From positions 1 through 39,766 of the forward strand of contig JACRLQ010000048.1 of NCBI GenBank assembly GCA_016215155.1: a DNA stretch of 39,766 nucleotides. The letters are read 5' to 3'. This document shows, in pieces, positions 1-39,766 of the stretch. The notes under the pieces are model-generated. The model searched no databases. It saw only the letters and a list, made by a program, of their open reading frames with translations, and was not told the DNA's origin. Made by a program: the position numbers and the translations under genes. How positions within the stretch are numbered: position 1 is the stretch's first letter; every line of letters starts with the position of its first letter. This DNA comes from Nitrospirota bacterium. Lineage in GTDB: Bacteria > Nitrospirota > Thermodesulfovibrionia > Thermodesulfovibrionales > UBA6898.

Positions 1-80
1 ACGTCGCTTAAGGTTGGACAGGTTTAATACATTATGTCTACTGTTGGCTGCGCGGGAACGACGAAAAAAATGGGGGAACT
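1..80 (-). repeat. REP-like half palindrome carrying the CCAACAGTAG insert
   Basis: Read on the minus strand this stretch gives CGTTCCCGCGCAG, then CCAACAGTAG, then 24 unrelated bases, then CCTTAAGC. The same two blocks, directly joined, occur at 11324-11346 and 38952-38974 inside REP-like palindromes. On the plus strand it is followed by a run of A and TGGGGGAACT (71-80), which also recurs near 38899 and in nearly the same form near 39371. It is probably the edge of an intergenic repeat cut by the window start. Confidence 0.55.
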
Positions 81-132
81 ACTTTGTCTCCGTTCTATTG
101 ACATAAACCACCCCATCTTTTATCATTTTTAT

Positions 133-388
133 ATGAAGAAAATAAAAATCACCGCTGAACTCAACCCTGCCGAAGAAGGCGGTTATGTAGTTTATTGCCC
201 GGAACTTGACATAACCACTGAAGGCGAAACTGTTGAAGAAGCTATTTACATGCTTAAGGATGCTGCCTCAGGTTATGTTGACGTGGTCGGCTAAATCCCT
301 TAAAAAGGGCACACTCAACAGTATCCTTAAGAAAGCCGGCATTTCAGCAGAAAAACTTTTATTCCTCATATCATTACTCTTACCTTAG
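133..388 (+). pseudogene. Collapsed hicB-hicA toxin-antitoxin remnant
   Basis: From ATG at 133 a 53-residue frame reads as the N-terminal part of a HicB-type antitoxin (EEGGYVVYCPELDITTEGET, then EEAIYMLKDA) and stops at 292-294. In another frame, starting near 290 with no start codon, comes SLKKGTLNSILKKAGISAEK, ending at TAG 386-388. This is the typical C-terminus of a HicA (YcfA-like) toxin. The HicB C-terminus and about the first two thirds of HicA are missing, so an internal deletion seems to have joined the two ends. The earlier in-frame ATGs at 34 and 70 would add residues unlike HicB. A working toxin is very unlikely; a short residual HicB-like peptide remains possible. Confidence 0.6.
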
Positions 389-513
389 TCTTCTTCTCTC
401 TGCTTCTGATTTTTTGGTTATTCATCTTTCGTCCCTCTGCGTCACATGAATCACAAATACACACCTGCGGCCTTTGTCGAATTCGCTCTCAAACCATATC
501 CTTCAGCAAACCA
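389..513. other. Non-coding, no recognisable gene
   Basis: This stretch follows the hicBA remnant and runs up to the first GGGCGACCC palindrome. No frame gives a recognisable protein, and I see no RNA gene or terminator. Confidence 0.4.
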
Positions 514-538
514 GGGCGACCCACCGGGTCGCCCCTAC
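514..538 (+). repeat. GGGCGACCC palindrome, copy 1
   Basis: Arms GGGCGACCC (514-522) and GGGTCGCCC (526-534) form a perfect 9-bp stem with a 3-base loop, followed by CTAC. The flank CCCCTAC...AAGGCCCA is shared with copy 3. It looks like a small interspersed REP-type palindrome. Confidence 0.65.
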
Positions 539-719
539 GGAAGGCCCACATATTTTGGGGACTTAGGGGACGTTGTTTCCTAGGTTGCATAACATGGAAA
601 TGAGAAGAGATAAAGGAAAAAGAAGATGCCGAGGATAACGAGGAGTCTGGGAGATGGGATTGTATACCACGTTATTAATCGTGGAAATGGGAGATAAAAC
701 AGCATTGTTCGAAATAACC

Positions 720-744
720 GTAGGGGCGACCCGATGGGTCGCCC
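720..744 (-). repeat. GGGCGACCC palindrome, copy 2 (inverted)
   Basis: GTAG precedes the arms GGGCGACCC (724-732) and GGGTCGCCC (736-744), with a GAT loop. Relative to copies 1 and 3 it is inverted, because the CTAC flank is on the other side. Confidence 0.65.
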
Positions 745-806
745 ATGAAACAGAAAAATGAAAAAAAATTTAACGAATGACAAAAACGAACGGCGACGGC
801 AAACCC

Positions 807-831
807 GGGCGACCCGCCGGATCGCCCCTAC
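807..831 (+). repeat. GGGCGACCC palindrome, copy 3 (one mismatch)
   Basis: Arms GGGCGACCC (807-815) and GGATCGCCC (819-827) differ from a perfect stem at one position and are followed by CCTAC. Together with copies 1 and 2 it fills the gene-free stretch 514-831. A 112-residue minus-strand frame (580-918) crosses copies 2 and 3 and resembles no protein I know. Confidence 0.6.
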
Positions 832-909
832 ATAAGGCCCATAATGCCCCCTACGACGGCAAAAACGTTGGGCATATTTCGGGAAACGAACTTTTGTCCT
901 TAATAATTT

Positions 910-949
910 CTGCCTCATAATAAGGCAGGGCTGCCTAATAAAAAGGCAG
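910..949. promoter_or_regulatory. Tandem palindromes, possible activator sites
   Basis: CTGCCT-N7-AGGCAG occurs twice, at 910-928 and 931-949, exactly 21 bp apart, which is two helical turns. The copies lie about 87 and 108 bp upstream of the start site predicted from the first sigma-54-like promoter (near 1027). Sites at this distance and on the same helix face are typical of enhancer-binding activators such as NtrC, although the sequence is not the classic NtrC site. There is no T-run after them, so a terminator is less likely. Confidence 0.4.
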
Positions 950-1000
950 AATATTGCTCCTGAGGTTCGCTAACCCCTCTGTTTTAAAGACAATTTGGAC

Positions 1001-1016
1001 TGGCAAGCTTCTTGTT
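1001..1016 (+). promoter_or_regulatory. Sigma-54-like promoter, copy 1
   Basis: TGGCAAG-CTTC-TTGTT matches the sigma-54 pattern TGGCACG-N4-TTGCW with exact spacing and two mismatches, one of them the C of the -12 GC. The predicted transcript start is near 1027. Serving the amidotransferase-glnB-glnA genes would make biological sense. Confidence 0.45.
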
Positions 1017-1092
1017 AATGGATATGCATGTCGGTATTGATAATATTGCTCCTGAGGTTCGCTAACCCCTCTGTTTTAAAGACAATTTGGAC

Positions 1093-1108
1093 TGGCAAGC
1101 TTCTTGTT
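1093..1108 (+). promoter_or_regulatory. Sigma-54-like promoter, copy 2
   Basis: This is the identical element in the second unit of the 92-bp duplication. Its predicted start site (near 1119) falls at the ATG of the next gene (1120), so this copy would give a leaderless or nearly leaderless transcript. Confidence 0.4.
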
Positions 1109-1119
1109 AATGGATATGC

Positions 1120-1809
1120 ATGTCGGTATTGATATTGAAAAACGCCAGCCATGAAGGGCCGGGCACTATAGAGTCGTTTCTGGCGGACAACAAAATCTCA
1201 TTTAAAATCGTCGAGTGCTCGCGGGAAGACATCCCTTCGTCTTCCGAATTCGATACCCTGGTCATGATGGGCGGCCCCATGAGCGTTAACGAGACCGATA
1301 TCTATCCTTATATCGGCAAAGAGATACAGCTTGCCTCTGAATTCATGAAGAGCGGCAGGAAGGTCCTCGGTATTTGCCTTGGGGCGCAGATCATGGCAAA
1401 GTCACTGGGGTCAAAAATATATCCGGGTAAAGAAAAAGAGATCGGCTGGTATGAAATAGAACTTGGAAATGGGGGGAAATCGGACAGGCTGATGCGGGTC
1501 CTTGCGTCGGATCCGGCAAGCGGAAAGCAGAGGGACGTCTTCCCGGTCTTTCACTGGCATGGGGAGACCTTTGATGTTCCCTCCGGGGCCGCGCATCTTG
1601 CCGAATCTGAACTCTACCCCAACCAGGCCTTCCGATATGGCGACAGCTCCTACGCCTTTCAGTTTCATATTGAAGTGACGAAAGAGATGATATATGATTG
1701 GCTGAAGAACGAAGCGGTCAATATGGACCTGATCTTCCGGCAGACTGATGCATTACATTCGGAATATACGGCAAGGGCGGCCAATTTTTATAAGGCTTTT
1801 TTTTGTTAG
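1120..1809 (+). CDS. Class I glutamine amidotransferase
   Basis: This 229-residue protein has the class I (triad) amidotransferase fold, which releases ammonia from glutamine. The nucleophile elbow GICLGAQ puts the catalytic Cys at 86, and FQFHIEV gives His183 and Glu185. GGPMSVNE near residue 51 forms the oxyanion strand, and FHWHGETFDVP is typical of the stand-alone GuaA-like family (COG0518). There is no synthetase domain, so the ammonia acceptor is unknown. It lies 35 bp before glnB, so a role in glutamine or nitrogen handling is plausible. ATG 1120 has no clear ribosome-binding site and sits within the 92-bp duplication. It could act on a small gamma-glutamyl compound, but the sequence does not tell which. 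Confidence 0.88.
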   Translation: MSVLILKNASHEGPGTIESFLADNKISFKIVECSREDIPSSSEFDTLVMMGGPMSVNETDIYPYIGKEIQLASEFMKSGRKVLGICLGAQIMAKSLGSKIYPGKEKEIGWYEIELGNGGKSDRLMRVLASDPASGKQRDVFPVFHWHGETFDVPSGAAHLAESELYPNQAFRYGDSSYAFQFHIEVTKEMIYDWLKNEAVNMDLIFRQTDALHSEYTARAANFYKAFFC

Positions 1810-1841
1810 AGTTTGATATTAAATAATTTACAAGGAGGTGA

Positions 1842-2183
<342 letters not shown>

Positions 2184-2226
2184 CAGGGTTTGTGTACCAA
2201 ACTAATTCTAATTCCAGGGAGGAATA

Positions 2227-3639
2227 ATGACACCAAAGGACGTAATCAAGCTGGCACAGGAAAACAAGGCTGTAATGGCAAACTTCAAGTTTCTGGATTT
2301 TCCGGGGATCTGGCAGCACTTCGCGGTCCCGATCGCGGAGCTGAAGGAAGAGGTATTCGAGGAAGGCCTCGGGTTTGACGGCTCATCGATCAGGGGCTGG
2401 CAGGCGATCAACACCTCCGACATGCTGATCATCCCGGACGCTGAGACCGCCTTCATGGACCCTTTCATGGAGTACCCTACGATAAGCCTTATCTGTAATA
2501 TCGTTGACCCTATCACTAAGGAGTACTACTCCAGAGACCCTCGTTATATAGCCCAGAAGGCTGAAAATTATCTTAAGTCAACCGGCGTCGGCGATACCGC
2601 ATTTTTTGGGCCTGAGGCGGAGTTCTTTATATTTGACGGCATACAGTTTGACCAGAACGCGCACAGCGGCTACTATTTTATCGAGTCCATGGAAGGCATC
2701 TGGAACTCAGGCCGTGACGAAAACCCGAACCTGGGCTACAAACCCCGCCACAAGGAAGGGTACTTCCCGGTGCCTCCGACAGACAGCCAGGTCAACTTAA
2801 GGACAGAGATGGTCATGGAGATGATCAGATGCGGCATCTATGTCGAGCGTGAGCACCACGAGGTCGCGACCGCCGGCCAGGCCGAGATCGATATGAGGTT
2901 CGACTCTCTCGTAAAGATGGCCGACAAGAACATGCTCTTTAAATACATCGTAAAGAACGTCGCAAGGAGGCACAACAAGACGGCGACCTTTATGCCGAAA
3001 CCTCTCTTCGGCGACAACGGCTCCGGTATGCACGTTCACCAGTCTATCTGGAAAAAGGGCAAGCCCCTGTTCGCAGGAAACGGTTATGCGGGTCTCAGCG
3101 AGATGGCCCTCTATTACATCGGCGGCGTGCTGAAGCATGCGCATGCCCTTGCGGCCCTTACGAACCCGACTACAAACTCCTACAAAAGGCTGACACCCGG
3201 CTTCGAGGCCCCGGTCAACCTTGCGTACTCGGCGAGAAACCGTTCGGCATCCATAAGGATACCTACCTATTCGGCCAACCCCAAGGCAAAGAGGGTCGAG
3301 GTGAGGTTCCCTGACCCGTCATGCAATACTTACCTTGCTTTTTCGGCTATGCTGATGGCAGGTCTGGATGGCATCGAAAACAAGATCCATCCCGGTGAAC
3401 CGCTCGACAAGGACATATACGATCTCGGCCCTGAGGAACTGGCTTCCGTACCGACCATGCCCGGCAGTCTTGATGAGGCGCTCGACGCGCTCGAGGCAGA
3501 TCATGACTTCCTGCTCAAGGGCAATGTCTTCACCGAAGACGCGATCGAGACATGGATCAGCTACAAGAGGAAAAACGAGGTGGATGCGCTGAGGCTCAGG
3601 CCGCATCCTTACGAATTTTTCCTTTATTACGATATCTAA
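2227..3639 (+). CDS. glnA: Glutamine synthetase, type I
   Basis: This 470-residue cytoplasmic dodecamer subunit makes glutamine from glutamate, ammonia and ATP. It has the N-terminal beta-grasp domain ([10 protein letters not shown] near residue 50), the catalytic domain with the metal and substrate motifs FFGPEAEFF and [10 protein letters not shown], and NRSASIRIP near residue 340. Tyr398 in DIYDLGPEE matches the adenylylated tyrosine of E. coli GlnA, so this is the covalently regulated GSI-beta type. The length is normal and GGAGG precedes ATG 2227. It is co-directional with glnB and ends 33 bp before a terminator. Confidence 0.98.
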
Positions 3640-3671
3640 AAATAGGACATATTTCGGACACATTAACGTAT

Positions 3672-3705
3672 AAAAAAAGGGAAGGCTAAGGCCTTCCCTT
3701 TTTTT
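3672..3705 (+). terminator. Rho-independent terminator after glnA
   Basis: GGGAAGGC (3679-3686) pairs with GCCTTCCC (3691-3698) around a TAAG loop, with a run of A before and T after. It closes the amidotransferase-glnB-glnA unit. Confidence 0.9.
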
Positions 3706-3802
3706 ATAATGGCTTCTGGTATAATCGACTGACCAGGCGTTTTGTCGTTGGTCTTTAGAGTTATCGACGATTTCAGGCTGTTTCCTAATATCCTCCCGAA
3801 TA

Positions 3803-3832
3803 TACACAATTTTTTTATATTTGTGGTATTAT
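3803..3832 (+). promoter_or_regulatory. Candidate promoter for rplU-rpmA
   Basis: TGG-TATTAT (3824-3832) is an extended -10 element. A weak -35 (TACACA, 3803-3808) lies 18 bases upstream of the -10. It sits in the AT-rich gap between the glnA terminator and rplU, 32 bases before ATG 3864. Confidence 0.4.
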
Positions 3833-3863
3833 ATTACTTACAATTTTTCGGAGGTGATAAATT

Positions 3864-4181
3864 ATGTATGCAGTAATCGAAACAGGTGGACAACAGCACA
3901 GGGTAACCCCCGGCGAAACCATAAAGGTCCAGAGACTTGAATCTGAAAGCGGCTCCACAATCAGCCTTGACAAGGTCCTTGTTGTTTCAAAAGACGAAAG
4001 CGTCCAGATCGGAAGGCCCTATCTGGCCAATGCCTCGGTGAAGGCCGAAGTCCTTGGGGACAGGAAGGACGCCAAGGTCATTGTCTATAAGCAGAAGCCC
4101 AGGAAGGGCCACCGTAAGCTCAACGGGCATAGGCAGGCATATACAATTTTGAAAATTACAGATATCGTAATCGGAGGATAA
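3864..4181 (+). CDS. rplU: 50S ribosomal protein L21
   Basis: This 105-residue bacterial L21 protein of the large subunit binds 23S rRNA. It opens [20 protein letters not shown], and the C-terminus holds the basic [16 protein letters not shown] block followed by [10 protein letters not shown] strong ribosome-binding site (GGAGGTGA) is placed correctly before ATG 3864. rpmA follows one base after the stop codon, the usual rplU-rpmA-obgE order. Confidence 0.98.
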
Positions 4182-4182
4182 G

Positions 4183-4446
4183 ATGGCACATAAAAAAGGA
4201 GTCGGAAGTTCCAGAAACGGCCGCGACAGTAATTCACAAAGACTCGGCGTCAAGAAATTCGGCGGTGAGAAGGTCAAGGGCGGAAATATTATAGTCAGGC
4301 AGAGAGGCACGAAATTCCATCCCGGAAACAATGTAGGGAAGGGTTCCGACGACACACTTTTTGCTCTCGTCGATGGAGTTGTCAAGTTCGAAAGAAAAGA
4401 CAGGGACAGATTAAAGATAAGCGTATATCCTGCCGCAGAAGCCTAA
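4183..4446 (+). CDS. rpmA: 50S ribosomal protein L27
   Basis: This 87-residue L27 protein has an N-terminal tail that reaches the peptidyl transferase centre. [17 protein letters not shown] is the normal mature start, with no Firmicutes-type cleavable leader. [20 protein letters not shown] is the conserved core. GGAGG in the last codons of rplU serves as its ribosome-binding site, so the two genes are translated together. Confidence 0.98.
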
Positions 4447-4466
4447 ATCAGCATATAATATAAAAT

Positions 4467-4497
4467 AAAAAAGGCAGATATTAATCTGCCTTTTTTA
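4467..4497 (+). terminator. Rho-independent terminator after rpmA
   Basis: GGCAGAT (4473-4479) pairs with ATCTGCC (4484-4490), flanked by A and T runs. It lies between rpmA and obgE, so obgE may be attenuated or have its own promoter. Confidence 0.88.
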
Positions 4498-4522
4498 TTT
4501 TCACCATAAGGAAGTCATACTA

Positions 4523-5539
4523 ATGAAATTCGTAGACTACGCAACAATTTATGTAAAGGCCGGCCATGGCGGAAAGGGCGCCATTCACTTCAGAAGGGAA
4601 AAATACGTGCCGCGCGGCGGCCCGGACGGCGGTGACGGAGGACGGGGAGGCCATGTCATTATCAGGGCGTCCGGAAATCTTAACACTCTTCTTGACTTCA
4701 GATATAAGCGTGAGTACATGGCCCAGTCCGGGGCCCATGGCCAGAAGCAGAGAATGCACGGCAAAGACGGTGAAGACCTTCTCCTTCCCGTGCCTGTAGG
4801 CACACAGATCATCGACGAGACAACGAAAGAGGCGCTCTTCGACCTCGACCATGAGGGCGCGGAGGCCGTAATTGCCAAAGGCGGTAGAGGCGGGCAGGGC
4901 AACCAGCATTTTGCTACCGCAACGAGGCAGGTCCCTCGGTTTGCCCAGCCCGGGGAAGAGGGTGAGGAACGTCATCTTGTCCTTGAGCTCAAGCTTCTTG
5001 CCGACGTGGGTCTTCTGGGCCTTCCCAATATCGGGAAATCGACCCTGATATCCGTTATATCCTCAGCCCGTCCCAAGATCGCCGATTATCAGTTTACGAC
5101 CCTGGTCCCAAATCTTGGGGTCGTCAAACCGGACAACAGGCGGAGCTTCGTCGTTGCCGACATCCCGGGCCTTATTGAAGGCGCGCACAAGGGTGTGGGG
5201 CTTGGGTTTCAGTTCTTAAGACACGTAGAACGGACATCGCTGCTGCTGCATCTGGTCGACATATCCGAGATGGGCGAGGGGGACCCTGTCGATAACATGA
5301 TGAAGATCAACAGGGAACTCGAATTGTTCAACCCGGACATGCTCCTGAAGCCGCAGATCGTGGTCGGCACAAAATATGATATCGCGGGCAATATGCAAAG
5401 ACATGACAGGCTGAAGGGTCACTGCGACGATAACAATATCAAATTTATCGCGATATCATCGGTCACTGGAATGGGGATAAAAAAGCTGGTTTCGTATCTT
5501 TCCGACAGACTGGATGAGGCGAGGGCGGCTAAAACTTAA
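4523..5539 (+). CDS. obgE: GTPase ObgE/CgtA
   Basis: This 338-residue Obg-family GTPase acts in 50S subunit assembly and stress control. Residues 1-158 form the glycine-rich Obg fold (GGDGGRGGHVI, KGGRGGQGN). The GTPase domain then shows G1 GLPNIGKST near 164, G2 FTTLVPNLGVV, G3 DIPGLIEGA, and G5 SSVTG. The G4 position reads GTKYD where NKxD is usual. No C-terminal OCT extension is present, as in many short Obg proteins. AAGGAAG precedes ATG 4523. It follows rplU-rpmA, the conserved neighbourhood. Confidence 0.97.
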   Translation: MKFVDYATIYVKAGHGGKGAIHFRREKYVPRGGPDGGDGGRGGHVIIRASGNLNTLLDFRYKREYMAQSGAHGQKQRMHGKDGEDLLLPVPVGTQIIDETTKEALFDLDHEGAEAVIAKGGRGGQGNQHFATATRQVPRFAQPGEEGEERHLVLELKLLADVGLLGLPNIGKSTLISVISSARPKIADYQFTTLVPNLGVVKPDNRRSFVVADIPGLIEGAHKGVGLGFQFLRHVERTSLLLHLVDISEMGEGDPVDNMMKINRELELFNPDMLLKPQIVVGTKYDIAGNMQRHDRLKGHCDDNNIKFIAISSVTGMGIKKLVSYLSDRLDEARAAKT

Positions 5540-5606
5540 TTAGCGCGCGCCCTATACATTGCAGGCTATGGCATAAAGAGGCAGGATTTATTTATTATAT
5601 GGAATT

Positions 5607-6167
5607 ATGGCAGCCGTGAAAAATAAGAAGCCGGTCCAGTCTGATGTCCGGAAACAGGCGGGGGGGATAAGCATCAGGCGGTTCGTTATAACGTATTTTC
5701 TGCTTATGGGCGGATTTTTCTTCATTATAGGTTTTACTCCCATTCAAAAGATCATAGACGTTGACGGGCTTTATACGAAGGGCGTGGTCGCCGTAACCGC
5801 CGGACTCCTTGGGTTCCTGAGTGTTCCATGCACATATGAGGGGTCTCTCATCCGGCTTCCCTCGATACTGCTTGACGTAAAATTCGGTTGTAACGGCCTT
5901 GAGGCTGTCATGATCTATTCCGTGGCGGTAATCGCTTATCCGTCGGTACTAAGGGACAAACTGATCGGGATTGCCGCCGGGTTTGCCGCGATACAGGTCG
6001 TCAACATAGTGAGGATAGCGGCCTTGGGGTATTCAGGGGTCCACTTCAGGCGCTTCTTTGATTATATCCATATATATGTCGCCCAGGGTCTCATGATAGC
6101 GGTTTCTCTGGGCGTCTTCTTCATCTATCTTAACTATCTGCAGCGCAAAAAAATACCAGGTGTTTAA
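5607..6167 (+). CDS. xrtH: Exosortase H (archaeosortase/exosortase family)
   Basis: This 186-residue polytopic inner-membrane protein has several hydrophobic helices. The exosortase catalytic residues are present: Cys95 in FGCNGLEA, Arg136 in NIVRIAALGY and His155 in YIHIYVAQG. The CNGLEA form, the short length and the following partner gene point to the XrtH subtype, which in other species cuts proteins ending in an IPTLxxWG-type sorting tail. No such tail is visible on any protein in this window, so its substrates lie elsewhere. ATG 5607 has only a weak GGA upstream. The next gene overlaps it by 8 bases. Confidence 0.82.
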   Translation: MAAVKNKKPVQSDVRKQAGGISIRRFVITYFLLMGGFFFIIGFTPIQKIIDVDGLYTKGVVAVTAGLLGFLSVPCTYEGSLIRLPSILLDVKFGCNGLEAVMIYSVAVIAYPSVLRDKLIGIAAGFAAIQVVNIVRIAALGYSGVHFRRFFDYIHIYVAQGLMIAVSLGVFFIYLNYLQRKKIPGV

Positions 6168-6708
6168 AGGGACCGTGTTAAGGACGGTTGTCACATTTCT
6201 GGCGGCCTACCTGCTTTTTCTGGTCCTCTGGATCCAGATCAAAGACTACTATGGCAGAGGGATCACGGTCACGGCGTCAAAGGTCGCAGCCGGCGTCATG
6301 GGCATGAGGTACGAGGAGATGACTATGGAAGGGGAGGTTGTCTGGGCGACCTTCAGTCCTCTTGACAGGCGTTCCGGCGTCCTTTTGGATATACCCGTAA
6401 AAACATCGTCTTATACCTTTAACGCTCCGCTGACTTTTGCCATCATGGCCGCGCTTTATCATTTCATAAACAAAAGAAAGAGGGCCTTTGCCGAGGGGGT
6501 CCTTATTCTGATTCTGGTACATCTGGTTTATGTCGTCTCGCTCGAAGCAAAGGAACTGGCTGAGGTGATGATGGACAGGGGGCTCCAGGCGAAGGGAAAT
6601 TCCGGAATATTTATAATGCAGTTCATCTTGGGTTTTACTGAAAATATGGTCATAAGATTCGAGCCCTTTTTGATCGGATTTTATATCTACATGAAGTTTA
6701 GAAAGTAG
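6160..6708 (+). CDS. Exosortase H-associated membrane protein
   Basis: This 182-residue protein has an N-terminal helix (about residues 5-24), a periplasmic-looking segment of about 60 residues, and further hydrophobic helices near 92-104, 113-129 and 150-180. I recognise the general layout of the membrane protein that accompanies XrtH, but there are no catalytic motifs to confirm it. It starts at GTG 6160, within the end of the exosortase gene, implying coupled translation. A role as accessory or docking partner in sorting is inferred from context. Confidence 0.65.
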   Translation: MFKGTVLRTVVTFLAAYLLFLVLWIQIKDYYGRGITVTASKVAAGVMGMRYEEMTMEGEVVWATFSPLDRRSGVLLDIPVKTSSYTFNAPLTFAIMAALYHFINKRKRAFAEGVLILILVHLVYVVSLEAKELAEVMMDRGLQAKGNSGIFIMQFILGFTENMVIRFEPFLIGFYIYMKFRK

Positions 6709-6757
6709 CCCGGATTTTGCAATAATAAGACAATACCAAGGCATATGGAGGTCTGAT

Positions 6758-6931
6758 ATGAAAGATGGGTCGGTCGTTACATGCAGGAAATGCGGAACAA
6801 AGCATTACATGAAGTCTGATGGTACGGGTGGTGTAATGCCGGTATATTGCTGCGGAGAGAGATTGGGGAAGGCCACCAAAAAGCCTGCCCCAACAGCCCC
6901 ACCAACATCCAATAAAAGCAGGAAAAAGTAG
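6758..6931 (+). CDS. Small zinc-ribbon-like protein
   Basis: This is a 57-residue frame with a strong ribosome-binding site (GGAGG, 6747-6751) six bases before ATG 6758. The N-terminal 40 residues carry CRKCGTKHY and, further on, YCCGERLG, a CxxC...CC arrangement that could bind one zinc or an iron centre. The tail is rich in Lys, Pro, Thr and Ser and probably disordered. It follows the exosortase pair by 49 bp and may be in the same transcript. I do not recognise a named family; the function is unknown. Confidence 0.6.
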   Translation: MKDGSVVTCRKCGTKHYMKSDGTGGVMPVYCCGERLGKATKKPAPTAPPTSNKSRKK

Positions 6932-6991
6932 ATTTATCATGATGATAAGCTTGTTCAGGTAATGTAATACCTTAAGATTGAGTCATTATCT

Positions 6992-8239
6992 ATGAAGGTC
7001 CTTTTAATCAATCCCAATCGGTATCTGCATCCTCCTGTCCCGCCGATCGGACTTGAGATGATAGCCGGAGACCTCACAGCTTCCGGTCATGAGGTCAGGC
7101 TTCTGGACCTTTGTTTCAATCCTGATCCGGTTAATGCCCTGGATAGTACGATCAGTCAGTTCATGCCGGATCTGGCAGGGATCACGGTCAGAAATGCCGA
7201 CACCGTCCTTTATGACTCAAATGAATTTTTTCTCGATGATATCAGGTCGCTGATAGGTCATATCAAGGCCAAATCCGGACTTTTTACGGTAATCGGAGGC
7301 GCTGCCGCTGCTATAGACCCCGATGGAATTTGCGACTACCTGGGCGCTGATGCAGTTGTTTCAGGACCGGGCGAAGGTGTCATGAACGGGATAATAAACA
7401 GCCTTTCATCTTCCGGAGGCCGTCAAAAGATCTGGACCAGGGAACATACTTATTCGATCCCCTGCCTCCGGAGATCAGAGTGGGTCGATTATAAGAAATA
7501 TATCGGCGAGGGGGGGATTGCCGGGTTCGAGACCCATAGGGGATGCAGTTCCTCATGCATATACTGCACAGAGGCTAACACAAAGGTCTCCTTCAGGGAA
7601 ATCCCGGAGGTAATAGGTCAGATAAGGGGATTTTCGGATTGCGGCATCACCCGGTTTCATTTATGCGATTCTGAATTCAACGAAGACACTGATTATTCCA
7701 TGGAATTTCTGAAGGCCCTTATAAAGACCGGACCTTCCATCGATTGGGCGGTCTATATGAAACCGGCAGGCCACAGCCGGAGGCTGGTTCAGTTGATGAA
7801 GTCCTCGGGCGTATCCTTGATCACCCTTACGGTAGATTCGTGGAAGAAATGCCCGCTTTACTGGGGCGAAATAGAAAAGATGATATTCAGCGCAAAATCG
7901 TCTGGGATAAGGATCGTCGTCGATTTTCTGACCGGGTTTCCATATGAGGACGAAGATACGCTGAAATTTTATCTTGATCTGTTTCGGAGACTGCTGCCGG
8001 ACAGCGTCGGGATCAATACTTACATACGCCTGTATAAGACCCTGCAGGTCACGTCCATCATCAGGAGGGACCCGTCTTTAATGTCAAGGCTCTCGGGAAG
8101 TCTTGAAGACCCTTCAATGATTCATCCGGTGTTTTATAACCATATGGATTCCGGAAGGCTTCGCGAACTCATAGACGGCGATCCGATATTCAGGATCGAG
8201 GGCAGGGACAAAGGCGTAAACTATACGAGGAACAACTAA
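6992..8239 (+). CDS. B12-binding-type radical SAM protein
   Basis: This 415-residue protein begins MKVLLINPNRYLHPPVPPIG, the start of an N-terminal cobalamin-binding-like Rossmann domain (about 1-140) without a DxHxxG motif, as in class B radical SAM methylases. The radical SAM cluster motif is CSSSCIYC with Cys185, Cys189 and Cys192, after GFETHRG. The rest is a partial TIM barrel and a C-terminal tail. Enzymes of this kind methylate or rearrange unactivated carbons, including hopanoid and other lipid carbons. It is followed after 5 bp by a lycopene-cyclase-like gene and then a prenyl synthase fusion, so an isoprenoid substrate is likely but inferred. No clear ribosome-binding site is seen. 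Confidence 0.85.
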   Translation: MKVLLINPNRYLHPPVPPIGLEMIAGDLTASGHEVRLLDLCFNPDPVNALDSTISQFMPDLAGITVRNADTVLYDSNEFFLDDIRSLIGHIKAKSGLFTVIGGAAAAIDPDGICDYLGADAVVSGPGEGVMNGIINSLSSSGGRQKIWTREHTYSIPCLRRSEWVDYKKYIGEGGIAGFETHRGCSSSCIYCTEANTKVSFREIPEVIGQIRGFSDCGITRFHLCDSEFNEDTDYSMEFLKALIKTGPSIDWAVYMKPAGHSRRLVQLMKSSGVSLITLTVDSWKKCPLYWGEIEKMIFSAKSSGIRIVVDFLTGFPYEDEDTLKFYLDLFRRLLPDSVGINTYIRLYKTLQVTSIIRRDPSLMSRLSGSLEDPSMIHPVFYNHMDSGRLRELIDGDPIFRIEGRDKGVNYTRNN

Positions 8240-8244
8240 ACCAT

Positions 8245-8982
8245 ATGATGGATGTCCTGAGGACCCATCCCTATTTTTTCGCTAACCTTCCGTTGATGGT
8301 TGTCGTGCTGACCTTGGTCAGGTCCAGTCTTTCGAGGGAGAGCGCCAAATGGGCCTACGCCAGCGGCTTATTCTGCATACCCTGTTGTTTACTGTCTGTC
8401 GCCCACGAGATCGATTACTGGAGTCCGGTCCGCCTGGGTGGGATACTGCCGGGCCTTGAGGACATCATGTTCTGTATTCTTGCAGGGATGCTGTCATGGC
8501 TGGCCTCGGCATGGAGTCTTGGCAGCCGCCTTGAGATGTCATTCAGGTTGGCCACCGCTCTACGAAGGTATTTTATTTTTGGTCTTCTTTTTTCAGCCCT
8601 GTTTTCGGTTCTCCATTTATGCGGCATGTCTTCCATGACCATTACGGTTTTATTGACTGCTGCAGGCCTTGTCGGACTGTTGATTTTAAGAAGGGGGCTT
8701 CTGATCCTTGCGATTTCCGGTTCTGCCTGTTTTTTTCCCTTCTATGTCGCTATAGTATTTGTCCAATTCAGAGTCTGGCCGGATTATGTTATGTCCTGGT
8801 ACCCTGACGGTATTTGGGGACAAAGAGTTCTGGGCTTGCCCTTCGGCGAGCTTGTGTGGGCCCCGGCCTTTGCCGCCTTCTGGCCGGTATTCATGGCCTA
8901 TGTTTGGGAAGCGCGCGTCAATGAAGCAGGAATGTCTTCGGTAATGGGTTCCAAACCGGGAATATCGGGGAGATTTGTTTAG
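8245..8982 (+). CDS. Lycopene-cyclase-domain-like membrane protein
   Basis: This 245-residue, strongly hydrophobic protein has about seven membrane helices. Two segments resemble the repeat of CrtYcd/CarR-type lycopene cyclases, which ends in a WS..R.LG..LP.EE..F pattern: DYWSPVRLGGILPGLEDIMF near residue 57 and GQRVLGLPFGELVW near 193. The acidic pair is LED in the first and GEL in the second, so catalytic details may differ. It overlaps the following fusion gene by 8 bases. Cyclisation of an isoprenoid chain is the natural guess. A distant homologue with another isoprenoid-related role is also possible. Confidence 0.55.
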   Translation: MMDVLRTHPYFFANLPLMVVVLTLVRSSLSRESAKWAYASGLFCIPCCLLSVAHEIDYWSPVRLGGILPGLEDIMFCILAGMLSWLASAWSLGSRLEMSFRLATALRRYFIFGLLFSALFSVLHLCGMSSMTITVLLTAAGLVGLLILRRGLLILAISGSACFFPFYVAIVFVQFRVWPDYVMSWYPDGIWGQRVLGLPFGELVWAPAFAAFWPVFMAYVWEARVNEAGMSSVMGSKPGISGRFV

Positions 8983-11158
8983 CGTGGCAAGCGACTCTCT
9001 AATAGTCGACGAATCTTCGCACCCTGGCAGCCCTATCGAATGGTGGTTCGTGCAGGGTTATTTCGAGGGAGACAGTCCGGGCCGGCATTATTTTATGGCG
9101 ACCCTTTTCCGATATGCAGGACAGACCATTTCAGATGGTGAAGCAGACGGGTTCTCCTTCATTCTGTCGGTGATCGGCCCTGGAGAGGACCGTCACGAGA
9201 GCCTGAGTCAGATCGACCCGAAAGTTGTCGAGCTGCTGAGTCACGCGTCCGGCCGTAAGGGAGGTCTCAACATTGACGCCCATATTATGAACGAATATAT
9301 CAAGGAAGTCCGCGCCTGCGGTCCCCCCAGGCCGATCAGGCTTGAGACTTCAGTCCCCTCTATGAAAGACGACCCGCTCCATCTAACATGGAATGACTTC
9401 TCATTGGCTCAGGACAAAGATAGCTTCCGCATATCGTTTCTGGGACCGAAATCCCGCCGCAGGTGTGATTTCATTCTCAGGCCTGTCAGCCCGCCAATGA
9501 GGGTCGATGCCTTAAATATACCCTTACTTAAGGAAGTCCGTTACAGGACCTATCCCAGGCTGGAACTCACCGGCAGGGCGGGCTCGAAGAAGGTGACAGG
9601 GCAGGCGTGGCTGGACCACCAATGGGGAGATCTGAGGGGCTGGTTTTATTCGGGGCATTCAAAGGGCCGCGTCCTCGGCTGGGACTGGTTCGCAATAAAC
9701 CTCGAAAATGGCGACGACTGGATGGTGATGGTCCACAGGGATATGAAAAGCGGGCGTGTCGTTGCGAAGTATGCCGTTGTGCGCAAAAAGGGAGGAAATC
9801 CGCGCCTGTACAACGCTGTGACTGCCGAGTCCCTAAGACAATGGGTAAGCAGAGAGACGCGAATCAGCTATCCCATTTCGTGGAGCATCAAAATTCCGGA
9901 AATCAGGGCCGCGCTGACCTTCGAACCTCTCGCCGACAATCAGGAGATCCCGATCTTTGGCTTCATGCGCGCAATATGGGAAGGGGCCGGAACGGTCTCG
10001 GGCGCGCTTGACGGTAAGGCGATAAGGGGATGGGCCAGGCTCGAACTGCATGGCTATGGGTATATCTTCGATTTTCAGAAATACACCGCGCCTCTCGTCA
10101 GGAGCGTCGATGACTGCATAGAACGTTTCCTGCCCAGGGAGTTCGACAATGCGCGACATCTCATATACGCCGGAGCGGACTCATGGCGTCAGGAGCCTGC
10201 GGCATATGAAGCCATACTTTCAGAGCCCATATGGGACCTGGTCTCGCGTAAAGGGAAACGCTGGCGGCCCCTTTTTGGTTTCCTCATGACCGAGACTCTT
10301 GGCGTAAGTTTCGAGCCTTACGAAATGCTCCTGTCAGTCATACCCGAGTTGTGTCACACCGGCGCATTGATTATAGATGACATTGAAGACGGCTCGATAA
10401 TCAGACGCGGGACGGACTGCGTGCATATTCGTTATGGTCTCGACGTTGCGCTCAATGCCGCCAATACGGTCTATTTCCTTCCTTATCTGCTGCTGGCTGA
10501 CCATCCGCTTCTTTCCACCGTTCAGCGGCTGGACATGTATCGACTCATGATCGAAGATATGGTCCGCTCCCACCTTGGACAGGGTCTTGACATCTTCCGG
10601 TCGAGAAACCTTACTGAGGCAAATCTGCGAAGATGGCGCAAAAGCGGGTTGAAACGGAAGATACTCCAGATGTATGAATATAAGACCTCGACCCCGCTGG
10701 AGTCGGCGGCGAAGTTCGCCTGCATCATCGCCAATGCCGACGAAGCGGTAAGACATGCCAGCGGGTCTTTTGCAAAGGTCTTCGGCACAGCATTCCAGAT
10801 CATCGACGATGTCCATAACTTCAGTGAGTCCCGTGCCTGGCGCAAGACACCGGGCGAAGATATCTCGTCCGGAAAACTTACGTATGTGACCTTAAGGGCG
10901 ATTGAGCTTCTAAAGGACAAAGACAGTCTCAGGCTTCAAAAGATTCTGTGTTCAAAAATGCTGAGGGAAGACCCCTCTGTCCTGAGGGAAGCAATCGGCC
11001 TTGTAAGAGGGTCGGGGGCCCTTCGTCTGTGCCAACAGGATGCCGGGGCCATGGTGGAAAGGGAATGGAAACGTTTTTCAGCGAGTGTCCCTCCCTCAGA
11101 GTCAAAAACGATGCTTCGCATCCTTTGCGCGCGCCTTCTCGACGTGCAGGCCCTTTGA
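8975..11158 (+). CDS. CrtC/AttH-like hydratase domain fused to a prenyl diphosphate synthase
   Basis: This is a 727-residue two-domain protein. Residues 1 to about 385 resemble the CrtC (carotenoid 1,2-hydratase)/AttH lipocalin-like family: HPGSPIEWWFVQG at the start, AWLDHQWGDLRGWFYSG and VLGWDWFAINL in the middle, and IWEGAGTVSG with ELHGYGY at the end. Residues from about 385 are a trans-prenyltransferase: GKRWRP, first Asp-rich motif IIDDIEDGSIIRRG, GQGLDI, and second motif FQIIDDVHN. The DDIEDxSxxRRG and DDxxN forms resemble eukaryotic geranylgeranyl diphosphate synthases. TTG 8975 overlaps the previous gene; GTG 8984, about 10 bases after GGGGAGA, is an equally good start. One polypeptide could both build and hydrate or bind an isoprenoid. 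Confidence 0.8.
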   Translation: MFSVASDSLIVDESSHPGSPIEWWFVQGYFEGDSPGRHYFMATLFRYAGQTISDGEADGFSFILSVIGPGEDRHESLSQIDPKVVELLSHASGRKGGLNIDAHIMNEYIKEVRACGPPRPIRLETSVPSMKDDPLHLTWNDFSLAQDKDSFRISFLGPKSRRRCDFILRPVSPPMRVDALNIPLLKEVRYRTYPRLELTGRAGSKKVTGQAWLDHQWGDLRGWFYSGHSKGRVLGWDWFAINLENGDDWMVMVHRDMKSGRVVAKYAVVRKKGGNPRLYNAVTAESLRQWVSRETRISYPISWSIKIPEIRAALTFEPLADNQEIPIFGFMRAIWEGAGTVSGALDGKAIRGWARLELHGYGYIFDFQKYTAPLVRSVDDCIERFLPREFDNARHLIYAGADSWRQEPAAYEAILSEPIWDLVSRKGKRWRPLFGFLMTETLGVSFEPYEMLLSVIPELCHTGALIIDDIEDGSIIRRGTDCVHIRYGLDVALNAANTVYFLPYLLLADHPLLSTVQRLDMYRLMIEDMVRSHLGQGLDIFRSRNLTEANLRRWRKSGLKRKILQMYEYKTSTPLESAAKFACIIANADEAVRHASGSFAKVFGTAFQIIDDVHNFSESRAWRKTPGEDISSGKLTYVTLRAIELLKDKDSLRLQKILCSKMLREDPSVLREAIGLVRGSGALRLCQQDAGAMVEREWKRFSASVPPSESKTMLRILCARLLDVQAL

Positions 11159-11193
11159 CCCTCGTCTCCACGAGTAGCTGGTCCGGGCTGTCA

Positions 11194-11227
11194 GCTCTCG
11201 TAAATTATATATAAAATTTACGAGAGC
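11194..11227. terminator. Hairpin after the fusion gene
   Basis: A perfect 13-bp stem (11194-11206 with 11215-11227) around an 8-base AT loop lies 35 bp after the stop codon. There is no T-run, so it may be a processing or weak bidirectional terminator hairpin instead of a classic intrinsic one. Confidence 0.5.
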
Positions 11228-11234
11228 CCTACCG

Positions 11235-11391
11235 GGCTGTTGAAAAAGTGTTTTCAGATGTTTTCCGTCATTCCCGTGCAGACGGGAATCCATTGTTTCT
11301 AAGGCGTTTGGATACCCGCCTTCGCCAACAGTAGGTGCCTTAAGCACGAGTATGACGGCTCTAACTGACGAATGAGAGTTTTTCAACAGCC
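11235..11391. mobile_element. MITE-like element with REP-like palindromes inside
   Basis: The ends are GGCTGTTGAAAAA (11235-11247) and its exact inverse TTTTTCAACAGCC (11379-11391), 157 bp in total with no gene. Inside are a REP-like palindrome (ATTCCCGT-GCAG-ACGGGAAT, 11270-11289) and a second one (11310-11358) whose loop holds the CCAACAGTAGG...CCTTAAGC insert. Size, inverted ends and lack of coding capacity fit a non-autonomous element. No transposase is in view. Confidence 0.6.
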
Positions 11392-11417
11392 TGCTAAACC
11401 CGTAAAAATGTTTTAAG

Positions 11418-12449
11418 CTATTTTTTTCTGCTCAGGCGGTGAACTATCTCGACCATCGCTATGGCGTTTTCAACGGGTGTTTCAGGCAGAATACCGTGCC
11501 CCAGATTGAAGATATGCCCGCGTGTTCCTTCGGCCTTGTTCAAAATGTCCTGGACCCTTTCCTCAATATGCTCCTTCGGCGCGAAAAGGACGCACGGGTC
11601 AAGGTTGCCCTGTATGGACGCTTTTTTGCCGATCTTTTTGGCCGCCTTCTGCATGTCCACCCGCCAGTCGACCCCGATGACATCGGCCCCGCATTTTTTT
11701 ACGATCTTGAGTATCCCGGCGCAGTCGTTGGCAAAATATATGACCGGGACATCGAATTTTTTTAAGGCCTTGACCGCGGTCTTTACGTATGGGAAGATCA
11801 CGTTTTCGTAATCGTATGGGGTCAATATCCCGGCCCAGGAATCAAAGAGCTGTACGGCCTGGGCCCCGGCCCTTATCTGGGCGGAAAGATACTCTATCGT
11901 CACTGCAGTTATCTTTTCCAGAAGCGCGCCGAACAGACCCGGGTTCTGATACATCATCTTCTTTGTATGCATAAAATTCTTGGAGCTGCCTCCCTCGATA
12001 ATATATGTCGCAAGGGTATAGGGGGCCCCGGAGAAACCGATAAGCGGTACTCTGTCCGAGAGTTCGCGTCTCAGTATCCTGATCGTCTCAAGCACGAATC
12101 CCATGCTGTCTTCAGTGTCGGGGATTACAAGCCTGTCGACCCCGGCCTTGTTCCTTACGGGGTCGCCAAGTACCGGTCCCTTTTTGTCCGAGAACTCAAG
12201 GTGCATACCCATGGCCTCGATCGGGATGAGTATGTCGGAAAACAGGATAGCGGCATCGACATTGAGAATGTCTATCGGCTGGAGGGTGACCTTGGCCGCA
12301 AGCTCCGGCGTCTTACAGAGTGTAAGAAAATCCACCTTGGACCTGACTTCCTGATATTCCTTCAGATAACGTCCCGCCTGCCTCATAAGCCAGACCGGCG
12401 TATAATCTGTTTCTTCTCCTCTGCATGCCTTCAAAAAAGTATCGTTCAT
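11418..12449 (-). CDS. hemE: Uroporphyrinogen decarboxylase
   Basis: This 343-residue enzyme removes four acetate carboxyls from uroporphyrinogen III to give coproporphyrinogen III. The family signatures are TPVWLMRQAGRYLKEYQ near residue 16, with the substrate-binding arginines, and GFSGAPYTLATYIIEGG near 140. The C-terminal part has GNLDPCVLFAP and GHIFNLGHGILPETP. It starts at ATG 12449, overlapping the stop of ahbD, so translation is probably coupled. The neighbour AhbD makes heme from an iron-coproporphyrin, which gives a sensible pathway link. Confidence 0.97.
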   Translation of the reverse strand: MNDTFLKACRGEETDYTPVWLMRQAGRYLKEYQEVRSKVDFLTLCKTPELAAKVTLQPIDILNVDAAILFSDILIPIEAMGMHLEFSDKKGPVLGDPVRNKAGVDRLVIPDTEDSMGFVLETIRILRRELSDRVPLIGFSGAPYTLATYIIEGGSSKNFMHTKKMMYQNPGLFGALLEKITAVTIEYLSAQIRAGAQAVQLFDSWAGILTPYDYENVIFPYVKTAVKALKKFDVPVIYFANDCAGILKIVKKCGADVIGVDWRVDMQKAAKKIGKKASIQGNLDPCVLFAPKEHIEERVQDILNKAEGTRGHIFNLGHGILPETPVENAIAMVEIVHRLSRKK

Positions 12450-13519
12450 TATTTTTCTGCCTTTCTTAATTTAACTGGGGTATAACTGCAAAATGGTTCT
12501 TCTTCAAGATAATCTCCGTAAACAGAGTAGGCCCTTGCCCTGCAGCCCCCGCAGACATTGACAAACTCGCAGGAACCGCATCTGCCCTTATATTTTTTGA
12601 AATCCCTGAGGTCTTTAAAAAGCTCAGAGTTCTCCCAAATGTCCTTGAAAGACCGCTCACGGATGTTCCCGGCGGGCTTGGGGAAATAGCTGCACGGAAG
12701 CACATTGCCGTCCACATCTATCAGGCATATGAGCTGGCCCGCAAGGCAGCCCTTCGAGCCCCCGGTAGAGAATTTAAGCGTGCGTCTCTTGACGGATTCG
12801 CCTTCCTCCTTGTTCCTTTGTAAAACGACGCGGTAATAATGAGGCGCGCAGGTCGGCCTGACCAGCATCAGGTCTTCTTCTTTTTCCATATCATAGTGCC
12901 AGTCCAATATGCCGTCATACTCTTCCTTCGATATGAGTTCTTTCATTATGTCCTCGCCGCGCCCGGTAGGGACGATCATGAACATATACCAGGCAGTGGC
13001 CCCCAGCTCCTTTGCAAGCTTGTATACGGCGGGTATCTGCTCCTGATTACGCTTCGTAAAGGAAGAGTTGATGATAAACTCTATACCATGCTTTTTGAAG
13101 AGGCGGGCGGCGTTAAGCGTGCCTTCAAAGGCGCCTTTTTGGCTCCTGAAATCATCATGTACGGCCGCGTCGGCCCCGTCAAGGCTAAGGGAAACTATCC
13201 TTATCCCCGCTGACTTTATGTTATTACAGATCTCTTCCGTGACCAGGGTGCCGTTGGTGGCAAGGCACATCCTCAAGCCCTTGTCAGTGCCGTAACGCGC
13301 TATTTCGAAGACGTCCTTGCGGATGAGGGGCTCACCGCCGGACAGAACAACGACGGGATTCGCATAGCTTACTATATCGTCCAGGACCCTGAAGGCCTCG
13401 GCGGTGTCGAAATCGGGATGTCCTTTTGCCTCCATCTCGCTCGATGAGCGGCAGTGAACGCACCGGAGATTGCATCTCCGCGTGATCTCCCACGCTATCC
13501 ATTTAGGTGAAAATTCCAT
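12449..13519 (-). CDS. ahbD: Radical SAM heme b synthase (AhbD)
   Basis: This 356-residue radical SAM/SPASM enzyme oxidatively decarboxylates the propionates of iron-coproporphyrin III to give heme b. The cluster motif [11 protein letters not shown] gives Cys16, Cys20 and Cys23. Other family blocks are [18 protein letters not shown] and CAPHYYR. The C-terminal SPASM-type cysteines appear in [24 protein letters not shown] precedes ATG 13519. It lies between hflX (27 bp upstream) and hemE (overlapping). NirJ or another heme-modifying SPASM enzyme is the alternative, but the CAPHYYR and VPTGRG blocks favour AhbD. Confidence 0.85.
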
Positions 13520-13546
13520 GTCATATCCTCATTTTGATTTTCGATA

Positions 13547-15208
13547 TTATAACGTTACGACAGTCTTTTTTTCATTAAAGATATGCGCTTCCATCGCCTC
13601 AAGGAGCGGGCCGAAGGATTTGCTGTCCTTTGCGGACACCGCAATCGCGTTAAATCTCAGGGATAGGTTCGCGGCCTCCTCGGGCGGGATCAGGTCCGCT
13701 TTATTGAAAACCATAAGCCTGTCCCTGTCGGACAGACCAAGGTCCTTCAGTACCTTATCGACCGAGGCGATATGCTTTTCGAACCTTGGAGAAGAGGCAT
13801 CCACCACGTGAAGGAGCAGGTCGGCGTCCTCCAGCTCTTCAAGGGTCGCCTTGAAGGCGGCAAACAGGTCTTTCGGGAGGTCCCTGATAAAACCGACCGT
13901 GTCGGTAATGACCACCTCCCTTTCCCGTGGAAACCGGAGCCTTCGGCTGGCGGTATCGAGCGTCGCGAAGAGTTTGTCCTCGACAAAGGTCGCGCTGCGG
14001 GTCAGGGCGTTAAGCAGGGTGGATTTCCCCGCGTTCGTATACCCGACGATGGAGACTATCGGCACCCGGTTTTCAACCCTCCTGGCCTTTCTCTGTCTGC
14101 GGGCCTCACTCAGCGACTTGAGTTCTTTTTCAAGAAGGGCGATCCTTTCTCTTACCCTCCTTCTGTCGACTTCGAGCTTCATTTCCCCTGGGCCTCTTCC
14201 TCCGATTCCGCCCATCAGCCTCGACATGGCGGTCCCCTTGCCGGTCAGGCGCGGCAGCCTGTATTTCAGCTGTGCCAGCTCTACCTGGACCTTGCCGTCC
14301 CGGCTGTGGGCCCGCCGGGCGAAGATATCCAGAATAAGCTGGGAACGGTCGATGACCTTCAATTCCGTAAGCTCGCCGATGGATTTGACCTGAGAGGGGT
14401 TTAGGTCCTGATCGAAGATCAGCATGGTGGCGCCGCGGTCCATGGCGGTTATTACAAGCTCCCGGATCCTTCCTTCACCCAGAAGGTAGCGCGGGTTTAT
14501 CATCTTGGGCCTCTGAATGACCGTTTCGAGCACGGTAACATTGCTGGAGAGGGCGAGGTCTCTTAATTCCTCGGTTGAGTCCTCCTGGTCAGACCTTGAA
14601 ACGGTTGACACGCTTACCAGTATCGCCCTTTCATTCGAAGAAAGCCCCGCCGCGCCCGCGGATACATCTCCGGTTTTAAAACCTCTTGACCTGTCGAACT
14701 CCTCATCAAGGGCGGTGATAAAAGACCTGAAATCAAAATCATAATTATAGAAATCGGCAGGAGGAAGCATTTCATGGGATTTCCCGCCTGCGTGCGGCAC
14801 AAGGTGCGCGATATGAATCTCATAAGGCTGGTCGCCCTTCAGCCCGATCGCGGCGATCACGTCGAACCTCAGAAGAGACAGATCGGTAATATCGTCCCTG
14901 TTGAGAGGTTCATTGTTGAGATGGGTATGAATGAAACGCAGCCCCCTCAGCGATTTTCTGCCCAGAGGATAGTCCTCAAGTGAAGGCAGGAATATGCCCT
15001 TTGCGTCACCGATTACCACATGCGTGATGACACCCTTTCTCGTGGCGAGGACACCGACCTGGCGGTTCAAGTCATAAGAGACAGCCGCAAGGTATTTGCC
15101 GAGTTCCACGGTGACAAGTTCAGTGTGCAGCCGCCGCCTGTAGATTTTCTCGAGGCTGCTGATCTGACTTCCCTTAAGACCTGTCAGTTTCCCAAATAGC
15201 GCGGGTAT
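13547..15208 (-). CDS. hflX: GTPase HflX, probably started at an ATA codon
   Basis: HflX is a ribosome-splitting GTPase. The GTPase domain has GYTNAGKSTLLN, DTVGFIRDLP and FNKADL, after the glycine-rich GGIGGRGPGEMKLEVDRRR segment and a coiled coil. The first ordinary start is GTG 15109. The frame stays open upstream, and residues LTGLKGSQISSLEKIYRRR match the conserved N-terminus of long HflX proteins. No ATG, GTG or TTG exists there. An AGGAGG (15219-15214) lies five bases before an ATA codon at 15208-15206, giving a 553-residue protein starting (M)PALFGKLTG. I chose that start; a sequencing error is the main alternative. It leads the hflX-ahbD-hemE run. Confidence 0.88.
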   Translation of the reverse strand: MPALFGKLTGLKGSQISSLEKIYRRRLHTELVTVELGKYLAAVSYDLNRQVGVLATRKGVITHVVIGDAKGIFLPSLEDYPLGRKSLRGLRFIHTHLNNEPLNRDDITDLSLLRFDVIAAIGLKGDQPYEIHIAHLVPHAGGKSHEMLPPADFYNYDFDFRSFITALDEEFDRSRGFKTGDVSAGAAGLSSNERAILVSVSTVSRSDQEDSTEELRDLALSSNVTVLETVIQRPKMINPRYLLGEGRIRELVITAMDRGATMLIFDQDLNPSQVKSIGELTELKVIDRSQLILDIFARRAHSRDGKVQVELAQLKYRLPRLTGKGTAMSRLMGGIGGRGPGEMKLEVDRRRVRERIALLEKELKSLSEARRQRKARRVENRVPIVSIVGYTNAGKSTLLNALTRSATFVEDKLFATLDTASRRLRFPREREVVITDTVGFIRDLPKDLFAAFKATLEELEDADLLLHVVDASSPRFEKHIASVDKVLKDLGLSDRDRLMVFNKADLIPPEEAANLSLRFNAIAVSAKDSKSFGPLLEAMEAHIFNEKKTVVTL

Positions 15209-15348
15209 TCTGTCCTCCTCAGTGACTATACAAGACTATGAAATATTGATATATTCTATCACATGAATGGTCATTTAGCCTTTTCAGTGCGTGAAATTGA
15301 TAAATCATGGCGCCGAAGAGGGTCTGAAAAGTCAGGCAGGGGGTGTTT

Positions 15349-15897
15349 ATGAAAGAAATCGATGTAATCACTATAGGCGATAAAACAATGCGCCTGGTCC
15401 GGGGTGATATAACTGAAAGGACTGTCGATGCGATTGTGAATGCCGCAAATTCTCATCTCCAGCACGGAGGAGGGGTCGCGGGCGCTATCGTAAGAAAAGG
15501 CGGCGGCATAATCCAGGAAGAAAGCGATAACATTGGTTATACCCCCGTTGGCACGGCCGTAATTACCTCCGGGGGAAGGCTCCCAGCAAAATATGTGATA
15601 CACGCGGTGGGGCCGGCAATAGGGGAGGGGGATGAAGACGATAAGCTGAAAAAAGCGGTAAAAAGCGTTCTGTTGCTGGCATCCGGAAAGAAGTTAAAAA
15701 GCATATCCATGCCTGCCATAAGCTCGGGCATATTCGGTTTTCCAAAGGACAGGTGCGCGAAGATCCTGGTCCATGAGTCGCTGGCGTTTCTGAAGGAAAA
15801 TCCGGATTGCAGTCTTGATTCAGTAGAGTTCTGTATTTATGATGACCTGACTCTTAAGTATTTCGCCGGGGAATTCAGGGCCCTGAAGGCATTATGA
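15349..15897 (+). CDS. Macrodomain protein (ADP-ribose binding, YmdB-like)
   Basis: This protein of about 182 residues is a single macrodomain. IVNAANSHLQHGGGVAGAI is the ADP-ribose-binding loop with the Asn and Gly-rich turn, followed by VGTAVITSGGRLPAKYVIHAVG and MPAISSGIFGFP. Members remove ADP-ribose from proteins or hydrolyse O-acetyl-ADP-ribose. ATG 15349 follows AGGGGG closely, whereas the in-frame GTG 15343 lies inside that G-run, so ATG is preferred. It is divergent from hflX and converges on the vorB gene, ending 9 bp from it. Confidence 0.93.
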   Translation: MKEIDVITIGDKTMRLVRGDITERTVDAIVNAANSHLQHGGGVAGAIVRKGGGIIQEESDNIGYTPVGTAVITSGGRLPAKYVIHAVGPAIGEGDEDDKLKKAVKSVLLLASGKKLKSISMPAISSGIFGFPKDRCAKILVHESLAFLKENPDCSLDSVEFCIYDDLTLKYFAGEFRALKAL

Positions 15898-15906
15898 CGG
15901 GCAGGA

Positions 15907-17010
15907 TTACCCGCGTTTTACCTTGGAATAAATCGCTCTGAATTTCCTGTAGATCTCCTCCGGAGTAAATACAACGCCGCCGGGTCTTCCGTAAAAAAAG
16001 ACCTCCGCCTTTCCGTTTACGGCGAGCCTCACATCTTCAACCATCTGTCCGGCGTTCATTTCCGCTACCACGAATGCCGGTCCTTTGGCGGCCAGCCTGG
16101 AAATCTGCTTTTCAGGGAAAGGGAAGAGGGTGACCGGCCTGAACAGTCCGATCTTTCGTCCCTCACTCCTTAAATCCCTGACCGCGGAAAGGGCAATTCT
16201 CGCTGCTATGCCAAAAGCTACAACTACAAGCTCGGCATCGTCAAGAAAAAAAGTGTCGTAGAGGACTTCCTGCTTCTTCATAAGTGCGTATTTTTCGATT
16301 AGCTTTAAGTTCAGGGCCTCCAGCTCTCCAGGGCCCATGCATAATGATTTTATGACCCTGGGTTTTCTGTTTTTACAGCCGTCCAGCACCCAATCCTTTG
16401 CCGGTAAAGCGGGCGCCCGGTAAGGAGTTTGATAAAACGGCTCCATCATCTGCCCCAGAACACCGTCGCCAAGAATAATTGCAGGCGTCCTGTACTGGTC
16501 GGCCTTGTCGAAGGCCAGCATGGTAAGGTCCCACATCTCCTGAAGGTTATAGGGTGAGTACACGATGCATCTGTAATCTCCGTGCCCGCCGCCTTTTACC
16601 GCCTGGAAATAATCCCCCTGGCTTGCCGTTATGTTTCCAAGACCGGGGCCGCCCCTCTGAATATTGACTATGACAGCCGGAAGTTCGGCCGCCGAAAGAA
16701 AGGATATCGCTTCCTGCATCAGGCTTATACCGGGGCTGCTTGAGGACGTCATGGCCCTTGCGCCGGCAGCGGAGGCGCCATATACCATATTTATGGAGGC
16801 TATCTCGCTTTCCGCCTGGATAAACACCCCGTTTACTTCCGGCATCCGTCGCGACATATATTCGGGCACTTCATTCTGGGGCGTTATGGGATAGCCGGCA
16901 TAAAATCTGCAGCCTGCCCGAACAGCGGCCTCGGCGATTACTTCGTTGCCTTTCATGTGAATGAGTTTATTGACGGCAAGCCCCGCGCGGGGCACTGATG
17001 ACCTGGACAT
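15907..17010 (-). CDS. vorB: 2-oxoacid:ferredoxin oxidoreductase, alpha subunit (VorB-like)
   Basis: This 367-residue alpha subunit contains the pyrimidine-binding domain of a thiamine-dependent 2-oxoacid:ferredoxin oxidoreductase. MKGNEVIAEAAVRAG and YAGYPITPQNEVPEYM are characteristic, then AESEIASINMVYGASAAGARAMTSSSSPGISLMQE, and FGIAARIA in the second domain. The pattern is closest to the VorB/KorA group, so branched 2-oxoacids or 2-oxoglutarate are likely substrates. The natural start may be the internal Met19 (MKGNEV). No beta, gamma or ferredoxin subunit is adjacent. Beta and gamma genes occur at 30395-31707, so the complex is probably split over two sites. Confidence 0.9.
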   Translation of the reverse strand: MSRSSVPRAGLAVNKLIHMKGNEVIAEAAVRAGCRFYAGYPITPQNEVPEYMSRRMPEVNGVFIQAESEIASINMVYGASAAGARAMTSSSSPGISLMQEAISFLSAAELPAVIVNIQRGGPGLGNITASQGDYFQAVKGGGHGDYRCIVYSPYNLQEMWDLTMLAFDKADQYRTPAIILGDGVLGQMMEPFYQTPYRAPALPAKDWVLDGCKNRKPRVIKSLCMGPGELEALNLKLIEKYALMKKQEVLYDTFFLDDAELVVVAFGIAARIALSAVRDLRSEGRKIGLFRPVTLFPFPEKQISRLAAKGPAFVVAEMNAGQMVEDVRLAVNGKAEVFFYGRPGGVVFTPEEIYRKFRAIYSKVKRG

Positions 17011-17056
17011 AGTTGGATATCATTATAACACAGGTCGTTACTCTGACCGAAAACGA

Positions 17057-17085
17057 TTGATTTTTTACGGCCTAATTGGTATTGT
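17057..17085 (+). promoter_or_regulatory. Candidate sigma-70 promoter for rimP-nusA-recG
   Basis: TTGATT (17057-17062) and TATTGT (17080-17085) are separated by 17 bases, in the gap divergent from vorB. A start near 17092 would give a short leader holding the hairpin at 17108-17131. Confidence 0.5.
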
Positions 17086-17107
17086 ATATGTACATTGAAG
17101 TACTTTT

Positions 17108-17137
17108 AAAGAGTGGGCGTCCCCACTCTTTTGTTTT
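17108..17137 (+). promoter_or_regulatory. Leader hairpin/attenuator before rimP
   Basis: AAAGAGTGGG pairs with CCCACTCTTT around a CGTC loop, followed by TTTGTTTT. It has the form of an intrinsic terminator placed between the promoter and the rimP start at 17140, which suggests attenuation of the operon. It also occupies the place where a ribosome-binding site would be. Confidence 0.65.
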
Positions 17138-17139
17138 AT

Positions 17140-17601
17140 ATGTCAGGGATAAAGTCTAGGATAAGCGATCTGGCCACGTCCGTAGCGGCGGAATATGGCG
17201 TAAGCGTTGTCGATGTCGAACTGGCCGGCAGCGCACGACGGACCGTGGTGCGCGTATTCCTCGACAAGGCAGGCGGTGTCACCCTTGAGGACTGCGCCAA
17301 TTTCAGCAGGGCCCTGTCGGCGTTGCTTGACGTTGAAGACTTTATAAAGACCGCCTATGTGCTTGAGGTCTCATCGCCCGGGCTTGACAGGCCTTTGCGC
17401 AGCATGGAGGATTTTGCCATGAATAAGGGTAAACTCGCAAGGGTCGTGGTGAGGGAGCAGATCGGCGGACAGAATTTTGTCATAGGGAGGATCTCGGACG
17501 CAGGGGGAAATACGGTAAGACTGGTTGTAGAGCATAGCAAAGAGGTTATTATACCTTTTGATCAAATCTCGAAGGCACGTCTGGAGATAGAAATAAAATG
17601 A
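17140..17601 (+). CDS. rimP: Ribosome maturation factor RimP
   Basis: RimP helps assemble the 30S subunit. From ATG 17140 the protein has 153 residues, starting MSGIKSRISDLATSVAAEYG. The motif VLEVSSPGLDRPL near residue 80 is the family hallmark, and the C-terminal SH3-like domain follows. An upstream in-frame GTG at 17113 lies inside the leader hairpin and is unlikely to be used. No ribosome-binding site precedes the ATG. It overlaps nusA by four bases (ATGA), the usual rimP-nusA coupling. Confidence 0.95.
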   Translation: MSGIKSRISDLATSVAAEYGVSVVDVELAGSARRTVVRVFLDKAGGVTLEDCANFSRALSALLDVEDFIKTAYVLEVSSPGLDRPLRSMEDFAMNKGKLARVVVREQIGGQNFVIGRISDAGGNTVRLVVEHSKEVIIPFDQISKARLEIEIK

Positions 17602-18719
17602 CCAAAGAACTGTGTAATGTCATAGATCAGATCAGCAGGGAAAAAGGTATATCCAGGGAGATACTGATAGAGGCCCTTGAGTCCGCGCTCCTGTCCGCGG
17701 TCCGGAAGAAATATGGCGGCAGGTCCAACATCTTTCTGAGCATCGACCGTCAGAAATGCAATATAAAGCTGTATGAGACCAAGACCGTGGTTGCGGCGGT
17801 ACAGGTCCCTTTTGAGGAGATTTCGGTAAAGGACGCGAAGGCCATCGACCCGCAAAAAAACGAGGGTGACACCGTGGAGTTTCCGCTCGATCTGCACGAC
17901 CTGGGCAGGATCGCCGCCCAGACAGCCAAACAGGTAATATTCCAGCGTGTGCGCGAGGCCGAGCGCGATGTTATTTTTAACGATTTCAAGGACAAAACCG
18001 GACAGATCGTCAGCGGCGTCATCATGAGGAGGGAAAAAGGTTTTTATTATCTGAACCTCGGCAAGGCGGAAGCGGTCCTGCCGATTAAAGAGACCCTGCC
18101 GAGTGAAAACCTCAAGCGCGGAGACACGGTAAAGGCCATTATTGATGATGTGCGGATTACAGCCAAGGGACCTGAAATAAGCGTATCCCGGACATCCCCT
18201 TTATTCGTTGCCGGCCTTTTCAGGATGGAGGTCCCGGAGATCAATGAGGGGCTTGTGCTGATAAAAAATATAGTGCGCGAGCCGGGAGAACGGACCAAAA
18301 TAGCGGTTTATTCGAAAGATAATGCCATCGACCCTGTAGGGTCGTGCGTAGGGATGAAAGGCACCAGGGTCCAGACGATCGTAAGGGAATTAAGGGGTGA
18401 ACGGATAGATATCATACCCTGGACGGACGACCCCAGGATGCTCATCGCCAGGGCGCTGAGCCCGGCCGCGATCGATAAAATTGGCATAAATGAGGACGGA
18501 AAGACCGCCATGGTCGTTGTCAACGACCAGCAGTTGTCTTTGGCCATAGGCAAGAAGGGACAGAACGTGAGGCTGGCTATGAAGCTCACCGGCTGGGACA
18601 TCGATATCATCAGCGACACGGAATATTCGAAGATCAGGATGGAAGAGACCGACAAGGCCCTCGAAAGCAGCCTGAAGAAAGAGAACCAGAAAAAAGATAT
18701 CCTCCCTGTTGATGGATAG
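17598..18719 (+). CDS. nusA: Transcription factor NusA
   Basis: This 373-residue elongation/termination factor binds RNA polymerase and nascent RNA. An N-terminal polymerase-binding domain (about 1-125) is followed by an S1 domain (GQIVSGVIMRREKGFYYLNLG) and two KH domains. The KH1 hallmark is DPVGSCVGMKGTRVQTI; KH2 has LAIGKKGQNVRLA. The C-terminal acidic repeats of E. coli NusA are absent, which is common outside gammaproteobacteria. It follows rimP with a four-base overlap. The next gene is recG, not infB. Confidence 0.97.
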   Translation: MTKELCNVIDQISREKGISREILIEALESALLSAVRKKYGGRSNIFLSIDRQKCNIKLYETKTVVAAVQVPFEEISVKDAKAIDPQKNEGDTVEFPLDLHDLGRIAAQTAKQVIFQRVREAERDVIFNDFKDKTGQIVSGVIMRREKGFYYLNLGKAEAVLPIKETLPSENLKRGDTVKAIIDDVRITAKGPEISVSRTSPLFVAGLFRMEVPEINEGLVLIKNIVREPGERTKIAVYSKDNAIDPVGSCVGMKGTRVQTIVRELRGERIDIIPWTDDPRMLIARALSPAAIDKIGINEDGKTAMVVVNDQQLSLAIGKKGQNVRLAMKLTGWDIDIISDTEYSKIRMEETDKALESSLKKENQKKDILPVDG

Positions 18720-20811
18720 TCGTGTATTAGACTCCCCTGTACAGGACATCAAAGGCATCGGCCCTCAACGGGCCCGGGCGTTTGAAAAAATCGGCATTAA
18801 ATCCATTCGTGACGCCTTTTATTACCTTCCTTTCAGATACGAAGACAGAACCAGTTTAAGTAATATCTCCTCCCTTGTTCCAGGTGATCACCTTACAGTC
18901 AGAGGCCGGATCATCTCGTCTGATATAAGATATTTTAAAGACCGGCGCGGCGGGCGCCTGAGGCGCTTTGAGCTGACCGTGGGCGACGGCTCCGGTTCCC
19001 TGAGGGCGGTCTGGTTTAACCAGCCATATCTGAGCAGACTCTTCAGGGTCGGCCAGGAGGTCATCCTAAGCGGCAGGCTGCAGACGGACGGACGTCCCGC
19101 GCCAGGCCTGGAAATGCCGCACCCTGAATTCGAAGTCATCTCTGATGGGCGCGACTCCTTTATTCATGTCGGCAGGGTTGTGCCGGTTTACAGGGTCACA
19201 GAGGGCATAACACAGAGACAGTTCAGAAAAATAATGTTCGAAATAGTCGGCAGTTTTGCATCAGAAGTTGTCGACCCCATGCCTCCTGAACTGATAAGCA
19301 AACTGGACCTGTCAGGGTTGGGGGAGAGCTTGGCTGAACTTCATTTCCCGTCGGACAGGGCTTTCCTGGGGCCCCTTAACTCAAAAAGCAGCCGGTATCA
19401 CAGACGCCTTTATTTCGACGACCTTTTTTATCTTGAACTCGGAATGGGTAAGATCAAAAAAAACAGCACAGACTCGAAGGGCATATCTTTTGTCTGCCGG
19501 GGCGGCCTGAAAAACCGGTTCCTGGACACTCTTCCGTATCGACTTACCGGCGCCCAGCAGAAAGTTGTCGGGGAAATCATGTCTGACATGTCAAAATCCG
19601 TCCCCATGCAGCGCCTGATACAAGGAGACGTTGGCTGCGGGAAGACAGTGGTAGCGTTCATCGCGGTCCTCAACGCTATCGAATGCGGCTATCAGGCTGT
19701 TCTGATGGCGCCCACCGAAGTCCTTGCCGAACAGCATTTTCTGACGATCAGGGAGCTTTCCGCTGAGTTGGGGATCGAAATTGAGCTGCTGACAGGGAGC
19801 AATAAAAAGAGACGGCTCGACCTGATAGAATCGGGAACGATTGACCTTGTCATCGGCACTCACGCGCTGCTTCAGGAGTCGGTCAGATTCAGACGCCTGG
19901 GGTTTGTCGTTATCGATGAGCAACATAAATTCGGCGTCCGGCAAAGGGCCCTGCTAAGGGGAAAGGGTGTGAATCCTGATGTGCTGGTCATGACCGCCAC
20001 TCCTATCCCGAGGTCTCTCGCCCTCACGATTTTTGCGGACCTGGACTGTTCCGTGATAGATGAACTTCCGCCGGGGCGGACGCCGGCCAGGACCCTGCTG
20101 TTTGAGTCGGGACAAAAGACGGAGATATTCGGTATCCTGAAAGATGAGGTGGCAATGGGCAGGCAGGCTTATATCGTTTACCCGGCGATCGAAGAATCCG
20201 AGGATACGGACCTTAAGACCGCCGTAAAAGGCAAAGAAATTTTCGAGAAAATATTCCCTGAATATACCTTCGGCCTCCTGCACGGGAAGATGCCGGCCTC
20301 CGAAAAGGAACACGTAATGGCCCTTTTTAAAAAAAAGGAGATCGACATTTTGATCAGTACGACCGTCATTGAAGTCGGTCTTGACGTTCCAAACGCTTCG
20401 GTAATGATAGTCGTCCATGCCGAAAGGTTCGGTCTTGCCCAGCTTCACCAGTTGAGGGGACGCATCGGAAGGGGGCCTGGAAGCTCATTCTGTCTTCTGG
20501 TAATCTATGAACCTGTCGGTGAAGACGCCAGGAGAAGACTCGAAATAATCGTTAAATCGTCTGACGGCTTCCGGATAGCGGAAGAAGACCTGGACATCAG
20601 GGGTCCGGGGGATTTTTTTGGGGCGAGACAGGCAGGCTTGCCAGATATGAGAGTTGTTGATATGCTAAAGGATATTGAAATGATAAAAACGGCCCGGAAA
20701 GAAGCGGAGGCCCTGATGGAGCGCGACCCGGAACTCCGACGGAGTCCGCTTTTGAGGCAGTCGGTGAGCGCATTCTGGAGCGGAAAAACAGAGCTCTTCA
20801 AAACCGGTTAA
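18712..20811 (+). CDS. recG: ATP-dependent DNA helicase RecG
   Basis: This 699-residue fork-reversal helicase has an N-terminal wedge/OB domain (about 1-230; KGIGPQRARAFEKIGI, LTVRGRI). The helicase core follows with Walker A GDVGCGKT near residue 305, DEQH in VIDEQHKFGVRQR near 402, and MTATPIPRSLALT. Later motifs include TTVIEVGLDVPNASVMI and QLRGRIGRG. The start is ATG 18712, inside the end of nusA; TTG 18709 is the alternative. The length is close to the usual 690-700. Its place directly after nusA is unusual. Confidence 0.96.
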   Translation: MDSRVLDSPVQDIKGIGPQRARAFEKIGIKSIRDAFYYLPFRYEDRTSLSNISSLVPGDHLTVRGRIISSDIRYFKDRRGGRLRRFELTVGDGSGSLRAVWFNQPYLSRLFRVGQEVILSGRLQTDGRPAPGLEMPHPEFEVISDGRDSFIHVGRVVPVYRVTEGITQRQFRKIMFEIVGSFASEVVDPMPPELISKLDLSGLGESLAELHFPSDRAFLGPLNSKSSRYHRRLYFDDLFYLELGMGKIKKNSTDSKGISFVCRGGLKNRFLDTLPYRLTGAQQKVVGEIMSDMSKSVPMQRLIQGDVGCGKTVVAFIAVLNAIECGYQAVLMAPTEVLAEQHFLTIRELSAELGIEIELLTGSNKKRRLDLIESGTIDLVIGTHALLQESVRFRRLGFVVIDEQHKFGVRQRALLRGKGVNPDVLVMTATPIPRSLALTIFADLDCSVIDELPPGRTPARTLLFESGQKTEIFGILKDEVAMGRQAYIVYPAIEESEDTDLKTAVKGKEIFEKIFPEYTFGLLHGKMPASEKEHVMALFKKKEIDILISTTVIEVGLDVPNASVMIVVHAERFGLAQLHQLRGRIGRGPGSSFCLLVIYEPVGEDARRRLEIIVKSSDGFRIAEEDLDIRGPGDFFGARQAGLPDMRVVDMLKDIEMIKTARKEAEALMERDPELRRSPLLRQSVSAFWSGKTELFKTG

Positions 20812-20820
20812 GGAGGCAGG

Positions 20821-21135
20821 ATGATTAAAGAGATCAGAAATGATTTCCTGAGGGGGATCGAAAGATTAAAATGGTTCTCACGGATACTGTCTTTCAGGCT
20901 TAAAATCGAGATTGCAATAATCAAACTCATGTACAGGTCCCACGATATGGGCCGGAAGAAGGACGATAAGCTCATTGTCATCGGAAGAAGGGTCTATGAG
21001 TTGAGGGAAACGCCGGATAAAAACGTAATGAAGGACAGGGTGGTCACGGAAAGCATTTCCGAAATCGAGATGCTCGAAAAGGAGATCCTGGACCTCAACC
21101 ACAAGATCTCGGAACTGAGCGGGGCCGGTCTTTAG
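20821..21135 (+). CDS. Conserved-looking hypothetical protein, helical
   Basis: This 104-residue protein of unknown family has a strong ribosome-binding site (AAGGAGG) just before ATG 20821. It is rich in Lys, Arg, Glu and Ile. A C-terminal heptad-like region (ISEIEMLEKEILDLNHKISE, about residues 78-98) suggests a coiled coil. No membrane segment, signal peptide or catalytic motif is visible. It starts 9 bp after recG and its stop overlaps the GTG of pilD, so it is cotranscribed. A structural or partner-binding role is only a guess. Confidence 0.7.
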   Translation: MIKEIRNDFLRGIERLKWFSRILSFRLKIEIAIIKLMYRSHDMGRKKDDKLIVIGRRVYELRETPDKNVMKDRVVTESISEIEMLEKEILDLNHKISELSGAGL

Positions 21136-21908
21136 TGACTTTATATCTGCTGGTCTTTGTCTTTGGTTCTTTAATCGGGTCTTTTCTGAACGTCTGTATT
21201 TACAGGATGCCGCGAGGGTTGTCAATTGTCTCACCGCCGTCACATTGTCCGTCGTGCGGCGCCCCGGTGAGACCCTGGGACAACATCCCGATTTTTAGCT
21301 ACGTGGTCCTTGGGGGCAGATGCAGAAAATGCGGGGAAAAGATATCCGCCCGTTACCCGCTTGTCGAGGCCTTAAACGGGTTCCTGTACGCGGCCTTACT
21401 CTGGAGGTACGGCATCGGACTGAGCTTTCCTCTTTACGCCTGCTTCGTGTCTTCACTCGTCGTCATAACCTTTATAGATCTCGATTTTCAGATCATACCG
21501 GACAGAATTACACTGCCTGGAATACCTCTGGGTATTATTGCCGGATCATTTCTGCTGCCCGATCCGTTTATGAGGGCGGAGCAGCTTGGCCTTGTTCCGT
21601 CGTTGATCGGCTTTGCGGCGGGAGGCGGGTTTTTCTATCTGGTTGCCGTACTGAGCAGGGGCGGTATGGGCGGGGGTGATATCAAGCTCATGGCGATGGT
21701 CGGAGGACTGATGGGGTGGAAGTCGGTTTTATTGACGACGTTTGCGGGGAGCCTGACCGGTTCGCTGCTCGGCATATTCCTCATGATTTTCAGGGGGAAG
21801 GGCAGAAAATCTAAAATACCTTTCGGGCCTTTTCTTGCGCTCGGGGCATTGGTGACCCTTTTTTTCGGTCAGGAGATCCTGATATGGTATCTGTATTCCC
21901 ACCAGTGA
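21135..21908 (+). CDS. pilD: Type IV prepilin peptidase / N-methyltransferase
   Basis: This 257-residue polytopic inner-membrane aspartyl protease cleaves and methylates type IV pilin-like precursors. The cytoplasmic loop has the zinc cysteines of the methylase part (Cys38, Cys41, Cys63, Cys66). The protease aspartates lie in FIDLDFQIIPD near 115 and GGGDIKLMAM at 182. About seven or eight membrane helices are visible. It starts at GTG 21135, overlapping the previous stop. No pilin genes are nearby, as is common for this gene. Confidence 0.96.
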   Translation: MTLYLLVFVFGSLIGSFLNVCIYRMPRGLSIVSPPSHCPSCGAPVRPWDNIPIFSYVVLGGRCRKCGEKISARYPLVEALNGFLYAALLWRYGIGLSFPLYACFVSSLVVITFIDLDFQIIPDRITLPGIPLGIIAGSFLLPDPFMRAEQLGLVPSLIGFAAGGGFFYLVAVLSRGGMGGGDIKLMAMVGGLMGWKSVLLTTFAGSLTGSLLGIFLMIFRGKGRKSKIPFGPFLALGALVTLFFGQEILIWYLYSHQ

Positions 21909-21926
21909 GATGACCGGCTGACCCGC

Positions 21927-23168
21927 GTGCCACAGGCTGCCCTGACATATTTAGCCCTTTCCCTGGTTTTCATCGTCATATTGCTTTTTTATGTAAACCG
22001 TGTCGTGAGCAGACTGAAAAAAAGTGACGACGATATGAAGAAAGATACGACAGAGGTAGGCTTCGTGGTCGACACCTTCCATGACCTGGTCAATACCCTC
22101 AAAGAAAAGGAACGCGAACTCGAGACACTCAAAAAGAAGGCCGAGGAGCGCGCCTCCGCGATAGAAACCTATAACGAAGATATTCTCCAGAGCGTCCCCA
22201 GCGGCGTGGTAAGTTTCGACGAGGGACTCACTATCACCAAAATGAACTCCGCCGCGGAAAAAATACTCGGGATCAGGGAAATTGAATGCGTCGGAAAGCC
22301 ATATTATGAGCATATCAACAGCCCTCTGACCGAGTATATAAGAGGCGGAGCCAATACCGGCAGGACCGAAACCTCTTACCTTACAGGTTCCGGTAAACGC
22401 ATCTGGCTGGGTCTTAACATTTCTCCGTTGAAAGACAGTTCCGGAAAGACGATAGGCCGGATACTAGTATTTACAGACCTCACGGAACTCAAGGCCTACC
22501 AGACCCGGACGGAACTGAGGGAAAGGCTGTCGAACCTTGGTGAGATGTCCGCGGGCATAGCCCATGAACTCAGAAACCCAATGGCCGTCATCTCCGGCTA
22601 TACGAAGATATTATCAAAGAAAATCGATGTTTCATTGCTTTCGGCCGTCGAGGCCATATCGAAAGAGATAGCTGTTATGGACAGGATAATAACCGACTTT
22701 CTCGCATTCGCAAAACCTGATGAATTGGTGCCGGCACGGGTCGATATTGCGGGGCTCGTCAGGGAATGTATTGATTCAACTGTCGGTCATGGTCCGATCA
22801 AAGTCGTCGCCGAGATCGATGCCGTGCCGCCGGTCACTGCCGATGAGGTGCTTATCAGGCAGTCGATATGCAATCTTCTGGGTAACGCAGTCGACTCAAT
22901 GAAGGATGGCGGGGTCCTTACCGTAAAGGTCCGGCTTCAGGACACTCTCCTGATCTCGGTATCCGACACGGGCCACGGCATCCCCGGCGGCATTGCGGAC
23001 AAAATATACCTGCCCTTTTTTACAACCAAGGAAAGGGGCACTGGACTCGGTCTGTCCATCGTCCATAAAGTAGTGGTTTCGCACGGAGGAAGTATAAGCC
23101 TTTCAACCGGTGATACGGGCAGTACGTTTACGATAAGCCTGCCCAAAAGCCTGATTGTTTCGGTGTGA
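21927..23168 (+). CDS. PAS-domain sensor histidine kinase (NtrB-like)
   Basis: This 413-residue kinase has one N-terminal membrane helix (about 5-22) and a coiled linker (about 25-80). A PAS domain follows (about 85-190, SVPSGVVSFDEGLTITKMNS), then the phosphoacceptor helix AGIAHELRNPMAVISGY with His213. The ATPase domain has NLLGNAVDSM, SDTGHGIPGG and TKERGTGLGLSIV. The layout resembles NtrB/ZraS-type kinases that act on sigma-54 activators. No response regulator is adjacent, so it is an orphan here. GTG 21927 is the start. A LysR gene lies opposite downstream. Confidence 0.93.
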   Translation: MPQAALTYLALSLVFIVILLFYVNRVVSRLKKSDDDMKKDTTEVGFVVDTFHDLVNTLKEKERELETLKKKAEERASAIETYNEDILQSVPSGVVSFDEGLTITKMNSAAEKILGIREIECVGKPYYEHINSPLTEYIRGGANTGRTETSYLTGSGKRIWLGLNISPLKDSSGKTIGRILVFTDLTELKAYQTRTELRERLSNLGEMSAGIAHELRNPMAVISGYTKILSKKIDVSLLSAVEAISKEIAVMDRIITDFLAFAKPDELVPARVDIAGLVRECIDSTVGHGPIKVVAEIDAVPPVTADEVLIRQSICNLLGNAVDSMKDGGVLTVKVRLQDTLLISVSDTGHGIPGGIADKIYLPFFTTKERGTGLGLSIVHKVVVSHGGSISLSTGDTGSTFTISLPKSLIVSV

Positions 23169-23222
23169 TCACGTTTTGTCGGTAAAAAAGGCGGTTATTC
23201 GCGCATTGCGGCGAAGAAATGA

Positions 23223-24134
23223 TCATGTTTTCCGGGAAAAAGTGTCATAGGGATACTTTTTTAGAAAAATAAGAAACTCCTCCATGACATGGGAAAGATG
23301 CTTTCTGGCGGGAATCAGCAGGGAAAGGTCTCTCTGGATATTCCCTTCCCTGAAGGTCAGAAGCTTCAGACGTCCGTCCGCAGCCTCCCTCAGCACGGCC
23401 CATTTCGAGACAATCGAGACCCCGATGCCGGCCTCCACCGCTTCCTTTATCGAGGCCGTGCTGCCCAGTACCAGGGCAATATGCATGTCATGGATGCTGA
23501 TCCCATGGGCGGAAAAATACTCCTCGATCTGCTGCCTGGTCCCGGATCCTTCTTCCCTGAGAATGAAGGGTTCCTTTAAAATATCCAGGATCGAGACATT
23601 CTTCTTCTTTGCCCAGGGATGCTCACGGGAAACAATAAGCATCAGTTCATCCGACATTACTTTTTCTCTCTTCATTTTTCCGCCCATGCACTCTCCTGCC
23701 ACCAGCCCGAAATCTACAAAGCCGGACATCAGAAGTTCCTCAATCCTTTTCGTATTTCCAACCATCATGCTGATCTTTACTTTAGGATGCTCTTTTTTGA
23801 AGGCGATAATGACCCGGGGAAGAACATGGTTACCGACAGACGTGCTCGCGCCGATGGTAAATCCGCCCTTGAGGGCGCCTGATATCTTCCTCATATCTTT
23901 TTCAATCTCGTTATAATGCTCAAGAATATGTTTAGCGTGATGGTAGAGGATTTCCCCGGCCTGGGTTAATTTGATTTTCCCCCCCGATCTGTCGAAGAGC
24001 TTTGTCTCGAAGAATTCCTCGAGCGCCAGTATCTGGAGACTGACCGCCGGCTGGGTAAGGTGGACAATCTTCGAAGTATTCGAGAAACTTCGTGTCTCGG
24101 CCACCGCGCAAAATAGTTTTAGTTTAATGTCCAT
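23223..24134 (-). CDS. LysR-family transcriptional regulator
   Basis: This 303-residue regulator has an N-terminal winged helix-turn-helix (residues 1-60; FCAVAETRSFSNTSKIVHLT, then QPAVSLQI). A CysB/CbbR-like effector domain follows (GASTSVGNHVLPRVIIAFKK onward). The effector is unknown. It is transcribed away from the carboxylase pair at 24332-27885. A perfect inverted repeat with T-N11-A form lies 19 bp upstream of its start, the usual autoregulatory LysR box. It probably controls the carboxylase and carbonic anhydrase genes, by analogy with CbbR-type carbon regulators. Confidence 0.93.
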   Translation of the reverse strand: MDIKLKLFCAVAETRSFSNTSKIVHLTQPAVSLQILALEEFFETKLFDRSGGKIKLTQAGEILYHHAKHILEHYNEIEKDMRKISGALKGGFTIGASTSVGNHVLPRVIIAFKKEHPKVKISMMVGNTKRIEELLMSGFVDFGLVAGECMGGKMKREKVMSDELMLIVSREHPWAKKKNVSILDILKEPFILREEGSGTRQQIEEYFSAHGISIHDMHIALVLGSTASIKEAVEAGIGVSIVSKWAVLREAADGRLKLLTFREGNIQRDLSLLIPARKHLSHVMEEFLIFLKKYPYDTFSRKT

Positions 24135-24152
24135 GATAATAGAATAACATAG

Positions 24153-24177
24153 GGCCTATTAAATTTGACTATAGGCC
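24153..24177. promoter_or_regulatory. LysR box (T-N11-A inverted repeat)
   Basis: GGCCTAT (24153-24159) and ATAGGCC (24171-24177) are perfect inverted arms with an 11-base spacer, giving T-N11-A. A further partial half-site (AAGGGCC) follows at 24181-24187. This is the region between the divergent LysR and carboxylase genes. A short palindrome ATACTATG/CATAGTAT region (about 24216-24229) further downstream may include the carboxylase -10 region. Confidence 0.7.
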
Positions 24178-24252
24178 GATAAGGGCCGTGATTTATAAGA
24201 CGCGCCTCACGTAAACTATACATAGTATAAACAATAAAAAGAGGAGTAGCAC

Positions 24253-24339
24253 ATGTTAAAACGACATCTTCCGGCGACCGGTCCTGCCCCCGCAGGCGCC
24301 GTTGATGCCATGGCGCGGGCGGTTTTTTTCCATGAATGA
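24253..24339 (+). CDS. Short leader ORF coupled to the carboxylase
   Basis: A 28-codon frame starts at ATG 24253 after a strong GAGGAG (24241-24246). It ends at TGA 24337-24339, overlapping the carboxylase start (ATG 24332) by 8 bases. The peptide MLKRHLPATGPAPAGAV... resembles nothing I know. The carboxylase ATG itself has only a T-run upstream, so translation probably reaches it through this leader. An attenuation role is possible; there is no codon run that names an amino acid. Confidence 0.5.
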   Translation: MLKRHLPATGPAPAGAVDAMARAVFFHE

Positions 24340-25792
24340 GAGAACGATAAAAAAGGTATTGGTTGCAAACAGGGGGGTTCCCGCCGTGAGGATTATGCAC
24401 ACATGCAGGGACAGAAGGATCCCCACTTGCGCGGTTTACAGCACTCCGGACCGTCTGGCCCACCATGTGTTTATGGCTGATACCGCGGTGCATATCGGAG
24501 AGGCGCCTCCCGTTGAGTCTTATCTCAACATGGACAGGATTATCGATGCGGCGCTGAGGAGCGATTCAGATGCCGTGCATCCAGGCTGGGGTTTTCTAGC
24601 TGAAAACCATGTCTTTGCCCAAAAGGTGGTTGAGGCCGGGCTTGTCTGGATAGGTCCTTCGCCGGAGGTCATAAAGATAATGGGCGACAAGATAGAGGCC
24701 AAGGCCATTGCCCTGAAGGCCCATGTGCCCACCATTCCGGGAATAAGCAGCGTTACAGACATTGACCAGATCAGGAAATGGATGAAGGAAGAGCAGGTGA
24801 GCTTCCCTGTCATGATCAAGGCCTCTGCCGGAGGAGGCGGGAAAGGCATGTTGAAGGTGGAGCGTGACGACCAGCTCGGTCAGGCGCTGGCTCAGGTGAG
24901 GTCGGAGGCAAAGAAGTCTTTCGGCGATGAGAATGTGCTTGTCGAAAAATATATAGAGCGCGGAAGGCATATAGAGGTACAGATCGTTGCTGATTCACAG
25001 GGCAGCGTGCTCCATCTCTATGAAAGGGAATGCACTCTCCAGAGACGCAACCAGAAGATCATAGAGGAGGCCCCGTCACCGTCTCTGGACGACGGCCTGA
25101 GGCAGGAGATCTGTTATACGGCTACCCGTCTCATGCGCGAGATCGGCTACACGACGGCTGGGACGGTTGAGTTTATCTTCGACGCGCTTACAAAGAAGTT
25201 TTACTTTCTTGAGGTCAACACCAGGCTTCAGGTCGAGCACGGCATCACTGAGCTTATTACGGGTCTTGATATCGTGGGTATCATGCTTGACGTTGCAATG
25301 GGCAGGCCGCTGCCGTTCAAACAGTCGGATATTCATCCGAACAGGTGGGCCCTTGAGGTGAGGCTGAATGCCGAAGACCCCAAGAACTTCAGCCCTTCTT
25401 TCGGCAAGATCACCCGTTTGCAGGCGCCCATGGGCCCGGGGGTAAGAGTGGCATCGGGCGTGTACGAAGGCGCCGATATACCGCCTTATTATGACTCACT
25501 GTTTATGCTCCTTATGACGGCGGGGGCCGACAGGGAAGATGCGATACGGGCAATGGACCGTTCGCTTTCAAGGAACCTCAGGATCGAAGGAGTCAAGACC
25601 CTGGCGCCGTTGCTGCTGAGCATTATCAGGCACCCTTCCTTTATCTCCGGAGAATTTTCCACCCGCTTTATCGAGGAGCATATGGACTCGCTGATATCAA
25701 TGTTCAGGGACGAAAGCAGCGAAGACGAGGCTCTGAAGGTGGCCCGGTATGTCGCGGAGATCTCCGCACTCGGGCCTCAGGCCTGGATGTGA
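24332..25792 (+). CDS. Biotin carboxylase subunit, divergent (PycA/CfiB-like)
   Basis: This 486-residue ATP-grasp enzyme carboxylates biotin with bicarbonate and ATP. Conserved parts are KVLVANRG at the start, HPGWGFLAEN near residue 87, the glycine loop ASAGGGGKGM, and FLEVNTRLQVEH with the catalytic Glu, Asn and Arg. Differences stand out: ANRGVPAVRI replaces ANRGEIAVRI, and VEHGITE replaces VEHPVTE. ATG 24332 gives a natural start; TTG 24302 would add unlike residues. The carboxyltransferase partner follows after 11 bp. The likely product is carboxylated pyruvate or another 2-oxoacid such as 2-oxoglutarate, but the acceptor cannot be fixed from sequence. Confidence 0.87.
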   Translation: MNERTIKKVLVANRGVPAVRIMHTCRDRRIPTCAVYSTPDRLAHHVFMADTAVHIGEAPPVESYLNMDRIIDAALRSDSDAVHPGWGFLAENHVFAQKVVEAGLVWIGPSPEVIKIMGDKIEAKAIALKAHVPTIPGISSVTDIDQIRKWMKEEQVSFPVMIKASAGGGGKGMLKVERDDQLGQALAQVRSEAKKSFGDENVLVEKYIERGRHIEVQIVADSQGSVLHLYERECTLQRRNQKIIEEAPSPSLDDGLRQEICYTATRLMREIGYTTAGTVEFIFDALTKKFYFLEVNTRLQVEHGITELITGLDIVGIMLDVAMGRPLPFKQSDIHPNRWALEVRLNAEDPKNFSPSFGKITRLQAPMGPGVRVASGVYEGADIPPYYDSLFMLLMTAGADREDAIRAMDRSLSRNLRIEGVKTLAPLLLSIIRHPSFISGEFSTRFIEEHMDSLISMFRDESSEDEALKVARYVAEISALGPQAWM

Positions 25793-25803
25793 GGGCGGAA
25801 TAA

Positions 25804-27885
25804 ATGGAGGACATGAAAAAAGAAATGGGCAATACAATCTTTGTGAAGCCGGGTATGTCGCCGAAGGAGATCGTGACTGCCGTGCGCTCTTTGCCGGGCG
25901 TATGTTTCACGAGCGTGGGGATGCGGGATGCCGGGCAGTCGGATTTTAAAAACCGCCACCGGATTTACGACCTCAAGACCCTTGCTCCTTATTACAACAA
26001 TATGGGGCTTTTCAGCGCTGAATGCCACGGCGGGGCCCGGTGGCACGTCGGCATAATGAACAGGCGGGAGAGCCCGGTCGAGGAGATAGCGCTTCTCCGG
26101 GAGTCGATGCCTGACGTTCTCCTTCAGACACTCATCAGGGAAACGAACCTCTTTGGTTACCGGCCTTACCCGAAGAACATCATAGAGCATGTCGTCGCGA
26201 ATGTCGATATAGATGTCTGGAGATGCTTTTCATTTCTTAACGACGTCAGGAACATGCGTTCAGTCGCCGAGGTGGTGCTGAAGCGGGGACGACTCTTCGA
26301 GCCTGCCATATCCTTCACCTCCGCTCAATGGACAACGAACGACTACTACCTTTCAATTGTCCGCGACATCGTTGACCTGTGCTCCGGCACTGACGAGATA
26401 GTGCTTTGCATAAAGGACATGGCGGGTGTCGGTGACATCAGGCGGATAGGCAGCCTCGTGGATGCCATCAAACAGAAATATCCGGACCTTGTTATGCATT
26501 ATCACCGTCATATTACGGACGGCCTCGCAATGCCTGCACTCCTGTCGGCCGCCCGGGCGGGAGCAAAGATATTCGACGTGGAGGAAGACTCTCTTGTACG
26601 CTTCTACGGACATTCGCCTATACTGAGCGTTCAGGCCTATTTTGAGGAATCGGGCATACCGGTCAACCTGGTAAGGGACGAAGCTGAAAAGGCCGTTCAA
26701 CAGGTGCGTCGGTGGATCGGAGATTATGAATGGGCCGAATCTCCGTTTAAGGGCTTTGATCATACCGTCACCCGCCACAGGATGCCCGGTGGCGCATTCC
26801 CGAGCTCGTTTGAACAGGCGGAAAAGGGCGCGTTTCTTCATCTGATGCCGTCGATCCTGAAGGTCATGTCGTTGTATAACAGGATCGTTAAATATTTTGA
26901 TGTCACCCCTGGGTCGCAGATCACATGGGTCACATGCAGCGGTATCGTAAACCGCTACGCAAAGGAGAGGGGCGACGCCGGCGTCAGGCATGTCATAGAT
27001 CTTCTGAGGAGATTCGTTGAGGAAAAGACGCAGGACCTCGCGTCAATGACCGAGGCCGAGCAGCAGGAACTGCTCTCGCTTTTCAGAAACGCGCCAGGAG
27101 ACTTCAAGCACCTGCTCCTTGGGAATTACGGCAGGCTGCCTATGGGCTGGCCTGAGGAATGGGTATACCGGAGTACGTTCGGCGCGGAGTGGGAAAAGAA
27201 GATGTCGGAGCGGAAAGAGCTGTCTCCTCTGGATTCGCTCGAAAATGAGGATATCGATAAAGCGAGGAGGGAGCTTGCGGAACATATAGGCAGGGCGCCT
27301 ACGGAGGAGGAGTTTATTCTCTATCTCATGCACCCCAAGGACGCGCTGAGTATGATTGGCTTCAGAGAAAAGTTCGGCGCGGCGCCTCTTGTCCTGCCCA
27401 CGGATGTTTGGAGGTACGGACTCAGAAAGGCGGGAGACAGGGTCGATTTCGAGTTATGGGGCAAACCTTATACCATTGAACTCGTATCGGTCGGGGCCGA
27501 GCATGAAGGCGTAATCCATGTTGTGATGCTTGTCAACAATAAAACAAGGGTCTATTCCGTCGACACCCCCCGCGCGAAAAAAGTCGAGATGCGCATGGCG
27601 AAGGGGCCGGCCGACATCGGAGCTCCTATAAGCGGCAACATATGGCGAATAGGCAACCCGGAAAGGGGCGCCCTCAGGGTTGGAGATATTGTCCATAAGG
27701 GCGAGGAGATTGCAAACATGGAGGCCATGAAGATGGAGAATGCCATAATAGTCCCGTTTGATGGACAGATCGCCGAGGTATGCGTAAAACTAAATGACAC
27801 TGTATTGGAAGGACAGCTGATCTTTGTCCTCGATAAAGTGCAGATAAAGGACCAGATATCAGCAGAAAGTATTGAGCTGCCATAA
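25804..27885 (+). CDS. Carboxyltransferase with biotinyl domain, divergent (PycB/CfiA-like)
   Basis: This 693-residue partner of the biotin carboxylase has a TIM-barrel carboxyltransferase (about 1-320), a conserved carboxylase domain, and a C-terminal biotinyl domain with Lys643 in EAMKMEN. The metal and catalytic positions are kept: RDAGQ, Lys204 in IKDMAG, and HYHRH at 232-236. Other signature blocks are altered: AECHGGARWHV stands where EVWGGATFDV is usual, and LIRETNLFGYRPYP replaces LLRGxNxxGYxxYP. This points to a distinct acceptor or a fast-evolving subfamily. A beta-carbonic anhydrase follows and may supply bicarbonate. Oxaloacetate decarboxylase alpha is the other possibility, but no membrane subunits are present. 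Confidence 0.84.
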   Translation: MEDMKKEMGNTIFVKPGMSPKEIVTAVRSLPGVCFTSVGMRDAGQSDFKNRHRIYDLKTLAPYYNNMGLFSAECHGGARWHVGIMNRRESPVEEIALLRESMPDVLLQTLIRETNLFGYRPYPKNIIEHVVANVDIDVWRCFSFLNDVRNMRSVAEVVLKRGRLFEPAISFTSAQWTTNDYYLSIVRDIVDLCSGTDEIVLCIKDMAGVGDIRRIGSLVDAIKQKYPDLVMHYHRHITDGLAMPALLSAARAGAKIFDVEEDSLVRFYGHSPILSVQAYFEESGIPVNLVRDEAEKAVQQVRRWIGDYEWAESPFKGFDHTVTRHRMPGGAFPSSFEQAEKGAFLHLMPSILKVMSLYNRIVKYFDVTPGSQITWVTCSGIVNRYAKERGDAGVRHVIDLLRRFVEEKTQDLASMTEAEQQELLSLFRNAPGDFKHLLLGNYGRLPMGWPEEWVYRSTFGAEWEKKMSERKELSPLDSLENEDIDKARRELAEHIGRAPTEEEFILYLMHPKDALSMIGFREKFGAAPLVLPTDVWRYGLRKAGDRVDFELWGKPYTIELVSVGAEHEGVIHVVMLVNNKTRVYSVDTPRAKKVEMRMAKGPADIGAPISGNIWRIGNPERGALRVGDIVHKGEEIANMEAMKMENAIIVPFDGQIAEVCVKLNDTVLEGQLIFVLDKVQIKDQISAESIELP

Positions 27886-27997
27886 ATGGATAAAGCCGGA
27901 TGAAGGCGCTTTAAGAAAGGATAATCCCCATGGCCCTCTTGCAGAGAATATTTAATAGCCGCTTAATGCCCGGTCTTTTTATTTAACGGTGTTTTAA

Positions 27998-28642
27998 TTG
28001 AAGAAACTCTACCGCGGCATTCATAAATTCCAGGAATCCTACTTCAAAAAAGAAGAGGAGTTCTTCAGGCGGCTTTCCGGAAAACAGGACCCTGATGTCC
28101 TCTTTATAACATGCGCCGACTCGCGGGTTGATCCTAACCTGGTTACCCAGAGCAGGCCCGGCGAATTGTTCATTGTCCGAAATGTCGGGAACATCGTACC
28201 GCCCTACGATGCCATCAAGGACAAAAACAGCGTTGCAGCCGCAATCGAGTTTGCGGTGCTGAAATTGAAGGTGTCGGACATCATTGTTTGCGGGCATTCG
28301 AACTGTGGGGCGATGCAGGCACTATTGGGGGATAGGCGCGAGTTGGAAAACATGCCGCATCTCGTGGACTGGTTGAAGGTCGCATTGCCTGTAAAAGAAA
28401 CAGTTACCGTAAATAACATCGGCAATAGTAAAGAACGTCTTCAAAGAATTGCCGAAGAAGAAAACGTCCTTGCCCAGCTTAGAAATATCCAGACATACCC
28501 GTTTGTGTCTCAGGCACTGAGCGATGGAAGACTTTATCTCCATGGATGGTATTATAAAATTGAAACCGGGGATGTATATGCCTACAATCCAAAGCTGGAG
28601 GTCTTCGAGCTCATCGTCTATTCAGTCATGAATCATAAATAA
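27998..28642 (+). CDS. Beta-class carbonic anhydrase
   Basis: This 214-residue zinc enzyme interconverts CO2 and bicarbonate. CADSRVDP gives zinc ligand Cys39 and the Asp41-Arg43 dyad; CGHSNCGAM gives ligands His100 and Cys103. RNVGNIVPP is also conserved. It starts at TTG 27998, matching the usual N-terminus (KLYRGIHKFQ), with no clear ribosome-binding site. It lies 112 bp after the carboxylase pair on the same strand, which suggests bicarbonate supply for that enzyme. Confidence 0.95.
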   Translation: MKKLYRGIHKFQESYFKKEEEFFRRLSGKQDPDVLFITCADSRVDPNLVTQSRPGELFIVRNVGNIVPPYDAIKDKNSVAAAIEFAVLKLKVSDIIVCGHSNCGAMQALLGDRRELENMPHLVDWLKVALPVKETVTVNNIGNSKERLQRIAEEENVLAQLRNIQTYPFVSQALSDGRLYLHGWYYKIETGDVYAYNPKLEVFELIVYSVMNHK

Positions 28643-28719
28643 GGGCCCAATCGGGGACGCTTAAAAAAATACAAGAGACTTTCTTACAAAAAGCATCCAC
28701 CCCTGAAGTGAGAACGGCG

Positions 28720-29520
28720 TCATTCAGCGGCGCCGGGGATGTCAGCTTTAAAAATTGTACGCACAGCTATTGAGACATACAACAGCGGGACAAGAAAACT
28801 GATCAGCCACCAATAGGGGATTTCAAGGCCCACGGTAAGAAGAACCGCTCCTGACAGCAGAACAGGTGTCATGGACACTACCGACACTCTTAGCAGACCT
28901 TTACCGTCCAGCCTTCCGGACGCCGACCGTGACAGCATCAGGGCAAAGGCCCAGTAAATCATCGCCTCCGCGGCCCGCAGCAAAAATGTCATAAGGAGCG
29001 CAATAGGATAAAACACCAGAGGAAAGGACTCCACCAGAGAATCCAGAAAATCGCGCGCGGAAAAACGGTCGATCCGTATGACCTCACTATCGAGGTCCGA
29101 CAGACTGAAGGTCCTGCTTTCACGGTCGCTTTTCCTGATGACAAAAGCAGTTTTAGTCAGAAGCACCACGGCTTTTGTGCCGGACAGGGAATTTACCGAA
29201 CCCGTTGTGTCTATGATCATGAAAGGCTCGCCGGTCTTTTCGTTTTTAATCACGTATGGCTGGGGCGCATTGACTGACAGGACCCCCTTTGCTATGGAGA
29301 TCTCCGGAAGCTGTTTTATGAACAGTGAGCCCTCATCATTCACAAAAACGGACAATTCATTCTGTACCCTCAGGACCCCGGGTATAATGCAGAGTGCCAG
29401 CAGCGCCAGCAGAAAGCCAAACCCTGTACCCCGCCAGTTAAGGGCGACGTCCCTGTAAAAAGGTCTTGAGAAAAAGGAGAGGTAAAGCCCCTGATACGCG
29501 GTATATTTCTGTTCAGGCAT
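28720..29520 (-). CDS. DUF1189 family membrane protein
   Basis: This 266-residue protein of unknown function opens MPEQKYTAYQGLYLSFFSRP and is followed by the SRPFYRDVALNWRGTGFGFL block typical of DUF1189. A membrane helix lies near residues 36-52, a soluble domain of about 110 residues follows, and four or so helices fill the C-terminus. ATG 29520 lies inside the end of lspA (8-base overlap), so it is the last gene of the packed minus-strand run. The frame extends further upstream, but only as the antisense of lspA. Confidence 0.78.
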   Translation of the reverse strand: MPEQKYTAYQGLYLSFFSRPFYRDVALNWRGTGFGFLLALLALCIIPGVLRVQNELSVFVNDEGSLFIKQLPEISIAKGVLSVNAPQPYVIKNEKTGEPFMIIDTTGSVNSLSGTKAVVLLTKTAFVIRKSDRESRTFSLSDLDSEVIRIDRFSARDFLDSLVESFPLVFYPIALLMTFLLRAAEAMIYWAFALMLSRSASGRLDGKGLLRVSVVSMTPVLLSGAVLLTVGLEIPYWWLISFLVPLLYVSIAVRTIFKADIPGAAE

Positions 29521-29968
29521 CGGCCTTCCGGGGAAAGGAATTGATGAGCAGCATAATGACGCCAAGGGACAGCGCGGAATCCGCAATATTAAACGCGGGC
29601 CAATAGAACCGTCCGGCGTGGACTTCAGCGAAGTCAATGACGTATCCATGGACGATCCTGTCGCAAAGATTGCCTGCCGCGCCTCCCAGGATAAGCGCAA
29701 ACCCGAGTCCGTTTTCCATGTCCCTCAGCATAAGGACAACGACCACGATAATGGCCGCGACCGACATCGCCATAAAAAAAAGATTGCCGAGGTCCTTGAA
29801 CATGCCGAAGGCGGAACCCGTGTTCCGGTAATATACGATATTAAAAAAGGAGGTGATTTTCACAATTTGCTGGTACGCAAGGTTTTGTATCGTCAAAAAC
29901 TTGGTCAACTGGTCGGAAACGAATACAGCCAAGGATATCGATAACAGCACACCGGCCCTGTTTTTCAT
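29513..29968 (-). CDS. lspA: Lipoprotein signal peptidase (signal peptidase II)
   Basis: This 151-residue aspartyl protease of the inner membrane removes signal peptides from diacylated prolipoproteins. It has four helices. The catalytic Asp112 in YVIDF and Asp130 in FNIADSALS are present, with GGAAGNLCDR between. GGGGA precedes ATG 29968. It lies 2 bp after the acetyltransferase gene and overlaps the DUF1189 gene. Confidence 0.96.
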   Translation of the reverse strand: MKNRAGVLLSISLAVFVSDQLTKFLTIQNLAYQQIVKITSFFNIVYYRNTGSAFGMFKDLGNLFFMAMSVAAIIVVVVLMLRDMENGLGFALILGGAAGNLCDRIVHGYVIDFAEVHAGRFYWPAFNIADSALSLGVIMLLINSFPRKADA

Positions 29969-29970
29969 GT

Positions 29971-30447
29971 CTATTTCCCCAGGTTCAGGATCAGCGCATA
30001 TTCATCGCACTCAGGGAACTTGGGGCATCTGATGCAGTCGCCCCAGATTTTTTGAGGCAGGCTTGACTTGTCGATATCCGTAAAAGACAATTCCCTGAAA
30101 AATGAAGGCCTGTATGTAAGGACAAATGCCCTACGGGCGCCCAGGGCCTTCGCGTCTGAGAGACATTTCCTGACGAGCTTTTTTCCGATGCCGGCCCCCT
30201 GAGAATCCTTCCTGACCGCAAGCGAACGGATTTCGGCCAGATCTTCCCATAAGACATGCATGGCGCAGACGCCGATGATCTCGTTATTGTCCTCGGCTAT
30301 AAAAAAATCCCTGACGTTTTCATACAGTTCGTTTATAGACCTGGGGATCATCTCCTCACGCCTGGCAAATTCATTGATCAGTTTCTGAATGTCTTTAACG
30401 TCCCTGATTTTGGCTTTTCTTATTTTCAAAGTATTTATATCCCTCAT
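29971..30447 (-). CDS. GNAT acetyltransferase, short ArgA-like
   Basis: This 158-residue GNAT enzyme has the acetyl-CoA loop SQGAGIGKKLV and the earlier EIRSLAVRKD strand. The C-terminus KIWGDCIRCPKFPECDE, with its cysteine pattern, is typical of the short ArgA-like group that acetylates glutamate for arginine synthesis in deltaproteobacteria and relatives. ATG 30447 overlaps the oxidoreductase gamma gene by 53 bases with no ribosome-binding site. TTG 30429, 11 bases after GAGGG, is an alternative start. N-acetylglutamate synthase is the likely function. Confidence 0.85.
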   Translation of the reverse strand: MRDINTLKIRKAKIRDVKDIQKLINEFARREEMIPRSINELYENVRDFFIAEDNNEIIGVCAMHVLWEDLAEIRSLAVRKDSQGAGIGKKLVRKCLSDAKALGARRAFVLTYRPSFFRELSFTDIDKSSLPQKIWGDCIRCPKFPECDEYALILNLGK

Positions 30448-30958
30448 ATATAGTATTTATGTCCACTCTGGAGGCAAGCCTCTTCATCATGTCTTCGTTA
30501 CTGTCGAATACCTGTCTCAATGACTGTTCCCTGAGCAGCCGGGTCCTCGCCAGAAGGGCGCCGAATATAATCATGTTGGCGGACCTGGTAGTTGAGACTG
30601 TTCCGGCGAGGTCCGTCGCCGGAACGGCCACTGACGATATATCAGTTCTCAGGGCCGGCCTTGATATCAGCGATGAATCATAAAAAAGGAGACCGGACTT
30701 CTTGACCCTGGACTGGTACTTGTCCAGGGAGAGCGTGTTCATGACGATGAGGATGTCAGGGTTACACACGACCGGCGAGCCTATCGGCTCATCGGATATT
30801 ACCACGGTGCATGTCGCGGCGCCGCCCCTCATTTCGGCCCCGTATGAAGGGAACCACGTCACGTTTTTTCCCTCGACCGCGGCGGTAATGGCCAGCAGCC
30901 TGCCGAAAAAAAGGACCCCCTGTCCGCCGGAGCCGGCTATGATAAGGCTGCTGGTCAG
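30395..30958 (-). CDS. 2-oxoacid:ferredoxin oxidoreductase, gamma subunit (CTG start)
   Basis: The frame encodes a gamma subunit (ENVTWFPSYGAEMRGG-type core, here KNVTWFPSYGAEMRGGAAT). The first ATG/GTG/TTG, GTG 30862, would remove the conserved N-terminus. Upstream the frame reads TSSLIIAGSGGQGVLFFGRLL, which carries the GSGGQG nucleotide loop of this family. The only reasonable start is CTG 30958, 8 bases after AGGGAG, overlapping the beta stop as CTGA, like the usual ATGA junction. That gives 187 residues. I chose that start. With the beta gene directly upstream it forms the catalytic complex, while the alpha subunit is apparently encoded at 15907-17010. Confidence 0.88.
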   Translation of the reverse strand: MTSSLIIAGSGGQGVLFFGRLLAITAAVEGKNVTWFPSYGAEMRGGAATCTVVISDEPIGSPVVCNPDILIVMNTLSLDKYQSRVKKSGLLFYDSSLISRPALRTDISSVAVPATDLAGTVSTTRSANMIIFGALLARTRLLREQSLRQVFDSNEDMMKRLASRVDINTIYEGYKYFENKKSQNQGR

Positions 30959-31707
30959 CTTCTGTTCTCCCTGGACACGTCTTTATACACACCAAGGGGA
31001 AAAGTCTCCGTCATATGGGACCTCATCCAGTGGAGTGATGCCACGGGAGAAAGACCCCAGTCAGTCGGGCACGGGGAAAGTATTTCGACCAGACTGAAAC
31101 CCATACCTTCGATCTGGCAACCGAAGGATTTTTTTATGGCTTTTCCGGCGGCGATTATTCCGTTATGGGAGTCAAGGGACACCCGTTCGATATAAGATAC
31201 CCCCTCAACGGTCGCGAGCAGTTCAGATATGCGAAGCGGATGGCCGTGAGACATGTGGTTTCGTCCGAGCGGGGTGGTAGTGGTCTTCTGTCCCGGCAAG
31301 GTCGTGGGGGCCATCTGGCCGCCCGTCATTCCATAGGTGGCGTTATTTACAAAGAAGACGGATATATTTTCTCCGCGCGATGCCGCATGTATGATCTCGG
31401 CGGTGCCGATGGCCGCCAGGTCGCCGTCGCCCTGATACGAAAACACGACACGGTCAGGGGCGCTTCTTTTGAGGCCAGTGGCGACGGCGGGCGGCCTGCC
31501 GTGAGGCGCTTCGATCATATCGAATCCGAAATAGTCATAAGCAAACACCGCGCATCCCACCGGGGCGATCCCTATCAGCCGCTCACGGATATTGAGTTCA
31601 TCGACACATTCCGCAATCAGGCGGTGCAGAATACTGTGTCCGCATCCCGGACAATACCTGAACTGCGAAGACCTGAGACTCGCCTTCAGTCCGTTACGTC
31701 TTTTCAT
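30955..31707 (-). CDS. 2-oxoacid:ferredoxin oxidoreductase, beta subunit
   Basis: This 250-residue thiamine diphosphate-binding subunit opens with FRYCPGCGHSILHRLI. The TPP/magnesium motif GDGDLAAIGTAEIIHAA...FVNNATYGMTGGQ starts near residue 94. It converts a 2-oxoacid plus CoA to acyl-CoA with ferredoxin. ATG 31707 lies 14 bases inside the end of the GGDEF gene, and the stop overlaps the gamma gene. The VorA/KorB group fits best; the exact substrate is not visible. Confidence 0.93.
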   Translation of the reverse strand: MKRRNGLKASLRSSQFRYCPGCGHSILHRLIAECVDELNIRERLIGIAPVGCAVFAYDYFGFDMIEAPHGRPPAVATGLKRSAPDRVVFSYQGDGDLAAIGTAEIIHAASRGENISVFFVNNATYGMTGGQMAPTTLPGQKTTTTPLGRNHMSHGHPLRISELLATVEGVSYIERVSLDSHNGIIAAGKAIKKSFGCQIEGMGFSLVEILSPCPTDWGLSPVASLHWMRSHMTETFPLGVYKDVSRENRS

Positions 31708-33130
31708 TATGCATGCCCCTTGAGCATATCACCCTGTTGCGGCCCTGTGTCTTTGCCATATACATGGAGACATCCGCCGCGTTCAGAAGGGACTTGACGT
31801 CCCCGGCGTTTTCCGGAAAAGAGGCGATCCCCCCGCTCATTGTTATATTTACCCCGTAGCCGTGATTGACGAGAAAAACATGTCTTTCGACCGCGGCACG
31901 GATTCTGTCGGCGAGATACATGGTTTCGTCGGCCTTAGTATTGGGCAGGATTATTATAAATTCCTCACCGCCATATCTGACTACCACATCGGTTTCTCTG
32001 GAGATGCCGCGGAAAATTCGCGCAATTTCATGTAATACTTCGTCGCCCGCCTGATGTCCGCAAGAATCGTTGAGCTGCTTGAAATTATCTATGTCAAAGA
32101 GAATAAGAGAAAAAGAGCTGCCATAGCGATTGGACCTTGCCACCTCGCGGTCCAGATACTGGTAGAAATACCGGCTGTTATAAAGTCCGGTAAGCCCGTC
32201 AGTTACAGAGAGTCTCCGGGTCTCCTGAAACAGCCTGATCTTGTCCAATATCATCGAGACATGGTTGCCGACAAGTCTTAAAAGCGACGCCAGTTCAAAA
32301 CTCAGACCGTTTTCCGATTCTCCGTGGCGGGCCAGAAAAAGTATTCCGGGGGCGCTGGCTTCACCGTCATAGGCCAGCGGCACGGCGGCAAGAAAAGTTA
32401 TTTCCGCCCTGCGGAGGACATCATTTCGCACAATATCGTAAGACTCAATGACATGGAGGGGTTCGTTCATTACGCAAATGCCGCTGCAAAGTGATTCGAT
32501 GCCGCCATGCTCGATCGTGTTCAAAAAATCAGCGGAAAGGCCCTTGTGGGCCCTGATCTGAAAAGATGCGTCGTCATTTCTGAGCATCAGCCAGCCGACG
32601 CTGAAATCGGTTATAAGAAGGACCTTCTCAAGGACGTTTTCCATCACCAGGTCCAGATTCTCTGACGATATAAAGGTCTTCGAAAGAGTATTTATTATGA
32701 TAAGCTCCCTGTTTTTTTTGAGGAGCTCCTTTTCGAGACTGACGAAATTCGAGATGTCCTTTATTACGATGCGTAAAAGTTCCGTTCCGGCGGAGGTACG
32801 AAAGGGCAGTATAAATACTTCGTGATGCTTACCCTTGAAGACTACCAGGTCGAAGTCCTCGACTTTGTTCCGGATGGCCTCAGCTACCTTATCGGAAAAA
32901 ATCCCCAGTGACGCTATTTCGCTGAAATGCCTGCCGATGAGGGCCTCCCTGGTGTCGCCCAGAAGTTCCGACCCGCTCCGGTTGATATCCATGACACACG
33001 CATTTTCCTCCAGGACTATGAACGGGTCCGGAACGAGATCGAGAGAAAAGCACCCCGGGGTCATATCGGGTAACGCTTTTTTATTTATGTCTGTAATCGC
33101 CGACCTCCCGCAATGAACATGCAAAATCAC
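31694..33130 (-). CDS. PAS-GAF-GGDEF diguanylate cyclase
   Basis: This protein of about 478 residues has an N-terminal PAS domain (about 25-130), a GAF domain (about 150-305) and a C-terminal GGDEF domain. The active site is RYGGEEF near residue 386. The product-inhibition site RETD lies five residues before it, so it should make c-di-GMP under feedback control. No membrane helix is present, so it is a soluble sensor. GTG 33130 is the first ordinary start. An ATT at 33097, six bases after GGGAGG, would give a tidy start (M)TDINKKALPDM; ATG at codon 23 is another option. Its end overlaps the oxidoreductase beta gene. Confidence 0.92.
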   Translation of the reverse strand: MILHVHCGRSAITDINKKALPDMTPGCFSLDLVPDPFIVLEENACVMDINRSGSELLGDTREALIGRHFSEIASLGIFSDKVAEAIRNKVEDFDLVVFKGKHHEVFILPFRTSAGTELLRIVIKDISNFVSLEKELLKKNRELIIINTLSKTFISSENLDLVMENVLEKVLLITDFSVGWLMLRNDDASFQIRAHKGLSADFLNTIEHGGIESLCSGICVMNEPLHVIESYDIVRNDVLRRAEITFLAAVPLAYDGEASAPGILFLARHGESENGLSFELASLLRLVGNHVSMILDKIRLFQETRRLSVTDGLTGLYNSRYFYQYLDREVARSNRYGSSFSLILFDIDNFKQLNDSCGHQAGDEVLHEIARIFRGISRETDVVVRYGGEEFIIILPNTKADETMYLADRIRAAVERHVFLVNHGYGVNITMSGGIASFPENAGDVKSLLNAADVSMYMAKTQGRNRVICSRGMHNEKT

Positions 33131-33175
33131 CTATATATATTACTAAATCCGCGCAAAAAAGACCTGCTCAGGACC

Positions 33176-33823
33176 CTATTTATCTTCTCCCCATCCGAAC
33201 TTGCCTACCAGAGGAACGAAAACACAGGGCGTGTGGAATTCCTTTTTTAATCCCCCGGCCGACTTCGTGGCCCTGATGAGCCGCTGTGAATAAGGGTCAC
33301 CGACAGGGACGACAATTATTCCCTCCGGCGCGAGTTGGTCAATAAGCGGTTTTGGTATTTCCGGGGCGCCGGCCGTGATAATTATTCTGTCGAAGGGGGC
33401 CTCCCCGGGCCATCCCAGGGTCCCGTCGCCCGTCATCACATGGATATTGGTATATTTCATGGCGTCAAATTTTTCAACGGCCTTTGCGGCAAGGGCCGCT
33501 ATCCTTTCGATGGTAAAGACCTCTTTTGAAAGTTCGGAAAGCACCGCTGCCTGATATCCCGAACCTGTCCCGATTTCGAGGACCTTTTCGTTTCCGCGCA
33601 AGGTCAGCAGTTCAGTCATGACGGCAACCATATAAGGCTGGGAGATAGTCTGCCCGTCCGAGGTGGGAAGCGCCGCATCGTCATAGGCCCTTGACATCGC
33701 CCTTTCACCCACAAACAGGTGTCTGGGCACCCTGGACATCACCTCCAGGACCCTTGGGTCCCTTATCCCTCTGGGAATAAGCTGCGTCAGGACCATCTCT
33801 TTTCTCAGTGATTCGTAGTCCAT
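33176..33823 (-). CDS. pcm: Protein-L-isoaspartate O-methyltransferase
   Basis: This 215-residue repair enzyme methylates isoaspartyl residues in aged proteins. The SAM loop is VLEIGTGSGYQAAVLSEL, near residue 80. The N-terminal region has the PCMT block MSRVPRHLFV and YDDAALPTSDGQTISQPYMVA; the C-terminal block IVVPVGDPYSQRLI also fits. It follows the FAD dehydrogenase by 10 bp and surE beyond it, the known stationary-phase pcm-surE association. Confidence 0.96.
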   Translation of the reverse strand: MDYESLRKEMVLTQLIPRGIRDPRVLEVMSRVPRHLFVGERAMSRAYDDAALPTSDGQTISQPYMVAVMTELLTLRGNEKVLEIGTGSGYQAAVLSELSKEVFTIERIAALAAKAVEKFDAMKYTNIHVMTGDGTLGWPGEAPFDRIIITAGAPEIPKPLIDQLAPEGIIVVPVGDPYSQRLIRATKSAGGLKKEFHTPCVFVPLVGKFGWGEDK

Positions 33824-33833
33824 ATGTTCTCGG

Positions 33834-35237
33834 TCACTCAGGGCCTGGACCGGCGCCGTTTGCGCGTTCCAGGATCCCGCGGGCGGCGACGACTCCCGAC
33901 GCGGACGCCTGTATAAGTCCCCGGCTTATGCCGGGGCCGTCGCCTGCCGCAAAGACGTTCTTAATTTCCGTCTCAAGGCGGTCAGTGAGTTTGAGCTGCA
34001 TCGAATAGAACTTGACCTCTACGCCGTAAAGCAGGGTATGACGGGAATTTACGCCGGGGGCTATCATGTCCAGGGCCTCGAGCATCTCCAGGATGTCGGA
34101 AAGATAGCGATAAGGAAGAACAAAACTGAGATCGCCCGGCGTAGCGTCCCTGAGCGTCGGCTGAACGATCCCCCTTGAGATCCGTTCGAAGGTGGACCTC
34201 CTTCCCGCCTGAAGGTCGCCAAGCCGCTGCACTATTACCCCGTTGCCCAAAAAATTGGCCAGCCGGGCTATATGTCTTCCATAGGATATGGGCTCGTTAA
34301 AGGGTTCTGTAAAGTATGTGCTCACAAGAAGCGCGAAGTTGGTATTGCCGGTCCTGCGGTCGGCGTAGCTGTGGCCGTTTACCGTCCATATTCCTTTGAG
34401 GTACTCCTTCACGACCTCTCCGTAGGGATTGACACAGAAGGTCCTGACGCGGTCGTCGAACTTCTTGGAATAAAAAATGAGCTTTGGCTCGTAGGTAGTG
34501 TTTGTCAGCGGGGCTAACACGGATGAAGGAAGCTCGACCCTGACTCCGAGGTCTACCGGGTTATTTAACTGGGTAAGACCGAGTCTGCGCGCCTCCTCTT
34601 CGAGCCACTTCGAACCTTCTCTCCCCGGCGCCAGGACCAGGTACTTGGAGTTAAATGTCCGTCCGTCGCGCAGTCTTATTCCCTTGTATGCCCCGTCTTT
34701 CAGAATTATCTCTTCAGCCTCGGCCTTGAATAAAATGTCGACTTTCCTGCCCAGGTCTTCCTTGATTCTCCTTAGCAGATCAATGCAGCGGTCGGTGCCG
34801 ATATGTCTTATCCTGGAAGGCACGAGCACCAGGTTGTTTTTAGACGCAATACGTTCTATTGCCTGTACCTCTTCGGGGTTATCGCCGAAGACTTCATCCG
34901 GCGCGCCGTATTTTACGTATATCCCGTCCACGTAATATATCATGGCGCTGACGTCTTCCCTGTCCATATAGCGCGACAGGAACCCCCCGACGTCGGGAGA
35001 CAGGCCGAGTTTTCCGTCGCTGAAAGCCCCCGCGCCGCCCCATCCGCTGAGAAGATGACATTCGCGGCAGGTCGTGCAGGAGATCTTCCTTTCTTTTGAA
35101 GGACATACCCTTTTATCGATATCGAAACCCTTTTCGAGCATCAGGACTTTTGTGTCCCTGCCTGCTTTAATCAGCTCGAGGGCTGAAAAAATGCCGGCCG
35201 GGCCGGATCCGAGGATTATTACATCATAGTCCGTCAT
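33834..35237 (-). CDS. FAD-dependent dehydrogenase (COG2509-like)
   Basis: This is a 467-residue flavoprotein of uncertain substrate. VIILGSGPAGIFSALELI is the N-terminal FAD-binding loop. A conserved cysteine cluster (RVCPSKERKISCTTCREC) follows, then GWGGAGAFSDGKLGLSPDVGG. VFAAGDGPGISRGLIQASASG near the C-terminus is the second FAD signature. ATG 35237 has a strong GGAGG and lies 14 bases inside surE. An upstream ATG (35297) would add residues overlapping surE and is not used. This family is widespread but functionally uncharacterised. Confidence 0.85.
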   Translation of the reverse strand: MTDYDVIILGSGPAGIFSALELIKAGRDTKVLMLEKGFDIDKRVCPSKERKISCTTCRECHLLSGWGGAGAFSDGKLGLSPDVGGFLSRYMDREDVSAMIYYVDGIYVKYGAPDEVFGDNPEEVQAIERIASKNNLVLVPSRIRHIGTDRCIDLLRRIKEDLGRKVDILFKAEAEEIILKDGAYKGIRLRDGRTFNSKYLVLAPGREGSKWLEEEARRLGLTQLNNPVDLGVRVELPSSVLAPLTNTTYEPKLIFYSKKFDDRVRTFCVNPYGEVVKEYLKGIWTVNGHSYADRRTGNTNFALLVSTYFTEPFNEPISYGRHIARLANFLGNGVIVQRLGDLQAGRRSTFERISRGIVQPTLRDATPGDLSFVLPYRYLSDILEMLEALDMIAPGVNSRHTLLYGVEVKFYSMQLKLTDRLETEIKNVFAAGDGPGISRGLIQASASGVVAARGILERANGAGPGPE

Positions 35238-36003
35238 CGATATCCTCCAGCATTTCCGACACGTTCCACCGTTCGCGCATGAAGGAGAGGGCGCCATGGT
35301 TGGTAAGGTCTAGGTGTATGGGGGTGATTGAGACATACCCCTGCTGGACCGCCTCCATATCCGCTCCTTCACCGTGTTCCCAAAAGGTCCGCCCCCCTCC
35401 GATCCAGTAATACTTTTCTCCCCATGGATTGAACGTCTCCTGGATCGAGTTTTCATAAATGCGTTTGCCCTGACGCGTCAACTTGATCCCTTTTATCTCC
35501 CGTCGGGGGATATTGGGAAAATTCACATTTAAGAGAGTGTCATAAGGCAGGGAATGCTCCAGTACGTAAGTGACTATCTTGGTAGCGAGAAATGTCGCGG
35601 TTTCATAATGATAATGCCTGTCGGAAATCAGGGAGAACGCGACCGAGGGTATACCGAAGATCGTGCCTTCAATGGCCGCGGACACGGTGCCTGAATAGGT
35701 GATGTCGTCGCCCAGGTTGGCCCCTTTATTGATGCCCGACACTACGAGGTCGGGTTTATTGGGAAGCAGTTTATTGATGCCCAGGGTGACGCAGTCGGTA
35801 GGGGTCCCGTTGACACTGAAGACGTGCTCCCTGATCTCTTCGGCCTTTAGGGGGCGATGCATGGTAAGGGAGTGTCCGGCGGCGCTGCGCTCGCGGTCCG
35901 GAGCGACTATATAGGAATCCCCGAGCTCTTTCATCGCCCTGTAAAGCGCGATGATCCCCGGGGAATGGACGCCGTCATCATTTGTGACCAAAATTACAGG
36001 CAT
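35224..36003 (-). CDS. surE: 5'/3'-nucleotidase SurE
   Basis: This 259-residue metal-dependent phosphatase acts on nucleoside monophosphates. ILVTNDDGVHSPGI gives metal ligands Asp8 and Asp9, and SGINKGANLGDDITYSGTVSAA gives the third block. AGGT precedes ATG 36003. It overlaps the FAD dehydrogenase by 14 bases, with pcm following. The length is typical. Confidence 0.97.
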   Translation of the reverse strand: MPVILVTNDDGVHSPGIIALYRAMKELGDSYIVAPDRERSAAGHSLTMHRPLKAEEIREHVFSVNGTPTDCVTLGINKLLPNKPDLVVSGINKGANLGDDITYSGTVSAAIEGTIFGIPSVAFSLISDRHYHYETATFLATKIVTYVLEHSLPYDTLLNVNFPNIPRREIKGIKLTRQGKRIYENSIQETFNPWGEKYYWIGGGRTFWEHGEGADMEAVQQGYVSITPIHLDLTNHGALSFMRERWNVSEMLEDIDDGL

Positions 36004-36063
36004 TATTACCTATCTTATCAGAAAGGCCGCTTGAGGTTAAGCGAAAGTTTCAGGCGTGGCTGA

Positions 36064-36285
36064 TCAGTCGCTGGGTTCAACGGGCTCGTCATCGGAATAT
36101 GAACTGAAAAAAGCTTCATCGTCCCGCCCGTCGGAAACAATAAAATAGGGGGAATAATCTTCGGAATCCGCCAATCTCTTCCAGGTCTCGCCGAAGGCGG
36201 CCACAACGACAGGGACGCCGTTATACCATTTGAGCTCTTCATAATCCGCCGCCGCCTTAAGTTCTTTTTCAGAAAGTCTTTTCAT
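36064..36285 (-). CDS. Small acidic hypothetical protein
   Basis: This 73-residue protein has an AGGGAA ribosome-binding site at the right distance from ATG 36285. It begins MKRLSEKELKAAADYEELKW and ends in an acidic tail (DDEPVEPSD). It has no membrane segment or cysteines and matches no family I can name. It lies 60 bp upstream of surE on the same strand and could be the first gene of that run. Confidence 0.6.
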   Translation of the reverse strand: MKRLSEKELKAAADYEELKWYNGVPVVVAAFGETWKRLADSEDYSPYFIVSDGRDDEAFFSSYSDDEPVEPSD

Positions 36286-36406
36286 GAAATTCCCTATATT
36301 CTCATCGTAACAACATGCCTAAGTCAAATTAAAAATGTCTTGCCCTTTCGTTACCATTTATGCAAAATAAGAGCATCAAACAACCGTCCATCCGATAATA
36401 TTGGCC

Positions 36407-37453
36407 ATGAAAAAAAATGAGAAAATAACTTATAAAAAGGCCGGCGTCAATATCGACGAAGGAGAGAGATTCGTGGATCTGATCAAACCTATGGTCAGAA
36501 AGACTTTCCGTCCGGGCGTCATGACCGATATCGGGTCGTTCGGGGCCTTTTTCAAACTTGACGTATCGAAATATAAAAACCCCGTGCTGGTCAGCGGAAC
36601 GGACGGCGTCGGGACAAAGCTCAAGATAGCCTTCATGGCCGACAGGCACGATACAGTCGGGACGGACCTTGTTGCCATGTGCGTCAATGATATCCTGACC
36701 AGCGGCGCGGAGCCTCTTTTTTTCCTGGACTATTTTGCCTCGGGTAAACTGAAGCCCGAGAAGGCCTCGGATGTGGTCAAAGGGATCACGGACGGATGTA
36801 TAGAGGCCGGTTGCGCGCTGGTCGGCGGCGAGACGGCTGAAATGCCCGGATTCTACGATAAGGGAGAATACGACCTCTCGGGGTTCGCCGTAGGTGTCGT
36901 GGAAAAGGACCGGATAATTGACGGCAGTAAAATCAAAGACGGCGATTCCGTTATCGGCATAGCCTCAAACGGGGTCCATAGTAACGGGTATTCACTGGTG
37001 AGAAAGGTCCTCTTCGACGCCCATCATTTCAGCATAAATAAGAGGTTCCCCGAGCTTGGCGTTTCACTGGGGGAAGAACTCCTGAGACCTACTCATATAT
37101 ACGTCAGGGCGGTGTTGTCTCTCCTTAAAAAAATCCAGGTCAAGGGTATGGCCCACATAACAGGGGGAGGGCTGCCCGGAAACCTGCCCAGGATATTCCA
37201 TGGGAATCTCGGGGCGGTAATTTTCGAAAATTCCTGGCCGGCGGAGCCTGTATTCGATCTCATCATGAGGTTGGGCTCGGTGCCTCTTGACGACATGAGA
37301 AGGACCTTCAATATGGGCATAGGCTATGTATTGGTTGTCAACGAGACGGATACCGACCGGGTCCTGTCCCTTTTGGGCAAGTCCGGATATGAGGCCTATT
37401 TGATCGGTGTAATGTCCAAAAAGATCAAGGGTATTAAATATGCAAAGATTTAG
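36407..37453 (+). CDS. purM: Phosphoribosylformylglycinamidine cyclo-ligase
   Basis: This 348-residue AIR synthetase closes the imidazole ring in purine synthesis. TYKKAGVNIDEGERFVDLIKP is the standard N-terminus. SGTDGVGTKLKIA and VGGETAEMPGFY are the ATP and substrate motifs, and GVHSNGYSLVRKV is the C-terminal hallmark. ATG 36407 is the likely start; TTG 36401 is in frame but poorer. No ribosome-binding site is seen. It overlaps the following M23 peptidase by 14 bases. Confidence 0.97.
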   Translation: MKKNEKITYKKAGVNIDEGERFVDLIKPMVRKTFRPGVMTDIGSFGAFFKLDVSKYKNPVLVSGTDGVGTKLKIAFMADRHDTVGTDLVAMCVNDILTSGAEPLFFLDYFASGKLKPEKASDVVKGITDGCIEAGCALVGGETAEMPGFYDKGEYDLSGFAVGVVEKDRIIDGSKIKDGDSVIGIASNGVHSNGYSLVRKVLFDAHHFSINKRFPELGVSLGEELLRPTHIYVRAVLSLLKKIQVKGMAHITGGGLPGNLPRIFHGNLGAVIFENSWPAEPVFDLIMRLGSVPLDDMRRTFNMGIGYVLVVNETDTDRVLSLLGKSGYEAYLIGVMSKKIKGIKYAKI

Positions 37454-38276
37454 GACCGTTATTAAAAAAGCCTTTGTCCCTATTACTATAATGCTCATAC
37501 CTCACAGCAATTCCAGATCGTTAAACATCAAGGTCCCATCCATAGGCGTATTTGTATCGATAGTCCTATGGCTTATCGGCATGGGATACGTTTTTTCCGT
37601 TGCCATAGACGTACTCGAATACAGGAGCATGAAAGAAAAACTCAACTATTACTCCGCTCAATTTATGGAAATGAAATCAACGATGTCCTCCCTTAAGAAG
37701 GCCGAGGGCGAACTTACAAGGCTTTTTTCCTTTAAAACAAAGGAACAGGTGCTGAAGAATGTGGACACTTCAGACAGCGGTTCAATTGATATGGAAAACC
37801 TGAGGGAACAGATTAAGACATCGATGGAAAGTGTCGGTGAAATAAGGGATTTTTTAAGCCAGCAGAAAAATGTTTACCTCTCGACTCCCATGGGCTGGCC
37901 GGTGGATGGCCATGTAACGTCGCCCTTTGGGGAGAGGGAACATCCAAGGTCCGGTGAATCGAAGTTCCATTCCGGAATAGATATTGCCGCCGATCCCGGC
38001 AGCCCCGTCAGGGCCACGGCCGATGGTATCGTGAGTTTTTCCGGGTGGTCGGGCGGAGGCGGCAATCTTGCCGTTATCGAACATGGTTTTGGCTTTTCAA
38101 CCTATTATGCGCACAATAAAATGGTGGTGGTAAAGGTGGGCCAGAAAGTCAAACGCGGAGAAGTCATCGGACATGTGGGCTCGACAGGCAATTCCACGGG
38201 CCCTCATGTACATTATGAAGTCACGAAGGAGGGGAAAACAGTAAATCCTCTCACCTACATTAACCGGAGGTCCTGA
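37440..38276 (+). CDS. M23 peptidase, membrane-anchored
   Basis: This 278-residue envelope endopeptidase has a cytoplasmic start and a membrane helix (about residues 38-58). A coiled coil (about 64-145) leads to the LytM/M23 domain with FHSGIDIAADPG and a C-terminal HVHYEV, giving the zinc ligands. The rest of the domain (GFSTYYAHNKMVV, GHVGSTGNSTGPH) is complete. It probably cuts peptidoglycan cross-links during growth or division. It overlaps purM and its stop abuts the bactofilin gene by one base, so the two are translated together. Confidence 0.93.
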   Translation: MQRFRTVIKKAFVPITIMLIPHSNSRSLNIKVPSIGVFVSIVLWLIGMGYVFSVAIDVLEYRSMKEKLNYYSAQFMEMKSTMSSLKKAEGELTRLFSFKTKEQVLKNVDTSDSGSIDMENLREQIKTSMESVGEIRDFLSQQKNVYLSTPMGWPVDGHVTSPFGEREHPRSGESKFHSGIDIAADPGSPVRATADGIVSFSGWSGGGGNLAVIEHGFGFSTYYAHNKMVVVKVGQKVKRGEVIGHVGSTGNSTGPHVHYEVTKEGKTVNPLTYINRRS

Positions 38277-38653
38277 TGTTCCATAAAAATACCGAAAAAC
38301 TTGAATCCCTCGTCGGCAGCAACTCGTCTTTCAGGGGCAATATCGAATCAAAGGGGACCCTCAGGATTGACGGAAGCATCGACGGCAACATCAACGCCGA
38401 CTGGGTAGTCATAGGGGAAAAAGCCCTCGTCAGGGGTGATATCTCGTCCCGAGGTATTATAGTCGGGGGGAGGGTTGAGGGAAACCTTCACGCAAAAGAG
38501 ATTGTAGAGATCAAAAACAAGGGACAGGTCTATGGGGAGATCCATACAAGCAAACTTACCATAATCGAAGGGGCGGTGTTTGAGGGCAGGTCGTCGATGC
38601 AGAAAGAGGAGTCGAAGGTCGTGGAGCTGGTCCCCAAGGAAAAGGCGAATTAG
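38276..38653 (+). CDS. Bactofilin (polymer-forming cytoskeletal protein)
   Basis: This 125-residue protein is a single bactofilin domain (DUF583). The core is a right-handed beta-helix, seen as a repeating small-residue pattern (GTLRIDGSIDGNINAD, GGRVEGNLHAKE, KGQVYGEIHTSKL). The tail is short and charged. Bactofilins polymerise without nucleotides and localise cell-wall enzymes. The neighbouring M23 peptidase is the classic partner gene for cell shape. Confidence 0.93.
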   Translation: MFHKNTEKLESLVGSNSSFRGNIESKGTLRIDGSIDGNINADWVVIGEKALVRGDISSRGIIVGGRVEGNLHAKEIVEIKNKGQVYGEIHTSKLTIIEGAVFEGRSSMQKEESKVVELVPKEKAN

Positions 38654-38827
38654 GGTCCGTCCATAAAGTCGTATTTTTGATGTTTATCTGTCATTCCGGC
38701 TGTCTTGTCCGGCATCTTTTTGGATGCTTCAGTCTTCAGCCTACGGTCTTATACCTGCCGTTATTGTGATCAATTTAGATAATGGAGAGAAGAAATAGCG
38801 AGAGTTCCTCCAATAAACAGGGTATAG
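38654..38827. other. Non-coding, no recognisable gene
   Basis: No recognisable protein, RNA gene or terminator is seen between the bactofilin gene and the inverted repeat at 38828. Confidence 0.35.
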
Positions 38828-38918
38828 GTCTCGCAGGGTCTTGAGCAATAAGGATTTAAGGGCAAATCGAAGTGGTCGGAGACTGTTTTTGAAAAAATGG
38901 GGGAACTTTTTGCGAGAC
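38828..38918. repeat. GTCTCGCA inverted repeat spanning 91 bp
   Basis: GTCTCGCA (38828-38835) and TGCGAGAC (38911-38918) are exact inverses. The interior contains AAAAAATGGGGGAACT, also seen at the window start and, with one change, near 39365. It might be the remnant of an insertion element. Confidence 0.35.
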
Positions 38919-38935
38919 ACGCTGTAAAATTAAGG

Positions 38936-38984
38936 CCGTCATTCCCGCGCAGCCAACAGTAGGCGCCTTAAGCAGCGGGAATCC
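38936..38984 (+). repeat. REP-like palindrome with CCAACAGTAGG insert
   Basis: The left arm CCGTCATTCCCGC-GCAG and the right arm GCAG-CGGGAATCC enclose CCAACAGTAGGCGCCTTAA. A GCAG occurs on both sides, like a target duplication. The same insert is at 11324-11346. Confidence 0.6.
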
Positions 38985-39019
38985 AGCCAGGGCGCGCGAT
39001 CACGCATTTCGGAATTTCC

Positions 39020-39046
39020 CGTCATTCCCGCGCAGGCGGGAATCCA
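39020..39046. repeat. REP-like palindrome, plain form
   Basis: ATTCCCGC (39024-39031) and GCGGGAAT (39036-39043) form a perfect 8-bp stem with a GCAG loop and no insert. It gives the presumed ancestral form of the interrupted copies. Confidence 0.7.
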
Positions 39047-39078
39047 TTTTTGCCTAATTTTTTGCTTTATAATTTGAT

Positions 39079-39328
39079 ATGAAAGAACGCTTTTACGTGT
39101 ATATCCTTGCGAGCCAAAAGAGAGGGACTCTTTACATAGGAGTAACTTCAAATCTGGCAAAAAGAATTTATGAGCATAAGAACGACGTAGTTGAAGGGTT
39201 CACAAAGAAATATGGGGTGCACAGGCTCGTTTACTATGAAGTAGCGCAAGATGCCAGTGCAGCGCCAGCGAGGGAAAAACAAAAAAAAAAATGGAGTCGC
39301 TGATTTGTACGAAAGTTTACTGACCTGA
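39079..39328 (+). pseudogene. GIY-YIG nuclease gene with internal deletion
   Basis: From ATG 39079 a 74-residue frame reads the GIY-YIG core (FYVYILASQKRGTLYIGVTS and LAKRIYEHKN, then KYGVHRLVYYE) and stops at 39301-39303 after REKQKKKWSR. The usual C-terminus continues for about 20 more residues. The short end block ADLYESLLT is still present in another frame, ending at TGA 39326-39328, so about 45-50 bases appear to be missing next to a run of A. The N-terminal catalytic half is intact, but a working enzyme is doubtful. GIY-YIG genes like this are small stand-alone accessory nucleases. Confidence 0.7.
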
Positions 39329-39335
39329 AAAGAGT

Positions 39336-39379
39336 GGATTCCCGCCTACGCGGGAATGACGGCAAAAAAATGGGGGGAC
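39336..39379. repeat. REP-like palindrome with A-run and TGGGGGGACT
   Basis: ATTCCCGC (39338-39345) pairs with GCGGGAAT (39350-39357) around CTAC, followed by GACGG, a run of A and TGGGGGGACT. The tail resembles the one at 61-80. Confidence 0.65.
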
Positions 39380-39470
39380 TCCTGAAGAAATAGTTCTTGC
39401 TTTTAATGGGCCTAACACATTATTATTACGATATTTTTTGATTGGATGGGGGAACAAATAACCTGTGATA

Positions 39471-39766
39471 ATGAAAGAACTTATTCCTGTTGAGATAATC
39501 GAGAGAAAAATCTATCTGATCCGTGGACATAAGGTCATGCTCGACAGGGATTTGGCTGGACTATACGGGGTAGAGACTCGTGTATTAAATCAGACTGTAC
39601 GCAGGAATCTGGACAGGTTTCCGGATGATTTTATGTTCGCCCTTACACGTGACGAGATTATGAACTTATCACAAATTGTGATAAGTTCCCGCATAAAGCA
39701 TGCCCCTAATGTGTTTGTTTTTACGGAGCAGGGCGTGGCCATGCTTTCGGGTGTGCTGAACAGTGG
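39471..39766 (+). CDS. ORF6N-domain protein (partial, cut by window end)
   Basis: From ATG 39471 the frame is open to the window end (about 98 residues). KELIPVEIIERKIYLIRGHK and VMLDRDLAGLYGVETRVLNQ followed by VRRNLDRFPDDFMF are the hallmark of the ORF6N (KilA-N-like) DNA-binding domain. VFTEQGVAMLSGVL is its typical end. Such proteins are common on phages and accessory islands. There is no clear ribosome-binding site. The C-terminus lies outside the window. Confidence 0.85.
   Translation, partial: MKELIPVEIIERKIYLIRGHKVMLDRDLAGLYGVETRVLNQTVRRNLDRFPDDFMFALTRDEIMNLSQIVISSRIKHAPNVFVFTEQGVAMLSGVLNS

Follow-up and report, generated by a model that had tools for sequence, protein, structure and literature searches.

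Closest described systems

CrtYcd-type lycopene cyclases are known as carotenoid enzymes. The protein of PDB 8v0f is a fungal bifunctional copalyl diphosphate synthase, which carries a prenyl synthase and a class II cyclase in one chain. Both lycopene and C12-C20 terpenes are hydrated by CrtC at the terminal double bond (PMC12402844), and work on mutants of this enzyme identified D268 as the proton donor and W283/W285 as cation-stabilising residues (PMC4717167, PMC12402844). Kievitone hydratase adds water to a prenyl group at its terminal double bond (PMC5805349), and AttH-type proteins are associated with (ABC) transporters (PMC2954199).

The locus described here brings relatives of these enzymes together. 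Every domain is known, and searches of open-licence papers found no description of a fusion between a lipocalin and a prenyl synthase, or of its pairing with a lycopene cyclase relative; nor did those searches yield a pathway built from these parts, as a first-pass annotation of the same DNA had supposed. The locus lies in a window of 39,766 nt, the whole stretch of DNA analysed, and has the following features.

6992-8239, + strand: B12-binding radical-SAM protein, 415 aa (ORF call, domain profiles)
8240-8244, + strand: 5-bp gap from the radical-SAM stop to the ATG of the lycopene-cyclase-like gene; gene order breaks here relative to relatives (sequence, neighbourhood comparison)
8245-8982, + strand: lycopene-cyclase-like (CrtYcd/PF18916-related) integral membrane protein, 245 aa (profiles, alignments, hydropathy)
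8975-11158, + strand: fusion of an AttH/CrtC lipocalin to a polyprenyl synthase, 727 aa if it starts at TTG 8975, 724 aa if at GTG 8984 (ORF call, profiles)
9035-10063, + strand: predicted CrtC/AttH two-barrel domain of the fusion, about residues 21-363 (alignment, predicted fold)
10205-11149, + strand: polyprenyl synthase domain of the fusion, about residues 411-725 (profile, motifs)
11194-11227, no strand assigned: palindrome with 17-bp arms, a terminator-like hairpin 3' of the fusion gene (sequence)
11230-11396, no strand assigned: MITE-like element with 18-bp inverted ends GCTGTTGAAAAA, adjoining the two-gene module (sequence)

The first-pass annotation placed three same-strand genes at 6992-11158, and the open frames fall exactly at 6992-8239, 8245-8982 and 8975-11158. 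Its gene identities (radical SAM, lycopene-cyclase-like, CrtC/AttH-prenyl synthase fusion) agree with the domain profiles, its isoprenoid theme is supported, and the 5-bp junction between the radical-SAM and membrane-protein genes is real. The 8-base overlap that it reported exists only if the fusion starts at TTG 8975; a start at GTG 8984, which is preceded by GGGGAG and is at least as good, leaves a 1-bp gap. GC content and codon use of the membrane-protein and fusion genes are near those of neighbouring genes and give no clear sign that the pair is foreign.

The lipocalin-polyprenyl synthase fusion

Profile searches place the N-terminal half of the fusion in the CrtC/AttH family (PF07143/PF17186), with 36 bits and E 1.4e-8 for CrtC (cut-off 22.5) and 80.6 bits and E 1.5e-22 for Lipocalin_9 (cut-off 26.2). 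This half carries the motifs EWWF, W212-L-D214-H-Q-W-G, G-W236-D-W238 and WEG. A structural model built with four sequences, with pLDDT mostly 60-90 except at residues 89-133 and some loops, predicts the two-barrel fold of the family. The model matched AttH (NE1406, PDB 2ich) with Z 29.6 and rmsd 3.2 over 293 residues, kievitone hydratase (7a0t) with Z 26.5, a 25-phosphosteroid lyase (9g4c) with Z 20.5 and the CghA/Fsa2/Phm7 pericyclases with Z of about 18. To judge by its name and ligand, the phosphosteroid lyase acts on the isoprenoid terminus of a steroid's side chain. AttH is the closest solved relative of this half by sequence and predicted fold; unlike the fusion, it is a stand-alone protein of unknown function without a synthase domain.

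Alignment with Roseobacter litoralis CrtC pairs D214 and W236/W238 with the 'YFD' and 'YWTW' segments, that is, with D268 and W283/W285. The acid Asp and both Trp residues are kept, Y266 is replaced by W, and the essential H239 and W241 are not kept; the full set of an active CrtC-type hydratase (the essential four, H239, W241, Y266 and D268, plus W283/W285) is therefore incomplete, and with H239 and W241 gone hydration may be lost. The acid Asp and the Trp pair recur in most fusions. In its predicted fold, acid residue and W-x-W motif the lipocalin half thus resembles CrtC and kievitone hydratase, from which it differs in the residues lost, in its fusion to a polyprenyl synthase and in a host without a carotenoid synthase.

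The C-terminal half matches polyprenyl_synt with E 6.7e-46 and 157 bits and holds the complete motif set of a trans-polyprenyl diphosphate synthase: GKxWRP, DDIED, RRG, YKT and FQIIDDVHN. The last Asp of the second Asp motif (DDVHN) is replaced by Asn, which is common in these fusions. Small residues, HTGAL, precede DDIED and faintly recall enzymes that make chains longer than C15. The structure model is poor in this half, and no claims rest on that part. A search matched this half to the synthase domain of PDB 8v0f, which has in common with the role proposed here that the enzyme making the chain is physically coupled to a partner that modifies the far end by proton-initiated chemistry; the partner there is a class II cyclase, whereas here its place would go to a lipocalin domain, in cis, together with a membrane protein, in trans.

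The lycopene-cyclase-like membrane protein

The product of 8245-8982 scores below the curated cut-off of Lycopene_cyc (PF18916), at E 0.0084 and 17.1 bits against 27. It was compared with two PF18916 proteins, one encoded in the same genome on contig C60 (43 bits), the other from a different family within the phylum. The hhalign comparison gave E 1.7e-5 and a probability of 79% over 179 columns, and pairwise z-scores were 3.3-5.3, where three membrane proteins used as controls scored -0.6 to 1.6. At the level of remote homology, the protein is thus a relative of the CrtYc/CrtYd-type cyclases along most of its length. It keeps DYWxP (as DYWSP), GLED and PxxEL, and in an alignment with three members, whose acidic site consists of PxEE and the ED of the first repeat, GLED is conserved and LPFGEL retains one of the two Glu residues of PxEE. 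Hydropathy indicates many membrane segments. A single-sequence structure model (pLDDT 50) was unusable, and PDB matches, at E 0.1 and above, were taken as chance. The protein is a candidate proton-initiated cyclase.

Phytoene and squalene synthases (PF00494) gave no match in the whole genome, estimated at 100% completeness, nor in four congeners, and the same search found matches in 7 of 14 control genomes. The first-pass observation that no phytoene synthase lies nearby therefore widens to the genome and its congeners, and the enzyme that would mark a C40 carotenoid pathway or carotenoid cluster is missing. Since PF00494 is absent, neither the membrane protein nor its C60 paralogue can have lycopene from the usual route as its substrate. 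The paralogue (L063:9220-9945, 241 aa), above the Pfam cut-off, lies next to mfd-like and rfaE-like genes and is also without a carotenoid neighbour.

Apart from a 57-residue match in genome G089 (E 6e-4), taken as chance, the membrane protein was found in no other of 296 phylum genomes searched, congeners included. Relatives were found neither in plasmids by tblastn nor in viral contigs by a pattern scan. Weak matches to the lycopene cyclase family in G003, G013 and G096 were also attributed to chance; those in G003 and G013 lie in ORFs that look cytochrome-assembly-like by sequence.

The radical-SAM gene and the break in gene order

The product of 6992-8239 matches the B12-binding (1.5e-12) and Radical_SAM (8e-8) profiles and contains the CxxxCxxC motif as GCSSSCIYC. 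Its nearest named model is TIGR04072, the ladderane-type family, at 169.9 bits against a curated cut-off of 360. Beyond this low score, it differs from the ladderane-cluster protein in that its neighbourhoods showed no ladderane or fatty-acid genes. Orthologues with 46-64% identity are present in nine other genomes (10 of 198 phylum genomes, its own included), among them two congeners and one other genome of the same family.

Neighbourhood BLAST of the nine orthologue-bearing genomes found the membrane protein and the fusion beside the radical-SAM gene in none of them. In the congeners G124 and G186 the gene is followed by hpt, PTPS-like, tldD-like and alcohol-dehydrogenase-like genes, named from sequence, and in G186 it lies near obg, as it does here. 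The hpt block of this genome sits on another contig (C98). Because hpt follows the radical-SAM gene in two relatives and lies elsewhere here, the rearrangement break falls immediately 3' of that gene, and what fills it is the membrane-protein and fusion pair together with the hairpin and the MITE-like element. The other gene of the lycopene cyclase family in this genome has a second copy of the element (L063:10087-10223, 81% identity) immediately downstream, and the placement of copies downstream of both such genes may be a coincidence.

The gene at 6992-8239 is therefore a resident gene of the lineage and probably stands outside the acquired module. The first-pass annotation read the three genes as one set, and named as contrary evidence the finding that they are not neighbours in related genomes; for the radical-SAM gene this is what was found, since it occurs in 10 of 198 phylum genomes and has the other two beside it only here. 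Its proposed three-step pathway, in which an isoprenoid is made, cyclised or hydrated, and methylated, loses its support, as the radical-SAM orthologues occur without the other two genes and the pair lies at a rearrangement break. A later recruitment of the radical-SAM gene to the pathway is possible and has no support of its own.

Several further observations concern this gene and its surroundings. Between obg and the radical-SAM gene, positions 5607-6708 encode an exosortase H (XrtH, 89.6 bits, cut-off 86) and an XrtH-associated membrane protein (NF041730); G186 has a different ORF in their place. Elsewhere in the order, genomes have the radical-SAM orthologue adjoining or overlapping a gene similar to methyltetrahydrofolate:corrinoid methyltransferases (L068:8037-8819, L067:9925-10770 and L066:10113-10922), a resemblance that was tested for L068 and judged by sequence for L067 and L066; it is a possible clue to the methyl source of the radical-SAM protein. 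The orthologue in G186 (L072:9016-9861, 281 aa) has lost the B12-binding domain.

The fusion family in other genomes

Among 396 genomes of the phylum, congeners included, this is the one genome in which the search turned up the complete fusion protein. Full-length homologues with 40-43% identity occur in three other MAGs, on contigs labelled Verrucomicrobia, Omnitrophota and Planctomycetaceae. More distant ones come from one further genome each of Verrucomicrobia and Planctomycetes and from Streptomyces canus and Tolypothrix PCC 7601, where they are plasmid-borne, and a Nitrosomonas stercoris plasmid carries a relative whose lipocalin half is eroded. In a viral collection, a single stretch of contig gave a match to the fusion and yielded no locus. 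The family is rare and scattered, and its homologues mark the architecture as conserved and not the product of an assembly accident. The pair of membrane protein and fusion is found in this genome only; because no other genome links the two proteins, their coupling rests on adjacency.

The neighbours of the fusion change from genome to genome. In L002 and L004 a squalene-hopene-cyclase-like (class II) gene overlaps the end of the fusion gene by about 40 bp. These two contigs, labelled Verrucomicrobia and Planctomycetaceae, share 82% DNA identity over 4 kb and were counted as one lineage; one of them may be misbinned. The class II acid motif of their cyclases reads DTDAD, T or A standing in for the last Asp of DxDD, and drimenol synthases have DxDTT, in which the middle Asp is the acid (PMC9128629). 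Next to the fusion, L003, L004, L043, L039 and L040 carry MacB/FtsX permease genes, ABC ATPase genes or both, in keeping with the transporter association of AttH, and in L042 a relative has an HMG-CoA-synthase gene and a family-28 glycosyltransferase beside it. On the Tolypothrix PCC 7601 plasmid (L040:7352-11881), sulfotransferase, glycosyltransferase, CrtC/AttH and polyprenyl synthase domains form one chain of 1509 aa, and the gene adjoins DevC and other ABC transporter genes.

Proposed function and alternative readings

The best explanation is that the functional unit is the pair at 8245-11158 and not the trio. In the order that we infer, the synthase half of the fusion would join IPP units to give a linear prenyl diphosphate with a chain length of probably at least C20; the lipocalin half would bind the far (omega) isoprene end of the chain; the membrane protein would protonate this end and close a ring; and the lipocalin half would hydrate, hand over or finish the product. 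The product would probably be a modified, envelope-bound or exported isoprenoid, by analogy with the related lineage in which a squalene-hopene-type cyclase of class II is the neighbour, and with the ABC exporters and glycosyl- and sulfotransferases found elsewhere. As a whole, the proposal that the fusion makes the chain and engages its far end for the membrane protein to protonate and cyclise is tentative, with a likelihood somewhat short of even. The fusion homologues in other genomes, the cyclase overlap in L002/L004, the ABC genes beside the fusion, the fold matches of the lipocalin half, the kept D214 and W236/W238, the lack of PF00494, the tight junction and the lycopene cyclase homology argue for it; the loss of H239/W241 and of one PxEE Glu, the restriction of the pair to one genome, the link between AttH and transporters, the single lineage behind the two cyclase-bearing contigs and the weakness of the HTGAL residues as a sign of chain length count against it.

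The main rival, which we hold rather unlikely, turns on lipid handling: the lipocalin half would only bind or hand over a prenyl lipid, the synthase would make a lipid carrier, and the membrane protein would be non-catalytic or act otherwise. AttH-type proteins accompany ABC transporters (PMC2954199), and such a role would fit the permease and ATPase genes that flank five of the fusion loci, the loss of the two CrtC residues, and a second PF18916 protein that has no carotenoid neighbour either. It sits less well with the class II cyclase gene that overlaps the fusion gene, with the acid Asp and Trp pair kept in most fusions, and with the pair itself, beside which the window holds no ABC gene. 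Decay offers another reading, in which the pair is the remnant of a horizontally acquired fragment whose pathway no longer works. That it turned up in a single genome of the genus, where it lies at a rearrangement break with a MITE-like element alongside, would suit such a remnant, yet all frames are intact, the synthase motifs are complete, and GC content and codon use are near those of the neighbouring genes, which makes decay quite unlikely.

Very unlikely is a three-gene pathway in which the B12/radical-SAM enzyme methylates an isoprenoid made and cyclised by the other two proteins. The genes share a strand, with a 5-bp gap followed by an overlap or a 1-bp gap, and TIGR04072 is a lipid-biosynthesis family; against this stand the nine genomes with orthologues but without the other two genes, the displaced hpt, a score far under the TIGR04072 cut-off, and the fusion homologues elsewhere, which have no such radical-SAM neighbour at the loci examined. 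Family names alone, together with the second PF18916 protein above cut-off, would suggest a dispersed carotenoid pathway, with the membrane protein as lycopene cyclase, the lipocalin half as carotenoid hydratase and the remaining crt genes elsewhere. That, or a dispersed squalene pathway, is nearly excluded by the absence of PF00494 from a 100%-complete genome and four congeners in a search whose controls worked.

Implications for the two families

Returning to the cyclisation proposal, its broader form would have a membrane protein of the lycopene cyclase family act as a terpene cyclase, its substrate a linear prenyl (diphosphate) chain and its host a bacterium free of carotenoids. The chain maker would bring its own lipocalin domain for the far end, and unrelated proton-initiated cyclases, of the class II or the lycopene cyclase type, could be swapped beside it. 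This wider claim is unlikely as it stands. CrtYcd-type members in genomes without phytoene synthase suggest a role for this family beyond carotenoids. The fusion, present in several phyla, is predicted to couple the making of the chain with proton chemistry at its opposite end. A bacterium that has neither carotenoid nor squalene synthase, and in which two coupled genes probably build a linear isoprenoid and then hydrate or ring-close its far end, hints at an undescribed lipid pathway.
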